DNA from: Lampropedia puyangensis
Lineage (GTDB): Bacteria > Pseudomonadota > Gammaproteobacteria > Burkholderiales > Burkholderiaceae_C
NCBI RefSeq assembly: GCF_004833285.1
Contig: NZ_STFG01000001.1
Span: forward strand, 496,001-560,000
DNA length: 64,000 nucleotides
Direction: 5' to 3'
Shown here: positions 1 through 64,000 of the stretch, in pieces
Numbering within the stretch: the stretch's first letter is position 1
Layout of the letters: the number at the start of each line of letters is the position of its first letter
Made by a program: the position numbers and the translations under genes
The notes under the pieces: model-generated
Database searches by the model: none
What the model saw: only the letters and a program-made list of their open reading frames with translations
What the model was told of the DNA's origin: nothing

Positions 1-269
1 GGAACAAAGGCTTGGGAGGTATAAGCATGGCGCTCTAGCACTTGCAGAGGCAAGTTCCAGGGCAGTGCCTGAGCATGAAAAAGGCTCATGCCAATGCGGC
101 CTTCAGCACGCAATTGAGGTTGTGCGAGATCATGATAACGCTGACATGTACCTCCATTGATGGGGAAACTGCAGTGGCCTTTGCATTCAATGACCTGACC
201 GAATGGCGCAAAGCTTTCAGCTGTGAGTGGTTGCACCGTAAGCCAGTGTGTGGTGGGTAGTGCAGGCAT
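1..269 (-). CDS. allA: Ureidoglycolate lyase, partial (3' end beyond left edge)
   Basis: Translating the minus strand from the ATG at 269-267 gives about 89 residues with no stop before the edge. They contain a segment FAPFGQVIE, then FPINGGTCQRYHDLA, then ERHAYTSQAF, which match the conserved N-terminal half of ureidoglycolate lyase (ureidoglycolate to glyoxylate plus urea, last step of allantoin breakdown). The ATG overlaps the TAA stop of the upstream ABC ATPase by one base, so translation is probably coupled and allA is the last visible gene of the GntR-headed transporter operon. A plus-strand frame over the same bases is a shadow. The C-terminal half and catalytic residues cannot be checked. 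Confidence 0.85.
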   Translation of the reverse strand, partial: MPALPTTHWLTVQPLTAESFAPFGQVIECKGHCSFPINGGTCQRYHDLAQPQLRAEGRIGMSLFHAQALPWNLPLQVLERHAYTSQAFV

Positions 270-1006
270 TATTGAACCGATCCTAGGAAAGCGGCCAATT
301 CAGGGGTTTTGGGGGCGCGAAACAGCTCTTTGGCGTTGCCGTTTTCATGGATACGACCTTGGTGCATGAATATCAGACGACTGCCCACATCACGGGCGAA
401 GCGCATTTCATGGGTCACCATGATGAGGGTCATGCCTTCGGCTGCGAGGTTTTGAACCACGGCCAGAACTTCATTAACCAACTCAGGATCAAGCGCAGAG
501 GTGATCTCGTCACAGAGCAATACACTGGGTTGCATGGACAAGGCTCTGGCGATGGCAACGCGTTGCTGCTGGCCGCCGCTGAGCTGATCGGGGTAAGCAT
601 CAAATTTGTCACCCATGCCGACCTTGTGGAGCATCTCACGCGCCAGTTCTAAAGCTTCTCGCTTGCTGGTTTTTTTTACCACCGTTGGCGCTAGGGCGAC
701 GTTTTGGCCCGCACTGAGATGAGGAAATAGATTGAATTGCTGAAAGACCATCCCCACTTTCAGGCGTAGCGCGCGCAGTTGTTGGGGCATGGCAGCATCG
801 GGCTTGAGGACAGCACCATCGACAACAATCTGCCCTTCATTGATGGCTTCAAGGCCATTGATGGTGCGCAGCAAGGTGCTTTTGCCTGAGCCGCTGCGAC
901 CGATCATGGAGACGACTTCTCCGCGTTCAACGAGCAGGTCAATTCCTTTGAGAACATGGTTGTCACCATAGTATTTGTGTAGGTCACAGACATCAACGAG
1001 CGGCAT
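269..1006 (-). CDS. Polar amino-acid-type ABC transporter ATP-binding protein
   Basis: A 245-residue ATPase of the GlnQ/HisP family that would energise the two permeases encoded just upstream. Walker A is GRSGSGKST (residues 36-44), the signature LSGGQ is near 142-146 and Walker B LLCDE near 163-167, followed by ITSALDPE where the family usually has PTSALDPE. I chose the ATG at 1006 because GGAG lies about 10 bases upstream; a frame nine codons longer exists but lacks family similarity. It overlaps the preceding permease by 14 bases and its stop overlaps the allA start, so it is mid-operon. The substrate is not visible in the sequence; the allA context suggests a ureide or related nitrogen compound. 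Confidence 0.93.
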   Translation of the reverse strand: MPLVDVCDLHKYYGDNHVLKGIDLLVERGEVVSMIGRSGSGKSTLLRTINGLEAINEGQIVVDGAVLKPDAAMPQQLRALRLKVGMVFQQFNLFPHLSAGQNVALAPTVVKKTSKREALELAREMLHKVGMGDKFDAYPDQLSGGQQQRVAIARALSMQPSVLLCDEITSALDPELVNEVLAVVQNLAAEGMTLIMVTHEMRFARDVGSRLIFMHQGRIHENGNAKELFRAPKTPELAAFLGSVQ

Positions 1007-1646
1007 AGAGTTTCTTCTCCAGATGTTTGGCATAAAGCGAGAGTGGGTAGCACAGTAAGAAGTACCCGATGGCTACGAGGCCGTAGATGAGAAAGGGTTG
1101 GAATGTGGCGTTTGCAAGCATTGAGCCAATTTTGGTGAGCTCACTGAAACCGATGATGGACGCCACAGAGGTGCCTTTGACGATCTGTACAGAAAAGCCC
1201 ACGGTAGGAGCAATAGAGAGGCGAAATGCCTGTGGCAGAACGACATGGCGCATTTGCTGAAAATATCCCATAGCCAGACTGGAAGAGGCTTCCCATTGGC
1301 CTTTGGGAATGGCCTGCACGCAGCCGCGCCATACTTCTGCCAAATAGGCGCTGGTGTAAAAAGTCAGGCCCAGTGCGGCTGCAATCCAAGGTGAAATATC
1401 CACCCCCAACATGGGCAGTCCAAAAAAAATCAAAAACAACTGCATTAACAGCGGTGTGTTCTGGAACAGTTCAATCCAGTAGGAAGCCAGCCGTTGAAGG
1501 AAGAGGTTTTTACCTACTCGCGCGAAAAGGATGATCAGCCCAGCGATGCCGCCTAACACGAACGCCATTAGGGAAAGGCGCAATGTTGACCAGAAGCCTT
1601 GCCCTAGGGCCGAAAACAAGGCAGGCCAGTTCATATCTGCAATCAT
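993..1646 (-). CDS. Amino-acid-type ABC transporter permease (HisM-like)
   Basis: A 217-residue inner-membrane permease of the His/Glu/Gln/Arg family. It has several hydrophobic segments and the cytoplasmic EAA loop with the pattern AIPKGQWEASSSLAMG near residues 110-125, where the ATPase docks. Its start overlaps the stop of the upstream permease gene by four bases (ATGA), and its 3' end overlaps the ATPase gene, so the three are co-translated. Together with the second permease it would form a heterodimeric channel for a small polar solute delivered by the binding protein at 2482-3282. Confidence 0.93.
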   Translation of the reverse strand: MIADMNWPALFSALGQGFWSTLRLSLMAFVLGGIAGLIILFARVGKNLFLQRLASYWIELFQNTPLLMQLFLIFFGLPMLGVDISPWIAAALGLTFYTSAYLAEVWRGCVQAIPKGQWEASSSLAMGYFQQMRHVVLPQAFRLSIAPTVGFSVQIVKGTSVASIIGFSELTKIGSMLANATFQPFLIYGLVAIGYFLLCYPLSLYAKHLEKKLYAAR

Positions 1647-2386
1647 GCGCGCACTCCTTGTGTGGGGGCTGCTTTAGGGGTAGGACGGTTGATGATCCAA
1701 CGATTGCCAATCCACAGTAGGAGCTGGCGCAGCATGAGGGCCAACGCAAAGTACATCAGCGTGACGATGAGGTAGGTTTCCAACGCGCGAAAATTACGCG
1801 ATTGAATGAAGTTGGCCGCGAACGTGAGGTCTTCTGCTGCGATTTGCGACACCACGGCAGAACCGAGCATGACGATGATGATTTGGCTAGTCAATGCGGG
1901 CCAGACTTTTTGCAAAGCCGGGCGCAGTACGACATGTCTGAATGTGGCAAACCGGCTCATGGCTAAGGCGGCGGCGGCCTCAAGCTGACCACGCGGTGTT
2001 TCTTTGATGCCAGCACGCACGATTTCGCTGATGTAGGCCCCCAAGTTGATAACCATAGTCAATACGCTGGCTTGCCATTCGTCGATTTGCACACCCAAAG
2101 ACGGGAGACCGAAAAAAATAAACAGCAATTGAACCAAGAAGGGGGTATTGCGTATTAACTCAATGTAGACGCCAAAGAACCAGCTCAATGGTGCAATTCG
2201 CCAGGCTCTGCATACACCGCCGAGAATGCCAATGGTGCCTCCGGCGAGTGCGCCAATGGCGGTCAACGCCAACGTCACCGCCGCGCCTTGAAGCAAGGTG
2301 CCGCTGTAATCAAAGACGGCCAGAAAATCAAACTGGTAGGCCATGATGAAGTCCGAAAGAAGTGCGTCTGCAGTGAAAGGTGGCAT
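1643..2386 (-). CDS. Amino-acid-type ABC transporter permease (HisQ-like)
   Basis: Second permease of the same importer, 247 residues from the first ATG or 233 from an internal ATG at 2344 (begins MAYQFDFLAVF), which fits the family's usual N-terminus better; neither has a strong Shine-Dalgarno. Hydrophobic segments alternate with the EAA loop ETPRGQLEAAAALAMS around residues 155-170. It is separated from the binding-protein gene by about 95 bases and overlaps the next permease by four. Family assignment is firm; the substrate is not. Confidence 0.92.
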   Translation of the reverse strand: MPPFTADALLSDFIMAYQFDFLAVFDYSGTLLQGAAVTLALTAIGALAGGTIGILGGVCRAWRIAPLSWFFGVYIELIRNTPFLVQLLFIFFGLPSLGVQIDEWQASVLTMVINLGAYISEIVRAGIKETPRGQLEAAAALAMSRFATFRHVVLRPALQKVWPALTSQIIIVMLGSAVVSQIAAEDLTFAANFIQSRNFRALETYLIVTLMYFALALMLRQLLLWIGNRWIINRPTPKAAPTQGVRA

Positions 2387-2481
2387 ACCGTCACTAAACA
2401 GACGCTGGTGAATACCTCAACGCATGTGCGCGATGTGTTGAGGCGCAAGCGCTATTGATGTATGCATCTGCCAGCAACGCA

Positions 2482-3282
2482 TTACAGCGTTGCTGGCAAC
2501 TCCAATTGCATCCACTTGACCGACATGGCATTGAGGCGGCCATCGGATTTGGCTTTAGTGATGATCTCGTTGAGTTTGTCTGCCAGTGCCGTTTCGCCTT
2601 TGGCTACACCGATAAAGCAAGGGGTGTCCTCCACGGCAAACTTCAGGTCAAAGTCGCGCTGTTTGCTTTTTTCGCGCACGGCGTTGGCCACGATGTTGCC
2701 CAGAGTTACCAGCTGTACTTGACCACTGAGGTAAGAGGTGGCGGTGGAGTTGTTGTCCTCGTAGCGGCGAATCGTGGCGTCTTTCGGGGCCAATTCTGTC
2801 AGTGCTAAATCTTCTGTGGAGCCGCGTGTTACGCCAATGGTTTTACCAGCTAGGTCGACTGGGCCAGTAATGGCCATGTTGGCCGGGCCATAGACGCTTT
2901 TCGGGAATGGCGCATAGGCTTGGGTGAAGTCAATGACTTTCTCGCGCTCAGCATTTTTGCCGAGTGACGAGATCACGATGTCGACTTTGCTGGTGGTCAG
3001 GTATGGAATACGGTTGGTGCTGGTTACGGGAACCAATTCGACCTTAACGCCCAACTCTTGCGCTACCAGGTTGGCCATGTCAATGTCATAGCCTTGGAGC
3101 TTCAGATCGGTGCCCATGGAGCCAAAAGGAGGAAAGTCTTGTGGAATGGCTACGCGCAGAACGCCAGCTTTTTGCACATTGGCCAAGACATCGGCCTGCG
3201 CGCCGGTGACTGCAATGGCAGCCGCGCACGCGACTAGGCTGTGTACAACAAGACGGCGAGAAAAGGTATTGGTGTAAGGCAT
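2482..3282 (-). CDS. Periplasmic solute-binding protein of the ABC importer (SBP_bac_3)
   Basis: A 266-residue precursor. The N-terminus has a charged stretch (FSRR), a hydrophobic core and a likely cleavage after TGAQA near residue 28. The mature part starts LANVQKAGVLRVAIPQDFPPF and contains LQGYDIDMANLVAQELG and VDIVISSLGKNAEREKVIDFT, typical of cluster-3 amino-acid binding proteins. The ATG at 3282 is preceded by AGGAG at good spacing; the frame continues upstream but that part has no signal-peptide logic. It lies 50 bases after the GntR regulator gene and leads the transporter genes, so one transcript probably covers all. Confidence 0.92.
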   Translation of the reverse strand: MPYTNTFSRRLVVHSLVACAAAIAVTGAQADVLANVQKAGVLRVAIPQDFPPFGSMGTDLKLQGYDIDMANLVAQELGVKVELVPVTSTNRIPYLTTSKVDIVISSLGKNAEREKVIDFTQAYAPFPKSVYGPANMAITGPVDLAGKTIGVTRGSTEDLALTELAPKDATIRRYEDNNSTATSYLSGQVQLVTLGNIVANAVREKSKQRDFDLKFAVEDTPCFIGVAKGETALADKLNEIITKAKSDGRLNAMSVKWMQLELPATL

Positions 3283-3332
3283 GAAAAACTCCTGTGGTAG
3301 GCGAACGGTGAAAGGTGAAAGGCAAACGTGAA

Positions 3333-4058
3333 TCAAATGGGGGTGAGAAGCCAGGGCACATCGTTAGTGCAGGACGGCTGGTTCACATGGCTTCGGGTGG
3401 CCGCTGAGAGCAAGTGGTCGCGCATGCAAGTGGCTGCGCTGCGCTCGTCTTTTGCCGCAATGGCATGAATGATTTGTGCATGCTCTTGCATGGGCGCTTG
3501 CAGGGTTTCCATCTCGATATAGGGTTGCTGCAGGCTGTAGAGGATGGCTGCTTCAAGGTGAGTAAACAGCGTATGCAGAGCAGGATTGCCTGACTGTTGC
3601 GCCAGCAGCAGGTGAAAGCGCAAATCGAATTGGGTTGCTTTTTGTAGATCGCATTGGCTCAAAGCGTGGGCGTATTCTTGCTGTACTTTTTCCAGTTCAG
3701 CGACGGTGTCTGGCGTGCTGTGACGAGCTGCCAGCGCTGCCCAAGCAGGCTCTACCACCAAGCGCAGTTCCATCAAATGGGCATTACTCAGGTGTAGCGT
3801 TTGACTTGGTAGCGCAAATGCTCGACCGAGGCTGGGGGCGGCTTCGTTTAGGGCATGTACCCGTGTGCCTTTGCCTGGCAACATTTGTACCAATCCGAGC
3901 GTCTCCAGCATAGAGAGGGCTTCACGCAGTGAGGCGCGGCTGATGTCCAGCTCGTCCGCCAGTGAGCGTTGCGGTGGCAGAAATTCACCCGCGGCGTACT
4001 CGCCACGCATGATGCGTTGCTGCAAAGTGAATGCGGCGGTATTGGCAAGTCGGGTCAT
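3333..4058 (-). CDS. GntR-family transcriptional regulator (FadR subfamily, FCD domain)
   Basis: A 241-residue regulator with an N-terminal winged helix (YAAGEFLPPQRSLADELDIS then RASLREALSMLETLGLV, residues about 18-62) and an all-helical FCD ligand domain from about 85 to 225, with His and Asp/Glu positions typical of metal-assisted ligand binding. I chose the ATG at 4058 because homology begins there. A perfect 8-bp inverted repeat lies 28-45 bases upstream, so it probably controls its own operon. By context it would respond to a purine-degradation or amino-acid-like ligand and control uptake plus allA; that is inference. Confidence 0.88.
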   Translation of the reverse strand: MTRLANTAAFTLQQRIMRGEYAAGEFLPPQRSLADELDISRASLREALSMLETLGLVQMLPGKGTRVHALNEAAPSLGRAFALPSQTLHLSNAHLMELRLVVEPAWAALAARHSTPDTVAELEKVQQEYAHALSQCDLQKATQFDLRFHLLLAQQSGNPALHTLFTHLEAAILYSLQQPYIEMETLQAPMQEHAQIIHAIAAKDERSAATCMRDHLLSAATRSHVNQPSCTNDVPWLLTPI

Positions 4059-4085
4059 AGGTGGTGCATGGCTTTTGTGTTCTGT

Positions 4086-4103
4086 GGTCTGACTGGTCAG
4101 ACC
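4086..4103 (-). promoter_or_regulatory. Inverted repeat, probable GntR operator
   Basis: GGTCTGAC-TG-GTCAGACC: two perfect 8-bp half-sites separated by two bases, centred about 36 bases upstream of the GntR start codon. FadR-subfamily operators are typically short palindromes with a TGGT...ACCA-like core, and TGGTCAGACC fits this. Position and symmetry support autoregulation of the transporter/allA operon. No clear -10/-35 pair is visible around it. Confidence 0.6.
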
Positions 4104-4365
4104 GCGTAAACACTTCAAAGCATGGACCGTGCCAATTTTGAATAAAGTGTCAGTACAGAAGGAATTTGCAGCCCTTGTCATGTGGGTGCGTGCAAGCTAG
4201 AGGAGTGGGTTTCCAGCGCTTTCCTCTAGTTTTTAGCAGTGTACGCACAAGCTGGTGCAAGGCTTGGCGTTGATAGAGAGGGGCGTGATGGTGCGCGCCT
4301 GGGAACATTTGGTGCACGTTGCATGGGCTTGTGCATTGCGCACACCAAAATGGCCCATGCTGAAA
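4104..4365. other. Intergenic region with nested inverted repeat
   Basis: Non-coding stretch between the GntR gene and the end of the cbiM-like gene. It contains GCATGGGC (4321-4328) pairing with GCCCATGC (4353-4360), enclosing an inner GTGC/GCAC stem. It is rich in GGTGCA-like words. It lies just beyond the cbiM terminator, so it could be an extra 3' structure of the cobalt operon or an unrelated element. No open frame here resembles a known protein. Confidence 0.35.
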
Positions 4366-4398
4366 AATAGCAAAATGACAGGCACACGAAGTGCCTGT
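4366..4398 (-). terminator. Rho-independent terminator after the cobalt operon
   Basis: On the minus strand ACAGGCAC, a five-base loop, GTGCCTGT, then a T-rich tail (CATTTTGCTATTTTT). It starts about 42 bases after the stop of the CbiM-like gene and would end the cobW-cobN-chelatase-cbiM transcript. Confidence 0.75.
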
Positions 4399-4439
4399 TC
4401 AAGGTGCCAGACCTATTCCGCCATAGGTTCGGTTAGTGT

Positions 4440-5117
4440 TTATGCTGGCTGGTGCAGGCGGCTGTGCACCAAGAGGCTGCCACGCAGGTTGCTCCATGCT
4501 TTTGCACCAGCGAGTACTGCCAGGTCAATCAAGGGCTCCAGCACAATCACACTCATATATGCTGCGCCAAAGCTGGCAATACTTTGCAGGTTGTCCGCAC
4601 CCACACCATGGCCATACAAGGCCCAGAACCCGACCCACAGCACGATACCGCCTTGGTATGCGATGGAGAGCTTGAATGCCTGCATGTATCCAATATCGAC
4701 ATAGGCCGTGTGCGCAGGGATGATTTTTTGCGCCAATGCGGCGGTAGCAAACAATGGCAGCAGCAAGGTGGTGACATTCATGCCGTATTGCGGTAAATCA
4801 AATGGCGCAAAGAATACACCTTGAATCAGCAAACCCGTGGCTAGACCAATGGCTGCAGGCGCTGTGCCAAACAGCAGGAGCAGCGTGGTGCCCAGAATGA
4901 GGTGCACCTCTGACACCCCTACCGGGTGGTGTGGAAAGATCTCAAAGAAGCAGAAGACCAGTGCACTGGCGATGGCTGTTCGCAACAGCACAGCCAGAAT
5001 GCCATCGCTGCGTAATGCGCGCAGCGTCAGCCATGCGGTGTAGCCCAGTGCCGCGCTGGCTGTCGCGTAGCTGAGCAAGATTTTGGAACCATCCACCATG
5101 CCGGGTTCGATATGCAT
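4440..5117 (-). CDS. cbiM: CbiM-type cobalt transporter membrane component
   Basis: A 225-residue polytopic protein starting MHIEPGMVDG. The Met-His start with a histidine at position 2 is the metal-binding hallmark of CbiM/NikM energy-coupling-factor transporters. It also carries PHHPVGVSEVHLILGTTLLL near residues 62-81, a conserved CbiM loop, and about six membrane segments. AAGGAG precedes the ATG. It is the last gene of the cobalamin-riboswitch operon, 60 bases after the VWA gene, which supports cobalt as substrate. No CbiN, CbiQ or CbiO partner is in the window, so it either works alone or uses components encoded elsewhere. Confidence 0.85.
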   Translation of the reverse strand: MHIEPGMVDGSKILLSYATASAALGYTAWLTLRALRSDGILAVLLRTAIASALVFCFFEIFPHHPVGVSEVHLILGTTLLLLFGTAPAAIGLATGLLIQGVFFAPFDLPQYGMNVTTLLLPLFATAALAQKIIPAHTAYVDIGYMQAFKLSIAYQGGIVLWVGFWALYGHGVGADNLQSIASFGAAYMSVIVLEPLIDLAVLAGAKAWSNLRGSLLVHSRLHQPA

Positions 5118-5177
5118 GAGAAAACTCCTTCAGAGTTGGTTGAGGAAAGTAAATCAGGTGTTGCGTGGGGGCGTGCT

Positions 5178-5909
5178 TTATCTGTTTTTCAATGTTGTAT
5201 GGATGTGCACTGAATCGTCGCTACTTGGCGGAGCGAGTTGATCCAGGTGGAGGTAGCTGCATTGCCAGCGTTGTGCCAACTGTGTCATGCGCGCTAACGG
5301 GATGCGGTTGCGCTCACAGTCCACTAAGGTCGTGTGTGCTGTATGGGTGGGGCGTTCCGGCAAATGTGCAACGCGGCCGTCGCTCAGCAGCCAAAGTGTG
5401 CGCTGGGCAGGGGCGTAACGGTGGGCGTTACGCAGGAGTTCATCGGCTTGCGTTACGGCTTGCGCCAAAGGGCTGTGGCCACCGCCACCAATAGGTGCCA
5501 GCCAAGCGTCATTCCAAGCCGGGGGGCGCTGTGGTGGCAGCTGCAGTTGCACGCCTTGGCCGCCAAAACAGAACAACGCCGCGTGGGCGCGCGCTTGGTA
5601 CGCCTCAGCCAACAAAGCCAGCAGCAGGCCTTTGGCGTGTGCCAAAGCCCCGGTTTGCCGCATGGATGCCGAACAATCGAGCACGATGCAGTGCAACGCG
5701 GTTTCGTGCGCCAGCGCAGGTTTGCGCTGTAAATGGTGCAAGCGCAATGGTTCAGCACCGCGTTGGCGCAGTGTCTGAGGCCAATCCCAACTGCCCATAG
5801 CGCTCGTGTTGAGGGTGGGAACGTTTGGGGTGCTGAGCCCTCCTGCCGCAACCGCACTGGCTGCGCGTATGCGGCACTTGGTGCTGTTGAGTGGGGCAGA
5901 AGGGCTCAT
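5178..5909 (-). CDS. chlD: VWA-domain chelatase subunit (C-terminal half of ChlD/BchD type)
   Basis: A 243-residue frame with a von Willebrand A domain resembling the C-terminal domain of the ChlD/BchD subunit. The MIDAS motif D-x-S-x-S is DCSAS (residues 78-82), followed by GGGGHSPL (141-148) and LSDGR (175-179). The first 60 residues are linker-like. Its ATG overlaps the stop of the AAA gene (ATGA), without a good Shine-Dalgarno. The frame is also entered by a -1 shift at TTTAAAAAAC just upstream, which would fuse it to the AAA-plus-proline-rich-linker protein and give a standard ChlD of about 622 residues. Role: with the AAA subunit it would drive CobN-dependent cobalt insertion. Confidence 0.85.
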   Translation of the reverse strand: MSPSAPLNSTKCRIRAASAVAAGGLSTPNVPTLNTSAMGSWDWPQTLRQRGAEPLRLHHLQRKPALAHETALHCIVLDCSASMRQTGALAHAKGLLLALLAEAYQARAHAALFCFGGQGVQLQLPPQRPPAWNDAWLAPIGGGGHSPLAQAVTQADELLRNAHRYAPAQRTLWLLSDGRVAHLPERPTHTAHTTLVDCERNRIPLARMTQLAQRWQCSYLHLDQLAPPSSDDSVHIHTTLKNR

Positions 5910-5921
5910 ACGTTTTTTAAA
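5835..5921 (-). promoter_or_regulatory. Candidate programmed -1 ribosomal frameshift signal
   Basis: Reading the minus strand in the AAA frame, CCT TTA AAA AAC GTA TGA contains two overlapping slippery heptamers in register: T TTA AAA (5921-5915) and A AAA AAC (5918-5912). A stem of 13 pairs follows: GAGCCCTTCTGCC (5907-5895) with GGCAGGAGGGCTC (5847-5835), perfect apart from one G-U pair, with a 47-base loop that can fold further. The gap from slippery site to stem is 4 or 7 bases. A -1 slip enters the VWA frame directly (next codons CGT ATG AGC). All elements are seen in sequence; their function is inferred. Confidence 0.72.
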
Positions 5922-7045
5922 GGCTCGCGCGGGGCAGCACTGGTTAACAACGGCGCATGAGAGGGAATACGTTGCAAACGCACGGGTTCAGGCGCCATGG
6001 CTCCCCAATCCGGTGGCGCGGTAGCGCCGAGTGCATCGGGATTTGGGGCTTGCTGCTCAGAGGCGGTCTGGCCAGCATGGGCTGTGCTCGTGGTGTGGCT
6101 GGGTTGTCGTTGTGGTGGTGCAGGTGGCGTGGTCGCTGCCTGTGCAGTGGACGATTGGGCTGGCTGTGTATTGGCATGGCCATGACTGCGGTGGGCCAGC
6201 ACCAGCGTCTTGACTTGGGCAACATGGGTAGTGGTGGTTTCGCTATCGCCTTGCCAGAGCGCGGCAGCCCGGGCGGCGCGCAGCCATACCATATCTGCGC
6301 GTAAACCGTTGACGGCCGCATCAATACAGCCTTGGCTCACCGCGGTGTGTACCGCATCGTTCCAGCCACCATCGGGCTGTGTGCTCCATTGATCCAAGCC
6401 AGTTCGCGCTGCGTGCAGGCGTTCTGCGAGCGCGGCATTGGCGTTTGCGTATTGCAGGCGGAATGCATGCGGATTGGCGTCAAATGCCAGCCGGGTTTTG
6501 ACGATGTGTTGGCGTAAGTGAGGCTCGGTCACATTGCCCAGTTGAACGTTCAAGCCCAAACGGTCTAGCAGCTGGGGGCGCAATTGACCTTCCTCAGGAT
6601 TCATGGTGCCAATCAACACGAACCGCGCAGGGTGGCTGTGTGAGATTCCATCGCGCTCGACCGTGTGAACGCCACTGGCAGCGGCATCGAGCAGTACATC
6701 GACAATGGCGTCAGGCAGCAGGTTGATCTCATCGACATACAGCACGCCACCATGGGCTTTGGCCAGCAGGCCGGGGGCAAATTCAACCGCGTGGCCCTGT
6801 ATGGCGCTGTTCAAATCTAAACTGCCTGCAACATGTTCCAAACTCGCACCCAAAGGCAGCGTTACAAAAGGCGAATGAGGCGCGAGCAGTTCGGACAATG
6901 CGCGAGCAGCGGTGCTTTTGGCGGTGCCTGACGGACCTTCAATCAACACGCCTCCAATAGCAGGGTCTATGGCCGCAAGCACTAAGGCGAGCTGCATGTC
7001 GGGTTGGCCTTTGATGGCGCTGAAAGGAAATAGGGCTTGTTCCAT
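5906..7045 (-). CDS. chlI: AAA+ chelatase subunit (ChlI/BchI-like) with ChlD-type linker
   Basis: A 379-residue ATPase. Walker A is GPSGTAKS (37-44), Walker B VLYVDE (101-106), and GTMNPEEGQLRPQLLDRLGL (about 148-167) is the sensor region typical of Mg/Co-chelatase AAA subunits. The last 80 or so residues are rich in Pro, Thr, Ala and Gln, like the linker that joins AAA and VWA domains in ChlD; a plain ChlI has no such tail. It lies 34 bases after cobN, and CobN systems need AAA and VWA partners. The zero-frame product would act as the small subunit and a frameshifted product as the medium subunit. Confidence 0.88.
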   Translation of the reverse strand: MEQALFPFSAIKGQPDMQLALVLAAIDPAIGGVLIEGPSGTAKSTAARALSELLAPHSPFVTLPLGASLEHVAGSLDLNSAIQGHAVEFAPGLLAKAHGGVLYVDEINLLPDAIVDVLLDAAASGVHTVERDGISHSHPARFVLIGTMNPEEGQLRPQLLDRLGLNVQLGNVTEPHLRQHIVKTRLAFDANPHAFRLQYANANAALAERLHAARTGLDQWSTQPDGGWNDAVHTAVSQGCIDAAVNGLRADMVWLRAARAAALWQGDSETTTTHVAQVKTLVLAHRSHGHANTQPAQSSTAQAATTPPAPPQRQPSHTTSTAHAGQTASEQQAPNPDALGATAPPDWGAMAPEPVRLQRIPSHAPLLTSAAPREPLKNV

Positions 7046-7079
7046 AAAGTGACTGCGGTCTGTTAATGGGGGGCAGGTT

Positions 7080-10000
7080 TTACGCTTGCATGCTGTTTTC
7101 CAAAGTCAGCAAATGCTGGGCAATCGCATCGGCATCATCTCCGGGCTGTTGCCACAAGCCGCGTTGCATGGCATCTACCAGGCGTTCGAGTACATCATGC
7201 AGGGCCGCAGGATTGTGCTGCTGCATGAACGCGCGGTTGTGCGCGTCGTGCACGTAGGCTTGGGTCACCAGGCTCCAATGGTGGTCACTGACCTGGCCTG
7301 TTGTCGCGGCGAAGCCAAACAAATAATCGACCGTGGCCGCCATTTCAAATGCGCCTTTGTAGCCGTGGCGTTGTGCACCTGCAATCCATTTCGGATTGGT
7401 GATGCGGGCGCGCACCACGCGGCCAATTTCTTCTTTCAGGCTTCGCACCTTGGCTTGTTGTGGATTGCGGTGGTCCCCATGGTAGAGCGCCGGTTGTTGG
7501 CCGCTGTGCTGCGCCACTGCGGTAGCCATGCCGCCCTGGAATTCGTAGTAATCGGCTGCATCAAGCACGTCGGCTTCGCCATGGTCGTGGTTGTGCAAAA
7601 CAATTTGCATGTCGTGCAAACGTTGTTGCAAGGCACTGTTGGCGGGCGTGCCTTCGGCGTGCTGGCCATAGGCAAAGGCACTCCACTGCACAAAGCGCTT
7701 GGCCAGATCGACTTGGCTGTGCCATTGACCGCTTTGCATTAATTCACTGATGCCTGTGCCGTATTGGCCCGGTGGGCTGCCGAAGATGCGCCAACCTGCT
7801 TGTTCTCGCGCTTGGGATGCTTCGATGCCTTGGGCTTGCAATTGCGCAGTTTCTCGCAGGATGCAGGCCCGGATGGGGTTTTGCGTTTCGTCTTCGCCTT
7901 CCACCGCGGCCACGGCTTGTACTGCCGCATCGAACATTTGCACTACGCCGGGAAATGCGTCGCGAAAAAAACCGGAGATGCGCAGTGTGACATCCACGCG
8001 AGGGCGATTCAAACCCACTTGAGGGATGACTTCAAAATCGGCCACGCGTTGGCTACCTGGAGCCCATTTAGGGCGCACGCCAATGAGTGCAAAGGCTTGG
8101 GCAATATCGTCGCCTCCTGTGCGCATGGTTGCTGTTCCCCAGACGGATAAACCCAGCGTTTTCGGGTATTCGCCATGCTCTTGCAGGTGCAGCTCCAGTA
8201 CGCGCCTGGCTGCTTGCTGGCCCAGCGTCCAGGCTGTGCTAGTGGGAATGGCGCGCGTGTCGATGGTGTAGAAGTTGCGGCCTGTAGGCAATACATCGGC
8301 ACGCCCCCGTGACGGAACTCCGCTGGGGCTCGGGGGGATGAATTGGCCTTGTAGTCCTGCGCTAAGGTGTTGCAGCTCCAGTGGGCCACAGGCATCCAGC
8401 GCAGGAGCGATGTGGTGTTCGATGGCCCGCAAAGCCACTTGTGTATGAGGCCCTAAAGGGTGAGGCCATGTTCCTGCAAGGATGTTGGCTGCGCCATGTT
8501 CCAGCCGCTCGCGGGTATCGCCGCAATGGCGCCAAGGTGCATCACTCAAGGCTTGCAGTACCGCAGGGCGCGGGCCAGACCAAGCGTGTGCTGCATCGGC
8601 CTGCCATGGATCGGTTAAGGCTGGGCCGTCAGTCGGGGTTAATAGGTCGTGGGCCAGTGCTTGTAACAAACTTAGCGTTGGTGCAGGAGGTTCGGCTTGC
8701 TGTGCCGATGAGGATCGATTGTGGGCACTTTGCACTGGGAAGTGGGCCAAAGCCAGTAAGGTTTGCGTGCGTTGTTCGTTAGAGGGGCTTTGACCAAAAA
8801 CATGCAGCCCATCGCGAATCTGTGTTTCTTTGAGCTCGCACAAATAAGCGTCAATGCGCTCCAGTACTGCATCATTTTCGCCCTGTGCAAGCGACTCTTG
8901 CAGATCCAGCTCTTCTGCCAATTGCTGCTCGCGCACTGCTTGCAGAATGTGCTGGCGCAGTAATGCCGCGCGGCGTGCATCTACCAGCAGTGCGTCATAG
9001 TACTCGTCAACCAAGGCTTCTAGCTCTAGCATGGCGCCGTGCTGTTCGGCACGGGTAATGGGGGGCATGAGATGGCTGATGATGACGGCTTGGCTGCGGC
9101 GTTTGGCTTGTGCGCCTTCACCAGGGTCATTGACGATAAAGGGGTACAGGTGTGGCAGCGGGCCTAAGATGGCATCGGGCCAGCACTGGGCTGACAGGGC
9201 TAGGCTTTTGCCGGGCAACCACTCGAGGTTGCCGTGTGTGCCCACGTGCACCATCGCATCAATAGCGAATACATCACGCAGCCAAAAGTAAAACGCTAAG
9301 TAGTGGTGTGGCGGTACTTGCTCTGCGTCATGGTAACTTGCGTAATCTTGTGGTGCATGGACGTTGGCATGTGTGCGTGAAGGTTGAATGCCAATGAATA
9401 CATGGCCTAAACGCAAACCTGCAATCATGAAGCGGCCTTGACGCAGCATGGGGTCTTGCTCTGGGGGGCCCCAGCGTGCGTGCAACGCCTGTTGCATGTT
9501 GGGGGCTAGTTGGTTCAGGCGGACTTGGTAGTCGGACAGGGGATAGCTTTGCCAAGCGGGGCGCAGCGGCCATTGTGCGGGGTCATTGGCAATCCCTTGT
9601 TGCAGCCAGTGCATCAATTGCTCGCCATCCAGAGGCATGTTTTCCTCTGGCCCCAAGGCATACCCCTCTTGTTTTAAGCGCTGCACAATCTGCAGGATGG
9701 AGGCGGGGGTATCCAAACCAATGCCGCTGCCAATACGCCCTTCGCTACCGGGGTAGTTAGCCAAGATCAGGGCGAGTTTTTTTTGTGTAGCAGGTATTTG
9801 GCGCAAGCGGCACCAACGGGCGGCCAATTCAGCCACAAAGGCCACGCGGTCAGGTTCAGGCAAGTAACCCACCACGTCTGTTTGCGTCCATTCACATCGG
9901 CGCAGCAAGCCTTTGAAGCTGATCGCGCGTGTGATGATGCGGCCATCCAGCTCCGGCAATACCACCTGCATGGCGATATCGCGAGGGCGCAAACCCTGCG

Positions 10001-10958
10001 GATCGGCTTGCCAGTCTTCTCGGTTGCCACCACTGACAATGGCTTGAATGACGGGGGCATCACCAGCCAGCCGCTCAGTATCGTGCGTGCTGTCTGCATT
10101 CAAGGCTGCAAAGGCAGTGGTGTTGAGTACCACTTGCACATCGTGGGTGCGGCACAGTTGGCGCAGGGTTGCCAGGCACAGCGCATCTTTGAGGGAGTCA
10201 ATCGCCAACGGTAAGGCGTTGATGCCTTGTTGCTGCAGGGCCAATGCCAGTGCATCAAACACGCCGGTGTTGCCTGCCAGTAGGTGGGCGCGGTAAAACA
10301 CAATCGCTGCGACTGGTGCGTCAGGCAGCCAGTGGGCTTGCAAGTCGGCGACGCTGGCAATGCTGGAGCTCGGTTGCACGCTTGCAGCCGACCAGGCCGC
10401 TGGCACATGGATGGCCACTTGGGGTAGGGCGCGCGGAGGCTCAGGCCGCGCTCCATATTGCAGGCCAAACCATGCGGTGGCTTGCAAAAAAGAACGTGCG
10501 TTGCGCGCACCGCCTGCGCGCAAGTATTGCCACAGCTGTTGGCTGACTTCAACAGGCAAGGTGCTACGGGCAAGCAGATGCGGGTCTTGTTGCAAATCAC
10601 CTGAAAACATGGCCAGTTGCTGGCCCCGCACCTTCGCCAGTGCGCTGATTTGTTGGATACCGTAAGGCCATGCAGATTCTGAACCTAGGTGATCCACAAT
10701 CACCACGTTGGCATGCTGTAGTACTTCATCGACATACAAATCAAGCGAAGCGTTTTGCCGCAAGTGCAACAAGTTGGCCAGGCGCACACTGGGAAAGTCG
10801 CTGTGTTGCTCCGCCAGGCTGGCACAGGCCTGCGCCAGCAATGCCAGCGTGGTGTCGGCAGAGCTGAGTATGACGATGGAGGCAGGCGTTTGGTCCAGGC
10901 GGGTGATGATGCTGTCATCCTCGACAAAGCCTCCTGCGCGGGTGCTGAGCAAATGCAT
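7080..10958 (-). CDS. cobN: Cobaltochelatase large subunit CobN
   Basis: A 1292-residue protein, within the usual size for CobN, the porphyrin-binding subunit that inserts cobalt into hydrogenobyrinate a,c-diamide in aerobic cobalamin synthesis. Recognisable segments are LANYPGSEGRIGSGIGLDTP (mid-protein), FYFWLRDVFAIDAMVHVGTH followed by GNLEWLPGK, PPITRAEQHG, GRNFYTIDTRAIPT, TMRTGGDDIAQAFALIGVRP, and near the C-terminus PKWIAGAQRHGYKGAFEMA with DYLFGFAATT. It follows cobW by 29 bases in the riboswitch-controlled operon. MgChl ChlH is a paralogue, but the cobW/riboswitch context makes cobalt the clear choice. Confidence 0.95.
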   Translation of the reverse strand: MHLLSTRAGGFVEDDSIITRLDQTPASIVILSSADTTLALLAQACASLAEQHSDFPSVRLANLLHLRQNASLDLYVDEVLQHANVVIVDHLGSESAWPYGIQQISALAKVRGQQLAMFSGDLQQDPHLLARSTLPVEVSQQLWQYLRAGGARNARSFLQATAWFGLQYGARPEPPRALPQVAIHVPAAWSAASVQPSSSIASVADLQAHWLPDAPVAAIVFYRAHLLAGNTGVFDALALALQQQGINALPLAIDSLKDALCLATLRQLCRTHDVQVVLNTTAFAALNADSTHDTERLAGDAPVIQAIVSGGNREDWQADPQGLRPRDIAMQVVLPELDGRIITRAISFKGLLRRCEWTQTDVVGYLPEPDRVAFVAELAARWCRLRQIPATQKKLALILANYPGSEGRIGSGIGLDTPASILQIVQRLKQEGYALGPEENMPLDGEQLMHWLQQGIANDPAQWPLRPAWQSYPLSDYQVRLNQLAPNMQQALHARWGPPEQDPMLRQGRFMIAGLRLGHVFIGIQPSRTHANVHAPQDYASYHDAEQVPPHHYLAFYFWLRDVFAIDAMVHVGTHGNLEWLPGKSLALSAQCWPDAILGPLPHLYPFIVNDPGEGAQAKRRSQAVIISHLMPPITRAEQHGAMLELEALVDEYYDALLVDARRAALLRQHILQAVREQQLAEELDLQESLAQGENDAVLERIDAYLCELKETQIRDGLHVFGQSPSNEQRTQTLLALAHFPVQSAHNRSSSAQQAEPPAPTLSLLQALAHDLLTPTDGPALTDPWQADAAHAWSGPRPAVLQALSDAPWRHCGDTRERLEHGAANILAGTWPHPLGPHTQVALRAIEHHIAPALDACGPLELQHLSAGLQGQFIPPSPSGVPSRGRADVLPTGRNFYTIDTRAIPTSTAWTLGQQAARRVLELHLQEHGEYPKTLGLSVWGTATMRTGGDDIAQAFALIGVRPKWAPGSQRVADFEVIPQVGLNRPRVDVTLRISGFFRDAFPGVVQMFDAAVQAVAAVEGEDETQNPIRACILRETAQLQAQGIEASQAREQAGWRIFGSPPGQYGTGISELMQSGQWHSQVDLAKRFVQWSAFAYGQHAEGTPANSALQQRLHDMQIVLHNHDHGEADVLDAADYYEFQGGMATAVAQHSGQQPALYHGDHRNPQQAKVRSLKEEIGRVVRARITNPKWIAGAQRHGYKGAFEMAATVDYLFGFAATTGQVSDHHWSLVTQAYVHDAHNRAFMQQHNPAALHDVLERLVDAMQRGLWQQPGDDADAIAQHLLTLENSMQA

Positions 10959-10987
10959 GGTGTGGGTACGTCTTTGCTTATGGCAGG

Positions 10988-12046
10988 TTAGGCTGGCAGC
11001 CCGAGCAATGCATGCAGTTCAGATTGCAGCGCAGCAGCATCGAGTTCTTGCCCAATGAACACTAAGCGTGTGGAGCGCGCTTCATCTGCGCGCCAAGCTC
11101 GGTCAAAATGGGCATCAAACCGTTTGCCTACGCCTTGCACCAGCAAACGCATGGGCTTGCCGGGTACCGCGACGAAACCCTTGACGCGCAAGATCGATTG
11201 ACGCTGCACCAATTGGGCTAGAGCATTGAGAAGTGCTTCTTTGCTGACTTCTGGCAGGCTCAAATCAAATGAGTCAAAGTCGTCGTGGTCATGGTCTTCT
11301 TCATGGTCGTGGTGGCTTTTGCGTTGGTCGATAGTGGTTTCGGCCGCTTTGCCCAAACCAAGCAAGACGGGCAGGGGCAATACGCCGTTGCTAGCCTGGA
11401 TGATTTTGACTTCCGCTGGAATTTCTGCACGCACCAGTTGCTCCACTTGTGCTAAGGCTTGGGTGTCGACTAAATCTGCCTTGTTCAGGATGACCAAATC
11501 GGCAGCCGATAGCTGATCTTCAAACAACTCGTGCAGTGGCGATTCATGGTCTAAATTGGGGTCGGCTTGGCGTTGCGCATCCACCGCTTGCGGGTTGGCT
11601 GCAAATTGCCCTGCGAAGGCTGCGGGTGTATCCACTACTGTCACTACGGCATCCACAGTGAACACGTTGGCAATTTCAGGCCATTGGAAAGCTTGCACCA
11701 GTGGCTTTGGCAAAGCCAGACCAGATGTTTCGATCAAGATGGCGTCAATGTCTTGGCGGCGTTCAGCCAGCTTTTTCATGACAGGGAAGAACTCCTCTTG
11801 CACGGTGCAGCACATGCAGCCGTTGGCCAGTTCGTAGAGCTGACCATCGACTTCGTTGCCGGCATCGTCACAGCCAATGCCACAACTTTTGAGGATGTCG
11901 CCATCAATGCCCAGTTCGCCAAACTCATTGACGATCACGGCAATGCGCTGGCCGTTGGCGTTGTCCAGAATATGGCGCAGCAAAGTGGTTTTGCCGCTGC
12001 CGAGAAAACCAGTAACGATGGTGGCGGGAATTCTTGCAGTTTGCAT
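10988..12046 (-). CDS. cobW: CobW-type metallochaperone GTPase
   Basis: A 352-residue G3E-family GTPase. Walker A is GFLGSGKT (13-20), the metal-binding CMCC lies at 77-80, NKAD (188-191) is the guanine-specificity motif, and a His/Asp-rich loop (HHDHEEDHDHDD, 245-256) is followed by the CobW C-terminal domain. It is thought to deliver cobalt to the chelatase. I chose the ATG at 12046 where homology begins; the longer frame runs into the leader. It is the first gene after the cobalamin riboswitch, about 380 bases downstream of the aptamer, and starts the cobW-cobN-chelatase-cbiM operon. Confidence 0.93.
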   Translation of the reverse strand: MQTARIPATIVTGFLGSGKTTLLRHILDNANGQRIAVIVNEFGELGIDGDILKSCGIGCDDAGNEVDGQLYELANGCMCCTVQEEFFPVMKKLAERRQDIDAILIETSGLALPKPLVQAFQWPEIANVFTVDAVVTVVDTPAAFAGQFAANPQAVDAQRQADPNLDHESPLHELFEDQLSAADLVILNKADLVDTQALAQVEQLVRAEIPAEVKIIQASNGVLPLPVLLGLGKAAETTIDQRKSHHDHEEDHDHDDFDSFDLSLPEVSKEALLNALAQLVQRQSILRVKGFVAVPGKPMRLLVQGVGKRFDAHFDRAWRADEARSTRLVFIGQELDAAALQSELHALLGLPA

Positions 12047-12427
12047 GGTCGGTGACTTAAAAAGTTGGGGTTGCTTGCACGTTGGTATGGACGGCTTTAC
12101 CAAGCACGTAACGTGCAGGGGAATAACGAGAGGGGGGCGACAGCACAATCGCCGGAGCCAATGTGGCGCGTTTGTTTTCTATCTGCGTGAGGGGGTAGCT
12201 ATTGTGTGTGCGTTGACAGGCACCAAGGCGCCCAACAGCAGACGGCATCATGCAGCCATGACGCAATAAGCTTTGCCTTGCAGAGTATGAATGGATTGTC
12301 TGCGCAACTGCGCAGAAAGAGGTGACAGGTTTTTGTAATCTGTCTCGAGCTGCTGTCATGGCTGGCACTCCCGCGTCGCCGATGAATCTGCGCACCAGGC
12401 TTTGGCAGCCGCAGCGCGAACGGACGC
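12047..12427 (-). promoter_or_regulatory. Long leader between cobalamin aptamer and cobW
   Basis: About 380 bases of transcribed leader lie between the aptamer and the cobW start, unusually long for a cobalamin-riboswitch expression platform. Some frames run through it (one of 134 codons starting inside the aptamer), but none resembles a known protein. No classic terminator with a T-run is visible near the aptamer, so control may act on translation, on Rho, or through long-range pairing; that is inference. Confidence 0.4.
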
Positions 12428-12650
12428 GGTCGGGCCGGTATCCGGGCTTGTGGCGCGCCATTCATAATGACTAACGGTTTCAACCTTCCCACCCGACTCA
12501 TCGGGGCAGTGGCCGCTGCCACTGGCAGCAATAAACCGTGTTAACACCACTGACCGTTGCGGGGGCAGCGCAGGCTTTGCATAAACCCAATGGAATGCGC
12601 ACCTGCTTCCCGTTTAACTGGGTGAGCAATGCCTCACCACAGCACCAGAC
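12428..12650 (-). ncRNA. Cobalamin riboswitch (AdoCbl type)
   Basis: Minus-strand reading shows the ordered conserved boxes of the cobalamin aptamer: AAACGGGAAGCAGGTG (around 12615-12600), GCTGCCCCCGCAACGG (12569-12554), the arm with GCCAGTGG and GCCACTG, GGGTGGGAAGG, and finally the B12 box AAGCCCGGATACCGGCCC (12449-12432). Ends are approximate. It lies upstream of cobW on the same strand, so high cobalamin should repress cobalt delivery, the chelatase and the CbiM-type permease together. Confidence 0.93.
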
Positions 12651-12682
12651 AGCGAAATGCAGCCTCTGGGGCTGCATTAGTG

Positions 12683-12711
12683 ATTATAGAGAGAGATTTG
12701 TTGGACACATT
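12683..12711 (-). promoter_or_regulatory. Probable promoter of the cobalamin riboswitch operon
   Basis: The minus strand reads TATAAT at 12688-12683, with the weak -35-like AATGTG 17 bases upstream (12711-12706). Transcription would start near 12676, just before a short hairpin (GCAGCC/GGCTGC) and the aptamer. The -10 is a consensus match; the -35 is poor. Confidence 0.5.
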
Positions 12712-12790
12712 GGGAGGGGCACTTCGCCTCTGTAGAATAAACTGGCATGTGAAAAAATCTGATTCGATGACTTCTCATGCCATCATCACT

Positions 12791-13645
12791 TCAGAATTTG
12801 CGCGCTTTACGCTTGCGTTGCACACTGAGCGTTCCAATGACCATCGCGCTAGCCAGAATGAGTATTGCTAGCGGGTTATTGGCAGGTACAGCTGCCGGAG
12901 CTATATGTGAGATGACAGTTTTACTGGTAATCAAACCAAATGCAATAGCTTGGCGGGACGCTATTGCTTCTGAGTCACTTCCATAGTCAATGAATATCCG
13001 GCTTGGAGTTTGTGTACCCAGGATGTAAGCGCCTCCTTCATTGTTGAAAACATCCTTATAGATGCGTGCTAGTTCAGGTGTAGACAAATCAAGGATGCCA
13101 ACATTGGCGCTACCGTCTACTCGCGTTAGGTTGGCAATTTCGGTCCAGTTTCCCCCGTTAGTCGTAAAAAGTTGACGCTCTTGGTGGGTTCTACTTCTTG
13201 CAGTTGTCTCCGCATCTGCGGTGATCCATTCAAAAGCGTAGCGGTTACCTGCACTATCGCTGAGTTGGATGTCACTGAATTCTAGTGTGCCGTTGTTGTA
13301 TCCATAAATGAGAGGTGAACCCGAAATGCCTTTATAACCCGTTCTGCCGAATGATGCATTTGTTGAAAAGTTTGGCGATGTGGATGTACCAAAATCTGGG
13401 TTCAGAGGATTGCTTTGTTTGAGTCTGAACGAAAGAATCAGTCCGTCGATAGTGGTAAAACTGAGCAACTGACCACTGGACGATGTGACTTGAGTTTTGT
13501 CGTAGTCTGAGAAATCAAGCCATTCAATCTCGTTTGCCTTTGGAGCGCTATCAGTCGCTTTTGAGGTGGTTGCGGCAAAAGCACTCATGCATAGACTGAT
13601 TGATAAAGCCGCTGCTGTAGCTTGTTTGATGAATTTGGTTTTCAT
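12791..13645 (-). CDS. Secreted CshA-like protein with C-terminal sorting-type anchor
   Basis: 284 residues: an N-terminal signal peptide (hydrophobic core ending CMSAFAA near 25), a middle resembling the non-repeat domain of CshA-type fibrillar adhesins (IEWLDFSDYD, FEWITADAETT, LFTTNGGNWTEIANL), and a tripartite C-terminus: VPANNPLA, a hydrophobic helix, then RKRKARK. Such C-termini (PEP-CTERM, IPTL-CTERM and relatives) are usually trimmed by a membrane sortase, but none is encoded here. Base composition is more AT-rich than its neighbours and the gene stands alone, suggesting acquisition. The adhesin role is inferred from domain resemblance. Confidence 0.6.
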   Translation of the reverse strand: MKTKFIKQATAAALSISLCMSAFAATTSKATDSAPKANEIEWLDFSDYDKTQVTSSSGQLLSFTTIDGLILSFRLKQSNPLNPDFGTSTSPNFSTNASFGRTGYKGISGSPLIYGYNNGTLEFSDIQLSDSAGNRYAFEWITADAETTARSRTHQERQLFTTNGGNWTEIANLTRVDGSANVGILDLSTPELARIYKDVFNNEGGAYILGTQTPSRIFIDYGSDSEAIASRQAIAFGLITSKTVISHIAPAAVPANNPLAILILASAMVIGTLSVQRKRKARKF

Positions 13646-13927
13646 ATTGACAAGAGATGTTTGTTAGATAAGTGCAAGCTTATCCACAGGAAGATGGATA
13701 TGAATGGGTTTGCATTATTGTGTATCAAATATTTTTTTTGGAAAAAAATTGTTAATTTTATGTCTTATTAAACTTTGTTCTAAATGATGATTGCAGGGAA
13801 TCGGATCTTAACGATTGAAATTTTTTGAGTGCTGGCTATTCGGTATGGCAATCAGCACTGTTGGTCTTACAAGCTATGTGCGTTTGATAATTACAATGCC
13901 GCCCTTTGCAAACAAAGTCTGGGTGTT
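13646..13927. promoter_or_regulatory. AT-rich divergent intergenic region with DnaA-box-like site
   Basis: This 280-base region separates two divergent genes and is clearly AT-rich, with long T and A runs around 13725-13760. It holds TTATCCACA at 13680-13688, an exact match to the DnaA-box consensus. Promoters for both genes must lie here, but I cannot assign single -10/-35 pairs with confidence. One box is not enough to call an origin. Confidence 0.45.
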
Positions 13928-14842
13928 ATGGATATCGAGGTCAAGGAAGAGCTCAAGGCGTATATCGATCCGTTGAGTGAAGATGAATACGCCGCGCTGG
14001 AGCGCAGCATTGTGGCCGAAGGCTGCCGCGATGCGTTGGTGCTATGGGGGAATGTATTGATTGATGGGCACAACCGCTACAGCATTTGTCAAAAGCATGG
14101 CTTGCCATTTCAGACCGTGCAGAACACACGCTTTCAGTCGATGGAGGATGTCTACCTTTGGATGATTGACCAGCATCTGGGGCGGCGCAGTGTTTCAGAC
14201 TTTCAGCGTGGTGTATTGGCCTTGCGCAAACGCGAAATTTTGCAAAACCGTCGCCAGCAACAGCGTGAGGCGGTATTGGCACAAACGCCTGGCAGTCAAG
14301 AGCATGTGTTGCCAGTGGAGCCGAACGCTGAGGTTGGCGCTGATTCCGCAGAGGCGCCGCCGCCGTGGGAAGGCGATGACAGTGCTGCGGTGCGCTACGC
14401 CCCTGCTGTGGATGTGGCAGCAGACGTTGCAGAAGAAGAGGCATTCAATAGCCGTGAGGCCTTGGCAAAAGCGGCGCGTTTGAGCAGCAGCCAAGTGCAA
14501 ATGATCGAGAAAATTCAAAAGCAAGCGACACCTGAGGTGGTTGCTGCGCTGCGTGCGGGCGATATTTCGCTAAGTGCCGCAGCCACTGTGGCCACACTGC
14601 CAGAAGAAGAGCAAAGAGCCGCAGCCGTTGCTGGTGCCGATGAGTTAAAGCAAGCTGCTAAACGGGTGCGCGATGCTAAGCGTAAATCTAAAGAAGTGCC
14701 ACCAAAGACAAGCTCTGATTCGATTGAAGTGCTCGGTACAGAGGATGTGCAGAGCGAATTGGTGCGGTTGCGCCAACGCGTAGCTGAGTTGACTGCAGAG
14801 AACGAAGCGCTCAAGCAGCAATTGCAGGCCTTGAATAGCTGA
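13928..14842 (+). CDS. Orphan ParB-like (ParB/Srx fold) DNA-binding protein
   Basis: 304 residues from the ATG at 13928. Residues about 1-90 match a ParB/sulfiredoxin-type N-terminal domain: LSEDEYAALERSIVAEGCRD, then DGHNRYSICQKHGLPF, where GHNRY corresponds to the G-x-R-R/H nucleotide-binding motif. A Gln/Arg-rich helix, an acidic/Ala linker, a possible helix-turn-helix (SREALAKAARLSSSQVQMIE, about 178-197) and a C-terminal coiled coil (LRQRVAELTAENEALKQQLQ) follow. There is no ParA next to it, and chromosome partition genes normally sit near the origin, so this resembles the stand-alone ParB-like proteins of mobile elements. Function unknown. Confidence 0.7.
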   Translation: MDIEVKEELKAYIDPLSEDEYAALERSIVAEGCRDALVLWGNVLIDGHNRYSICQKHGLPFQTVQNTRFQSMEDVYLWMIDQHLGRRSVSDFQRGVLALRKREILQNRRQQQREAVLAQTPGSQEHVLPVEPNAEVGADSAEAPPPWEGDDSAAVRYAPAVDVAADVAEEEAFNSREALAKAARLSSSQVQMIEKIQKQATPEVVAALRAGDISLSAAATVATLPEEEQRAAAVAGADELKQAAKRVRDAKRKSKEVPPKTSSDSIEVLGTEDVQSELVRLRQRVAELTAENEALKQQLQALNS

Positions 14843-14964
14843 TCTGTTGTATTGGTTTGGGCTGTGCAAAGCAGGGGCTTGACTCTCGCACAGAAAAATA
14901 CCCGCCGCCTTCAGCGAAGACTTCGGGTCATGCATGTTGCGCAGATTAAGAGCGACCAACACAA

Positions 14965-15031
14965 CCCTTGATACGTCGAAAGCAAAACCTTGTCGTACTA
15001 CTCGTACTGTCTGCGGTTTTGCGCCTAGTCT
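14965..15031. repeat. Dispersed palindromic repeat, copy 1
   Basis: Starts CCTTGATACGTCG, then GCAAAACC ... CGTACTG ... GGTTTTGC, and ends CGCCTAGTCTC. It closely matches 22684-22749. The 8-bp arms GCAAAACC/GGTTTTGC enclose about 26 bases with the shared words GTCG and CGTACTG. It lies in the 279-base gap between the ParB-like gene and the peptide-binding protein gene; the rest of that gap shows no gene. Confidence 0.65.
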
Positions 15032-15121
15032 CAACCGCAAACCTTCGGCTTGCTGGGGTGTGTTAGCCGCTCTAAGCAACGGCCTCTAGGTGGCATGGCG
15101 CCTATGGCATACCTCCCAGAC

Positions 15122-16630
15122 TCAATTGGTCCAACGCAGCGCTGAGAGGTCATTGACAAAGACAGGCATGTCACGCCATAAGCCGCGAATGTTTTTGTTG
15201 GCGACGGTTACCCATTGGGGCTGGTAGAGGAAGGCGTTGACAGAATCTTCTGCCAGCATGCGTTGCGCGTTGCCAAGTAAACGGGCACGCTCTGCAGGTT
15301 GTACAGCGCCTTTGATTTGTTCAAATAGTTTTTGAAACGGCTCTGAGTTGTAGCCCCAGTAATAATCGGGGTTGGCGTAGTTGCCCAGATCAAACGGTTC
15401 TACGTGTGAAATCATGGTCAAGTCAAAGTGGTGTTTAGCCATCACATTGCTCAGCCACTGCGCCCATTCCACATTTTCCAGTTCGACTTGAATGCCAACC
15501 TTGGCCAATAACGCTGCGATCACAATGCCGCCTTGGCGTGCGTAAGGCGGTGGTGGCAGCGCCATGCGCAGTTTGAGTGGAGTTTTAATCCCCGCTTCTT
15601 TCAGTAACGCAACGGCTTTGTCTGGGTCGTAAGGGTTGATGCCCGTCGTATCGACAAAACCAAACGCGCCAGGGACATAGTGGCTGCCTATAGGCGCGCC
15701 ATAGCCATCGCCAGCACCTTCAATCACAATGCGCCGATCAATGGCGGCAGCAATAGCACGGCGCACGCGTACATCATCCAGCGGTTTACGGCGGTTGTTG
15801 ATGGCCAAAATCGTTTTGGCCCGTGAACCGCTGACAACGGTTTGGTATGCCGCATTGGTTTCAAACTGTTGCACACTGCGCGGCGACACTCTTGGAAATG
15901 CATCAACATCGCCAGCTAGGAGGCTTGCTACCTGTGCGGCAGGGTCTGCAATGAATTTAAAGACAGCCGTTTGAATGCGCAGTTGGCTAGCGCGCGGATA
16001 GTCGTCCCAGCGCTTGAGGCTTAACGAGGTGCCACGACTCCAGCGTACCAATTGGTATGGGCCTGTGCCGGTGGGTGTACTGGCGTTTTTTGCAGCACTT
16101 TTAGGCTCCACGATGATGGCTGTGGCTTGCCCCAGCATAAACAGCAGCTCAGGCTCCACATCGGAGTTGCTGATGCGCACGGTGTAGTCGTCCAGCACAT
16201 CGGTGTTGAGCTTGGCAAAGGTGGCTTTGTCTTTATTAATGCTGTTGCTGGCCTTGGCACGATCAAAGCTGAACTTTACCGCTTCGGCATTGAAGGGTTC
16301 GCCATTGTGAAAGCGCGACTCCTTGCGCAAGCGGAAGGTGTACGTTTTCAGGTCTGATGAAACTTCCCAACTTTCTGCCAAGAGGGGTGATACGCTGCCA
16401 TCGGCATTGATTTTGGTGAGCGTTTCGTACAGGTTGTAGAGCGTGATTTCACCAACCGCAGAGGCCGCGTTGGCCGTGGGATCCAGACTTGGCGGCTCCA
16501 GCGCCATACCAATGGTGATAGTGCTTTGTGTTGTGCCTGCGCTTTGGGCCAAAACGCTTAACGGCACAGTCGTGCCAGAAGCAGCCAGTAAGGCTGCGCC
16601 AGAAGCCAAAACGGTACGCCTAGTGAACAT
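15122..16630 (-). CDS. Tat-exported peptide-type ABC substrate-binding protein (SBP_bac_5)
   Basis: 502 residues. The N-terminus MFTRRTVLASGAALLAASG has a twin-arginine motif and hydrophobic core with likely cleavage after VLAQSA. The mature part is a DppA/OppA-type binding protein (MALEPPSLDPTANAA, LAESWEVSSDLKTYTFRLRK, DDVRVRRAIAAAIDRRIV, GGNVM-type C-terminal lobes). AGGAGA precedes the ATG. Permease and ATPase genes are absent on both sides, so it must use a transporter encoded elsewhere or be an orphan. Possible ligands include peptides, nickel or glutathione; nothing distinguishes them here. Confidence 0.88.
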   Translation of the reverse strand: MFTRRTVLASGAALLAASGTTVPLSVLAQSAGTTQSTITIGMALEPPSLDPTANAASAVGEITLYNLYETLTKINADGSVSPLLAESWEVSSDLKTYTFRLRKESRFHNGEPFNAEAVKFSFDRAKASNSINKDKATFAKLNTDVLDDYTVRISNSDVEPELLFMLGQATAIIVEPKSAAKNASTPTGTGPYQLVRWSRGTSLSLKRWDDYPRASQLRIQTAVFKFIADPAAQVASLLAGDVDAFPRVSPRSVQQFETNAAYQTVVSGSRAKTILAINNRRKPLDDVRVRRAIAAAIDRRIVIEGAGDGYGAPIGSHYVPGAFGFVDTTGINPYDPDKAVALLKEAGIKTPLKLRMALPPPPYARQGGIVIAALLAKVGIQVELENVEWAQWLSNVMAKHHFDLTMISHVEPFDLGNYANPDYYWGYNSEPFQKLFEQIKGAVQPAERARLLGNAQRMLAEDSVNAFLYQPQWVTVANKNIRGLWRDMPVFVNDLSALRWTN

Positions 16631-16710
16631 CGAGTGGGTATCTCCTGCTAGTTTTTCGCATTATTTCATGTTCCCATATGGCGCATACAGTCACAGGGAT
16701 TGCCAATTGC

Positions 16711-16740
16711 AAAAAAGAAAAGGCCCTGAGATAGGGCCTT
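16711..16740 (-). terminator. Terminator after fbp
   Basis: Minus strand AAGGCCCT, five-base loop, AGGGCCTT, then TTCTTTTTT. It lies 26 bases after the fbp stop and before the downstream binding-protein gene. Confidence 0.85.
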
Positions 16741-16765
16741 GTGCGCAGTGCTTCGTAAGCCCCGA

Positions 16766-17788
16766 TCAGGCTTTGTTGGAGTCTACTTCTGTGTAATACC
16801 GAGCCACGCGCTCGACTTCGTTTTTGGAGCCCATGATGACGCTTACGCGTTCATGCAGTTGGGTTGGTTGAACCTCCAGAATGCGTTGGTGGCCGTTGCT
16901 GGCAGCGCCTCCAGCTTGCTCCATTAACCATCCCATAGGGTTGGCTTCGTACATCAAGCGCAGTTTGCCGGGTTTGTTGGGCTCACGCTTATCCCATGGA
17001 TACATGAAAATACCACCGCGGCAAAGAATGCGGTGCACATCAGCAACCATGGAGGCAATCCAGCGCATGTTGAAGTTTTTCCCGCGCGGGCCTTCTTCAC
17101 CTTGCAAACATTCATCGATATAGCGTTTGATGGACGGATCCCAGTGGCGCATATTCGACATGTTGATTGAAAACTCTTTGGTGTCTTCAGGAATCTTGAC
17201 GTTTTCCTCAATCAGGATGAAAGAGCCTTGTTCACGGTCCAGTGTGAACATCGCTACGCCATCACCCACAGTGAGCACCAGCGTGGTTTGTGGACCATAG
17301 ATGCAGTAGCCAGCAGCAACTTGTTTGGCGCCTTGCTGCAGAAAATCGGCTTCGGTTACGCCAGGATGGTCTTGGGGCTTTTCCAGTACGCTGAAGATGG
17401 TGCCAATACTGACGTTTACGTCGATGTTGGAGGAGCCATCCAACGGATCGAACATCAGCAGGTATTCGCCCTGAGGGTAACGGTTTGGCACGATGTAGAT
17501 GCCTTCCATTTCCTCACTGGCCATTGCCGCTAAGTGACCGCCCCATTCATTGGCTTCGATCAGGACCTCGTTGGCGATGATGTCGAGTTTCTTTTGTACT
17601 TCGCCTTGAACGTTCTCACTACCAGCACTGCCCATGGCATCGCCTAACGCCCCTTTGTTCACTTCAAAGCTGATGCGTTTGCAAGCGCGCGCAACCACTT
17701 CAAGCAATAAGCGCAGCTGACCGGGGATGAGGCCGTCAACACGTTGTTGTTCAACCAAATAACGAGTAAGGGAAATGCGTTTGGACAT
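16766..17788 (-). CDS. fbp: Fructose-1,6-bisphosphatase class I
   Basis: 340 residues starting [15 protein letters not shown], the typical class I length. It shows the metal-site motif [20 protein letters not shown] (about 122-141), [17 protein letters not shown], and the substrate loop [20 protein letters not shown] with [12 protein letters not shown] near the C-terminus. It hydrolyses fructose-1,6-bisphosphate in gluconeogenesis or a reductive pentose cycle in the cytoplasm. It stands alone and has its own terminator. The 265 bases upstream show only a short GCAGGC triple repeat and no gene. Confidence 0.96.
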
Positions 17789-18053
17789 GGTGCGAATCAG
17801 TTTTTTGGAGTGCTAAAGGGGGCGTGAGACAGTTGCCCAGATTGGGCTCAATGGTTTTCAATGAGCCTCAATCGGAATCCGGTGTCATTATCGGCGATCG
17901 CGCAGGCGCAGGCGCAGGATACTTTGCTGCGTTATAGAGAGCAGGGAGGTCTGCTTGAAAAGCATTTCCCAAGGCTGAATGTATGCCTGCGGCTAAGGTT
18001 TTATCATCATGTGGATGCACTATGAAGCACCCTAGTGCTGGCTGGATACCTTT

Positions 18054-18431
18054 CTATTCGGCCTTTTTCCAAGTTTGGTATCTGGGCCAATTATGCGGAA
18101 TACGTTTTTGTGCCGCATGTTGAAACCAGAAGGCTAAGCCAGCCAAACCAATTGTTAAACCTAGGCTGAGGTAGATGCCTGTGCCCGGCAGCACCCAGTC
18201 CACCACCTTTTGAACAGGCTCGCGCAAAATAATGGCACCACTGAATGCCAGCATCGAACAGAGACTGGCTTTGTTTTCAATAGGGTGCGGGTTGTTTTGA
18301 AGCAAGCTCTTGCAGTTGGGACACACTGGGTAGGCATACAAAGGCAAAAAGCGCCTGCTACCCGGAGGTGGGGCGCTGCGCATTTTGGCTTTTTCAAGGT
18401 GATGTTGGCAGTGGGGGCAGGTGTAGTGCAT
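18054..18431 (-). CDS. Small zinc-ribbon membrane protein, unknown function
   Basis: 125 residues. The N-terminal part has two Cys pairs, CPHC (5-8) and CPNC (near 37-40), spaced like a zinc ribbon. Two hydrophobic segments follow (around 58-75 and 85-105), then a basic C-terminus. The codons and composition look like a real gene and it is followed in the same orientation by another small membrane protein gene. I do not recognise a named family; it may be a membrane-anchored rubredoxin- or zinc-ribbon-like protein. Confidence 0.65.
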   Translation of the reverse strand: MHYTCPHCQHHLEKAKMRSAPPPGSRRFLPLYAYPVCPNCKSLLQNNPHPIENKASLCSMLAFSGAIILREPVQKVVDWVLPGTGIYLSLGLTIGLAGLAFWFQHAAQKRIPHNWPRYQTWKKAE

Positions 18432-18473
18432 GGGTTTGAATGGCGCCTATTTTGACCGCTGAAGGCATTGACG

Positions 18474-18686
18474 CTAGAGGCAGGCGATCACCAATGCTAC
18501 GACAGCGATCCAGAACAGCAGCCCCGTCACAATGGCCACGAAATCATCGATCTGGCGGCGACCAAAGGCACGCCAAATCAATCGGCCTGTGCCTTCAAAT
18601 AAGAAATCAATGAGGCCGTACGTCAATAGGTGAAAAACAAGACGACATGCCCTCACGATGACTTCTATTAACGTGTCGAAGATCAT
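18474..18686 (-). CDS. Small hydrophobic protein, unknown
   Basis: 70 residues with hydrophobic stretches at about 5-30 and 48-70 separated by a basic region (RLIWRAFGRRQ). It lies between pepN and the zinc-ribbon gene, all on the minus strand with short gaps (30 and 42 bases), which suggests a shared transcript. No family recognised; support is gene-like hydrophobic pattern and position. Confidence 0.5.
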   Translation of the reverse strand: MIFDTLIEVIVRACRLVFHLLTYGLIDFLFEGTGRLIWRAFGRRQIDDFVAIVTGLLFWIAVVALVIACL

Positions 18687-18716
18687 GCCGTTTCGTCCCG
18701 TTTCGCTTTGTGCGGT

Positions 18717-21431
18717 TTACGCAGCGGGTGCCAACGCCTTTTCAATAATTTCACGCACGTCTTTGCTCAGTTTTTCTTGCGCGGCCACACGTTGCAAGGC
18801 AGTTTCGGCATGGGCTTTGAAGGGCTCATCGAGCTTGCGCCATGCATCCATAGCGCGAGCCAAGCGGGCTGCGACTTGGGCGTTGATCGCGTTCAATGCA
18901 ATGACTTGGTCAGCCCAGAATTGGTAGCCTGCGCCATCTTCGCGGTGGAAGGCTGCCGGGTTGGCGTTGGTGAAACCAAAAATCAGGCTGCGTGCGCGGT
19001 TCGGATTTTTGATGTTGAAGTCCGGGTGCTTCATCAGCTGTTGTACTTGGGGCAGGATGTCGCCATCAAGGTCTGGTGCGCTGGCTTGGAGTTGGAACCA
19101 TTTGTCCAGCACCAGCGCTTCATTTTTGAAGAGTTGGTGAAACAGCGGCAGTGCTTTGGCGGCCAATGGGTGACGCGCATGGACCAGTGCTGATAGTGCG
19201 TTGAAACGGTCAGTCATGTTACTGGCGTCTTTAAAGCGTTGGTAGGCTTTACCTGGCCAAATGGTGTCTTCTGCAGTGCTCGAATGCAGCGTCAGCATGG
19301 CTAATGCTTTGCCCGCTAAGGCTCTGCGCCCTGCAGATAGCGCGTCGGGTGTGTATGCGCCGGTGTCATGGTGCAAGTCCCAAGTGCGTTGCCAATCTGC
19401 CTGTAAGGCGGCAGCCAATTGGGCCAACAGGGCTTGGCGCACAGTATGGATGCGTTGCGGGTTGACGGTGGCTATTTGTTCGGCAATGTAGGCTTCGCTC
19501 GGCAAGGTGAGCACCAGGTCTTTGAAGGCGGCATCGAGGAGCGGATCGTTCAAGACTTTGCTAAGCGCCTGCGTAAAGCGTGGTGGCAGTTCAGGCGTGT
19601 CATTACCATCATTGATGGCGGTGATGATGATGCGTTGCGCCCATTGCTGGCTGGCTTCCCAACGGGTGAATGGGTCGCTGTCGTGTTCGAGCAGGACTTC
19701 CAGCTCTTCATCGTCCAACTGCTGATGCAATACGACGGGTGCGCTAAAGCCACGTAGCAGCGAAGGTACAGGCGCTTGTGCCACGTTCACAAAGGTGAAG
19801 GCTTGCTGAGCTTCAGACAGCACTAGAGTCCGCTCCAGCGTGGCAGGGTCCGCTTCGCCTTGCAATTGCATGGGGATGGCTTGGCCACTGCGTGTGAGTA
19901 GACCGAGTTTTACGGGGATGACAGAGGCTTGCTTGTCAGATTGACCAGGAGTAGGGCGCAGTGTTTGCGTCAAACGCAAGGTATAGGTTTGCGCCATCTC
20001 GTCATATAAGCCAGTGGCTTGCACGTGTGGCGTGCCGGCTTGGCTGTACCAGCGTTTGAACTGAGGCAGTAAACGTGTCAGTTCGCTTTCTGGGTTGGCG
20101 TCTGCAATGGCTTGGGCAAAGTCATCGCAGGTGACGGCTTGGCCATCGAAGCGTTCAAAATACAGCGTGATACCTTTGCGGAAGCCTTGTTCGCCCACTA
20201 AGGTGTGCATCATGCGCACCACTTCTGCGCCTTTTTCGTAAATCGTCAGGGTGTAGAAATTGTTGATTTCTTGGTAGCTGTCAGGTCGCACAGGATGCGC
20301 CATAGGGCCAGCATCTTCAGCGAATTGGTTGGTGCGCAACAGGCGCACGTCTTCAATGCGTTTGACTGCGCGGGCACTGTCGCTGCCAGCCATGTCCATT
20401 GAGAATTCCTGATCACGGAAAACGGTCAAGCCTTCTTTGAGCGAGAGCTGGAACCAATCACGGCAGGTTATGCGGTTGCCCGTCCAGTTGTGGAAGTATT
20501 CATGGCCAACTACGCTTTCAACATTGCCGAAGTCCACATCGGTAGCGGTGGCTTGACTGGCCAGAACAAATTTGGTGTTGAAAATGTTCAGGCCTTTGTT
20601 TTCCATTGCGCCCATATTGAAATCGCTGGTGGCAACAATCATGAAACGGTCCAGATCCAGATGCAGACCAAAGCGTGTTTCGTCCCACGCAATGGAGGCA
20701 ATGAGCGATTGCATGGCATGCTCGGTTTTTTCCAAGTCACCAGGACGGACAAACACTTGCAGCAAATGCTCTTTGCCATTGCGGGCAATGATGGTTTGCT
20801 CGCGCGCTACCAGCTTGCCTGCAACGAGTGCAAACAAATAACTTGGTTTTTTGAATGGGTCATGCCATTTGGCAAAGTGGCGCCCTTCTTCGAGTTGCCC
20901 TTCTTTGATCAGATTGCCATTGGATAGCAACACTGGATAGAGCGCTTGATCGGCACGCAAGGTGACGGTGTAGACGCTCATGACGTCAGGGCGGTCTAAG
21001 AAGTAAGTGATGCGGCGAAATCCTTCTGCTTCACATTGGGTGAAGAAGGTACCTTGGCTGGTAAACAGACCTGAGAGCAGGGTGTTTTTTTCTGGCTGGC
21101 AGGTGGTGAAAATTTCCAGTTCAAATGGGCTGTCATCCACAGGCAGATTGGAGAGCACGAGTTGGCCATTGTCCATCTTGAACGTGGCCCCTTGCCCATT
21201 GACCAGAACGCGCGCAAGGTTCAGGTCTTCGCCATCCAGGCGCAACGCTTGCTCTGTGCCTGCTGCTGTATTGCGGCGCACGCGCATTTTGTTGAGTACG
21301 CGTGTTTTGGCTGGATCCAAGTCGAAAGTGAGTTCAACCGTGTCGATCCAGAATGCTGGTGGGAGGTAATCCTCTCTGCGCACAATGTGGGTTGCAGGGG
21401 TGTCGGGGGAGAGGAGGGTGGTATCAGTCAT
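18717..21431 (-). CDS. pepN: Aminopeptidase N (M1 family)
   Basis: 904 residues, close to proteobacterial PepN (about 870-900). It has the exopeptidase motif GAMENKGLN (about 284-292), the zinc motif HEYFHNWTGNR (about 310-320) with the third ligand in LKEGLTVFRDQEF, and the C-terminal helical domain. It removes N-terminal residues from peptides in the cytoplasm. The ATG at 21431 is at the expected position. Confidence 0.96.
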   Translation of the reverse strand: MTDTTLLSPDTPATHIVRREDYLPPAFWIDTVELTFDLDPAKTRVLNKMRVRRNTAAGTEQALRLDGEDLNLARVLVNGQGATFKMDNGQLVLSNLPVDDSPFELEIFTTCQPEKNTLLSGLFTSQGTFFTQCEAEGFRRITYFLDRPDVMSVYTVTLRADQALYPVLLSNGNLIKEGQLEEGRHFAKWHDPFKKPSYLFALVAGKLVAREQTIIARNGKEHLLQVFVRPGDLEKTEHAMQSLIASIAWDETRFGLHLDLDRFMIVATSDFNMGAMENKGLNIFNTKFVLASQATATDVDFGNVESVVGHEYFHNWTGNRITCRDWFQLSLKEGLTVFRDQEFSMDMAGSDSARAVKRIEDVRLLRTNQFAEDAGPMAHPVRPDSYQEINNFYTLTIYEKGAEVVRMMHTLVGEQGFRKGITLYFERFDGQAVTCDDFAQAIADANPESELTRLLPQFKRWYSQAGTPHVQATGLYDEMAQTYTLRLTQTLRPTPGQSDKQASVIPVKLGLLTRSGQAIPMQLQGEADPATLERTLVLSEAQQAFTFVNVAQAPVPSLLRGFSAPVVLHQQLDDEELEVLLEHDSDPFTRWEASQQWAQRIIITAINDGNDTPELPPRFTQALSKVLNDPLLDAAFKDLVLTLPSEAYIAEQIATVNPQRIHTVRQALLAQLAAALQADWQRTWDLHHDTGAYTPDALSAGRRALAGKALAMLTLHSSTAEDTIWPGKAYQRFKDASNMTDRFNALSALVHARHPLAAKALPLFHQLFKNEALVLDKWFQLQASAPDLDGDILPQVQQLMKHPDFNIKNPNRARSLIFGFTNANPAAFHREDGAGYQFWADQVIALNAINAQVAARLARAMDAWRKLDEPFKAHAETALQRVAAQEKLSKDVREIIEKALAPAA

Positions 21432-21607
21432 AAACGGTTTTCAATGAAATCGGTACTGGACGCTGCCAGCGCTCTACGCCCAAAAAGAATGCCGCTTCAA
21501 GCGGCCAATGCACCATTATCCTTAATGTGGAGTGCGCTGACAAAAGCAAAAAAGAAAGCCAGCCCCCAGCATGTGATTGTGCAAAGGCTAAACACAAACA
21601 TGCGGCC

Positions 21608-21856
21608 TTACTTGTTTTTTTTGCGATGGATGTTGAGCCCAAGACGATCCCGGTCGCGTTGGATACGTGCATTTTTCTTCGCATTCTCTTTTTCCATGAC
21701 TTTGCGTTTGGTATAGCCAGACCAATCGGCCCATGTCCACCAAACGGCTGTCAGCCCGAAGGGCACTGCAATCCACCACCATGGCCAATTGGCGATAGGG
21801 CCAACTTCAAAATATTTCATGGCCAACAGAATCAGAGAGAGACCAAGCAAGTACAT
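21608..21856 (-). CDS. Small Trp-rich membrane protein (TIGR04438-like)
   Basis: 82 residues with two hydrophobic segments (3-14 and about 24-45) containing a tryptophan cluster (WPWWWIAVPFG, WWTWADW) and a long basic C-terminus (EKENAKKNARIQRDRDRLGL, then HRKKNK). This matches the small Trp-rich protein family widespread in Burkholderiales, function unknown. It lies 176 bases downstream of pepN's start side, on the same strand. Confidence 0.75.
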   Translation of the reverse strand: MYLLGLSLILLAMKYFEVGPIANWPWWWIAVPFGLTAVWWTWADWSGYTKRKVMEKENAKKNARIQRDRDRLGLNIHRKKNK

Positions 21857-22240
21857 GGTGTTGAGCGTGTGCTGTAAGGGGTTGAAAGAGATGTAGGTGA
21901 CGCAATTGCTGGATGCGCGGGGGCGTTACCAGCGCGCAGTCAGCACCAACAATCGTACCCATCGGTTTGTGAGTGCAAGGAGCGAGGTGCCGTACGCACA
22001 AGGATTCTAGTTCACCGTGCTTTGTTTTTATAAAGAGTCAAACTAGGTGACGATCAAATACCGGGACTAAACACTTAGTAGAAACAGTAGGCTGAATGTG
22101 CCATTGGTTCTCGCTTGAAGTCGATGTATTGGTGTTCTTTTTTAAGACAATGAGTTGTCTTTATGTTGATTTATCTTTTATTTAAAACTCAATACAGTAA
22201 CGCCATTGCCACAGTCGTGGTGCTCAGGAGTTTTTAAATC
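21857..22240. promoter_or_regulatory. Intergenic region with operator-like palindrome before doxX
   Basis: This 384-base gap has no gene. It holds AAGACAA-TGAG-TTGTCTT (22144-22161), a perfect 7-bp inverted repeat, followed at once by TTGATT (22166-22171) and an AT-rich stretch that could be a -35 and spacer with a poor -10 near 22189. The DoxX gene has AGGAG just before its ATG. The repeat could be an operator; no regulator gene is adjacent. Confidence 0.4.
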
Positions 22241-22666
22241 ATGACTTACTCGTCTACAGCCCGTTCCGATGCTTCATTGAGTGTCTTGGCCCCTTACGGC
22301 GCAGCAGCCCTTCGTGTGGGGCTTGGGGTTTTGTTTTTGGTGCATGCACTGACTAAATTGCTGGTGTTTACCCCAGCAGGTACTGCGGCATTTTTTCAGT
22401 CTTTGGGTTTGCCACCCGTTTTGGCCTACATCACCATCACGCTTGAACTGGTGATTGCTGCTGCATTGGTCTTGGGTATTTACGCCCGCTGGATTGGCTT
22501 GATTGGGGTGCCATTGTTGTTGGGAACCATTGTGACAGTGCATGGCGCCAACGGTTTTGGATTTGGTAACCCTGGTGGGGGCTGGGAGTACCCTGCCGTC
22601 TGGGCTTTCCTATTGGTGGTGCAGTTTTTGTTGGGTGATGGCCGTTTCACTATTCGTTCGCGTTAA
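22241..22666 (+). CDS. DoxX family membrane protein
   Basis: 141 residues with four hydrophobic helices and the DoxX pattern: APYGAAALRVGLGVLFLVHA, then TAAFFQSLGLPPVLAYITITLE, then HGANGFGFGNPGGGWEYP. Family members associate with oxidoreductases or sulphur chemistry in the inner membrane, but their function is mostly unknown. AGGAG sits at good spacing. The next gene downstream on the same strand is a LigB-type dioxygenase, a pairing I have seen in other proteobacteria, although a repeat copy lies between them. Confidence 0.88.
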   Translation: MTYSSTARSDASLSVLAPYGAAALRVGLGVLFLVHALTKLLVFTPAGTAAFFQSLGLPPVLAYITITLELVIAAALVLGIYARWIGLIGVPLLLGTIVTVHGANGFGFGNPGGGWEYPAVWAFLLVVQFLLGDGRFTIRSR

Positions 22667-22683
22667 AAGGCGCGCACTGTCAG

Positions 22684-22749
22684 CCTTGATATGTCGTTGC
22701 AAAACCATGTCGCACTTACCCGTACTGCCTTAGGTTTTGCCCCAGTCTC
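22684..22749. repeat. Dispersed palindromic repeat, copy 2
   Basis: Starts CCTTGATATGTCG, contains GCAAAACC and GGTTTTGC arms with a CGTACTG core, and ends CCCAGTCTC. It aligns with 14965-15031 over its whole length with few differences. It begins 18 bases after the doxX stop. Both copies are intergenic. Confidence 0.65.
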
Positions 22750-22879
22750 GGGTGTTTTATCAGCATGAAGCCAAGTTAACCGGCAGGCCAACTCAAGACG
22801 ATGTGATGCCGTTTGGCTATGCCGTTGACGGTACAGGTCTTGCGCCGGTATTTGTTTGATTACAGTCAGGAGTTGTGTG

Positions 22880-23710
22880 ATGTCTACTGCTCGTTTGCCA
22901 TCATTGTTTATCTCGCATGGCTCGCCCATGACTGCGCTGCAGCCCGGTCAAGTGGGGGTGCAATTGGCCCAGTTGGCCCGAACCTTGCCAAAACCACGTG
23001 CGATTGTGATTGCATCTGCGCATTGGTTGGCACTGCAGCCGTCGGTTGGCGCTGCCGAGCAACCTGAGACCATTCATGATTTTGGTGGTTTTCCACAGGC
23101 CTTGTTCGATATCCAATACCCTGCTGTTGGCGATCCTGAGCTGGCTGCGCAGGTCGCAGACTTGCTCAAAGCCAGTGGATTGTCGGTACAGGTCGATGCC
23201 CACTATGGCCTTGATCATGGCGCATGGGTGCCGTTGCGTTTGCTGTATCCCGAAGCCGATATTCCGGTTGTACCGTTGTCCATTCAGCCTCGTTTGGGGC
23301 CTGCACATCAATTGGCGATGGGGCGTGCGCTGGCTTCGCTACGCGATGAGGGTGTATTGCTGATTGGTTCAGGCAGCATTACTCACAATTTGCATGATTG
23401 GCGGGCGGGATACGGTGATGGTCGAGAGGCTCCGTATGTTCGGCCATTCATTGAATGGTTTGAAGCCAAGCTGTTGGCTAATGACATGGATGCCTTGCTA
23501 GATTACCGCCGCCAAGCGCCTTTTGCGCAGCAAGCCCATCCGACTGACGAGCATCTCCTGCCTTTGTTTTTCGCGATGGGCGCTGCCGGCAGTGCGGATG
23601 CGTTAGGGGCTCAGCGCTTGGATGCTGGGGTCGATATGGGATTTTTGGCGATGGATATCTACCAGTTCAGCGGTGTGGCGCCAGCGGTGGCTACATTGAA
23701 GGCCGCGTGA
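22880..23710 (+). CDS. Class III extradiol ring-cleavage dioxygenase (DODA/YgiD type)
   Basis: 276 residues from the ATG at 22880, which has AGGAG upstream; an earlier in-frame start is less likely. Motifs of the LigB superfamily are present: LFISHGSPM (metal His), ASAHW, DAHYGLDHGAWVPL, and GSGSITHNL. The protein is similar to YgiD-type 4,5-DOPA dioxygenases, which use zinc or iron to open catechol rings. Its physiological substrate in bacteria is generally unknown. A strong terminator follows. Confidence 0.88.
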   Translation: MSTARLPSLFISHGSPMTALQPGQVGVQLAQLARTLPKPRAIVIASAHWLALQPSVGAAEQPETIHDFGGFPQALFDIQYPAVGDPELAAQVADLLKASGLSVQVDAHYGLDHGAWVPLRLLYPEADIPVVPLSIQPRLGPAHQLAMGRALASLRDEGVLLIGSGSITHNLHDWRAGYGDGREAPYVRPFIEWFEAKLLANDMDALLDYRRQAPFAQQAHPTDEHLLPLFFAMGAAGSADALGAQRLDAGVDMGFLAMDIYQFSGVAPAVATLKAA

Positions 23711-23757
23711 GTGCTGCTAAACGCGTTGGGTCATCCTCTCAGCTAGCTTGCGAAAAC

Positions 23758-23809
23758 AACCTGTTTGCAGCTAGCGCGTGAAAATGCGTGAATTGCAAAC
23801 AGGTTTTTT
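23758..23809 (+). terminator. Terminator after the dioxygenase gene
   Basis: AACCTGTTTGCA (23758-23769) pairs with TGCAAACAGGTT (23794-23805), followed by a T-run and TTTTGGG. It lies 48 bases after the stop. Confidence 0.85.
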
Positions 23810-23930
23810 CTTTTGGGAACATGTCAGAACACACTTTGGCAATGGGGCAGGACTTTAGTGCGTGAAAACTGCACAAATACCTGATTTCAGGGATACCCTG
23901 AAAGGGGCGCTTGGCATAATATCTGCGCCC

Positions 23931-24635
23931 ATGATTCATCAAAACCTTCCCTTTCTTGAGCAAACGACGCTGCCTGTCCCCGTCTTGGTGGTTGAGGATG
24001 AGCCCTTGATTCAGCAACGCTTACATGGCTTATTGCTTCAGTTGGGTTATCGCGATGAAGTGTTGTCTTTTGCGGGTACGCTGCAAGCCGCTAGGGCGAT
24101 TGTTGCGGCGCAGCCAGTTGCACTGGCCTTGGTGGATTTGCAATTGCCCGATGGGAGTGGGCGAGAGCTGATTTCTGAGCTGCGTGCAGAAGACCCTACT
24201 ATGTCCATTTTGGTTGTTTCAGCCTGGAGCTCAGAGGATGCTATTTTGGGCGCGTTGCGCGCTGGTGCAACAGGCTATGTACTCAAAGAACGTGATGATT
24301 TTGAAGTGCTGTTCTCCATTCGCAGTGCCTTGCGCGGTGGCGCGCCGATTGACCCCTTCATTGCCCGGCGTATTTTGGAACTGCTACCCGCCCCGGCGAC
24401 TCAGGCGCAAACTTCAGCCCAAATTGCAGCAGAGACAGCCGAGCAATTGAGTGAGCGAGAGGCCCAGATTTTGCGTTTGGTCGGCGATGGCTTGTCCAAC
24501 CGCGAAATTGCTGAGCAGCTGTTCATATCGCGCTTTACCGTAGAAAGCCATGTCAAACGCATCTATCGCAAATTGGCTGTTTCCTCGCGTATGAACGCTG
24601 TTTTAGTGGCAAGAGAGCGGGGGATGATTGGGTGA
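23931..24635 (+). CDS. NarL/LuxR-type response regulator
   Basis: 234 residues from the ATG at 23931. Receiver domain: acidic pocket VVEDEP, phospho-acceptor in LALVDLQLPDGSG, and lysine in YVLKERDD. A LuxR-type helix-turn-helix at the C-terminus is LSEREAQILRLVGDGLSNRE followed by IAEQLFISRFTVESHVKRIY. A longer frame starts at GTG 23862. No Shine-Dalgarno precedes the ATG, but CATAAT lies 11 bases upstream, so the mRNA may be leaderless. Its stop overlaps the kinase start by four bases, so the two form a signalling pair. Confidence 0.9.
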   Translation: MIHQNLPFLEQTTLPVPVLVVEDEPLIQQRLHGLLLQLGYRDEVLSFAGTLQAARAIVAAQPVALALVDLQLPDGSGRELISELRAEDPTMSILVVSAWSSEDAILGALRAGATGYVLKERDDFEVLFSIRSALRGGAPIDPFIARRILELLPAPATQAQTSAQIAAETAEQLSEREAQILRLVGDGLSNREIAEQLFISRFTVESHVKRIYRKLAVSSRMNAVLVARERGMIG

Positions 24636-26638
24636 ACCTGGTACGTCAATGTGCGTTGTTGCTAGGCCTGCTGGTCATCGTCTCTTCCGCGCTGGCGCAG
24701 CAGGTGTGCGTGCCACAGGTACTTTCTGTGCAGGCCGCACCTGCGGCTGAGCAGTTGGCAAATCAACGCATTTCTGCGTGGCAGCCCATCCCAACCCGCC
24801 CTGTAGATGGGTGGATCAATGTAGCGTTGCCAGATGACTGGTCAACGCGTTGGCCGCAGCAACGTCTTGGGGTGTGGTATCGCCTGGACTGGCAGTTGGC
24901 GTGTATTAGTGGCCATTCTGACCAGGACGTCCCCGTGGCCTTGGGGATTGATGGCATAAGCATGGCTGGTGCGGTATACAGCAATGATTCGCTTCTGTGG
25001 CGCGACACGTCTTTAGTCGAGCCGTTGTCGCGCAGCTGGAACATGCCACGTTGGTGGATACTCCCGCAAGATTCTTTGCGCGATGGCATTAATACCGTGT
25101 GGGTGTACGTGGCTGGTGTGGTCGAACTCTCGCCAGGCTTGGGGCGTACGCGGGTAGATTTTGCAGACCAAGTACAGGCGATTCAGGAGAGCCATTGGTG
25201 GCGTCAACGCACTGTTTATATGCTGACGGCAGGAATGGCTGCAGCAGTGGGGGGCTTGTTTCTGGTGATCTGGCTGTTGCGCCGCAGTGAACGCGTCTTT
25301 GGTTGGTATGCGTTGGCGTCTTTGAGTTGGGCTGGTTATCTGACTACGTTGTTGCTCACATCATCATGGCCTTGGTCAAATGCACTGGCGCTGTCGCGGT
25401 TGAATATTGCGCTGTTCGTGGTCTATATAGTGGCGTTGTGCATGTTTATCTGGCGTTTTGCCGCTTGCCGCTTTCCTCGGCTCGAGCGGTGGCTATGGGG
25501 TCTGGCTGTGCTGGCGATTGGGGGTGTTGTGCTTATCCCCAGCGCAGCTGTACCGGTCGTGTTCGCGATAGTGTGGTATGGCGCAATTGCGCTGTTTTTC
25601 ATCAGTGCGCTGCAGTACCAGTGGTTGATTTGGTGGCGTAAACGTCACGATCGCAGTCGTGCGCAGAAGTTGATGGCATTGTGTTTGCTATTGATTCTGG
25701 TTGTGGCCGTGCACGATACGCTACTGGTTTTGCAAATGTGGGCCCATCAGTCATCGTGGAATCCGGTCGTTGGCCCGTTGGCGACGTTGTTGATGGCATT
25801 GCTGGTTGGTTGTCGCTTGGCTGCAGGGATGCAGCGCATTGAACGCTTCAACCAAGAGTTGGAGAGCCGTGTGCAAGAGGCTCGACAAGAGCTCTCGTTG
25901 GCGCTGGGGCAAGCCCATTTGACGGCGTTAGACAATGCAAAGTTACAAGAGCGCATGAAGATTGCACATGACTTGCATGATGGAATTGGGGCGAGTTTGG
26001 TGCGCTCAATGGCGCTGGTGGAGCAGTCGTACGAAAACTTGAGCAAGGATCGCGTTTTATCTCTCTTTAGCATTCTGCGCGATGACTTGCGCCAAGTGAT
26101 TGATCAAGGCTCTAGTGCGGGAGTGGTGATTCCAGATACCCCCGTTCGTTGGGTGGCTCCCTTGCGCCATCGTTTCACCCGCATCTTGGATGAGTTGGGC
26201 GTGAAGTCGACCTGGCGCGTTGAGGACCAATGGCAACAACCTTATCGGCCTAGTGCATTGCAGTGTTTGGGCTTGGCCCGACTCATTGAGGAAGCGCTGT
26301 CCAATGTGATCAAACACAGCCGCGCGCGCCATCTGCGGGTGACGGTTCGCTCAGATGGCGATATGCAGCAGCCTGTCGTGTTGGTCTTGCTTATTGAGGA
26401 TGATGGAATTGGCTTCGATGTGGCAGCAGTGCGAGAGGCAGGCGTGTCTGTTGGCATGCGTAGCATGTCGGCACGTGCTGAGCGCATTGGGGCTCGTTTC
26501 AGTGTGCAGTCTGGGCTTAGTGGAACCGTTGTGACCGTGGTGACGCCATTGCAACAAAATCAGGTGCAGAGCTTTTCACCACCAGCAGGCACCATGTTGC
26601 AACCCCCGTCGACAGATCAAGGGGTTGCACTTCATTGA
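24632..26638 (+). CDS. Sensor histidine kinase (7TMR-DISM type, HisKA_3)
   Basis: 668 residues, GTG start overlapping the response regulator stop (GTGA). A signal peptide (to about residue 22) is followed by an extracytoplasmic beta-rich domain (to about 185), seven hydrophobic helices (about 195-405), a coiled-coil linker and a HisKA_3 dimerisation box AHDLHDGIGASLVRS around 445-459 with the phospho-acceptor histidine. The ATPase N-box IEEALSNVIKHS is near 550 and the G-box IEDDGIGFD follows. It would sense an external ligand and phosphorylate the overlapping NarL-type regulator. Confidence 0.9.
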   Translation: MNLVRQCALLLGLLVIVSSALAQQVCVPQVLSVQAAPAAEQLANQRISAWQPIPTRPVDGWINVALPDDWSTRWPQQRLGVWYRLDWQLACISGHSDQDVPVALGIDGISMAGAVYSNDSLLWRDTSLVEPLSRSWNMPRWWILPQDSLRDGINTVWVYVAGVVELSPGLGRTRVDFADQVQAIQESHWWRQRTVYMLTAGMAAAVGGLFLVIWLLRRSERVFGWYALASLSWAGYLTTLLLTSSWPWSNALALSRLNIALFVVYIVALCMFIWRFAACRFPRLERWLWGLAVLAIGGVVLIPSAAVPVVFAIVWYGAIALFFISALQYQWLIWWRKRHDRSRAQKLMALCLLLILVVAVHDTLLVLQMWAHQSSWNPVVGPLATLLMALLVGCRLAAGMQRIERFNQELESRVQEARQELSLALGQAHLTALDNAKLQERMKIAHDLHDGIGASLVRSMALVEQSYENLSKDRVLSLFSILRDDLRQVIDQGSSAGVVIPDTPVRWVAPLRHRFTRILDELGVKSTWRVEDQWQQPYRPSALQCLGLARLIEEALSNVIKHSRARHLRVTVRSDGDMQQPVVLVLLIEDDGIGFDVAAVREAGVSVGMRSMSARAERIGARFSVQSGLSGTVVTVVTPLQQNQVQSFSPPAGTMLQPPSTDQGVALH

Positions 26639-26766
26639 ACGGGTGGGGTGCTTTGGTGCAGATCCAAAGCGTCTGAACACGGGCTTTGTTGGCGCTGCAT
26701 TGTGTTGCCGGCAGCCTTGCCAATTTGAGTGTCATTCTTGTGAGAGTGAACTCAGCCTCATTGCAC

Positions 26767-28053
26767 TCAAACGCGCTGAATGTCAGCACCAACGCTGCGG
26801 AGTTTGGCTTCAATGTTGTCGTAGCCCCGGTCTAAGTGGTGTAGCTCACCGACCCGGGTTTCACCTTGGGCTACCAAGCCTGCAATGACAAGGCATGCAG
26901 ATGCACGCAGGTCGGTAGAACTCACCTGCGCACCACTGAGTTGTGCACTGCCCTCAACCACTGCCACTTTGCCATCCGCTTGGATACGCGCGCCCAAGCG
27001 GATGAGTTCACTGACATGCATGAAGCGGTTTTCAAAAATGGTTTCTGTGATGGTGGAAGCCCCTTTAACCACGCAATTCAATGTCATGAACTGCGCTTGC
27101 ATGTCGGTTGGAAAACCTGGGTACTCAGTCGTGCGAAAGCTTTGTGCAACCAGCTCGCCCGATGCCGCCCCCGGGCTTTGCACGCGAATGCCAGAATCCA
27201 GTGATTCGATGCTGACACCCATGTCGCGCAGCTTCTCAAGTACGGCCCCCAAGTGCTTTGCACGTGCACCTTTGAGGAGGACGTTTCCGCCCGTTGCTGC
27301 CACAGCGCAGAGGAATGTGCCTGCCTCAATACGGTCAGCAACCACACTGTGCTCGCAGCCATGCAGACGTTCAACCCCCTGCACGCGGATGCGCCCGGTC
27401 CCATGCCCTTCAATGCGCGCCCCCATGGCGATGAGCATTTCAGCCAAATCAATGATTTCGGGCTCTTGCGCTGCATTGGCCAAAATCGTTTCACCCTCAG
27501 CCAATACCGCCGCCATCAACAGGTTCTCTGTGCCGGTAACGGTGACCATGTCGGTGGTGATGCGTGCGCCCTGCAGACGTTTCGCTCCACGTGGCAATGT
27601 GGCAATGATGTTGCCATGTTCTACAACTGTTTCTGCCCCCATCGCCTGTAGCCCGCGGATGTGCTGGTCTACGGGGCGAGAGCCAATAGCGCAACCGCCC
27701 GGCAAGGCGACTTTGGCATAACCAATGCGGGCCATTAATGGGCCCAACGCCAGAATGGAAGCGCGCATACTACGAACCAAGTCGTAAGGCGCTTCTGGTT
27801 CGCCCAATGTTTGGGCATGCAAGTGCACAGTGCCATCGGCATCATGGCGGGTGCGAACGCCCATGAATTCAAGCAGCTGCAGCATGGTGCGCACGTCTTG
27901 CAGGCGCGGTACATTGTGCAAGACCACTGGCTCGTCGGTCAGCAGTGCGGCACACAGCAGCGGGAGGGCGGCGTTCTTGGCACCAGAAATGGTGACTTCA
28001 CCACGCAGCGTTTGACCGCCGCGAATAAGCAATTGTTCTGTGGTGCGGGACAT
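26767..28053 (-). CDS. murA: UDP-N-acetylglucosamine 1-carboxyvinyltransferase
   Basis: 428 residues from ATG 28053; the longer frame begins with TTG and lacks similarity. It catalyses enolpyruvyl transfer from PEP to UDP-GlcNAc, the first step of peptidoglycan synthesis. Key motifs are [12 protein letters not shown] near the N-terminus, the catalytic cysteine in [18 protein letters not shown], and the C-terminal [16 protein letters not shown]. The bolA-like gene and ABC exporter upstream on the same strand form a group seen in many Burkholderiales. Confidence 0.96.
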
Positions 28054-28090
28054 AAGTGAAGAGACAGAAGACGAAAAGATACGCAAGCGG

Positions 28091-28327
28091 TTATTGAGTT
28101 TTCCACTCAGCGGGCGTGAGCGTTTTCATTGACAAGGCGTGAACCTCGTCTGTGTGCATACGATTGCCCAGGGTGGCATACACCTTGCGCTGGCGTTTGA
28201 CGAGATTGAGCCCTTCGAATTCAGCTGAAACAATGGTGGCAAACCAATGGCGGCCATCGCCTTGGAGTTCAATGTGTTCGCATGCAAGGCCTTGTTCGAT
28301 CAAGGATTGGAGTTCTTCTGCGGTCAT
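28091..28327 (-). CDS. ibaG: BolA-family protein (IbaG/YrbA-like)
   Basis: 78 residues from the ATG at 28327: [53 protein letters not shown], then [11 protein letters not shown]. This is the compact BolA fold with the conserved histidine in the C-terminal half. Members act with monothiol glutaredoxins in iron-sulphur handling. It lies 37 bases upstream of murA, the position of ibaG in many proteobacteria. Confidence 0.9.
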
Positions 28328-28534
28328 GTCAATCGTGGAGTTATGCTGTAGGAAGCTGGGTTGCAATGCGCTTTAAGGGCTGTCTTGGTAAGGACGCTCT
28401 TAGGACAGATGCGCGATTATTCAATAGTTGCGTGAAGTCAACATGAAGTCTTGCTAACGACTGTCAATGCCAGTCAGGCAAAAGCCCATAGTGCGTTGTG
28501 CGCTTGTGTTCCGTTTACTCACCATTGGAGTAGT

Positions 28535-29314
28535 TTAGTTGCGGATTTTGTAACCTATCTTGAGCAAATGCAGCGCTAGCCAACTGGCCAGCGCCCAAGC
28601 CGAAGCGGTGATTCCCAAGCTTAGCCAAGGAGAGAAGTCGCTATGGCCCAGAAAACCATAGCGAAAGCCGTCAATCATGTAGAAGAACGGATTCAAGTGG
28701 CTGACAAATTGCCATACGGCAGGCAGTGAGTGGATGGAATAAAACACGCCGGAGAGAAACGTCATGGGCATGATTAGAAAGTTCTGGAATGCTGCCAGTT
28801 GATCGAATTTATCTGCCCATAAGCCCGCAATCACCCCCAATGTGCCTAATAAGCCCGCGCCAATGATGGCAAAGAGCAGTGCCCACATGGGGTTGACCAG
28901 TTTTAATGAAGTGAAAAAGACGGTGACCAGCATCACGCCCAAACCCACCACCACGCCACGCACGATCGAGGAGCCCACGAACGCGATATACCAGGCACGA
29001 TGAGAGAGCGGGGTGAGCAAAATAAAAATAAGATTTCCTGTGATTTTGCTTTGAATCAAACTCGAGGAGCTGTTGGCGAAGGCATTTTGCAGCACGCTCA
29101 TCATCACCAGTCCGGGCACTAGAAATGATGTGTAGCTCAGGTCGTTATATACCGTTACACGTCCTTCGAGTACATGACCAAAAATCATCAGGTACAGCAA
29201 GGCGGTGAGCACTGGTGCCGCAATGGTTTGAAACGCCACACGCCAAAAACGTTTGACTTCTTTGATGAGCAGCATTTGCCAGCCGCTGGCAGGTGAAGTG
29301 GAAAGTGGTTGCAT
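28535..29314 (-). CDS. ABC-2 type exporter permease (YadH-like)
   Basis: 259 residues with six hydrophobic segments. The LVPGLVMMSVLQNAFANSSSS stretch and RFWRVAFQTIAAPVLTALLY start are typical of ABC-2 permeases. It pairs with the ATPase at 29463-30380, which lies 148 bases upstream on the same strand. The exported substrate is unknown; YadGH homologues are placed in drug or lipid export. Confidence 0.9.
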   Translation of the reverse strand: MQPLSTSPASGWQMLLIKEVKRFWRVAFQTIAAPVLTALLYLMIFGHVLEGRVTVYNDLSYTSFLVPGLVMMSVLQNAFANSSSSLIQSKITGNLIFILLTPLSHRAWYIAFVGSSIVRGVVVGLGVMLVTVFFTSLKLVNPMWALLFAIIGAGLLGTLGVIAGLWADKFDQLAAFQNFLIMPMTFLSGVFYSIHSLPAVWQFVSHLNPFFYMIDGFRYGFLGHSDFSPWLSLGITASAWALASWLALHLLKIGYKIRN

Positions 29315-29462
29315 GAGAAGGTGCGGGGAGTGAAGTTGCTGATACTGCGGTGCAACTGCAAGTCAGGTTCGTAGGTTTTTGGGGCTGTACATACTGCTGA
29401 ATACAGGAATGTGGCAGAAGCTATTTAACGGATGGGGCTGCAGCTTAGGGGCGGGTGTTGGC

Positions 29463-30380
29463 TTATTCGCTTTGGCCCTCACCCATGATGGAGACAAACA
29501 CATCTTCGAGGTCTGCGCGGCGAATTTCGATATCTTGCACTTGCACACCTGCCTCGCGCAGTTGTGTTAATAGGGCTTCCACATCGCCTGCTTCTTTGGC
29601 CGGGATTTGCACCACGCGGCCGGTCACCCGGGCCTTGCTTGCCAATGCTTCAGGTAAGGCCTGGTCAGTTTTGAACTGCAACACACTATGGCTGGCTGCG
29701 CTCAGTAATGTTGTTGTATCTTCCAGTGCCACGATACGCCCACGTTTAAGCATGGCGATGCGGTGGCACAAAGCCTCTGCTTCTTCCAGGTAGTGGGTGG
29801 TGAGCAGAACGGTGTGCCCTTCACGATTGAGGCGGTCAATAAAGTGCCACAGGGTTTGACGTAGCTCCACATCAACGCCAGCGGTAGGTTCGTCCAGAAC
29901 AATGATGGGCGGTTTGTGTACCAATGCTTGAGCGACCAAAACGCGCCGCTTCATGCCGCCAGAGAGTTGGCGCATGTTGTGGTTGGCCTTATCTGTCAGG
30001 CCCAGGTGGTGGAGCAATTCGTCAATCCAGGCATCGTTGTGGCGGATGCCAAAGTAGCCAGACTGAAATTGCAAGGCTTCGCGTACGGAGAAGAAGGGAT
30101 CGAATGCCAGTTCCTGTGGGACGATGCCAAGGCGCTGACGGGCTTGAGCATAGTCTTTTTGCACATCAAAGCCTTGCACCAAAACCTTGCCTGAGGAGGC
30201 CCTTGCCAGCCCGGCCAGGATGGCAATTAGCGAGGTCTTTCCAGCACCATTGGGGCCAAGAAGACCCAAAAATTCACCTTGACGGATATCGAGACTGACC
30301 TCATCGAGCGCCTTGAATGGCCCCGCAGGGGTTGCATAGGTTTTACTGACGGATTGGAAAGAGACGGCGGCTTGAGGCAT
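29463..30380 (-). CDS. ABC-2 exporter ATP-binding protein (YadG-like)
   Basis: 305 residues from ATG 30380. Walker A is LLGPNGAGKTSLI, the signature LSGGMKRRVLVAQAL, Walker B IIVLDEPTAGVD, and the switch histidine lies in LLTTHYLEEAE. A C-terminal domain of about 80 residues follows. It powers the permease encoded next. The gap before the permease gene has no other gene. Confidence 0.92.
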   Translation of the reverse strand: MPQAAVSFQSVSKTYATPAGPFKALDEVSLDIRQGEFLGLLGPNGAGKTSLIAILAGLARASSGKVLVQGFDVQKDYAQARQRLGIVPQELAFDPFFSVREALQFQSGYFGIRHNDAWIDELLHHLGLTDKANHNMRQLSGGMKRRVLVAQALVHKPPIIVLDEPTAGVDVELRQTLWHFIDRLNREGHTVLLTTHYLEEAEALCHRIAMLKRGRIVALEDTTTLLSAASHSVLQFKTDQALPEALASKARVTGRVVQIPAKEAGDVEALLTQLREAGVQVQDIEIRRADLEDVFVSIMGEGQSE

Positions 30381-30715
30381 GGATGAATAAAACAAAGCAT
30401 GAAAGGCGCCGATGCAAGGTTACCGCCAGCCTTGTTCTTTGTTTCTGTGTATGTGGCAGGCCACAGGATGTGGGCTGTATTGGGGAATTCGCTATTCTAG
30501 GTGTTGCGCTGCGATCGTGCTTGCTGCATGACCAGCCTGATACCGTTGACCATTTTGTGCTGCATCAGTTGGCACTGTGGTGCGATGGCGATGACTGCCA
30601 TCGTAGATTGCGCTGGCCTACTCGGCTGTAATTGCTTGCTTGGTCACAGGGTTTGAGGTGAGCGTCGATACAATGGCCGCGATTTTTCCTCTTTTCTCTG
30701 ACTTATGGGACGTAT
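30381..30715. other. Intergenic gap upstream of leuB
   Basis: 335 bases between divergent genes. No open frame resembles a protein. A TACAAT at about 30677-30682 could be a -10 for leuB, but no convincing -35 stands 17 bases before it. I see no hairpin or repeat of note. Confidence 0.3.
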
Positions 30716-31783
30716 ATGAAAATTGCCATCCTTCCTGGTGACGGTATCGGAACCGAAATCATTGCTGAAGCAGTAAAAGTACTCAAAGCCTTGGATCTGA
30801 AGTTCGAGATGGAAACCGCTGACGTGGGCGGTACAGCGTACGCAGCCAGTGGTCATCCGCTGCCAGAGGCGACACTGAACCTGGCCAAGGCATCGGATGC
30901 TGTTTTGTTTGGCGCTGTGGGCGATTACAAATACGACAATCTGGAGCGCGCCTTGCGCCCTGAACAGGCGATTTTGGGTTTACGCAAAGAGTTGGGATTG
31001 TTTGCAAATTTTCGCCCTGCGATTTGCTATGAGCAACTCACCCACGCCTCCAGCCTGAAGCCAGAATTGGTTGCGGGCTTGGATATTTTGATTATTCGTG
31101 AGTTGACTGGCGATATTTATTTTGGTCAACCACGCGGTCGTCGTACCGCTGTTGATGGGCACTTTCCCGGCAGTGAAGAGGCGTTTGACACCATGCGTTA
31201 TTCACGCCCTGAAATTGAGCGTATTGCCCATGTTGCTTTCCAGGCAGCGCAAAAACGCAATAAAAAAGTGCTCAGCGTGGACAAGGCCAATGTGCTGGAA
31301 ACTTTCCAGTTCTGGCGGGATGTGGTCACTGAGGTGCATAAAGATTATCCTGATGTGGAGCTGGAACACATGTATGTGGATAACGCCGCGATGCAGTTGG
31401 TCAAGGCACCAAAAAATATTGATGTGCTGGTCACGGGCAATATGTTTGGAGACATTCTCAGCGATGAGGCGGCGATGCTCACCGGCTCGATCGGCATGTT
31501 GCCCTCAGCCAGTTTGAATGCGAAAAAACAAGGTTTATACGAGCCTAGCCACGGGAGTGCGCCGGACATTGCGGGCAAGGGGATTGCCAATCCACTGGCC
31601 ACAATTTTGTCTGCTGCAATGATGTTGCGTTATTCACTAGACCAGGCTGAAGCGGCCAACCGCATTGAAGCTGCAGTGAAGAAAGTGTTGGCCAGTGGCC
31701 TGCGCACCAGCGATATTTATAGCGAAGGCACACAAAAAGTCGGTACCGTTGAAATGGGTAATGCCGTGGTGGCTGCGCTGTAA
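30716..31783 (+). CDS. leuB: 3-Isopropylmalate dehydrogenase
   Basis: 355 residues. [15 protein letters not shown], then the substrate loop ([14 protein letters not shown]), [30 protein letters not shown], and the C-terminal [20 protein letters not shown] are diagnostic. It oxidises 3-isopropylmalate to 2-ketoisocaproate with NAD in leucine synthesis. leuC and leuD, normally adjacent in many betaproteobacteria, are absent here. Confidence 0.95.
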
Positions 31784-31872
31784 TTGTGGCTCCATCAGCG
31801 GAACCTGTTCACACCTGCGATGCCAATATGGTGGGTGTGAGCGGGTCTCGGTTTTGACGAAAGTAGGCTGTG

Positions 31873-32229
31873 ATGACAACCGATGCTGTGGCGGCGTTGC
31901 TTGAGGACATTCGTGTGTTGGGCGAAAACCAGCATCAATTGGTGCAGACTGTACGAATGCATCTTTGCCACCTTTTTCCTGCGATCAAGGAGGAGGTGAA
32001 GTATGGCGGCATCGTGTTTTCGCAGGATGGACCGTTTTGTGGTGTGTATGCCTATACACAGCATGTTTCTGTGGAATTGAGTCAGGGTGCGAAAATCCGC
32101 GACGCATGGGGATTTTTGCAGGGTAGTGGGCAATTTCGGCGGCACCTCAAATTGCGGTGTATGGCGGATGTCGCGCAACAGCATTTGGATGACTATCTTT
32201 TGTTGGCGTATCAGGCGACCAAACATTGA
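31873..32229 (+). CDS. DUF1801-family protein
   Basis: 118 residues from ATG 31873 (or one more from GTG 31870). The pattern MHLCHLFPAIKEEVKYGGIVF followed by GVYAYTQHVSVELSQGAKI and GQFRRHLKLRCMADV fits the DUF1801/YdhG fold. Function is not established. It follows leuB by 86 bases. Confidence 0.75.
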   Translation: MTTDAVAALLEDIRVLGENQHQLVQTVRMHLCHLFPAIKEEVKYGGIVFSQDGPFCGVYAYTQHVSVELSQGAKIRDAWGFLQGSGQFRRHLKLRCMADVAQQHLDDYLLLAYQATKH

Positions 32230-32386
32230 GATGCAGGCCTTCTGGTTTTCAGAGTGCGCACGCTGCGTTATGTTGCGGTGCCATTAAAGCGGGTTTGGTG
32301 GGCGCTGTTTTGCTTTTTCTCCTGCCCATGAAGGCGCTGGCTTGCTGCTGCGCCATGGCATTACAAAAAAGGCATTAACGCACACT

Positions 32387-33022
32387 ATGAATCGCTCACA
32401 AAGTAGTAGCGCTCCTTCTGATTTATCTGTCAGCGAAGCCATTACGCAGCTGCTGGCAAGTATGGACAAACCGTATTTCACTGCGCGTGAATTGGTGGCC
32501 ATGATGGGAGATAAAGGGCTGTTGATGGTTTGTGCATTGATGACCTTGCCCTTTCTGTTTCCTGTCTCCATTCCGGGTGTCTCAACCGTTTTTGGCTTAG
32601 CCATTTTGTTGATTGCACTGTCCATTAGTGTCGGGCGACTGCCTTGGCTCCCTGCCTTTGTTGCGGATAGGCGCTTGGATGCGGCCAAGCTTAAACCTGT
32701 GCTCAAACGTGGCGTGGCAATTTTGAAAAAACTCGATCGTGTTTTGCGCCCGCAGCGTTTACGTGCGTTGACGGTCGGATTCATGAACAACCTCAATGGT
32801 GCCGCGATTATGTTTGCGGCTGTATTGTTGATGCTGCCTTTGGGCTTAGTGCCTTTTTCCAATACTTTGCCAAGTATTGCCATTTTGTTGCTTGCATTGG
32901 GGATCAGCCAGCGCGATGGTGTGGTCGTGTTGGGCGGTTATCTGATGATTGCAGGCACTTTGGCTTACTTTAGCTTTCTGGCCTGGGGCGCTTGGCGTGC
33001 CGGTAGCCATTTCTTTGCATAA
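32387..33022 (+). CDS. ExoD-family exopolysaccharide-synthesis protein
   Basis: 211 residues from ATG 32387. LSVSEAITQLLAS, MMGDKGLLMVCALMTLPFLFP, SIPGVSTVFGLAILLIALSI and the C-terminal hydrophobic segments (about 125-200) match ExoD family membrane proteins, linked to exopolysaccharide production and alkali tolerance in rhizobia. The role here is inferred. AAGG precedes the start. Confidence 0.85.
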   Translation: MNRSQSSSAPSDLSVSEAITQLLASMDKPYFTARELVAMMGDKGLLMVCALMTLPFLFPVSIPGVSTVFGLAILLIALSISVGRLPWLPAFVADRRLDAAKLKPVLKRGVAILKKLDRVLRPQRLRALTVGFMNNLNGAAIMFAAVLLMLPLGLVPFSNTLPSIAILLLALGISQRDGVVVLGGYLMIAGTLAYFSFLAWGAWRAGSHFFA

Positions 33023-33044
33023 ATCAATACCAAACGAGTACACC

Positions 33045-34055
33045 ATGAATCGTGCGTTAGAAATGGAAGTATTTGCCGCTGTTGTTGATGCCGGCAGTTT
33101 TGTGGGGGCAGGTGATGTATTGAGCATGTCCAAGGCCGCCGTCTCCAGACATGTGGATGCATTGGAGCGTCGTTTGGGCGTGCGATTGATGCAACGCACC
33201 ACCCGGAGGCTTTCCTTGACGCAAGAAGGGGCAGGTTTTTACCACCACTGCAAAGAAGTGCTGGCCGTGATGGATGCGGCTGAAGCTGAGGCCTCATCCA
33301 AGGTGCTGGAGCCTTCAGGCATTGTGCGCATCAATGCACCAGTATCGTTTGGGATTCGTTATCTGACGCCTGTATGGGAGCAACTGCTCAAGCGCCACCC
33401 TAAGATTGACATTGAGTTGTCTCTCACAGATCGCGTGGTCGATTTAATTGATGAAGGTGTGGACTTGTGTGTGCGTATTGGTGAGTTGACTGACTCTTCT
33501 TTGGTCAGCAGGCGTTTTGCCAGCACCAAAGTGGTGGCAGCAGCATCGCCAGCCTACTTGCGCGAATATGGTTGCCCGCAAACGCCTGACGATTTGCGCC
33601 AGCACCAAATCATTTCTTACCGCAATTGGACTGGGCCAGGCCGGGATGAGTGGGCCTTTAGGCCCAAAGAGGGTGGGGCATGGCAAACCGTGAAATTGGC
33701 ATCTCGCGTTTTCAGTAATAGCGGCGATCCGTGCAGACAACTGGCTTTGAGTGACGCTGGTATTGTCTTTCAGCCTGATTTTCTGATTGGGGACGATCTG
33801 CGCGCAGGCACGTTGGTGCATGTGTTGCCTGAATACGATTACGAACGCAGTGAATTGGGCATTTATGCGGTTTATCCTAGCCGCAAGCAATTGCCGCAAA
33901 AGGTACGTGCTTTGGTCAATCTCTTGGTAGAGAGCTTTGCGACGGTGCCATGGGCGCGTGCTGAAGACTTGTCTGCGCCAGCTGTCTCAGCGCCTAAAAT
34001 AGCGCCTTCAAGTCGCCGCACCAAGGCAGCGACATCACAAGAGAAACAACCATGA
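33045..34055 (+). CDS. LysR-type transcriptional regulator
   Basis: 336 residues from ATG 33045. The N-terminal helix-turn-helix is [20 protein letters not shown] followed by [21 protein letters not shown] substrate domain continues to about residue 290, then a Ser/Ala/Lys-rich tail of about 40 residues. The stop overlaps the hisG start by four bases, so both could be translated from one transcript; whether it regulates histidine genes is unclear because LysR genes normally lie divergent from their targets. Confidence 0.9.
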
Positions 34056-34693
34056 TTACTTTGGCCCTCTCCAAAGGGCGAATTTTTGAGGAAACTTTGC
34101 CGCTGCTTGCCGCCGCTGGCATTGAAGTTCTCGAAGATCCGGAAAAATCCCGCAAACTCATTTTGCCGACCAACCGTGCCGATGTGCGCGTGGTGTTGGT
34201 GCGCGCCAGCGATGTGCCTACCTACGTTCAGTTCGGTGGCGCTGATATTGGTGTTGCAGGTAAAGACGTGTTGATTGAGCATGGAGGAGAAGGCCTCTAC
34301 CAACCGTTGGATTTGAAGATCGCCAAGTGCCATGTGAGTGTGGCCGTGCCCGCAGGTTTTGACTATGCCTATGCGGTGCGCCAAGGCGCTCGTCTACGCG
34401 TGGCCACTAAATACACCGCCATTGCGCGTGAGTTCTTCGCACAAAAAGGTGTGCATGTGGATTTGGTCAAGCTATACGGCAGCATGGAGCTGGCGCCTTT
34501 GACCGGTATGGCCGATGCGATTGTGGATTTGGTCTCTACCGGCAATACGTTGCGTGCCAACAATTTGGTTGAGGTGGAGCGCATCATGGAGATCAGTTCG
34601 CAATTGGTTGTTAACCAGGCGGCATTGCGCCTCAAACAAGCCCAATTACGCCCGCTTATTGACGTGTTTGCGCAGGCTTCTCCAAAAAACTGA
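34052..34693 (+). CDS. hisG: ATP phosphoribosyltransferase, short form
   Basis: 213 residues, the short HisG form that needs a HisZ partner, which is not in the window. [38 protein letters not shown], and [21 protein letters not shown] are characteristic. It catalyses the first committed step of histidine biosynthesis. hisD follows after 110 bases. Confidence 0.95.
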
Positions 34694-34803
34694 TATACCG
34701 TTGCAGCTATTGAGCCAAGTCAGGCAATCAGTGGCACGGTACAAACAATGCCTTTCATAGTATGCGCTGCTGCCAAGCGCATGACTTTTCATAGATCCAC
34801 ACC

Positions 34804-36120
34804 ATGACCTTCCAAGCACGCCCATTGCGTTTATCGACGCAGCAAGACGATTTTGAAGCCCAGTTCCAAAAGCGATTGCACTGGTCTGCAGAGACAGATA
34901 CCGAGATTGAGCAGCGCGTTGCAGACATTCTCAAAGCGGTTGCGCAAGAGGGTGATGCTGCCGTGCTGGGCTTTACCGCACGTTTTGATGGATTGCCTGC
35001 CACTTCTGTAGTGCAGTTGGAACTAACACAAGCGGAATTGAAAGCGGCCTTTGATGGCTTGCCTGAACAACAGCGAAACGCCTTGCAGCAAGCTGCAGCG
35101 CGTATTCGTAGCTACCACCAGGCACAAAAGAAGGCTTCTGGCGAGAGCTGGTCGTACCGCGATGAAGATGGCAGCTTGTTGGGGCAAAAAGTCACTCCTT
35201 TGGATCGCGTTGGTATTTACGTGCCGGGCGGCAAAGCCGCCTATCCTTCCAGCGTGTTGATGAATGCCATTCCTGCCAATGTTGCCGGTGTGCAAGAGAT
35301 CATCATGGTGGTGCCCACCCCGCGTGGGGAAAAAAATCCTTTGGTATTGGCTGCAGCCTATGTGGCAGGTGTCAGTCGTGCGTTCACTATTGGCGGTGCC
35401 CAAGCGGTTGGTGCTTTGGCCTACGGCACCGCCACTATTCCCAAAGTGGACAAAATCACTGGCCCCGGCAATGCCTATGTTGCCAGTGCGAAAAAACGCG
35501 TTTTTGGCTTGGTTGGCATTGACATGATTGCAGGGCCCAGCGAAATTCTGGTGCTTGCCGATGGCTCCACACCTGCCGATTGGGTCGCCATGGACTTGTT
35601 TTCTCAGGCAGAACACGATGAGCTCGCGCAAAGCATTTTGCTGTGCCCAGATGCGGCCTACATTGATGCCGTTCAGGAGGCCATTGATCGCTTGTTGCCG
35701 ACCTTGCCGCGCGCGGAAATTATTGCCAAGAGCTTGAATGGGCGAGGCGCCTTGATTCATACCCGTTCTATGCAAGAGGCCTGTGAGATCAGCAACCGCA
35801 TTGCTCCGGAGCATTTGGAGGTATCCAGTCACGAACCCCACCGTTGGGAGCCGGCGCTGCGCCATGCGGGAGCTATTTTCTTGGGAGCCTATACCAGCGA
35901 GAGTTTGGGCGACTATTGCGCAGGCCCAAACCATGTATTGCCTACAAGCGGAACAGCCAGGTTCTCTTCCCCTTTGTCCGTGATGGATTTCCAAAAGCGC
36001 AGCTCTATCATTGAAGTAAGTGCGGATGGCGCCCAAAAGCTCGGGCCTATTGCCCATATTTTGGCTGAGGGTGAAGGGTTGCAGGCCCACGGGCAAGCTG
36101 CGGTTTTGCGCTTGCGCTGA
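34804..36120 (+). CDS. hisD: Histidinol dehydrogenase
   Basis: 438 residues. [64 protein letters not shown] (zinc/base histidine), and [19 protein letters not shown] are all present. It converts histidinol to histidine in two NAD-dependent steps with zinc. The transcript ends at a strong hairpin just downstream, and no further his gene follows. Confidence 0.96.
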
Positions 36121-36142
36121 ACAACAAGAGTTGAAAAAAAAG

Positions 36143-36175
36143 AAAGGCACCAAAAAGGTGCCTTTTATTTTTTTG
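36143..36175 (+). terminator. Terminator after hisD
   Basis: AAAGGCACC (36143-36151), AAAAA loop, GGTGCCTTT (36157-36165), then TTATTTTTTTG. It starts 22 bases after the hisD stop. Confidence 0.92.
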
Positions 36176-36659
36176 TTTTTGATATCCGTTGTAGTTCGTT
36201 TTTTTAGGTTGGATTCGCCATGGTATTTTTTCTGACACTAGGTGCATTTGGCGAGTTTGTCTCCTCGGCCTCTCAATCAGCTGGGATAGTTTGATGGCTA
36301 TCCGCTGTGAGTGGATGGACTATAGGTCAATGCACCTTTTTGGGTTATTGGTGCTTACCCTTTAATGTGCATATTTATGTGACATTTTTGTGAATGTCCT
36401 GTGCAGAGTCCCATCAACTGCATGGTGATCGCGGTGAACCTGTGATTGGTTAAATGGAAAACTGGAACGTATTTTTTGACACCAGAGTTGCGTCTACAAC
36501 TCAAAGCTATTGAGCTTGCGATGCGCGTTTTCCAGACTGATACTTGGTGCCTGGATGGAGAGTTGACACATTCGTTTCTGGGCTTTGCTTGTATAGGCAA
36601 TAATAGACTGGCTAGTTAGATCGTGCACACGTTCTAAGAACCCTATCCCATTCTTTTTA
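36176..36659. promoter_or_regulatory. Intergenic gap before the MCE/Mla operon
   Basis: About 484 bases with no convincing gene. TTGACA at 36563-36568 matches a -35, but the nearest -10-like words (TGTATA from 36590) leave a 21-base spacer. The operon promoter probably lies near here. No repeat or palindrome stands out. Confidence 0.3.
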
Positions 36660-37799
36660 TTGAGTGAGTTTTTCTTGAGTTCAACACCCCAGCTAAACAT
36701 TCAAGCATTGGAGAAGCGGCAATGTGTTCGCTTGTCCGGGAATTGGGGCGCTGCGTCGGTGAGTCAGCGCGCGGTTTGGCGTCAACTCAAAGGAGCTTTG
36801 CACAGCGCTGCACAGTTGCATGATGCCGAGTGGGATTTGACGGATGCGCAGGGTTTTGACCATGTTGCTGCGCAACTATTGTGGGAGATGTGGCGCCAAC
36901 GCATGCCGGCACAATTGCATGGCACAGAAAGTCAGAAAGCAATCGTTGAGCGTGTTGCTAAATTGACGGTCAACACACAGGTGAAAGCAGAGTCTGGTGG
37001 TGTTGCACAGGGTGTTTCACTTCTCGGTCAATTCGCCTTGGGTGGCTTGTCGCATGCCAAAGGGATGCTCGAGCTGGTTGGTCAACTGCTGCTTGATGCC
37101 ATTCAATTGGTGCACAGGCCATTGCGCGGCCCTTGGCATGATTTCTCCGGGCATGTGTTTCGTATGGGGGCACAGGCCTTGCCAATTACGGCTTTGGTTG
37201 GTTTTTTGATTGGCGTTGTCATCGCTTATTTGCTGGCTTTGCAATTGCGACAGTTTGGAGCAGATGCTTTTATTGTCGATATTCTCGGCATTTCCATCAC
37301 GCGTGAGCTTGGCCCTTTGTTGGCCGCGATTTTGGTTGCAGGGCGCTCTGGCTCAGCCATCACGGCCCAAATTGGGGTGATGCGCGTGAATGAAGAGCTT
37401 GATGCCATGCGGGTGATGGGAATTCCGCAAGGCTTTCGTCTGGTATTGCCACGAGCCATGGCGTTGGCATTGGCGATGCCTTTGGTTAGCCTCTGGACTA
37501 CGATGGCTGCCTTGGTGGGGGGCGTGTGGGCGGCAGACATGTCGCTGAATATTTCCCCTGCATTTTTCGTTCAAACATTGCCGGCTGCAGTGGATGTGGC
37601 CAATCTGTGGTTGGCAATGGCCAAGTCAGTGGTGTTTGGGTTGGCCATTGCTTTGGTGGGGAGCCATTGGGGGCTTTGGGTCAAACCCAATACCGAGAGT
37701 CTGGGCAGTGGTACCACGGCGTCGGTGGTTACTTCGATCACGGCAGTGATAGTGATTGATGCTGTGTTTGCCATTATTTTCAGAAACGTGGGGTTTTAA
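36660..37799 (+). CDS. MlaE-type lipid ABC permease with N-terminal STAS-like domain
   Basis: 379 residues in the frame from TTG 36660; TTG 36675 is an alternative with GTGAG upstream. No ATG occurs until far inside. Residues about 1-105 resemble a MlaB/STAS domain (RLSGNWGAASV, AEWDLTDAQGFDHVAAQLLW), then the MlaE permease follows with MGAQALPITALVGFLIGVVI, ITRELGPLLAAILVAGRSGS and INEELDAMRVMGI-type loops. It is the first gene of a four-gene MCE transporter operon moving phospholipids across the envelope. MlaB is usually separate, so this is a fusion. Confidence 0.88.
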   Translation: MSEFFLSSTPQLNIQALEKRQCVRLSGNWGAASVSQRAVWRQLKGALHSAAQLHDAEWDLTDAQGFDHVAAQLLWEMWRQRMPAQLHGTESQKAIVERVAKLTVNTQVKAESGGVAQGVSLLGQFALGGLSHAKGMLELVGQLLLDAIQLVHRPLRGPWHDFSGHVFRMGAQALPITALVGFLIGVVIAYLLALQLRQFGADAFIVDILGISITRELGPLLAAILVAGRSGSAITAQIGVMRVNEELDAMRVMGIPQGFRLVLPRAMALALAMPLVSLWTTMAALVGGVWAADMSLNISPAFFVQTLPAAVDVANLWLAMAKSVVFGLAIALVGSHWGLWVKPNTESLGSGTTASVVTSITAVIVIDAVFAIIFRNVGF

Positions 37800-37802
37800 G
37801 GC

Positions 37803-38633
37803 ATGAACCGCACTTTGGATCAACACGCGCAAACTGGCTCAGATGGGCAGTCAGAAGATATTTTGGTGGATGTCGACCATATTTCGACGGTTTTTGGGCA
37901 GGGAGCTTCTGCTTTTTCGGTGCATGAGAATTTGGACTTGAAAGTCCGCCGTGGCGAAATCATGACCATTGTGGGTGGCTCAGGCACGGGTAAAACAGTG
38001 CTTTTGCGCCATATTCTGGGTTTGACCAAGCCAAGTGCTGGTGTGGTGCGTATCAATGGTATTCCTGCCCATGCCTTGCCGGCTGAGGGCGCATCAGCGC
38101 GCATGGGGATGCTGTTCCAGCATGGTGCCCTGTTTTCTGCATTCAACGTGCTGGACAATGTGGCCTTTGCTTTGCGTGAGCAGGACAGCTTGCCGGACGC
38201 GGTTGTACGAGATGCGGCAATCGTGAAGCTGCAGATGGTTGGCCTCAAACCCGAACATGCGTTGCGTATGCCTTCGGATTTGTCTGGCGGTATGATCAAA
38301 CGCGTAGCTCTGGCACGTGCCTTGATCATGGATCCACCGCTTTTGCTTCTCGATGAACCCACTGCAGGTCTTGATCCGCGGGGCTCAGATGAGTTTTGCG
38401 AATTGCTGCTTGAAGTGCATCAAGAGTTGGGTTTGACGGTGGTGATGGTGACCCATGATCTGGATACGCTGTATGCCCTCAGCACACGTGTTGCGGTACT
38501 CGCGGAGAAGAAAGTCATTGTGGAAGGTCCACCTAAAGAGGTGATCACTTTCAAACACCCTTTTATTGAACAGTTTTTTCTTGGCGAGCGTGGTTTGCGC
38601 GCGCTCGAACCAGCCCCCGTGGCAAAACCATAA
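37803..38633 (+). CDS. MlaF-type lipid ABC transporter ATPase
   Basis: 276 residues. Walker A is VGGSGTGKTVLLRHI, the signature LSGGMIKRVALARAL, Walker B LLLLDEPTAGLDP and the switch VMVTHDLDTLYALS. The GGSGTGKT form is typical of MlaF/MceG-like ATPases. It begins three bases after the permease stop, so it is in the operon. Confidence 0.93.
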   Translation: MNRTLDQHAQTGSDGQSEDILVDVDHISTVFGQGASAFSVHENLDLKVRRGEIMTIVGGSGTGKTVLLRHILGLTKPSAGVVRINGIPAHALPAEGASARMGMLFQHGALFSAFNVLDNVAFALREQDSLPDAVVRDAAIVKLQMVGLKPEHALRMPSDLSGGMIKRVALARALIMDPPLLLLDEPTAGLDPRGSDEFCELLLEVHQELGLTVVMVTHDLDTLYALSTRVAVLAEKKVIVEGPPKEVITFKHPFIEQFFLGERGLRALEPAPVAKP

Positions 38634-38659
38634 GGCCATAGAGCTAGAGGACATCGTGC

Positions 38660-39625
38660 ATGGAAAACAAATCACACGCTATTGCGGCTGGCGTATTTGT
38701 CTTGAGTTTGGTTGTTGTGCTGGCATTTTTGGCCGTATGGCTTACGCGCGACCAAGGCAGTTACAACACCTATGAATTGTCGACTCCACAAGCGGTCACC
38801 GGATTGCAGCCTCAGGCCCCAGTTCGTTATAAAGGCGTAGCCGTTGGTCGAGTGAGTTACATCGGTTTTGACAAGGATGAACCAGGCCATGTGCTCATTC
38901 GGGTATTGGTGGACGACACTACGCCAGTGACAGAAACCACCTTTGCGACGTTGGGCTATCAAGGTGTGACAGGCCTGGCGTACATTGATTTGGATGATGC
39001 CAAAGAGTCTTTGCGGGATTTGGGGCGCACATCCAGAGGCTATAGGCGCTTGCCAATGCGGCAGTCCAACCTGAGTCAGTTGGCTGCGATGGGGCCGGAA
39101 CTCTTTGGCGAAGTGCAAGAAACACTGACACGCGTGAAAACGCTATTGAGTGATGACAACCAGCGTGTCTTGATTGGCACGGTCTCCAGTTTTGGGCAGG
39201 CGGCCCACAATACCTCAGTGTTGGTTGAACAGCTCAATCAAAGCTGGAATAAGGATTTGGCGCCAGCGATTACCCAATTGAGCGGTGATGTTCAGCGCAA
39301 CATGGCTTCGCTGGAAAAAACAGCACACAGTATCAGTCTGATGAGCCGTGAAATTGCCGCTGTTGCCAAGCAAGTGGGGCAAGAAGGAGGAGCGGTTGAC
39401 CAGTTGAGTGTGACGGCCCAGTCGTTTGAAGGGGTTGCCAACGATATCAATAGCAACACCTTGCCGCGCCTGCAGAGCACGATGGATGAGGTCAGTGCCG
39501 CTATGCGCGAAGTCAAGCAATTGGCCAGTGGCCTGAGTGAAAGCCCACAAGCCTTTATTTTTGGCCCTAATGTTGGCCAACCTGGGCCGGGTGAACCAGG
39601 CTTTGTTGCTCCAGTCGGGCATTGA
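38660..39625 (+). CDS. MCE-domain periplasmic lipid-binding protein (MlaD-like)
   Basis: 321 residues. One N-terminal membrane helix (about 8-27) is followed by an MCE domain (about 40-120: YELSTPQAVTGLQPQAPVRY then KGVAVGRVSYIGFD), then a long helical region that probably forms a tunnel. It would bind lipid in the periplasm, docked on the MlaE permease. It is longer than E. coli MlaD (about 180 residues), more like the paralogues with an extended C-terminal helix. Confidence 0.9.
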   Translation: MENKSHAIAAGVFVLSLVVVLAFLAVWLTRDQGSYNTYELSTPQAVTGLQPQAPVRYKGVAVGRVSYIGFDKDEPGHVLIRVLVDDTTPVTETTFATLGYQGVTGLAYIDLDDAKESLRDLGRTSRGYRRLPMRQSNLSQLAAMGPELFGEVQETLTRVKTLLSDDNQRVLIGTVSSFGQAAHNTSVLVEQLNQSWNKDLAPAITQLSGDVQRNMASLEKTAHSISLMSREIAAVAKQVGQEGGAVDQLSVTAQSFEGVANDINSNTLPRLQSTMDEVSAAMREVKQLASGLSESPQAFIFGPNVGQPGPGEPGFVAPVGH

Positions 39626-39661
39626 GCTAGTCGAGAGTGGAACGAATCAAGGAGTTTTTTT

Positions 39662-40456
39662 ATGCCTATGCCACAAGCTAAAACTACAGGTAAGAGCCTT
39701 TTAGCAGCACAGATTGCGGATGTTGCTTCTTCAGCAAACTTACGGCAACGCTCGGTAGCAGTTAGTGCGGTTGTGGCTATGGTATGGGCGTTGCAGGGGT
39801 GCAGTGCACTGCCAGCGCCTCAAGCGGCCCCTGCTCTTTATGATTTTGGCTCTGTCGTGGCAGTTGCCGCCCCCTCTATCGTCGGTGCTGATTCAGGTCA
39901 TCAAGGCCTTTTGCTGCGGCCTGTCTATTTGGCTGAAGTCACAGCCCAAGGTCTGCCAGACAATAGCCAGATCATGTTATACCGCCTTCGGTATTCAGAA
40001 GACTTGCAGTTACGTGGCTACCAGAAAGCCCGTTGGAGTCAACCAGTCGAGCAGTTGGTTGAACAGCAATTGCGTAGCCAATTGGCACGCAGCCGCCCAG
40101 TGTTGTCTGATCGCTTGAATGTGAGTTTTGGACGCAATGCGCAATCTGCCCCTGCTATTGCCTATGTCAATCTGATACATTTTGAGCAGGCGTTTACTGG
40201 GCCATCAACCAGCCAGGCAGAGGTTCAGGCGCAAGTAACCGTGGTTGAACCGAGTCCGCAAGGCGACCGTTTGTTAGGGCAGAAGCGTTTTGACTACAGC
40301 AATGCTGCTCCGTCTGCAGATGCAGTTGGCGGGGCGAGGGCTTTGGCGCAGGCGGCTGCGCAATTGTCTTTAGATGTGGATGCGTGGATCACAACGATTT
40401 TGAATTCAACGCCCCCGTCGTCAGGCGTGGAATTTGTGCCTTCTCAGTCGCGCTGA
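39662..40456 (+). CDS. ABC-type transport auxiliary lipoprotein (PqiC-like)
   Basis: 264 residues. After a long n-region, VVAMVWALQGCSALPAP gives a lipobox with Cys at about 47. The following sequence (LYDFGSVVAVA, RPVYLAEVTAQGLPDNSQIM then LYRLRYSEDLQLRGY) matches the ABC-type auxiliary family that accompanies MCE systems, related to PqiC. It would sit on the outer membrane and receive lipid. It is the last gene of the operon. Confidence 0.85.
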   Translation: MPMPQAKTTGKSLLAAQIADVASSANLRQRSVAVSAVVAMVWALQGCSALPAPQAAPALYDFGSVVAVAAPSIVGADSGHQGLLLRPVYLAEVTAQGLPDNSQIMLYRLRYSEDLQLRGYQKARWSQPVEQLVEQQLRSQLARSRPVLSDRLNVSFGRNAQSAPAIAYVNLIHFEQAFTGPSTSQAEVQAQVTVVEPSPQGDRLLGQKRFDYSNAAPSADAVGGARALAQAAAQLSLDVDAWITTILNSTPPSSGVEFVPSQSR

Positions 40457-40502
40457 TGGCCTCTTGGCCATAGCTTAAGAAGGGTTCAAGGGTGTGGTGC
40501 AG

Positions 40503-41681
40503 TCAGACTCTTGCCTTGAAACGGTGCAGGGAGGAGGGCAGCAAGATGCTCTGGTCTACTTGGTCAATCTGGGTGTGGCCGCAGAAGGCCATGCTGACAT
40601 CCAGTTCTTTTTGCAGGATGGTCAGTGCTTTGGTTACCCCTTCTTGGCCGTACGCCCCTAAACCGTAGACAAAGCTGCGGCCAAGCATAGTGCCACGCGC
40701 GCCAAGTGCACGTGCTTTCAGAATATCCTGGCCGGTGCGGATGCCGCCATCCATCCATACCTCCAAGTCTTTTCCTACAGCATCCACAATTTCGGGCAAG
40801 GCACTGATAGAGGAGGGGGCACTGTCCAGTTGCCGTCCGCCATGGTTGCTCACCACAATGGCATCAGCGCCGCTTTGCGCAGCAAGCTTGGCATCCTCCA
40901 CATCCATGATGCCTTTGAGAATGATTTTGCCGCCCCATTGGTTTTTGATACGCTCAACATCATTCCAGTTCAGTTGTGGATCGAATTGTTCGGCGGTCCA
41001 TGAAGACAGCGAGGACAAATCCGTCACGCCTTTGGCATGGCCCACGATATTGCCAAAGGTGCGCCGTTGGGTGCCAAACATGGCTTTGCACCAGTGTGGC
41101 TTGGTTGCTAAATTGAGCAAGTTTTTTAGCGTGGGCTTAGGCGGTGTGGTCAGTCCATTTTTAATGTCTTTATGGCGCTGGCCTAGCACTTGCAAATCCA
41201 GTGTTAGGACCAGCGCTGAGCACCCAGCAGCCTTGGCTCGGGCAATCAAGTTGGCTGAAAATTCACGGTCACGCATGACGTAGAGTTGGAACCAGAATGG
41301 GTGACCGTTGGTGCCTTGAGCTACATCCTCAATGGAGCAGATGCTCATGGTAGAGAGTGTGAAGGGGATGCCAAAGTCTCGCGCAGCGCGAGCGGTGAGA
41401 GTCTCACCATCAGCGTGCTGCATGCCTGTCAGCCCTACAGGCGCAATGGCAGCTGGCATCGCCACATCTTGCCCCAGCATTTGGGTACGCGTAGAGCGTC
41501 CGGACATATCGACGGCTACACGTTGGCGGAAAAGCAAGTTCTGGAAATCTGCTTCGTTCGCCCGATAGGTGCTTTCGGTGTAAGAGCCCGAATCAGCGTA
41601 GTCGTAGAACATGCGTGGGACGCGGCGTTTGGCCACTTTGCGCAGGTCTTCGATACAGGTGATGGTGTTCAGATTGGTCAT
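40503..41681 (-). CDS. lldD: FMN-dependent alpha-hydroxy-acid dehydrogenase (L-lactate dehydrogenase type)
   Basis: 392 residues. RRVPRMFYDYADSGSYTEST, IAPVGLTGMQHADGE, the catalytic histidine in VVSNHGGRQLD, and WMDGGIRTGQDILKARALG with GARGTMLGRSFVYGL are all FMN-barrel hallmarks. It most likely oxidises L-lactate to pyruvate at the membrane; glycolate or mandelate dehydrogenases are alternatives. It is transcribed alone, opposite the MCE operon. Confidence 0.88.
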   Translation of the reverse strand: MTNLNTITCIEDLRKVAKRRVPRMFYDYADSGSYTESTYRANEADFQNLLFRQRVAVDMSGRSTRTQMLGQDVAMPAAIAPVGLTGMQHADGETLTARAARDFGIPFTLSTMSICSIEDVAQGTNGHPFWFQLYVMRDREFSANLIARAKAAGCSALVLTLDLQVLGQRHKDIKNGLTTPPKPTLKNLLNLATKPHWCKAMFGTQRRTFGNIVGHAKGVTDLSSLSSWTAEQFDPQLNWNDVERIKNQWGGKIILKGIMDVEDAKLAAQSGADAIVVSNHGGRQLDSAPSSISALPEIVDAVGKDLEVWMDGGIRTGQDILKARALGARGTMLGRSFVYGLGAYGQEGVTKALTILQKELDVSMAFCGHTQIDQVDQSILLPSSLHRFKARV

Positions 41682-41733
41682 AGCATCCTGACTGGCAAAA
41701 GCAATTCAACAATGTGCGGCGGAGGCGGCAGCC

Positions 41734-42105
41734 TCACGGCAAAGGTTTGATTTCGTAAAGCCCTTCACCCATTTGACGGTGTGCACCAAACACCGCTTCG
41801 AGTGCGGCTACTTCAGCGATGCGCCAGCTCTCAAAGACATGGCGTTCGGCATCAGAGAGATTGTCCACATCAATCGTGTCAGCACTGCCTGTTCCTTGCG
41901 TTTGAATGATACGCAAGAATGCGTGGTAGATGGGAAGCACCAAGGCGACATTACCCAACGCATTCACGAGTGCTTGCCCGAAGGCTGCTTGCGCTTGTGT
42001 GCGCTGGCGTGAGGACACGGTTTCATCGCCGAACCAGAGATCAACATGAAAAGGCCATGGCTGCGACCGATCATGCGTGGTGCTTTGCTCAGCGGCCATT
42101 GTCAT
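41734..42105 (-). CDS. Hypothetical protein downstream of TonB-like lipoprotein
   Basis: 123 residues from ATG 42105 (ATG 42099 also possible). It contains WPFHVDLWFGDETVSSRQRT, ALVNALGNVALVLPIYHAFL and VFGAHRQMGEGLYEIKPLP. I recognise no domain; it appears soluble and acidic. It overlaps the upstream TonB-like gene by up to 17 bases, so it is probably co-translated with it. A longer in-frame stretch upstream is a shadow of that gene. Confidence 0.5.
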   Translation of the reverse strand: MTMAAEQSTTHDRSQPWPFHVDLWFGDETVSSRQRTQAQAAFGQALVNALGNVALVLPIYHAFLRIIQTQGTGSADTIDVDNLSDAERHVFESWRIAEVAALEAVFGAHRQMGEGLYEIKPLP

Positions 42106-42571
42106 TACTGGAGGTATCGGAGGAGCTTGGGAAAGTAAACTGCAAAGGGAGGCGCACTTTCGCAGGGTCAAAACCTGGGGCAGGAGGGAAACGGCAGGAC
42201 TGGATGAAACGAGCGACTTCTTTATCAAAAGCATTCGCAACGTTGGTGCGAGTAGCCTCATTCGCAGCGGAAGGCGCAGTGCGGATTTGTTTGAGCAGAC
42301 GATTGGCTGGTTGGTAAGGCGCCAAGTCTGTAATGCTGCCATCGGCTTGAACCCAGAAATCCATGATGACGGTGGTTTCAAAGTACGTTCTCAGGGCTAA
42401 GCTGGGATAACGTACTTTGGTTTTGCACTTCCAAGGCATTTCCACGCTTCTGGGATTGGGGGGCGGTGGCTTGGTGGCGCAGCCTGCCAGTATGGTGCCC
42501 AAGCAGACTGCCGTCATGCTGCGGGATATCCAAGAGGAAAAAGGCAGGCGGGACGGATGTAAGTGGGGCAT
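42089..42571 (-). CDS. TonB-C-like lipoprotein
   Basis: 160 residues from ATG 42571; ATG 42517 is possible but leaves no positive n-region. A lipobox TILAGC places Cys near residue 31. The remainder (YPSLALRTYFETTVIMDFWV then QADGSITDLAPYQPANRLLK, and FPPAPGFDPAKVRLPLQFTF) has the C-terminal TonB-box-like fold that binds outer-membrane receptors or acts in related assemblies. Without a TonB N-terminal anchor and ExbBD partners, an energy-transducing role is doubtful. Confidence 0.6.
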   Translation of the reverse strand: MPHLHPSRLPFSSWISRSMTAVCLGTILAGCATKPPPPNPRSVEMPWKCKTKVRYPSLALRTYFETTVIMDFWVQADGSITDLAPYQPANRLLKQIRTAPSAANEATRTNVANAFDKEVARFIQSCRFPPAPGFDPAKVRLPLQFTFPSSSDTSSNDNGR

Positions 42572-42667
42572 GGTGCAGAGAAGTAATGGACAGCTCTCCA
42601 TGCTTGATGGCAAGCACTTGAACTGTTAAACAGTAATAGCAAGGCGCCGCAACGCCTATGCCGGATA

Positions 42668-43171
42668 TTACTTGCTGGTCTCAAACAGGCCAACGCGCAG
42701 GTCATTGGCAACGTAGATTTCTTGGCCATCAGCGAGCAGGCGCGCATCTGCAATGGCCATGTTGAGTTTGCGTTTGATGACGCGCTTGATATCGATTTCG
42801 TAAGTGACGAGCTTGACGTTGGGTTTGACTTCACCAGTGAATTTGACTTCGCCAGCACCTAAGGCGCGACCTTTGCCGGGCAAGCGCAGCCATGTCAGGT
42901 AAAAACCAATGAGTTGCCACATGGCATCGAGTCCAAGACAGCCGGGCATGACGGGATCGCCTCGGAAATGGCACTCAAAAAACCACAGGTCAGGTTTGAT
43001 ATCGAGTTCCGCCACGATGCGTCCCAGGCCGTGCGCACCGGTTTCGTCGTCAATATGGGTGATGCGATCGAACATCAACATGGGAGGCAAAGGCAGTTTG
43101 CCGCTATCAGGCCCAAAAAGGCGGCCTTCGCCAGAGTCAATCAGTTGTTCGTAGGAAAAAGATTCGACCAT
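42668..43171 (-). CDS. fabA: 3-Hydroxydecanoyl-ACP dehydratase/isomerase
   Basis: 167 residues, the usual FabA size. [13 protein letters not shown], then [20 protein letters not shown] with [18 protein letters not shown] contain the catalytic His and Asp. It introduces the cis double bond for unsaturated fatty acid synthesis in the cytoplasm. fabB, its common neighbour, is not adjacent. Confidence 0.95.
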
Positions 43172-43231
43172 TTTTCTTATCTGTGGATGACGATTTTGCG
43201 GGGCGCAAAACCAAAAAGGGGTGAGTATAGC

Positions 43232-43777
43232 TTAGCGTGCTTTGGCATCACTCCAGCGCCATTGTTGGGCCGCTGGCAGCACTTCAAGGCGTTGCTGTGC
43301 AGTGGCCGCCAGTTGTGCTGGCGAGACCAGTGCAGGATTGATGCTGTTCAAAGGCTGCAAAACAAAGGCTCTTTCAAACATTCGGGGGTGTGGCAGCGTC
43401 AACTCACTGGTGCCTAGTTGCAGCCAATGTCCGTCCTGTTCGTAGAGCAGAATGTCCAAGTCCAGCGTGCGGGGCGCATTGCGGTAGGGCCTTTGGCGCC
43501 CGGCTTCGAGCTCCAGTGCTTGAAGGGCGTGAAGCAAGTCCAGTGGCGCCATGGTCGTGCATATGCGAATGACGGCATTCGTGTAGTCTGGACCGTCGGC
43601 GTCTACGGGGGCTGAATGAAAAAGTGCAGATGCAGCGTCAAGCGTGGTGTGAGGCCAGCTTGCTATGGCCGCCACTGCGGCGCTGAGAGTTTCATGGGCG
43701 AGGCCCAAATTGGCGCCTAACCCTATCCATGCCCGATTGGCTTGGTGATGTTCTTGTGGCACTGCAGTGTGGTGCAT
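43232..43777 (-). CDS. folK: Hydroxymethyldihydropterin pyrophosphokinase
   Basis: 181 residues from ATG 43777. AWIGLGANLG, SALFHSAPVD, ALELEAGRQRPYRNAPRTLD with LDILLYE, and LPHPRMFERAFVLQPL are the HPPK motifs. It transfers pyrophosphate from ATP to 6-hydroxymethyl-dihydropterin in folate synthesis. It follows pcnB on the same strand, the pcnB-folK arrangement common in beta- and gammaproteobacteria. Confidence 0.95.
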   Translation of the reverse strand: MHHTAVPQEHHQANRAWIGLGANLGLAHETLSAAVAAIASWPHTTLDAASALFHSAPVDADGPDYTNAVIRICTTMAPLDLLHALQALELEAGRQRPYRNAPRTLDLDILLYEQDGHWLQLGTSELTLPHPRMFERAFVLQPLNSINPALVSPAQLAATAQQRLEVLPAAQQWRWSDAKAR

Positions 43778-43931
43778 GGCGTTTGTGTAAAAGATGCTTG
43801 CCGTTTTTGCAGAAACGAAAACTATTGCCGAAGGCTGTGCAAACACAGTTGCTGTGGCTTTCAATGGGATATTTGACATCGATTGGATGTCTGCAAAAAC
43901 GGCGGTTGAACAGGCTTGCGGGTTTGGCGAC

Positions 43932-45611
43932 CTATTCCTGATCAGTTGGTGTATTCGCGTTCAGATCATCGCCTGTGCCCGCAGCAGGTTTTTTGCGACG
44001 GCGGCGACGTTTTTTAGCGGGTGCTGTATTGCTCTGCAAAGCGTCGGAGCCGACATCAGGCACGATGCTGTCTGCCGATTTGCTGCTGTGTTCGTCCAAC
44101 TCTTGCGCTGTGTTGAGCGCATCCGTCTTCGGTTTGCGTGGTTTTTTTTGTTTGCGTGCGGGGTTGGTTTTGCAGCTTTGTTGTGCTTGTTGGCGGGCGT
44201 GTTCCAGCATGTCGGCACGTTCTTCGTCGTGTGCGAGGCTAAATGTTTCCCACCATTGCGCTAATTCAGCGATGGTTTCGCCGGAGCGTCCACGCAGACG
44301 CAAAAAGTCTAGGCCTGCGCGAAAGCGCGGCTGCTCAACCATGCTGATTGGGGCTTTGCCTGTTCTGCGTTCAAAGCGTGGTTGCAGCATCCAGATTTCG
44401 CGTATGTCGGCGGCCAATTTGCCGCGACCAGATACGTCGCCAACCCGACGATCGAACACTTCGTTAATGGCGTTGGACAGTGCCGGGTTGGGATGTTCGC
44501 CACGGGCTTGTTCACGTTCCCATACGCGCTGTACGTCATCCCACAACACGCAGGCGAGTAAGAAACTGGGGGCAACGGATTTGCCTTCAGCCACACGGCG
44601 ATCTGTGTCTTGCAGTGCCAGTGCGACCAGGGGCCAATCTGCGCGCTCGACGATTAAATCGAGTAACGGGTAAATGCCTTTGTCTAAATGCAATGCCTGC
44701 AACTGTGCGATAGAGGCGACGGCGTGGCCGGTTTGCAGCAGTTTGAGCATTTCGTCAAACATGCGACTGGGTGGAATGTCTTCAAGCAGTGGTCGTAATT
44801 CAGTGAGTGGCTGGGCTGTTTTGGTACCCAGTTTGAAGCCCAGTCGGTTGAGTTTGGCTGAAAAACGAATGGCGCGAAGCATGCGCACAGGATCTTCACG
44901 ATAACGGGCAACTGGATCGCCAATCATACGGATCATGTGCTTTTGCGCGTCTTCAATACCGTGGTGGTAGTCGACCACGATTTGTGAACGCGGGTCGTAG
45001 TACATGGCGTTGATGCTGAAATCACGCCGGGCCGCATCTTCTTGCATGCTGCCCCATACGTTATCGCGCAGTACGCGTCCGCTTTCATCCACGGCATGTT
45101 GCACACCAGCTAGCGCCTGGCGGCTGGTTTTTTCGTTGCCAGAAATTTTTTCTGCGGCTTGGTTGTCCAGGTATGCCCGGAAGGTGGTGACTTCGATCAC
45201 TTCGTTCTCGCGACCGCGGCCAAACACAACATGAACAATGCGAAAACGCCGACCGATGATGAAGGCCCGGCGAAACAGAGACTTGACTTGCTCTGGTGTC
45301 GCGTTGGTTGCGACATCAAAGTCTTTGGGTTTGAGGCCAAGCAGTAAGTCGCGTACTGCGCCACCAACGATGTAGGCTTCGTAGCCTTTGTCTTGCAAGG
45401 TTTTCACCACGTCAATGGCGCGGCGGTCTACAAAATCAGGATCGATGCCGTGCACGCTGACAGGGACTTCGTGGCGCTTGCCGAAAGTCTTGGTGTTCAA
45501 TGCGGCAGTTTTTCGTGGTTTAGTACGTGGGGTGACTGGAGCCTGATTCTCTTGTATTGGCGCTTTTTTACCGCGTTTGCCAAGGAGTTTATCGATGAAT
45601 TGCTTGATCAT
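43932..45611 (-). CDS. pcnB: Poly(A) polymerase I
   Basis: 559 residues. The nucleotidyltransferase core has IVGGAVRDLLLGLKPKDFDV, the D-x-D pair in KDFDVAT, RRDFSINAMYYDP and REDPVRMLRAIRF. A basic tail (about 470-530: NPARKQKKPRKPKTD, KKRRRRRKKP) matches PcnB rather than CCA-adding enzymes. It polyadenylates RNA 3' ends for decay. It lies between hda-HAD and folK. Confidence 0.94.
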   Translation of the reverse strand: MIKQFIDKLLGKRGKKAPIQENQAPVTPRTKPRKTAALNTKTFGKRHEVPVSVHGIDPDFVDRRAIDVVKTLQDKGYEAYIVGGAVRDLLLGLKPKDFDVATNATPEQVKSLFRRAFIIGRRFRIVHVVFGRGRENEVIEVTTFRAYLDNQAAEKISGNEKTSRQALAGVQHAVDESGRVLRDNVWGSMQEDAARRDFSINAMYYDPRSQIVVDYHHGIEDAQKHMIRMIGDPVARYREDPVRMLRAIRFSAKLNRLGFKLGTKTAQPLTELRPLLEDIPPSRMFDEMLKLLQTGHAVASIAQLQALHLDKGIYPLLDLIVERADWPLVALALQDTDRRVAEGKSVAPSFLLACVLWDDVQRVWEREQARGEHPNPALSNAINEVFDRRVGDVSGRGKLAADIREIWMLQPRFERRTGKAPISMVEQPRFRAGLDFLRLRGRSGETIAELAQWWETFSLAHDEERADMLEHARQQAQQSCKTNPARKQKKPRKPKTDALNTAQELDEHSSKSADSIVPDVGSDALQSNTAPAKKRRRRRKKPAAGTGDDLNANTPTDQE

Positions 45612-45632
45612 AGGAGCAGTGGTTGCGCGAGC

Positions 45633-46331
45633 TCACGCTTGGGGGAAAAGATCCAGAATGGCCCAGCCACGCTGTTGTGCCTGTTGGCGTAGAAAGTCGT
45701 CAGGGTTGGTTGCAATGGCAACATTGGCTTGCTCAAGCAGGGCCAGATCATTGCTCGAATCGCTGTAGAAAGTGGTGTGTACACTGTCCCAGTCCCAGCC
45801 GCGCTCAGTCAGCCACTGTGTCATGCGCGTAACCTTGCCCTCACGAGAGGTGGGGGTGCCTGCAATGCGCCCTGTGTACCAACCGGATGCATCGCGCTCT
45901 AAATTCACGGCCAGCAAATGCGTAATGCCCAGTGCTTGCGCAATAGGTCCCGTGACGAATTCGTTGGTGGCCGTCACGATGACCAAAGTGTCTCCTGCAT
46001 CGCGGTGTTTGGCAATCAAGTCCAGTGCTTGGGGCAAGATTGCTGGGGTGATGACTTCTGCCATGAAGCACTCTCGTGCAGCATGGCTGGCTTGAGGGCC
46101 CAACTTGCGTACGGCTTCAGTGGCAAATTGCACGTATTCGTTCAGATCCAACGTGCCTGCACGGTACTGGGCAAAGAACTCGGCATTGCGTTGTGCAAAC
46201 GATTCGCTGTGCACCAACCCTTTACGCGCCGTGAATTGGCCCCATTCGTAGTCAGAATCTAGGGGCAAAAGGGTATGGTCAAGGTCAAAGAGGGCCAGGC
46301 GTGGGCGTTGGTCGTTCAAAGTATGGGTCAT
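45633..46331 (-). CDS. HAD-superfamily phosphatase (SerB-like, subclass IB)
   Basis: 232 residues from ATG 46331. The nucleophile motif LALFDLDHTLLPLDSDYEW, the motif-II VIVTATNEFVT and the C-terminal FYSDSSNDLALLEQA are typical of HAD-IB hydrolases. Family members act on phosphoserine, histidinol phosphate or similar small phosphates. It lies 21 bases upstream of pcnB on the same strand. Confidence 0.88.
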   Translation of the reverse strand: MTHTLNDQRPRLALFDLDHTLLPLDSDYEWGQFTARKGLVHSESFAQRNAEFFAQYRAGTLDLNEYVQFATEAVRKLGPQASHAARECFMAEVITPAILPQALDLIAKHRDAGDTLVIVTATNEFVTGPIAQALGITHLLAVNLERDASGWYTGRIAGTPTSREGKVTRMTQWLTERGWDWDSVHTTFYSDSSNDLALLEQANVAIATNPDDFLRQQAQQRGWAILDLFPQA

Positions 46332-46711
46332 GCCATTCAATAGTGCAAAGAACGCTCACAGACGCAGCAGCGTCAAAATGCGCATTCAGAATCTTTCATT
46401 GGAGTACAAAGACTGTCGGCAGTGGGTCTTGAGGTCTTGTTTCAAACGGTGCTAGCGAAAGGCTGCAAGGCTGCGCGTGCGAGTCCAGTGGTTGGCTGCG
46501 CTAACTAGGCCCATAGTATGAAGATGTGATGAAGATCTGCAGACAATAAAAGCGCATTCTCGCAGATTTGCAGGTGATGTAACAGGCCCGCTGCGCAGCA
46601 CGGCAAAGCAAAGGCTCAAGGTCTACGTTTGAGACTCTGAGCTTTGCGTTGGAGGTTGAGTAAAAACTGCTGCAAATGTAAGAGTAAGAGCGCGCGATCG
46701 TGCGGAGATGC
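46332..46711. other. Intergenic gap between the HAD gene and hda
   Basis: 380 bases with no convincing gene. Short frames exist on the minus strand but begin inside hda and look like read-through. I see no hairpin followed by a T-run. The HAD-pcnB-folK promoter may lie here, but no clean -10/-35 pair was found. Confidence 0.3.
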
Positions 46712-47458
46712 TTATGGGAGAGACGCCGGGCTGTCATGCAGCACTTCGCGCAAAAGTGGGATGGTGATGGCACGTTGGGTACGCAGGGCGTGCACGTCCA
46801 AGCGCGCCAACAACTCGCTGAGGCTGGAAAGATCGCGTGCAAAACGCCCAAGCAGGTATTGGGCGACCTCATCGCTCAAATGCAGTCCACGTTCACGGGC
46901 CTGAAGCTGCAGTACCGCTTGCCGCTGTACGTCGCTAAGGGGGTGAAGCTCAAAGCTCAGGCCAGAACCCAGTCGTGATCGCAGGTCATCACGCATGGCC
47001 AGATCAATGGCTGGGGCACTGCCTGTGGCAATTACCCAGCATGGGGGGCCGTCGCTGGGATAAGTGGCGTTAATGAACCAGTTGAAGGCGCGTTGCTGCT
47101 CGGCTTTGCTCAGTTGGTCGGCATCGTCAATCAAGACGGCGCTCCATTGCGGGTTGAACTCCCTTGCGTTGGGTTTACCGGCATAAATGCCCGGTTGGAG
47201 CCAGCCCACGCTGAGGCCATGCGACTGCAGCGCTAAGGCCACCGATGTCAATAAATGGGTTTTACCCGTACCTGGGCCTCCCCATAGGTAAACAGGAATA
47301 GGGGCAGTATATGCAGCCTGCTCGGATTGCGCGTGGAGGTTGATAGCAGAGGCCATGCCTTCTTGCAGAGCTTGAAGCGCGCCTTCGTTGCCACAAGGCA
47401 AGTAGCGCTCAAAACTCGGCTCCGGGGCCATGCCAATGTCCAGAACCAGTTGTTGCAT
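46712..47458 (-). CDS. hda: DnaA regulatory inactivator Hda
   Basis: 248 residues from ATG 47458. QLVLDIGMAPEPSFERYLP is the start of Hda, with a clamp-binding QLxL-like motif at the N-terminus. Walker A is WGGPGTGKTHLL, Walker B AVLIDDADQLS, and the C-terminal AAA lid is DVQRQAVLQLQARERGLHLS. It forms the AAA partner that, with the sliding clamp, promotes hydrolysis of DnaA-ATP. Divergent from purM. Confidence 0.92.
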   Translation of the reverse strand: MQQLVLDIGMAPEPSFERYLPCGNEGALQALQEGMASAINLHAQSEQAAYTAPIPVYLWGGPGTGKTHLLTSVALALQSHGLSVGWLQPGIYAGKPNAREFNPQWSAVLIDDADQLSKAEQQRAFNWFINATYPSDGPPCWVIATGSAPAIDLAMRDDLRSRLGSGLSFELHPLSDVQRQAVLQLQARERGLHLSDEVAQYLLGRFARDLSSLSELLARLDVHALRTQRAITIPLLREVLHDSPASLP

Positions 47459-47669
47459 GGCCAATAGCGGATCTTTAAAAATGCCTCTGTGAGACAAGGG
47501 TAACGGACCAGCGCGGTAACGCTCTGGCCTTAAAATGGCAGCATTCTAGCGCCGCTAAAGCTCGTTGCCTGACTCTATCTTGGCACAAGCAGTGACTTCG
47601 TTGCTCTACCGTAGTAGAGTGAGCGGCCTTGTGTTCCGGTGCCAGTGTGCCCACTTGATTTTTTTCTCC

Positions 47670-48719
47670 ATGAGCTCTTCACCATCATCCAACCCCACTC
47701 CTATTACCTACAAAGACGCCGGCGTCGATATCGACGCGGGCGATGCGTTGGTGGATCGTATCAAACCATTGGCTCGCAAAACCTTGCGCGAAGGCGTATT
47801 GGGTGGCATTGGTGGCTTTGGTGCTTTGTTTGAAGTGCCAAAACGCTACCGAGAGCCTGTGTTGGTGGCAGGCACCGATGGTGTAGGCACCAAACTCAAG
47901 CTTGCATTTGAGTGGAATATGCACGACACCGTTGGTATCGATTTGGTAGCCATGAGCGTCAATGATGTGCTGGTACAAGGCGCTGAGCCGCTGTTTTTCT
48001 TAGACTATTTTGCTTGCGGTAAGCTGCATGTCGACACGGCTGCGGCAGTGGTTGGCGGTATTGCCGCTGGTTGCGAGGAGTCTGGTTGCGCGCTGATTGG
48101 TGGTGAAACGGCCGAAATGCCAGGCATGTATCCTGATGGCGAATACGATCTTGCAGGTTTTGCCGTAGGCGCCGTTGAGAAATCAAAAATTCTGGATGGC
48201 AAGAGCATTGCGCAAGGCGATGTGGTGTTGGGTTTGGCCAGCCATGGCGTGCATTCCAACGGATTTTCGTTGGTGCGTAAATGTATTGAGCGAGCTGGCA
48301 GCCAACTGCCTTCTACACTGGATGGCAAGCCGTTCCGTGAAGCCATCATGGCGCCTACTCGTCTGTATGTGAAAAGTGTATTGGCCGCGCTGGCTAAGCA
48401 TTCCGTCAAAGGGCTGGCACACATTACCGGTGGTGGTTTGCTGGAGAATATTCCTCGTATTCTTCCTGCGCACTTGGGCGCACGCTTGAAAGCTGGTAGT
48501 TGGCCACAAAGCGAACTGTTTGCATGGTTGCAAGCGACAGCTGGTATTGATTCCTACGAAATGAACCGCACCTTCAATAACGGCATTGGTATGGTGTTAG
48601 TGGTTGCTGCGGCTGATGCTGATGCTGTAACGGCCACGTTGCGCGAGCATGGTGAGCAGGTGTTTGCAATTGGTACTATTGACCAGCGCGGAGATCAGGC
48701 TGCTGTGACAGTGGCGTGA
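47670..48719 (+). CDS. purM: Phosphoribosylformylglycinamidine cyclo-ligase
   Basis: 349 residues from ATG 47670. [47 protein letters not shown], and [15 protein letters not shown] are the AIR synthetase motifs. It performs the ATP-dependent ring closure in de novo purine synthesis. It lies divergent from hda. Confidence 0.96.
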
Positions 48720-48834
48720 TCGCAGGTTGCATGCTATTGGCCCGAGTGCTTGTGGCATGGACGGCTGTGTGAAGTTTTTCCACAACAAATGGGGCGCGTA
48801 CAGACACCCCTTTTCTCTATGAGTGAGAGGCTTG

Positions 48835-49950
48835 ATGGCATCGACTTCAGAGGAGGCCCTACAAGGGCAAGCGCTGGTGGCCACGTCTAAAGTGCCGGAT
48901 TTGTGCGCTGGACAGTTGGATAGCCATGTTTCGTTGCCAGTGCGCATGGCCAGTTATGCGTTGGTTGCTGCCACGCTGTTGTTGGTCATGTTGGTTGGTT
49001 TGCTTCCAGGCCTGTTGGCTGCGTGTTTGGGTTTTTTACTCACACGCTGGATCAATACGTTATTGGTGCATTTTGCTCGCAGGCGATGGCACCATCCTCC
49101 TGCTGATGTCCTGCGATGGATTTCAAATATCGCGGCAACCTTGGTCATCGTGGGGCCATTGCTGATCATGTTCTTTGCCTTGAGCCACTACCGTGGTTTG
49201 CTGTTGACTGCACCACACCAGTTCAGTGAGCTGACAGACTATGTCGCGCGCACAGTGCTGTCTTTTAAAGACAATCTTCCGGAAGATATTGCCGCGATGC
49301 TGCCTAAAGAGGCAGAGGAAATCCAACGCACGATCGCAATGTATTTACTCTCCAAAGCGGCGGCTTTGGCCAACGCAGGCAAACTGTGGCTTCTTGGTTT
49401 CATGTATGCCTATGTAGGTTTATTGATAGGCGCACTCGGTGCGATTCGCGTGCAGAAGAAAATGCATGCGCCGCTTTCAGATGCCTTGAAAGTGCGCGTA
49501 GCGCGATTTGGCGATGCATTTCGCCAGATTGTGACAGCACAGTTCTGGATTGCCAGTTTCAATACTGCTCTTACTGCTTTGTTCTTGCTGGTGGTTTTGC
49601 CGCTTTTTGAGCTGCGACTGCCTTACACCCCAGCCTTGATTACATTGACTTTTGTGGCAGGCTTGATACCGATTGTTGGTAACTTGCTGTGCAATGTTGT
49701 CATCACGATTGTGGGCTTGTCTGTCTCACCGACAACTGCACTCGTTTGTCTTGGTTTTTTGGTTCTGATTCATAAGGCTGAATACTTCATTAATGCCAAA
49801 GTAGTCGGCCAGAAGACGCACATTGCAGTGTGGGAGTTGCTTGCAGTGATGTTTGTGAGTGAGGCTATTTTTGGTCCAGCAGGGCTCGTGGCGGCACCTT
49901 TGTTTTATGCTTATTTGAAGAAAGAGCTGGAGGCTGTGGGCTTGGTTTGA
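48835..49950 (+). CDS. AI-2E/PerM family transporter
   Basis: 371 residues from ATG 48835 with AGAGG just upstream. Hydrophobic segments at the N-terminus, a soluble helical part (about 115-190), and the C-terminal block FVAGLIPIVGNLLCNVVITI, INAKVVGQKTHIAVWELLAV, and FGPAGLVAAPLFYAYLKKEL are diagnostic of the AI-2E transporter family. Members are often called permeases but substrates vary. It follows purM in the same direction. Confidence 0.9.
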   Translation: MASTSEEALQGQALVATSKVPDLCAGQLDSHVSLPVRMASYALVAATLLLVMLVGLLPGLLAACLGFLLTRWINTLLVHFARRRWHHPPADVLRWISNIAATLVIVGPLLIMFFALSHYRGLLLTAPHQFSELTDYVARTVLSFKDNLPEDIAAMLPKEAEEIQRTIAMYLLSKAAALANAGKLWLLGFMYAYVGLLIGALGAIRVQKKMHAPLSDALKVRVARFGDAFRQIVTAQFWIASFNTALTALFLLVVLPLFELRLPYTPALITLTFVAGLIPIVGNLLCNVVITIVGLSVSPTTALVCLGFLVLIHKAEYFINAKVVGQKTHIAVWELLAVMFVSEAIFGPAGLVAAPLFYAYLKKELEAVGLV

Positions 49951-49990
49951 CTCACTGCAATCCATATTGAGGATAGCGCGCGCCTTCACG

Positions 49991-50036
49991 AAAAAAGCCC
50001 ACACATCTACTTTAAAAGGGATGTGTGGGCTTTTTT
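49991..50036. terminator. Bidirectional terminator
   Basis: AAAAAAGCCCACACATC (49991-50007) pairs with GATGTGTGGGCTTTTTT (50020-50036), a 17-bp perfect stem flanked by T-runs in both directions. It serves the AI-2E gene on the plus strand and the methyltransferase gene on the minus strand. Confidence 0.92.
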
Positions 50037-50047
50037 GATTGAGAAAT

Positions 50048-50914
50048 TTAGGCGCCAGGTCTTCTCAGGAGTAGGAGTATTTCATTGTTGGTCAGCACTT
50101 CTTGTGGGTAGTGCTCCAGCAACGGCAAGGGGGGCATATCCTGCATATGGTTCTTTTGTTGGCGCACCACTTCAAAGCCCGCCTCTTGCATCAACGCAAT
50201 CAGCTCATCTGCCGTTAAGCGGTTGAGGTGCTGGTACTCTTTGAAAACAAAGCGTTTATAGCCATCTACGCCGAAGTCGTCGAAGCCGTAGTCAACTTCA
50301 CCCATGTCCAACTCGCCCTCGTAAGCTTGGATGCGTTGCCAAAGTTCTTCTTCACTCACGAGCAGGTGCACCCACGGCGTATCAATGTAGCGACGCAAAT
50401 GCGCGCCCCACGCAGAGTAGTACAACGGTTCAATTTGCAGAAAGAACACACCGCCAGGACGCAGACACTGAAACAAATCGCGTGCAATGGGCAGGACTTG
50501 ATCGCGCTGGACATGTTCAAACGTTGACCAACTCATGATGCCGTCGACTTGGTGCTTGCCGGCCAAGGATTGGGATGGTTGGATGTTTTCGAAACTGAGG
50601 CCTTTAGGCAGTCTTTGCAGGTGCAGTTGTTCTCGGGCTATTTTCGGGAGTTTCTTGAACTCTTGGCGAATGTCCACGCCATGGATACGTTGAGCACCGT
50701 AGCGCAGCATCAATGCCAAGTCGCTAATGCCATCACCGCAACCAAAGTTCAGCAGTTTGGATTGGCGCAGATCTAGTTCTTTTCCCATCCAGTCATGAAT
50801 CAGATCGGTGGCATAAAAGAAATGCGCTTTGAACCATTCATTGGTGATGAGGGACTCATCGAAACGGGGCTGGCCTTGGAAGGCACTCTTGATGCGGTCA
50901 ATGAGATGCAGCAT
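50048..50914 (-). CDS. Class I SAM-dependent methyltransferase
   Basis: 288 residues. The SAM motif is LNFGCGDGISDLALML (about 55-70), with ALRYGAQRIHGVDI downstream. It is the last gene of the polysaccharide export group on the minus strand. It could methylate a sugar of the exported glycan, but the substrate is not visible. Confidence 0.82.
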   Translation of the reverse strand: MLHLIDRIKSAFQGQPRFDESLITNEWFKAHFFYATDLIHDWMGKELDLRQSKLLNFGCGDGISDLALMLRYGAQRIHGVDIRQEFKKLPKIAREQLHLQRLPKGLSFENIQPSQSLAGKHQVDGIMSWSTFEHVQRDQVLPIARDLFQCLRPGGVFFLQIEPLYYSAWGAHLRRYIDTPWVHLLVSEEELWQRIQAYEGELDMGEVDYGFDDFGVDGYKRFVFKEYQHLNRLTADELIALMQEAGFEVVRQQKNHMQDMPPLPLLEHYPQEVLTNNEILLLLRRPGA

Positions 50915-51016
50915 GAAACTCTATGGTTGGCAAATGGAATGAAATTAGATGTCTGGCTGGGCAGCAGCGATTGTCGTTTCTGCTTGGCTTGGCAGCATGG
51001 TGGATGCAGTGGCTGC

Positions 51017-53680
51017 TTACGGTACCACTTGGAATAGGGCCCAGGTGGCGTTGTCTTGTGCAACGAGCTGCAAACTGGCATTGCGCTGTAAAGCAGCCGC
51101 ATGGGCGGTGTTTGTCAACACGAATTCTACGTTCAAGAGGCGGAAGTCAAACAAAGTAGGCTCTAGTCGCAGTTCGACACGATCCATGGCTGGCGCTCCA
51201 ACAGAGAAGAAGCGTGGATTGTTGGCTTCTTTTTCACTTAACGTGATATGAAGGTGCTGATAGCGGTTGTATTGGCTGATAAATAGGCTATCAGGGTCCA
51301 GGCGAGCCCAAAAAGCTAATGGAGGCTCATAGAACGTGCTGTTGAGTACAGAAACGCCGGCGCTAGCTAAGGCGTTTGACCACTCTCTTTGCGCCACCAC
51401 GGCTATTTGCGGTTGCTTGCAAGCATTTGTGTCGCTTCGTGTTGACTTAGCTGAGCACAGATTGTCTAGTGGTTTTGCCAGCTCGGTGACAGGGGTGATG
51501 AAAGATGGTGCCTGTGTAATGGGATTGAAAGGAAGAGCAGTTGCCAGCGTCCAAGCTGCGTAGATCAGGATGGCAGCTTTGAGGCGGCCAGAAGCAAGTA
51601 AAAAACCCAGTGCAGCACATCCCATATAAATCAGGCCGGTTATTCCCAAACCTAACCACCCCTGTAAAGGGGCAGGCATGCTGTCGAATTGTTGTGCTGT
51701 GAGGTATACAAATGCGACGCCACCCAAAACGCCAAGGCTATTGAGCCGATACGTGTTAGAGGACGCAAGAATGCCTTGCTCGCGCAGGATTTGCCAGCGC
51801 CATATCAGCCAACCCCACAATAAAGTTTGGGCAAGCCCTAACGCTACATCTAGTCGGAAGGCTGGTGCCATGCTCCATAAGGTGGCATGCGCGAGCCAAC
51901 CAGGCAAACCCCAGAACATGTACCAGGAAACAAAAGCGATGTATGCCCAGAGCGTGAGTGAGATTGCGTCAGGGCCACGCAACCTGTCCCATACCACCAG
52001 TGTTGCCAATGCCAGCGGGGGGAGTACATAAATAAAATTACCAGCATCACTTGCAATCGACCACTGTGATGCATTGAAGAGAGTAATGGAATTGGTCAGC
52101 CCCTTGCTCAAGTGCCAAGGGTCTGCATAACCACCTAGATCGATGCTGCGCTGTCCTGGGTAAACGGTATGTCTGAGCACCTCAATCGCATCTTTCCCAT
52201 CCAGCCACCACGCGCCCAAAAGTATTGCCGCAACTGTGGTCGCGAGCAGTATGCCAATGAGCTGCGGCCTGCCAAAATGCAATTGCGCGCGAAATTGCCA
52301 TGCCGCAGCGAGAGTCGCAAAAACCATGAGATAGCCTAGTGGTATTTGCCAGCCAGGGTAGAGCACCAGCACAAAACCTGCAAAAGCCCAACCCAAACAG
52401 GCACTGGCGGCTAGAGCTGTCGGCCAACGGGTCGCTCTTAATGCCACGTCTGCTGCTAACGCGGCTGCTAAGGGGAAAAAGGTTGCGTATGCAGGCCATC
52501 CAGACCAGCTTACAGAGTAGCCAGACCAAGCAACAGTAGCCGCCAACGCAGCATGAAGTTTCCATGGGCCATTAAACCAGCGCTGCAACAACGCAAAAAC
52601 AGCACTAAAGCAAGCGAAGAAAGGCAGCCACCAATCCCAAGCGAGGGCTCTGCGCATGTCTAAAAAGAAAAAGCCCCATGTAGCCGGTTTTGCAATTGCG
52701 GCTGCATTGCTGATAGGCGCGCCCGTCATCCCCACTACATTCATGTTTTGACCAGGTTGTCCATGTAGAGGATTGATGTTTGGGAAGCGATTGGGCACCT
52801 GTGTCTGACTGATGGCTAACGGTGTGACAACCTGCCATTCATCTGCGCGTACATCTTGTGCATGCCCCATCCATACTGATGCGTTGTGTGATATCACAGG
52901 AGTTTGATTGAGCAGCCGTGTGATGGAGGAGCCCGTCCAGCCTCCAGCTACCAACAGTACAAAAGAGATCGAGATGGATGCAAGAAACAGTGCTTTACCC
53001 AAGGTGTCTGAGCTGGGTTTGGTTTGTCCTACCCGATTGCTATGTGCGGTAGACAGTCGACTGTTGGGTGAAGTATTCGGGGGAATCAACCATGCCAGTA
53101 ATGGAATGGCTATTGCTAACCAAAACAGGAATTTTGCCCGATGACTCGGTTGTTGTGGTGGTGGGGGGATGTCTGCAAACGTGCTGTTCTCAAGACTTTG
53201 CACGTCAAAGTGGGATTTGTCACCCAACATCACTTGCATGCGAATGGAGTGCATGCCTGCGGGTACGGCGTCGGGCACATGCAAGGGTAAGCTGAATCCA
53301 CTGGTTTCCCATAGTGGATTATTCAGTGATTGAGCTACATCAACTCTGGCCGTTGCGTAACCCAGGCGACCTTGGTAAATCAACTGGTCTCCCAGCCAAA
53401 CTTTGGCAAAGGTGACAAAAACATCAGGACGGTGAGAAACAGCCCAACCAGTCAGAGTGATCGTCCGATCTGGAGCGACGTGAATGGATTCCAGTACACC
53501 TCGTCCTGGTGTGTTGCTTGCCTCTGTGTCTTGCGCGTGAGTCACATTTGGCAAGGCAAAAGTAAGTGCTAAAAGCAGCAGGGCAAAGCCAATCGCATTA
53601 GATAAGCGTGCCCTTTGAAAAATCACACAGTAACAGTACTCGCAGAGTGAGGTGAGCGTCTGCCTACGTTGAGAGAGCAT
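51017..53680 (-). CDS. Large polytopic membrane protein with Ig-like periplasmic domain (GT-C-like)
   Basis: 887 residues. After an N-terminal membrane segment, residues about 60-155 form a beta-rich Ig-like module (GVLESIHVAPDRTITLTGWA, VWLGDQLIYQGRLGY, GMHSIRMQVML). Then come at least a dozen hydrophobic segments and a C-terminal soluble part (about 745-887). The motif DVRADEWQVVTPLAISQ is reminiscent of GT-C-like polysaccharide membrane proteins. It lies in the wzm-wzt group, so it may act in glycan assembly; I cannot name a family with certainty. Confidence 0.65.
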   Translation of the reverse strand: MLSQRRQTLTSLCEYCYCVIFQRARLSNAIGFALLLLALTFALPNVTHAQDTEASNTPGRGVLESIHVAPDRTITLTGWAVSHRPDVFVTFAKVWLGDQLIYQGRLGYATARVDVAQSLNNPLWETSGFSLPLHVPDAVPAGMHSIRMQVMLGDKSHFDVQSLENSTFADIPPPPQQPSHRAKFLFWLAIAIPLLAWLIPPNTSPNSRLSTAHSNRVGQTKPSSDTLGKALFLASISISFVLLVAGGWTGSSITRLLNQTPVISHNASVWMGHAQDVRADEWQVVTPLAISQTQVPNRFPNINPLHGQPGQNMNVVGMTGAPISNAAAIAKPATWGFFFLDMRRALAWDWWLPFFACFSAVFALLQRWFNGPWKLHAALAATVAWSGYSVSWSGWPAYATFFPLAAALAADVALRATRWPTALAASACLGWAFAGFVLVLYPGWQIPLGYLMVFATLAAAWQFRAQLHFGRPQLIGILLATTVAAILLGAWWLDGKDAIEVLRHTVYPGQRSIDLGGYADPWHLSKGLTNSITLFNASQWSIASDAGNFIYVLPPLALATLVVWDRLRGPDAISLTLWAYIAFVSWYMFWGLPGWLAHATLWSMAPAFRLDVALGLAQTLLWGWLIWRWQILREQGILASSNTYRLNSLGVLGGVAFVYLTAQQFDSMPAPLQGWLGLGITGLIYMGCAALGFLLASGRLKAAILIYAAWTLATALPFNPITQAPSFITPVTELAKPLDNLCSAKSTRSDTNACKQPQIAVVAQREWSNALASAGVSVLNSTFYEPPLAFWARLDPDSLFISQYNRYQHLHITLSEKEANNPRFFSVGAPAMDRVELRLEPTLFDFRLLNVEFVLTNTAHAAALQRNASLQLVAQDNATWALFQVVP

Positions 53681-53757
53681 GGAAAGATTGCTGTTACTGG
53701 TTGAGTTGCAATGTGGTTGGTGTCAATGGTATTGACTATACGTGCGAGATCGGGCAG

Positions 53758-54645
53758 TTAAGTCGACACCAGCTTACCAATAATATAGGCGTCTTGGTAA
53801 TTCCAGAATGAGGCTGGTGCGTATAGGCGCAGTTGGTCTATGCCGATAGTTTGCGCAATCTGCGAGCGCACGAAGGCATCACTCGTGAACGTCGTTCCGT
53901 ATTCTTGTGCCTCAATGGCATTAGATTCGCTGGATGGGAAAAAGCGCAAGCCAGTTTCATCCATTTCAACCCGTTGGCGCTGTTGGGCTTGTATGCCATG
54001 GGTAGTGAAGACCAGTACGCCGCCGGGTTGAACGCTTTGGTAGAGGTGGTTTAGCCAGCGGCTCCAGCTTTTGAGTGGCAGGTGGGTAAAGAGTGACAGT
54101 ACAAACACCACTTCGTATTGGCTGGGCCAAGTGACTTGCTCTGGCTCAGTGGATGAGACAAAGCCTTTAACGCCGAAAGTTTGTGTTGAGAAATGCACCG
54201 CATCTTCTACGACGTCGGATACGGTTAGCGCATCTTCACCAATGGCTTTAACCAAATGGCGTGTAAAGCGGCCATGGCCACTGGCGAACTCTAAGAAACT
54301 CTTGGTTTGGCTCAGTGGTTTGTTCACTTTCTCAAGCAATAGCATCAATTCTGAAAGTGTGCGCCAGCCATCAGCGAAGTAGTCGCGCAAGGGATTGATG
54401 GAGGTTGGGTGACCTGCAAAGAAATGGAATATGTCGTCCTGTTGTGAGATGCTGCAGTTGAGCCCCATCATTTCCTGAAAAGAGCCCTCAAGTTGATGCT
54501 TTTCTATCAGATGGTGCGCAGCCAACCTGGTTGATGGCTCTTGGCGCGCCTGGAGTAGCAATGGAGCTGCTGCGCTGAAATCCGATTGACTGAGCAGCTG
54601 CTGTGCTTGTGTCAATCGCTCTGTAGCTGAGGTGTTGGCTGTCAT
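53758..54645 (-). CDS. Class I SAM-dependent methyltransferase
   Basis: 295 residues. The SAM motif FLEFASGHGRFTRHLVKAI is near residues 110-128 and VVFVLSLFTHLPLKSWSRWL is the post-II region. The N-terminal 100 residues are helical without clear homology. It lies 22 bases after the wzt stop, so it is probably translated with the exporter. It may cap or modify the exported glycan, as WbdD-type enzymes do in Wzm/Wzt systems; that is inference. Confidence 0.82.
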   Translation of the reverse strand: MTANTSATERLTQAQQLLSQSDFSAAAPLLLQARQEPSTRLAAHHLIEKHQLEGSFQEMMGLNCSISQQDDIFHFFAGHPTSINPLRDYFADGWRTLSELMLLLEKVNKPLSQTKSFLEFASGHGRFTRHLVKAIGEDALTVSDVVEDAVHFSTQTFGVKGFVSSTEPEQVTWPSQYEVVFVLSLFTHLPLKSWSRWLNHLYQSVQPGGVLVFTTHGIQAQQRQRVEMDETGLRFFPSSESNAIEAQEYGTTFTSDAFVRSQIAQTIGIDQLRLYAPASFWNYQDAYIIGKLVST

Positions 54646-54667
54646 GGTCAGGATGGTATGAAAAGGG

Positions 54668-55993
54668 TCATGCCCAAGTATGGGGCAACTTGACGAGGCC
54701 GGGCATGAGGGTTGGATTTAGAAAACGAATGTGCATGAAGCGCAGCCATTCGTCATAGACCACTAAACCGCTTTCATCAAATAAAAAGGCACTGATGACG
54801 TATTGGCCGCTATGCAGCGGCAAATCGGCAAAGGTCAAAATAGATTGCCACGATCCATCTTCGAGCTGTTTTGGCGAGGCCTTGTCTTCATGCGTTGCCA
54901 AGGACGTGATTCCAACCCCTTTGGACTGCTCAATCATAAAGCCCACGTTAGGGCATTCGGCGCCGTTGCCTCGCGCTGTAATGGTGACGATCAGGTCTTT
55001 GCTATTGAGTAAGGGCGCTTGGCCCTCTTTGTCCTCAAGCAGGTGCGAGACTTCGACATTGATGATATGTGCGGCATCTGCATGGCGTGCGCTAACGGGT
55101 GTTGGTTTTTGACTTGCTGCATTGCCTTCGGTGTTCTTGTCTGTGGCGCCCTCGTTGGTGGGCTCTGCGGCTTGTTCTTGCTCTTGCAGCAAAATTCGTG
55201 TGTGGGTGAGGTAGGCTCCAAGGACTTCTTCTGTTTGACCAAAAGCTTCAATCTTGCCTTTATGCAGCCACATCGCGGTATCGCACAGGGTTCGAATATG
55301 GTAGGGGCTGTGCGAACAAAATAAGATGGTGCAGCCGTTTTCCTTGAAGGCGGTGATGCGTTCGACACATTTTTTCTGGAAGGGTTGGTCACCAACGGCC
55401 AGCGCTTCGTCCACGATCAGAACATCAGGCTGAATGGCTGTCATCAGCGCAAAAGCCAAGCGCACGACCATTCCTGAAGAATAGGTTTTGACAGGCCGAT
55501 TCATGGCATCGCCAAGCCCTGCAAATTCCACAATTTCAGTTTCGAGTTCAGCCATCTGCGCATGATGAATACCAATCATGCTGCCCGCAAAGTACAGATT
55601 TTCCCGGCCACTGAAATCTGGGTGAAATCCTGCTCCCAATTCCAAGATCGCTGTGACACGCCCCACACGCTCAAGCGTGCCTGTGGAGGGCTGGAGCGTG
55701 CCTGCCAATAGTTTCAAAAGGGTGCTTTTCCCCGCGCCATTGTCGCCAATGACGCCAATGCACTGACCACGTTGCAACTCAAAAGAAACATCCTGCAGTG
55801 CCCAGTGGCTGCGATGGTAGGCGCCCCCAGTAACCAGTGCTTTTAGCCGTTGACGTGCGGATGGGTAGAGCTTGTATTCTTTGCCCATTTGTTGGGCTTT
55901 GAGGACAACCTCTGCATGACTTGATTCGGGTTGCCCGTTCTCAGGTTCGTGCGCGCCCAATACGGGCGTCGAAGATGAAGCGGTGTCTGTCAT
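54668..55993 (-). CDS. wzt: Wzt-type polysaccharide ABC exporter ATPase with C-terminal cargo domain
   Basis: 441 residues from ATG 55993, which overlaps the wzm stop (ATGA). Walker A is GDNGAGKSTLLKLL, the signature is YSSGMVVRLAFAL, and Walker B is PDVLIVDEALAVGD. Residues about 300-440 form an extra beta-rich domain like Wzt-C, which in O-antigen exporters binds the chain terminus of the cargo. A Glu/Asn/Ala-rich linker joins the two. It energises Wzm and would be specific for the capped glycan. Confidence 0.92.
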   Translation of the reverse strand: MTDTASSSTPVLGAHEPENGQPESSHAEVVLKAQQMGKEYKLYPSARQRLKALVTGGAYHRSHWALQDVSFELQRGQCIGVIGDNGAGKSTLLKLLAGTLQPSTGTLERVGRVTAILELGAGFHPDFSGRENLYFAGSMIGIHHAQMAELETEIVEFAGLGDAMNRPVKTYSSGMVVRLAFALMTAIQPDVLIVDEALAVGDQPFQKKCVERITAFKENGCTILFCSHSPYHIRTLCDTAMWLHKGKIEAFGQTEEVLGAYLTHTRILLQEQEQAAEPTNEGATDKNTEGNAASQKPTPVSARHADAAHIINVEVSHLLEDKEGQAPLLNSKDLIVTITARGNGAECPNVGFMIEQSKGVGITSLATHEDKASPKQLEDGSWQSILTFADLPLHSGQYVISAFLFDESGLVVYDEWLRFMHIRFLNPTLMPGLVKLPHTWA

Positions 55994-56790
55994 AGCCAAT
56001 CCACCAGTTGGTCACGGCTGCGGCCAATCACAATGTTCAAGATCACGGCAATTACCGCAATGGTGATGCCGATGGCTAACCAAATGCTTGCTGGTGGCCA
56101 TTGCCCTTTGAGCAATACATTTTGATAGCCAAGTACATAAGGGGTGATGGGATTGAGCCAAAGTACCCAGCGCCAGCGTTCTGGAAACATAGTCAGTGGA
56201 AACAGAATCGGTGCGGCGAAAACTCCGACGGAGAATACAAATGCGACCAGCTGCGCAACGTCACGCAAAGCGGCCATCAAAATAGCAAGTAAATAGCCCA
56301 GCAACCATGCCGTCACAGTTTGTAAGGCCAGCAGCGGCAGCATGGCGCTAATGGCTAATGCGCCGTGGTGCATCGGCCAGTAGGCTACTGTTACCAGCAA
56401 GAAAAGGGGGAAGAATACGACGGCACTGGCCAGTACTGAGCGTGCTGGAAACAAGACGGGAGGCAAAGGGTTTTTTTGCAGTAATCCTCCTACGTCAACC
56501 AAACTGCTCATGCCGCGCTGCGTCATTTCGGAAAAAGCCATCCATCCGATCATGCCGACAATCAAAAAGGTGCCAACTCGTTCTGAAGGAGCCTGCTCAC
56601 CTAGGCGCATTGCGAAGACCAAGTCAAAAACGACAAAGTAGCTTGCAATAGTCAGCGCGGGTTGGATCCATGCCCACACAATCCCGCCGATGGAGCCAGC
56701 AAAACGGGCGCTGAGTTCACGCTTGGTCAGAACGACAAGCAAGGCGCGCATCCGAGCCAATACAGCTATATCTGAAAAAAGAAACTTCAT
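55990..56790 (-). CDS. wzm: Wzm-type polysaccharide ABC exporter permease
   Basis: 266 residues with six hydrophobic segments; begins MKFLFSDIAVLARMRALLVV and contains LSARFAGSIGGIVWAWIQPA and NPLPPVLFPARSVLASAVV, typical of O-antigen/teichoic-acid type permeases. First gene of the polysaccharide export module. No glycosyltransferase genes are adjacent, so the glycan is probably made elsewhere. Confidence 0.92.
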   Translation of the reverse strand: MKFLFSDIAVLARMRALLVVLTKRELSARFAGSIGGIVWAWIQPALTIASYFVVFDLVFAMRLGEQAPSERVGTFLIVGMIGWMAFSEMTQRGMSSLVDVGGLLQKNPLPPVLFPARSVLASAVVFFPLFLLVTVAYWPMHHGALAISAMLPLLALQTVTAWLLGYLLAILMAALRDVAQLVAFVFSVGVFAAPILFPLTMFPERWRWVLWLNPITPYVLGYQNVLLKGQWPPASIWLAIGITIAVIAVILNIVIGRSRDQLVDWL

Positions 56791-57210
56791 GTTTTCAATG
56801 TCTGGTTGAGATTAGCAAAACCAGAGGAGCGAGTACGAATGCATTGCATGTACGTAATGGATTTTTGCGTTTTTCAAGCCTGAGTAATTGTCTGCTTGTT
56901 GATCGGCCATGTAGTGGCCAAACGTTGTATGGCAAACGCAGACCGTGACTACCATGGTTCCCATAACAACCGCTTCTACGCGCAAGCAAAGCCACGCAGT
57001 TTAGCTGTTTTGCTTTGTACTCAAACTAAACACTGTTTCAGTGCGTGACGGGGCACACTGCGGGCTTGCGCAAAACGGGAATCTGCGCAACTGCATGGCA
57101 CTAATGCCGTTACGTTTCGTCTGTCAAGGCCGGATTGCACTTGATATTTACCCCCGCTTGGGTGCAGAATACGCCGTTTTTCAAATTCATCGTTTTCCCT
57201 AGTTATCATT
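56791..57210. promoter_or_regulatory. Divergent intergenic region between wzm and the GNAT gene
   Basis: 420 bases with no gene. It holds GGCCA-TGTAG-TGGCC (56898-56912 region) as a short inverted repeat and several AT-rich stretches. Promoters for both directions must lie here, but none is clean enough to place. No JUMPstart-like element was seen. Confidence 0.35.
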
Positions 57211-57738
57211 ATGTCGACAATTCAGGTTCGTGCTGCGACTTTGCGTGATGCCAAAGCCATTGCCCAAATTCATACCGCTGCTGTGCAGGCAGCTTACAAA
57301 GGCATTGTGCCCGATGAGCATTTGAAGTCTGTCAGTGTCGAAAAGCGCGTGGCTTACTGGCGTGAAGCTATTGAGTTTTGCGAGCCTCAAGTCAAGGTGG
57401 CAATTGAGCAAGACAAGATCGTTGGTTTTGTCGGATTTGATCGCTCGCGTGACGAAAAGACACGCCCTACCACTGGTGAGATTTGGGCTATTTATATTGC
57501 CCCCAACCATTGGAATAAAGGCGTGGGTGCCGCACTTTGGGATGCTGCCAGAGAAGGCTTGCATGAAGAGGGGTGCACGAACGTGACCGCTTGGGTCCCC
57601 GTACAGAATGAGCGTGCTTTGAAATTTCATGAAACCGCTGGCTTTGAGCGTGAAATCAGTAGCGCCAAAACAGCTACGATCGGTGGCATGAAGTTTGAAG
57701 AGATTCGCGTTAAACGCTCACTGACAACAGGCCGTTGA
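57211..57738 (+). CDS. GNAT-family N-acetyltransferase
   Basis: 175 residues. VRAATLRDAKAIAQIHTAAV opens the fold, IWAIYIAPNHWNKGVGAALWD holds the acetyl-CoA loop (Q/R-x-x-G-x-G/A type) and NERALKFHETAGFE ends it. Substrate unknown. A perfect 15-bp hairpin terminator follows. Confidence 0.88.
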   Translation: MSTIQVRAATLRDAKAIAQIHTAAVQAAYKGIVPDEHLKSVSVEKRVAYWREAIEFCEPQVKVAIEQDKIVGFVGFDRSRDEKTRPTTGEIWAIYIAPNHWNKGVGAALWDAAREGLHEEGCTNVTAWVPVQNERALKFHETAGFEREISSAKTATIGGMKFEEIRVKRSLTTGR

Positions 57739-57829
57739 TTTGCTGCAGTTCAGTCGATTTTTGGTGGTTTGCCAGATCGTCTCTCTGATAAGCGTTGATT
57801 GGCTTGTTAAGGTTAAGGTATCTGTTTAA

Positions 57830-57863
57830 GTAAGAAAACCGCTGATCCCAGCGGTTTTCTTAC
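57830..57863. terminator. Hairpin terminator after the GNAT gene
   Basis: GTAAGAAAACCGCTG (57830-57844), ATCC loop, CAGCGGTTTTCTTAC (57849-57863): a 15-bp perfect stem with an A-rich and T-rich base that could work both ways. Confidence 0.8.
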
Positions 57864-57940
57864 GAACATTTATTACAGATAGATGCCCCAAAAGAGGGCG
57901 TGTTCTGTAGCGGTTTCTCCGCAAGAATGCAGGTGCTACT

Positions 57941-57986
57941 TATAATGCTTTGATACTTTTTACATGGCGACTGCATTCAAATGCAG
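57941..57986 (+). promoter_or_regulatory. -10 element and palindrome upstream of the M48 protease gene
   Basis: TATAAT at 57941-57946 is a consensus -10 without a clear -35. Downstream, CTGCATT-CA-AATGCAG (57971-57986) is a perfect 7-bp inverted repeat about 25 bases after the -10, in the likely 5' leader. It could be an operator or an mRNA hairpin. Confidence 0.45.
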
Positions 57987-58059
57987 GGTATGTCCGTGTA
58001 TGCTTAAACAGTGTTTTTGACTAAACATTCAACGATCACTAGATGGAGAACAAATCACT

Positions 58060-58830
58060 ATGACCAAGCCAGCAACACGTTTGCTTACCCTTACTTGTGC
58101 TGCGGCAGTTGCAGCACTGGTTGCAGGTTGTAATGTTAACGAGGGAATGCTGAATGCAGGAGGCTCAGCCCTTAAAGCTGTGACGCTGAGCAAGGAGGAC
58201 GTTGTTCAGATGTCGAGCCAATCTTGCCAAGCACTCGATACAGACAATCAAATTGCCAAGTCCAATAGCAAGTATGCAACACGATTGGCCGCCATTGTGA
58301 AGCCTTTGCCTAAAGAAATTGAAGGGCAAACGATCAACTATAAGGTCTATATGACCAAGGATATCAATGCTTGGGCGATGGATAACGGCTGTGTGCGTGT
58401 GTATTCAGGCCTGATGGATTTGATGAATGATGATGAGGTTCGCGGCGTAATTGGCCATGAGTTAGGGCATGTCGCTTTGGGGCATTCCACCGCGAGCATG
58501 CGCACTGCTTATGCCACCTCTGCCGCTAGGCAGGCTGCTGCGGCCAGCGGCAACGCAACGGCTGCGGTGTTGTCCAGCTCTGCTGCCGGCGCGTTGGGAG
58601 AGGCATTCATCAATGCCCAATTTTCCCAGAGCCAGGAAACAGCAGCAGACAATTACTCATTTGATTTGCTGACTCAGCTTAAATTGGAGCGCAAGGGCTT
58701 GGTTACTGGTTTTCAAAAACTGGCCAAACTCAGCGGTAAAAGTAGCGCGGCTTCTTCATTGCTGAGTTCTCATCCATCGTCAGAAAAACGCGTTGAGAAT
58801 TTACAAGGACGTTTGGACAAGGCCAAGTAA
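58060..58830 (+). CDS. M48-family metalloprotease lipoprotein
   Basis: 256 residues. The lipobox LVAGC places the lipidated cysteine near residue 24. The zinc motif is VIGHELGHVALGH with the third ligand in QETAADNYSFDLL. The protein resembles LoiP/YcaL-type outer-membrane proteases that help quality control of envelope proteins. Gly/Ser/Ala-rich loop (about 150-185) precedes the C-terminal helices. GGAG precedes the ATG. Confidence 0.92.
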   Translation: MTKPATRLLTLTCAAAVAALVAGCNVNEGMLNAGGSALKAVTLSKEDVVQMSSQSCQALDTDNQIAKSNSKYATRLAAIVKPLPKEIEGQTINYKVYMTKDINAWAMDNGCVRVYSGLMDLMNDDEVRGVIGHELGHVALGHSTASMRTAYATSAARQAAAASGNATAAVLSSSAAGALGEAFINAQFSQSQETAADNYSFDLLTQLKLERKGLVTGFQKLAKLSGKSSAASSLLSSHPSSEKRVENLQGRLDKAK

Positions 58831-58845
58831 TCGGCATTGATCAAA

Positions 58846-58887
58846 AATAAAAAAAGCGCATAGCCGTTGAGTTATGCGCTTTTTTTA
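58846..58887 (+). terminator. Terminator after the M48 protease gene
   Basis: AAAAAGCGCATA (58851-58862), ten-base loop, TATGCGCTTTTT (58873-58884), then more T. It starts about 20 bases after the stop. Confidence 0.9.
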
Positions 58888-58968
58888 TCATTTTGTGTTT
58901 TCTCTTGGTGCATAGCCTGGGTGTATTGGCGCAAAATTTAGTGGTGGAAAGCAGTTAGGATTCAAAAC

Positions 58969-59403
58969 GTGATGGGTACAAATGACAATATGAATGGACA
59001 GTTGCATTTATCGTACGCGGGGGATATCTCTCCTCAGCAAGCCTGGGCGTGGTATCAAACCGGCGAGGCGCTTGTAGTTGATGTGCGCACCGATGCTGAG
59101 CGTGCGTGGGTAGGTTCTGTGCCGGGGGCCATTGCTATTGCGTGGAAACAGTGGCCAGGAATGGCCTTGAATCCTGATTTTGATGCGCAACTGCGTGCGG
59201 CAGTGATTGGGGCTGAAAGCAAGAAATTAGCCATTCTCTGCCGTAGTGGCGTACGTTCAATTGCTGCGGCTGAACGTGCTACTTTGCTGGGTTTTGAGGC
59301 CTACAATATTCTTGAAGGTTTTGAGGGCGCGTTAGATGCCCATGCGCACCGTGGGCGTATAGGGGGCTGGCGTTACCATGGCTTGCCCTGGGGGCAATCT
59401 TGA
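58969..59403 (+). CDS. Rhodanese-like sulphurtransferase domain protein
   Basis: 144 residues. GTG (58969) is followed at once by ATG (58972), so the start is uncertain by one codon. SPQQAWAWYQTGEALVVDVR, GSVPGAIAIAWKQWPGM and the active-site loop LCRSGVRSIAAAERA with the cysteine are the single-domain rhodanese pattern. Physiological role unknown. Confidence 0.85.
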   Translation: MMGTNDNMNGQLHLSYAGDISPQQAWAWYQTGEALVVDVRTDAERAWVGSVPGAIAIAWKQWPGMALNPDFDAQLRAAVIGAESKKLAILCRSGVRSIAAAERATLLGFEAYNILEGFEGALDAHAHRGRIGGWRYHGLPWGQS

Positions 59404-59449
59404 TTTTAAGGAATGGGATTGGCACTTTTTCACTAGAAGCTTAAAAGGC

Positions 59450-59476
59450 AAAGGCACCTGTCGGTGCCTTTTTTTG
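59450..59476 (+). terminator. Terminator after the rhodanese gene
   Basis: AAAGGCACC (59450-59458), TGTC loop, GGTGCCTTT (59463-59471) and a T-run. It lies between the convergent rhodanese and LysM genes; on the minus strand the tail is weaker. Confidence 0.88.
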
Positions 59477-59518
59477 GTGAATTCTCTGAGACTAACTCAG
59501 AAAACGCATTCCGAAATA

Positions 59519-60004
59519 TTACAGTGCGGGAATACGAAGTTTTTGCCCTGGATAGATTTTGTCTGGGTGCGACAACATGGGTTTGTTGGCCTCAAAAATC
59601 ACAGGGTACTTATTGGCATCGCCGTAGTATTTCTTGGCAATAGCGGAGAGGGTATCTCCACGCACCACATCGTGGTATTGCGCTTCTGGTTCAGGGTTGG
59701 TAACAGACATTTGGTTGTCCACTTCATTGACGTTGGCAACGTTGCCACAGCACAGAGTGACTTTTTCAAGATCTTGCTGGGTATCGGCTACGCCATTGAC
59801 GGTCACCTTGCCTGTTTCGCCATTGAATGCCACTTTGACATCGCTGACATTGAGTTTTTGCGTGGCAATGTAAGCTTCGATAGCGGTTGCGGCAGTTGCA
59901 TTCAATGCCTCTTGACCTGAAGCACCAGCACTTTCTGCTGCGTTAGCGGCCTTTCCGCCGAAGAGTTTTTCGCCCGCTTCTTTGATGAAACTGAAGAGAC
60001 CCAT
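59519..60004 (-). CDS. BON-LysM protein (YgaU/LysM-like)
   Basis: 161 residues from ATG 60004 with AGGAG upstream; the longer frame lies in the divergent coaX promoter region. MGLFSFIKEAGEKLFGG, a BON domain (about 45-100: LNVSDVKVAFNGETGKVTVN) and a C-terminal LysM domain (about 112-161: VVRGDTLSAIAKKYYGDANK, IYPGQKLRIPAL) match YgaU, a potassium-binding protein of E. coli. Divergent from coaX. Confidence 0.92.
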   Translation of the reverse strand: MGLFSFIKEAGEKLFGGKAANAAESAGASGQEALNATAATAIEAYIATQKLNVSDVKVAFNGETGKVTVNGVADTQQDLEKVTLCCGNVANVNEVDNQMSVTNPEPEAQYHDVVRGDTLSAIAKKYYGDANKYPVIFEANKPMLSHPDKIYPGQKLRIPAL

Positions 60005-60127
60005 GCTTGACTCCTTTTGAGTGAAAATGCAGCCCCGAGATGATGCTGCCAACGGCCAAGTGTAGCCGCATGTGATTGCACTGGTTATGATTTTTGGTGA
60101 CAGAAACAAAATATCAAAATTCCTGAA

Positions 60128-60919
60128 ATGACATTTCTTGCAATAGACATAGGTAACACGCGCCTGAAATGGGCTTTGTACAGCGAGGCACGCTGGAACG
60201 CCCGCCTGATAGCTCAGGGAGTGGAGTTTTTGGATCACATAGACCGTTTGTCGGAAAACCATTGGGCGGGTTTACCTGCCCCTAGCATGATGCTTGGCTG
60301 CGCCGTTGCTGCTGATGCTGTGCGCAACCGTGTGGTTGAACAATTGGAGATTTGGGATGTTGAGCCGTTTTGGGTAAGCTCGGGCAGGCAAGCCGCTGGC
60401 TTGGTTAATGGCTATGACCACCCTGGGCGTCTAGGCGCTGATCGTTGGGTAGCCATGATCGGTGCGCGCAATCGGCTTCTTGCGCGCGGAGAAAAGCGAC
60501 CTCTGATTGTGGTGATGGTGGGGACCGCCGTGACTGTGGAGGCTATCGATGCCGATGGACAGTTTCTGGGGGGGCTTATCCTGCCGGGGCACGGGATCAT
60601 GCTCCGTGCGCTGGAGTCCGGCACCGCAGGCCTGCATGTGCCTACTGGTGAAGTCAAGCCTTTTCCAACCAATACCAGTGATGCATTAACCAGTGGTGGT
60701 ACTTACGCGATTGCAGGTGCGGTAGAGCGCATGATTCAGCACTTGCAGCAACGTACCGGGCAAGTGCCTGCTTGCATCATGACTGGTGGTGCCGGTTGGA
60801 AAATGGCGCCCAGCATGACAAGGCCTTTCGAGCTGGTGGAAAGTCTGATTTTTGATGGTTTACTGGCGCTGGCACAAGAAAGGGTCCATACAAACGCTGC
60901 ATCTAAGGGGGAAATATAG
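60128..60919 (+). CDS. coaX: Type III pantothenate kinase
   Basis: 263 residues. [15 protein letters not shown] (phosphate loop), [37 protein letters not shown] and [15 protein letters not shown] are the CoaX motifs. It phosphorylates pantothenate at the start of coenzyme A synthesis. birA, its frequent neighbour in Burkholderiales, is not adjacent. Confidence 0.95.
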
Positions 60920-60977
60920 AGGACGTACGTTGCCTGCTGTTATGTGAATACAAGCGATGCATCTTAGGTATCCGTGC

Positions 60978-62840
60978 TTACTGCCGCAATACATCGCGCA
61001 ATGATTCATATGTTTTATCAGAACCTTTGAATGGATTCTTAGGAGAAAGAGAGAACGGGTTGGCTGCACGCTCAATCTCTTTGTTTTCCCAGACGGGTTC
61101 CATGAAAAATGAAAAGAAACTTGCGCCCGCGCGGCGGTGTTGCTCAAGCGTGCGTTCCAATTCTTGTGGCGATAATGGTTTGAGAGGATGAAATTCCGTA
61201 ACTCCGTATTGGTGCTGACCTTGCGCATTGAGGTCGTTCAGGAATGCCTCGCTCATGCTCGATTCGCCATATAGACTCACACCTAAACGGAGTTTAGTTT
61301 GTGCTTGCAGCGTCCGTTGAATTGCAAATTTTTGCGGATCCCAGCCAGGGTTGGTATGGGGAATAATTTGGTGAAGGTATAAGGGGTTTTGTGCCAAACA
61401 CGTGCCATCTAATACATTGCTGAAGGAACGTAAGTACCGGTTGACTTGCTCTTGCCGGAATGCATGCCAAATTGATGCTAAAGGATTGAATAAGTAAGGG
61501 CGGTCTTCGCGCGGCAAGTCTACATAAAAGGCCCAATCTTTGGAGGCGGCTATGCTGTGTGGCCAGCGAATGGTTTTTTGAGTGGAGGTGGGCGCAATGC
61601 CCGTGTTGACTTGCAGCGTTTTGCTGATGAGTAACTGCAAAGTTTGGCCAGGCGCTTGCAAATAGACCTGTACAGTATGCGGACCGTTACTCCATTGGCT
61701 GTAATCGAGAAACGTTTGCCAGCCAACAGATCTATCGCCAAAGTCAGGGCGTGCATCAAGTACGTCTTGACGGCCTTGATTGATCGGAAGACGAGCAACA
61801 GCTTCTCCGTCAACGTAGACCAGTATCCGACTCTGCGCGTGCGTCTGGACATTGGCGGTGAACGCCCAGCCACCCACCGGAATCAATCCATGGCTGTAAG
61901 CATCAATGTGTTCAGTGCGGCGCGCCTCCCATTGTTGGCGAGGCAAGGTCAAAATATCGCTGCGCGGCGCATCAATCTCGTCCCAGTGGGTGATGTTGGC
62001 AGCGATGGCACGATTAAATCTGGCCAGTGTTCCAAAACGACTTTGAAGATAAGCATGCCATTGCCCTATTGAGGCTTGGCTGTAATCAGTAATGCGGTAG
62101 GGCTCAGTAAAGCCTGTACCAGTAGCAAAATTGGGAAAAAGCTGGTGAACTTCACCAAGCAAAGACATGCCGCGTACTTTTTCAATAGTCGCTTCGCCTG
62201 ACTCACAGATGGTATTTATCACCGCTTTCATCGCTTCTCGACGATAGAGAGTGATCGGATTATCTGTACGGGCAACAGACCATGCGTACAAAGGGCTGCC
62301 TAAATAGTCGCTCGGAGCAATCGGCCCTGTTGATGTTTGGGCTAAATTGGCATCGTCTTGTGCCAAGTCCTTTTCGATTGCAGCGTGGGCACTGAAATGA
62401 GTGGCAAACAAGTAAACGATAGCCTGTTGCGAGCTATCGCGCAGGGTGCGAACGAAACGATTTATCCTGTCTTGCTGAAGGCGCCATTGACCCGCTTCAT
62501 CTTGAGCGTACAGCTGTAAGAGCGGGATCGCAAGCGTGTATCCCAATTCGTAGCGGTGTTGTGCTTGGCGCGAGTGTGCTGGGTCGGGCAGTTGAGCAAG
62601 CGTTTGGGCAATCAATGCGGCTGCTGAAGCATTGATGGCTTTTGTACAAACCGATTCGAGTGAGGCAGGGACCTGCGCATTGGCATTGCCAGGCAGGATG
62701 CAACTGTCCGTCACCTCTACCATTGGCGCCAAGAAGAGTTTTGGTGCTTGGCGAACTGAAGCTGCATCAAAGCATAAAGCAGTTGCGGTCACCAAGAGCA
62801 TCAGAGCACAAGCGTAGCCCAGCATAGTTTGGCGCTGCAT
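60978..62840 (-). CDS. Glycosidase-like secreted protein with Ig-like module, unknown
   Basis: 620 residues from ATG 62840; the upstream frame has no signal logic. One N-terminal hydrophobic segment anchors or exports it. Residues about 120-330 have a pattern typical of GH42-like catalytic barrels (YLQSRFGTLARFNRAIAANI). A beta-rich Ig-like module follows (about 345-430: VGGWAFTANVQTHAQSRILV, SVGWQTFLDYSQWSNGPHTV). A second barrel-like part ends with SFFSFFMEPVWENKEIER. Catalytic acids cannot be assigned. It may act on a surface polysaccharide. Confidence 0.55.
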   Translation of the reverse strand: MQRQTMLGYACALMLLVTATALCFDAASVRQAPKLFLAPMVEVTDSCILPGNANAQVPASLESVCTKAINASAAALIAQTLAQLPDPAHSRQAQHRYELGYTLAIPLLQLYAQDEAGQWRLQQDRINRFVRTLRDSSQQAIVYLFATHFSAHAAIEKDLAQDDANLAQTSTGPIAPSDYLGSPLYAWSVARTDNPITLYRREAMKAVINTICESGEATIEKVRGMSLLGEVHQLFPNFATGTGFTEPYRITDYSQASIGQWHAYLQSRFGTLARFNRAIAANITHWDEIDAPRSDILTLPRQQWEARRTEHIDAYSHGLIPVGGWAFTANVQTHAQSRILVYVDGEAVARLPINQGRQDVLDARPDFGDRSVGWQTFLDYSQWSNGPHTVQVYLQAPGQTLQLLISKTLQVNTGIAPTSTQKTIRWPHSIAASKDWAFYVDLPREDRPYLFNPLASIWHAFRQEQVNRYLRSFSNVLDGTCLAQNPLYLHQIIPHTNPGWDPQKFAIQRTLQAQTKLRLGVSLYGESSMSEAFLNDLNAQGQHQYGVTEFHPLKPLSPQELERTLEQHRRAGASFFSFFMEPVWENKEIERAANPFSLSPKNPFKGSDKTYESLRDVLRQ

Positions 62841-62973
62841 GAAGGTCTTTCTACTTTGATATCGTGCATGCCTAACAGAAGCATAGCCGTGTGCCGTTTC
62901 ACCTGCTTGTTCAAAGGCAGATTCTTTCTGCCAATCAGTGCACTGAGCTGATTGGTATCGCACTTAAACTGGC

Positions 62974-63681
62974 TTAGAACTTAAACCCATTAGGCTCGGG
63001 GAAGCCCTGCAAGCGCGGGAGATTGAAATCCCAAGGCGTTGTGACTTGCAGTTTGCCGTGTTGTTTTTTGACTAAAGTCATCCGCATGACGGGCTCTTGG
63101 CCAACGCAAGCCATCAGGCGGCCGCCTTCGTTTAGTGCGCCAAGCAAAATGGCAGGAATTTCCACAACAGAGCCGCTGATGACAATGGCATCGAATCCAC
63201 CAGCGGGCACGTCTGCCGCTCCATTGGCTTGCACAACGGCCACGTTTTGCACACCGTAGCTGCTGAGGTTGGCTTTGGCCAGCGCAACCATGTCTGGGGC
63301 AATTTCCAGAGAAACCACTTCTTTACTCAAGGCGCCAAGCAATGCCGCCATATAACCAGAACCTGTGCCGATTTCAAGTACACGCTCGTGGGCTTGAATA
63401 TCCAGGTCATTGAGGATGCGAGCCTCGATTTTTGGTGGGAGCATGCATGCATCTGGGCGAGACTGCCACTGGCCATCTGGAAGCAAAGGCACAGCCACGT
63501 CCATGAAAGTCATATTCCTGTATGCAGCAGGAGTGAAGTGCTCGCGCTTGACCCGCGCCAAGGTTGACAGTACCACACTGTCATCCACGTTCCAGGGGCG
63601 AATTTGTTGCTCAATCATATTGAAGCGGGCAACATCTTCCGGGTGGGTGAATTCTTGCAAACGGTTCAAAGGCAATGTCAT
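62974..63681 (-). CDS. pcm: Protein-L-isoaspartate O-methyltransferase
   Basis: 235 residues from ATG 63681 with GGAG upstream. FNMIEQQIRPWNVDDSVVLS is the N-terminal block of bacterial PIMT-like proteins, and RVLEIGTGSGYMAALLGALS is the SAM motif with VVSLEIAPDMVALAKANLS next. It repairs isoaspartyl residues in damaged proteins; the family includes members whose activity has not been shown. Confidence 0.85.
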   Translation of the reverse strand: MTLPLNRLQEFTHPEDVARFNMIEQQIRPWNVDDSVVLSTLARVKREHFTPAAYRNMTFMDVAVPLLPDGQWQSRPDACMLPPKIEARILNDLDIQAHERVLEIGTGSGYMAALLGALSKEVVSLEIAPDMVALAKANLSSYGVQNVAVVQANGAADVPAGGFDAIVISGSVVEIPAILLGALNEGGRLMACVGQEPVMRMTLVKKQHGKLQVTTPWDFNLPRLQGFPEPNGFKF

Positions 63682-64000
63682 CGTGTTCTCCAGAGTCTGA
63701 GATTCCGTGTCTGACTCAACGCAAGGCTGATAGGGGATGCTTGGGATGGCGCTTCTGGCAGACGTTCCGTGCGACAGCACAGCTTGGGTCGGTTGTGTGG
63801 ATGGTGCATTGCTCCATTGCCCATTGCCAACCCCGGATCAACTTGGCATTTTAGTTCGGGTTCAGGGCATTTGATGGTTCATATTCATCTCGAAGGCGTT
63901 TTGAGTGCGTTTGACGACCTCCGAAGTTGTTGGAATGCGCGTTTTGAGAGTTGTTTCTGGCCGCGTGCATCTGTTTTGTTGCTGCTTAAAAAGGGGTTTT
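63682..64000. other. Right-edge intergenic region
   Basis: 319 bases with no assignable gene. On the plus strand a frame opens at ATG 63874 and stays open to the edge (about 42 codons), but it resembles nothing I recognise and lacks a clear Shine-Dalgarno. The pcm promoter probably lies here. Confidence 0.3.

Follow-up and report, generated by a model that had tools for sequence, protein, structure and literature searches.

A set of genes arranged in the order cobalamin riboswitch, cobW, cobN, AAA gene, VWA gene and CbiM-like gene was found in a 64-kb stretch of Lampropedia puyangensis DNA (hereafter the window; G+C content 53%). The features and the matches that identify them are as follows.

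12416..12664, minus strand: cobalamin riboswitch ahead of cobW (Rfam RF00174, 81.5 bits, gathering threshold 31.5)
10988..12148, minus strand: cobW, cobalt metallochaperone, start codon unrefined (TIGR02475, 519.8 bits, cut-off 332.1)
7080..10958, minus strand: cobN, large cobaltochelatase subunit, directly upstream of the AAA gene (TIGR02257, 1475.6 bits, cut-off 822.05)
5906..7045, minus strand: AAA gene, ChlI-like, 379 residues with a Pro-rich tail (open reading frame, profile and structure matches)
5178..5909, minus strand: VWA gene, 243 residues from its ATG, in the -1 frame (open reading frame, TIGR02442, PDB 2x31)
4440..5117, minus strand: CbiM-like cobalt transporter gene, downstream of the VWA gene (PF01891, 56.5 bits, cut-off 23.1)

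The riboswitch presumably controls the whole cluster. The NCBIfam CbiM models gave only below-cut-off matches to the 4440..5117 gene. The AAA gene matched Pfam Mg_chelatase (1.2e-12) and AAA_lid_2, and solved ChlI structures matched its AAA part (PDB ChlI 6l8d, 2.2e-73). The VWA half matched the magnesium-chelatase 60 kDa subunit (PDB 2x31, 6.6e-9), with Pfam VWA_2 just below its cut-off (26.9 bits against 27). The two halves aligned to opposite ends of the single-chain model TIGR02442, the AAA half with E 3.1e-106 (356.3 bits) and the VWA half, over profile positions 460-641, with E 7.7e-22 (77.5 bits); scored separately in this way, neither half reached the curated cut-off of 779.45, and the locus was not assigned to this model. 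The long Pro-rich tail described for the AAA protein was confirmed, with 16 Pro among its last 90 residues.

Two slippery heptamers and a 14-bp stem lie at the AAA-VWA junction

At the end of the AAA gene the minus strand reads, 5' to 3', GAG CCT TTA AAA AAC GTA TGA. The following elements were mapped at this junction.

5915..5921, minus strand: slippery heptamer T_TTA_AAA, 6 nt before the stop, with lysine AAA in the A site
5912..5918, minus strand: slippery heptamer A_AAA_AAC, 3 nt before the stop, where 117 of the 124 junctions compared below have A_AAA_AAR
5906..5909, minus strand: ATGA overlap of the AAA stop TGA (5908-5906) and the VWA ATG (5909-5907)
5834..5908, minus strand: candidate stimulatory stem, 14 bp with one G-U, its loop containing inner hairpins (arms 5908-5895 and 5847-5834)

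The VWA frame proved to be -1 relative to the AAA frame, and both heptamers named in the original prediction, T_TTA_AAA at 5921-5915 and A_AAA_AAC at 5918-5912, are in register for a -1 slip. The predicted stem is present with its single G-U pair but is one pair longer than the 13 bp claimed, TGAGCCCTTCTGCC (5908-5895) pairing with GGCAGGAGGGCTCA (5847-5834). Its offset was given correctly: the first base of the stem is the T of the TGA, which is the second base of the VWA ATG, the fourth base after A_AAA_AAC and the seventh after T_TTA_AAA. No shuffle out of 60 gave a helix that long. The 111-nt junction folded to -44.7 kcal/mol, against a shuffle mean of -28.6 kcal/mol (z -5.3), and 0 of 200 shuffles were equally stable; another fold of the stem gave -44 kcal/mol (z -5.5).

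Chance occurrence of these elements was assessed within the 64-kb window. Counting both strands, AAAAAAC occurs 32 times, against 15.2 expected from dinucleotide shuffles, and six of the copies are in frame within a set of 56 long open reading frames that were chosen greedily; the heptamer alone was rejected as evidence of frameshifting because it is common in the window. Among the same 56 reading frames, only the AAA gene has an in-frame T_TTA_AAA, and only the AAA gene, with its 14 bp, has a helix of more than 8 bp beginning at the stop or directly after it; in six others the helix measures 8 bp. The combination of heptamer and stem is not ordinary within the window.

The -1 arrangement is conserved in related loci

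Related loci were gathered by similarity to the AAA protein, independently of any frameshift feature. One search contributed the best 80 of its 578 confirmed loci; genome samples of 399, 399 and 369 contributed 48, 11 and 21 matching genomes (the L. puyangensis genome included), a further family sample of 339 genomes held no matching genome beyond those of the first 399-genome sample, and a plasmid search gave 12 records. A VWA match within 1500 nt was sought at 165 loci and found at 159, the six without one being L014, L015, L016, L020, L053 and L165. The 159 positive loci comprised 18 in-frame fusions (L037 and L126 among them), 10 loci whose VWA part lies over 900 nt away from the stop of the AAA gene, and 131 with it nearby in the -1 frame; at none of the 159 was it in the +1 frame. 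Dropping seven identical junctions from the 131 left 124, window included (69 from named records and 55 from genomes). At nine of the ten distant loci the VWA match lies on a separate second open reading frame, which in eight cases also carries another AAA-like match, and by this layout the nine are read as having ChlI and ChlD as separate genes. The tenth (L063, Rhodoferax MAG, 36-1110) has the usual A_AAA_AAA GCC TGA junction and stands outside the 124, with an early stop at codon 13 of the AAA reading.

A slippery heptamer was present at most 24 nt before the stop at all 124 non-identical junctions, and at 123 of them, the exception being the window, it ends in AAA or AAG. A_AAA_AAA or A_AAA_AAG stands exactly 3 nt before the stop at 117 junctions, 6 nt before it at one and 24 nt before it at three, so that the strict A_AAA_AAR form is found in 121 of 124 and is absent from the window. 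The three junctions at 24 nt (L013, L122 and L124) make up a small clade; its 0-frame stop lies that far, instead of 3 nt, behind A_AAA_AAA. At two junctions (L171 and L172), C_CCA_AAG replaces A_AAA_AAR at the identical position, 3 nt before the stop. According to passages of PMC4066793, homogeneous A-site codons such as AAR shift better than AAY in E. coli, Y_YYA_AAR motifs are shifty exceptions, and C_CCA_AAG is the highest. Since the C_CCA_AAG junctions carry the motif with the highest shifting in E. coli, it is seemingly slipperiness that is conserved, and not Lys-Lys.

At 95 of the 124 junctions a helix of 8 bp or more begins 4-10 nt behind the heptamer, against 14.8 expected from dinucleotide shuffles. 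Taken singly, 71 of the 124 junctions gave a shuffle p <0.05 for the helix, and 51 of 103 had a fold z below -2, the z counts coming from a 111-locus subset of the relatives. The gap between heptamer and stem is most commonly 6 nt (72 of 124). Paired positions in the 95 helices show up to four Watson-Crick types, although these helices were picked for pairing and the counts lean towards structure. The refuting condition set in advance was loss of heptamer and stem in relatives that keep both genes, and no such loss emerged, the heptamer being kept at 124 of 124 junctions and a helix of at least 8 bp at 95. In the search for the same heptamer and a covarying stem, a slippery heptamer and varied base pairs recurred across the relatives; A_AAA_AAC itself is confined to the window. 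Tandem heptamers as such are not peculiar to this locus (C_CCA_AAA then A_AAA_AAA at five further junctions, two overlapping A_AAA_AAA at one). The cobN context is shared as well, with cobN upstream on the same strand at 119 of the 123 loci that have at least 1000 nt of upstream sequence. The family comparison shows selection preserving a slippery heptamer in register and, in most cases, a stem; the stem sequence and sometimes the heptamer type drift.

The genome has one ChlI-like locus and no CobS or CobT was found

Further cob genes of the genome lie on another contig (cobG, cobH, cobI, cobJ, cbiET and cobM, of which cobG and the CbiE part scored below curated cut-offs). In L188 (G000:C67), the molybdate-transport-like genes modA, modB and modD lie between cobJ and cbiET, amid aerobic cob genes. 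Neither CobS nor CobT was found in the genome, and no second ChlI-like locus was present at E 1e-20 or better. Two proteins considered as replacement subunits were discarded, the VWA protein G000:C12 being YfbK-like and the AAA protein G000:C11 MoxR-like, neither of them CobT- or ChlI-looking. That one fs-chlD gene could supply both the small and the medium subunit is an idea put forward in PMC9227772, and the gene content of this genome fits it.

A single ChlI-like locus was found in 25 of 25 tested genomes, 14 with the frameshift type and 11 with an in-frame fusion; the latter stand behind 11 of the 18 fused loci, and the search in them was for ChlI-like loci. The absence of a separate ChlI therefore does not discriminate, because 11 of 11 fused-gene genomes lack one too, and a missing small-subunit gene does not prove a need for the short product. 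Fused-gene genomes either make a short subunit in another way or do without. The two-product idea does not explain these one-locus genomes, which bears on the need for a short product.

Proposed expression of the locus

From an arrangement, a conservation and a genome context that are directly established, we infer slippage, both products and their assembly. The locus is very probably a frameshift-type chlD (fs-chlD) of the aerobic cobaltochelatase, giving a 379-residue AAA protein and, through a -1 slip, a 622-residue fusion. Most ribosomes would end at the TGA at 5908-5906 and release the ChlI-like AAA protein as the proposed small subunit. A fraction, held at the 14-bp stem, would slip back one base on TTTAAAAAAC and enter the VWA frame, yielding a ChlD-like proposed medium subunit; the length of 622 residues for a slip at AAC was recalculated and is correct. 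Both products would work with CobN under B12-riboswitch control, and ribosomes that restart, by coupling, on the overlapping ATG may supply some additional free VWA protein.

Where the slip would occur is less clear than first proposed. A_AAA_AAC, on which it had been placed, is in register but is an unusual site (1 of 124), and T_TTA_AAA is possibly the main one. A_AAA_AAC is described in PMC4066793 as a low-efficiency site in E. coli that some insertion sequences nonetheless employ, and T_TTA_AAA, which belongs to the Y_YYA_AAR class, still places a lysine AAR codon in the A site like the 123 other junctions; part, most or much of the slipping may therefore take place on T_TTA_AAA, one codon upstream of the usual place. 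The two sites predict different junction peptides, Leu-Lys-Lys-Arg for T_TTA_AAA and Leu-Lys-Asn-Arg for A_AAA_AAC. The gap of 6 nt from T_TTA_AAA to the stem matches the commonest gap in the relatives; six other junctions have a helix starting from the stop codon and yet an unmoved A_AAA_AAR, which weighs against reading much into the gap. On the other hand, A_AAA_AAC may be little weaker than the A_AAA_AAA of the relatives, since PMC5009743 groups both as much less shifty than A_AAA_AAG. Three fs-chlD reporters in E. coli (PMC3711429) shifted at 63, 40 and 10% for 11, 9 and 7 A, which speaks for frameshifting in this class; counting against it at the window junction, the shortest run tested, seven A, gave only 10%.

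Stop-start restart, transcriptional slippage and gene decay

The ATGA overlap also fits translational coupling, in which the AAA protein ends at the TGA, ribosomes restart at the overlapping ATG and the halves are never joined in this species. The stop-adjacent A_AAA_AAC, unlike the heptamer of the 123 other junctions, suits this explanation, and so does Antonov 2013 (PMC3711429), where some of the pairs tested showed initiation as well as frameshifting, the two are called interchangeable, and recoding is stated to be able to co-occur with coupling. We nevertheless consider coupling alone improbable. The VWA ATG was correctly described as sitting at the stem edge without a strong Shine-Dalgarno, no Shine-Dalgarno-like 4-mer being found in the 26 bases before the AAA stop, although coupling without one is possible; across the 124 junctions, 36 have such a 4-mer in the stretch examined. 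A 14-bp stem running from the second base of the ATG would hinder free initiation, and the heptamers and stem are kept although coupling depends on neither. The -1 codon over the stop is CTG at 94 junctions, CTA at 25, ATG at two, GTG at two and TTA at one, so that ATG or GTG overlaps the stop at just 4 of 124: ATG in the window and in L186, which retains A_AAA_AAA, and GTG in L109 and L185. Between the heptamer and the VWA match, as bounded by BLAST, 53 of the 124 junctions contain no ATG, GTG or TTG at which the VWA part could start independently, a count in favour of frameshifting, and 107 contain no ATG. A correlation between overlapping start codons and lost stems was dropped, as L109, L185 and L186 do have weak helices but belong to one large tree group where weak helices are common; the window helix, by contrast with these three, is strong in the shuffle test despite its overlapping ATG.

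The frame change could also arise before translation, through the polymerase stuttering on T/A runs. Motifs for such transcriptional slippage, as defined in a section of PMC3711429, are homopolymers of eight or more or two shorter runs combined; TTTAAAAAA in the window is a two-run combination of this sort, and A runs precede the stop at 122 of the 124 junctions. The A run of the window is only six long, however, the C_CCA_AAG of L171 and L172 comes without a long run, and the register, stop spacing and stem suit ribosomal slippage, leaving polymerase stutter very improbable. A decaying or mis-assembled gene, the frame change being a plain mutation or a sequencing error, has nothing further in its favour than the frame break itself and is hardly credible given the same -1 relation across 124 non-identical junctions, a site that differs from the common form at several bases and not through a single indel, and a DxSxS metal site and Walker motifs that seem intact by eye.

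The slip site of the window appears derived

A quick maximum-likelihood tree built from 142 shifted or fused proteins placed the window as sister to L007, L008 and L010 (SH-aLRT 95), its row being flagged for unusual composition. The other six members of its group of seven carry A_AAA_AAA, and A_AAA_AAC is therefore most simply derived; both A_AAA_AAC and T_TTA_AAA near the stop are found in the window only (each 1 of 124). The junction surroundings of L010 and L008 are identical to those of the Vandammella animalimorsus records L045 and L050. At the corresponding place the sister junctions carry stems of quite another sequence, suggesting that the stem was rebuilt and not inherited letter by letter. 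Some of the change at the slip site may be due to drift towards A+T.

One can go further and suppose, although we think it rather unlikely, that the species stands between two routes to the same subunits. A_AAA_AAR would have lost its last lysine codon, the fallback T_TTA_AAA would have arisen one codon upstream, the stem would have been extended by three bases with the 6-nt gap kept, and CTG over the stop would have become ATG. Frameshifting and stop-start restart would then run side by side, as an intermediate in splitting into two coupled genes. The window is a natural variant in which slip strength can be weighed against an overlapping start codon.

Discussion

The L. puyangensis locus is a genuine member of the known fs-chlD class and very probably a functional one, as judged from its sequence and that of its relatives. 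The principle is already published (PMC3711429, PMC9227772), and the derived slip site is a modest variant of it. Our literature search, which did not cover Antonov 2020, yielded no paper that we recognised as treating this locus. Among cellular genes that use programmed frameshifting, the locus is a further clear example.

The closest known systems are the fs-chlD genes of the magnesium chelatase fs-gene cluster. As described in PMC3711429 and PMC9227772, they share with the window an AAA reading frame followed by a -1 VWA reading frame, a slippery site just before the 0-frame stop, a downstream stem and the CobN context, and no separate small-subunit gene was found. The window differs from them in having T_TTA_AAA and A_AAA_AAC instead of A_AAA_AAR, and a VWA ATG over the stop.

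In-frame fused ChlD proteins, modelled by TIGR02442, have the same domain order and nearly the same length (median 575.5 aa for 18 fused against 569.5 aa for 124 shifted proteins, from the first aligned AAA residue). Unlike the window they have no frame change and hence no AAA-only product from the junction. Among insertion sequences, IS1, which we take to be the proven A_AAA_AAC case, concerns a transposase and has no established stimulator, whereas the window concerns a chelatase and has a 14-bp stem. The insertion-sequence frameshift reported as proven in a part of PMC4066793 uses the same heptamer as the window.

E. coli dnaX (gamma/tau), in the account given in PMC3711429, is likewise a single gene for two subunits of the same complex, made through a -1 slip on an A-rich heptamer that a hairpin follows. 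The shifted product of dnaX is the shorter of its two, while that of the window is predicted to be the longer, and the Shine-Dalgarno-like upstream stimulator of dnaX has no counterpart seen at the window junction.
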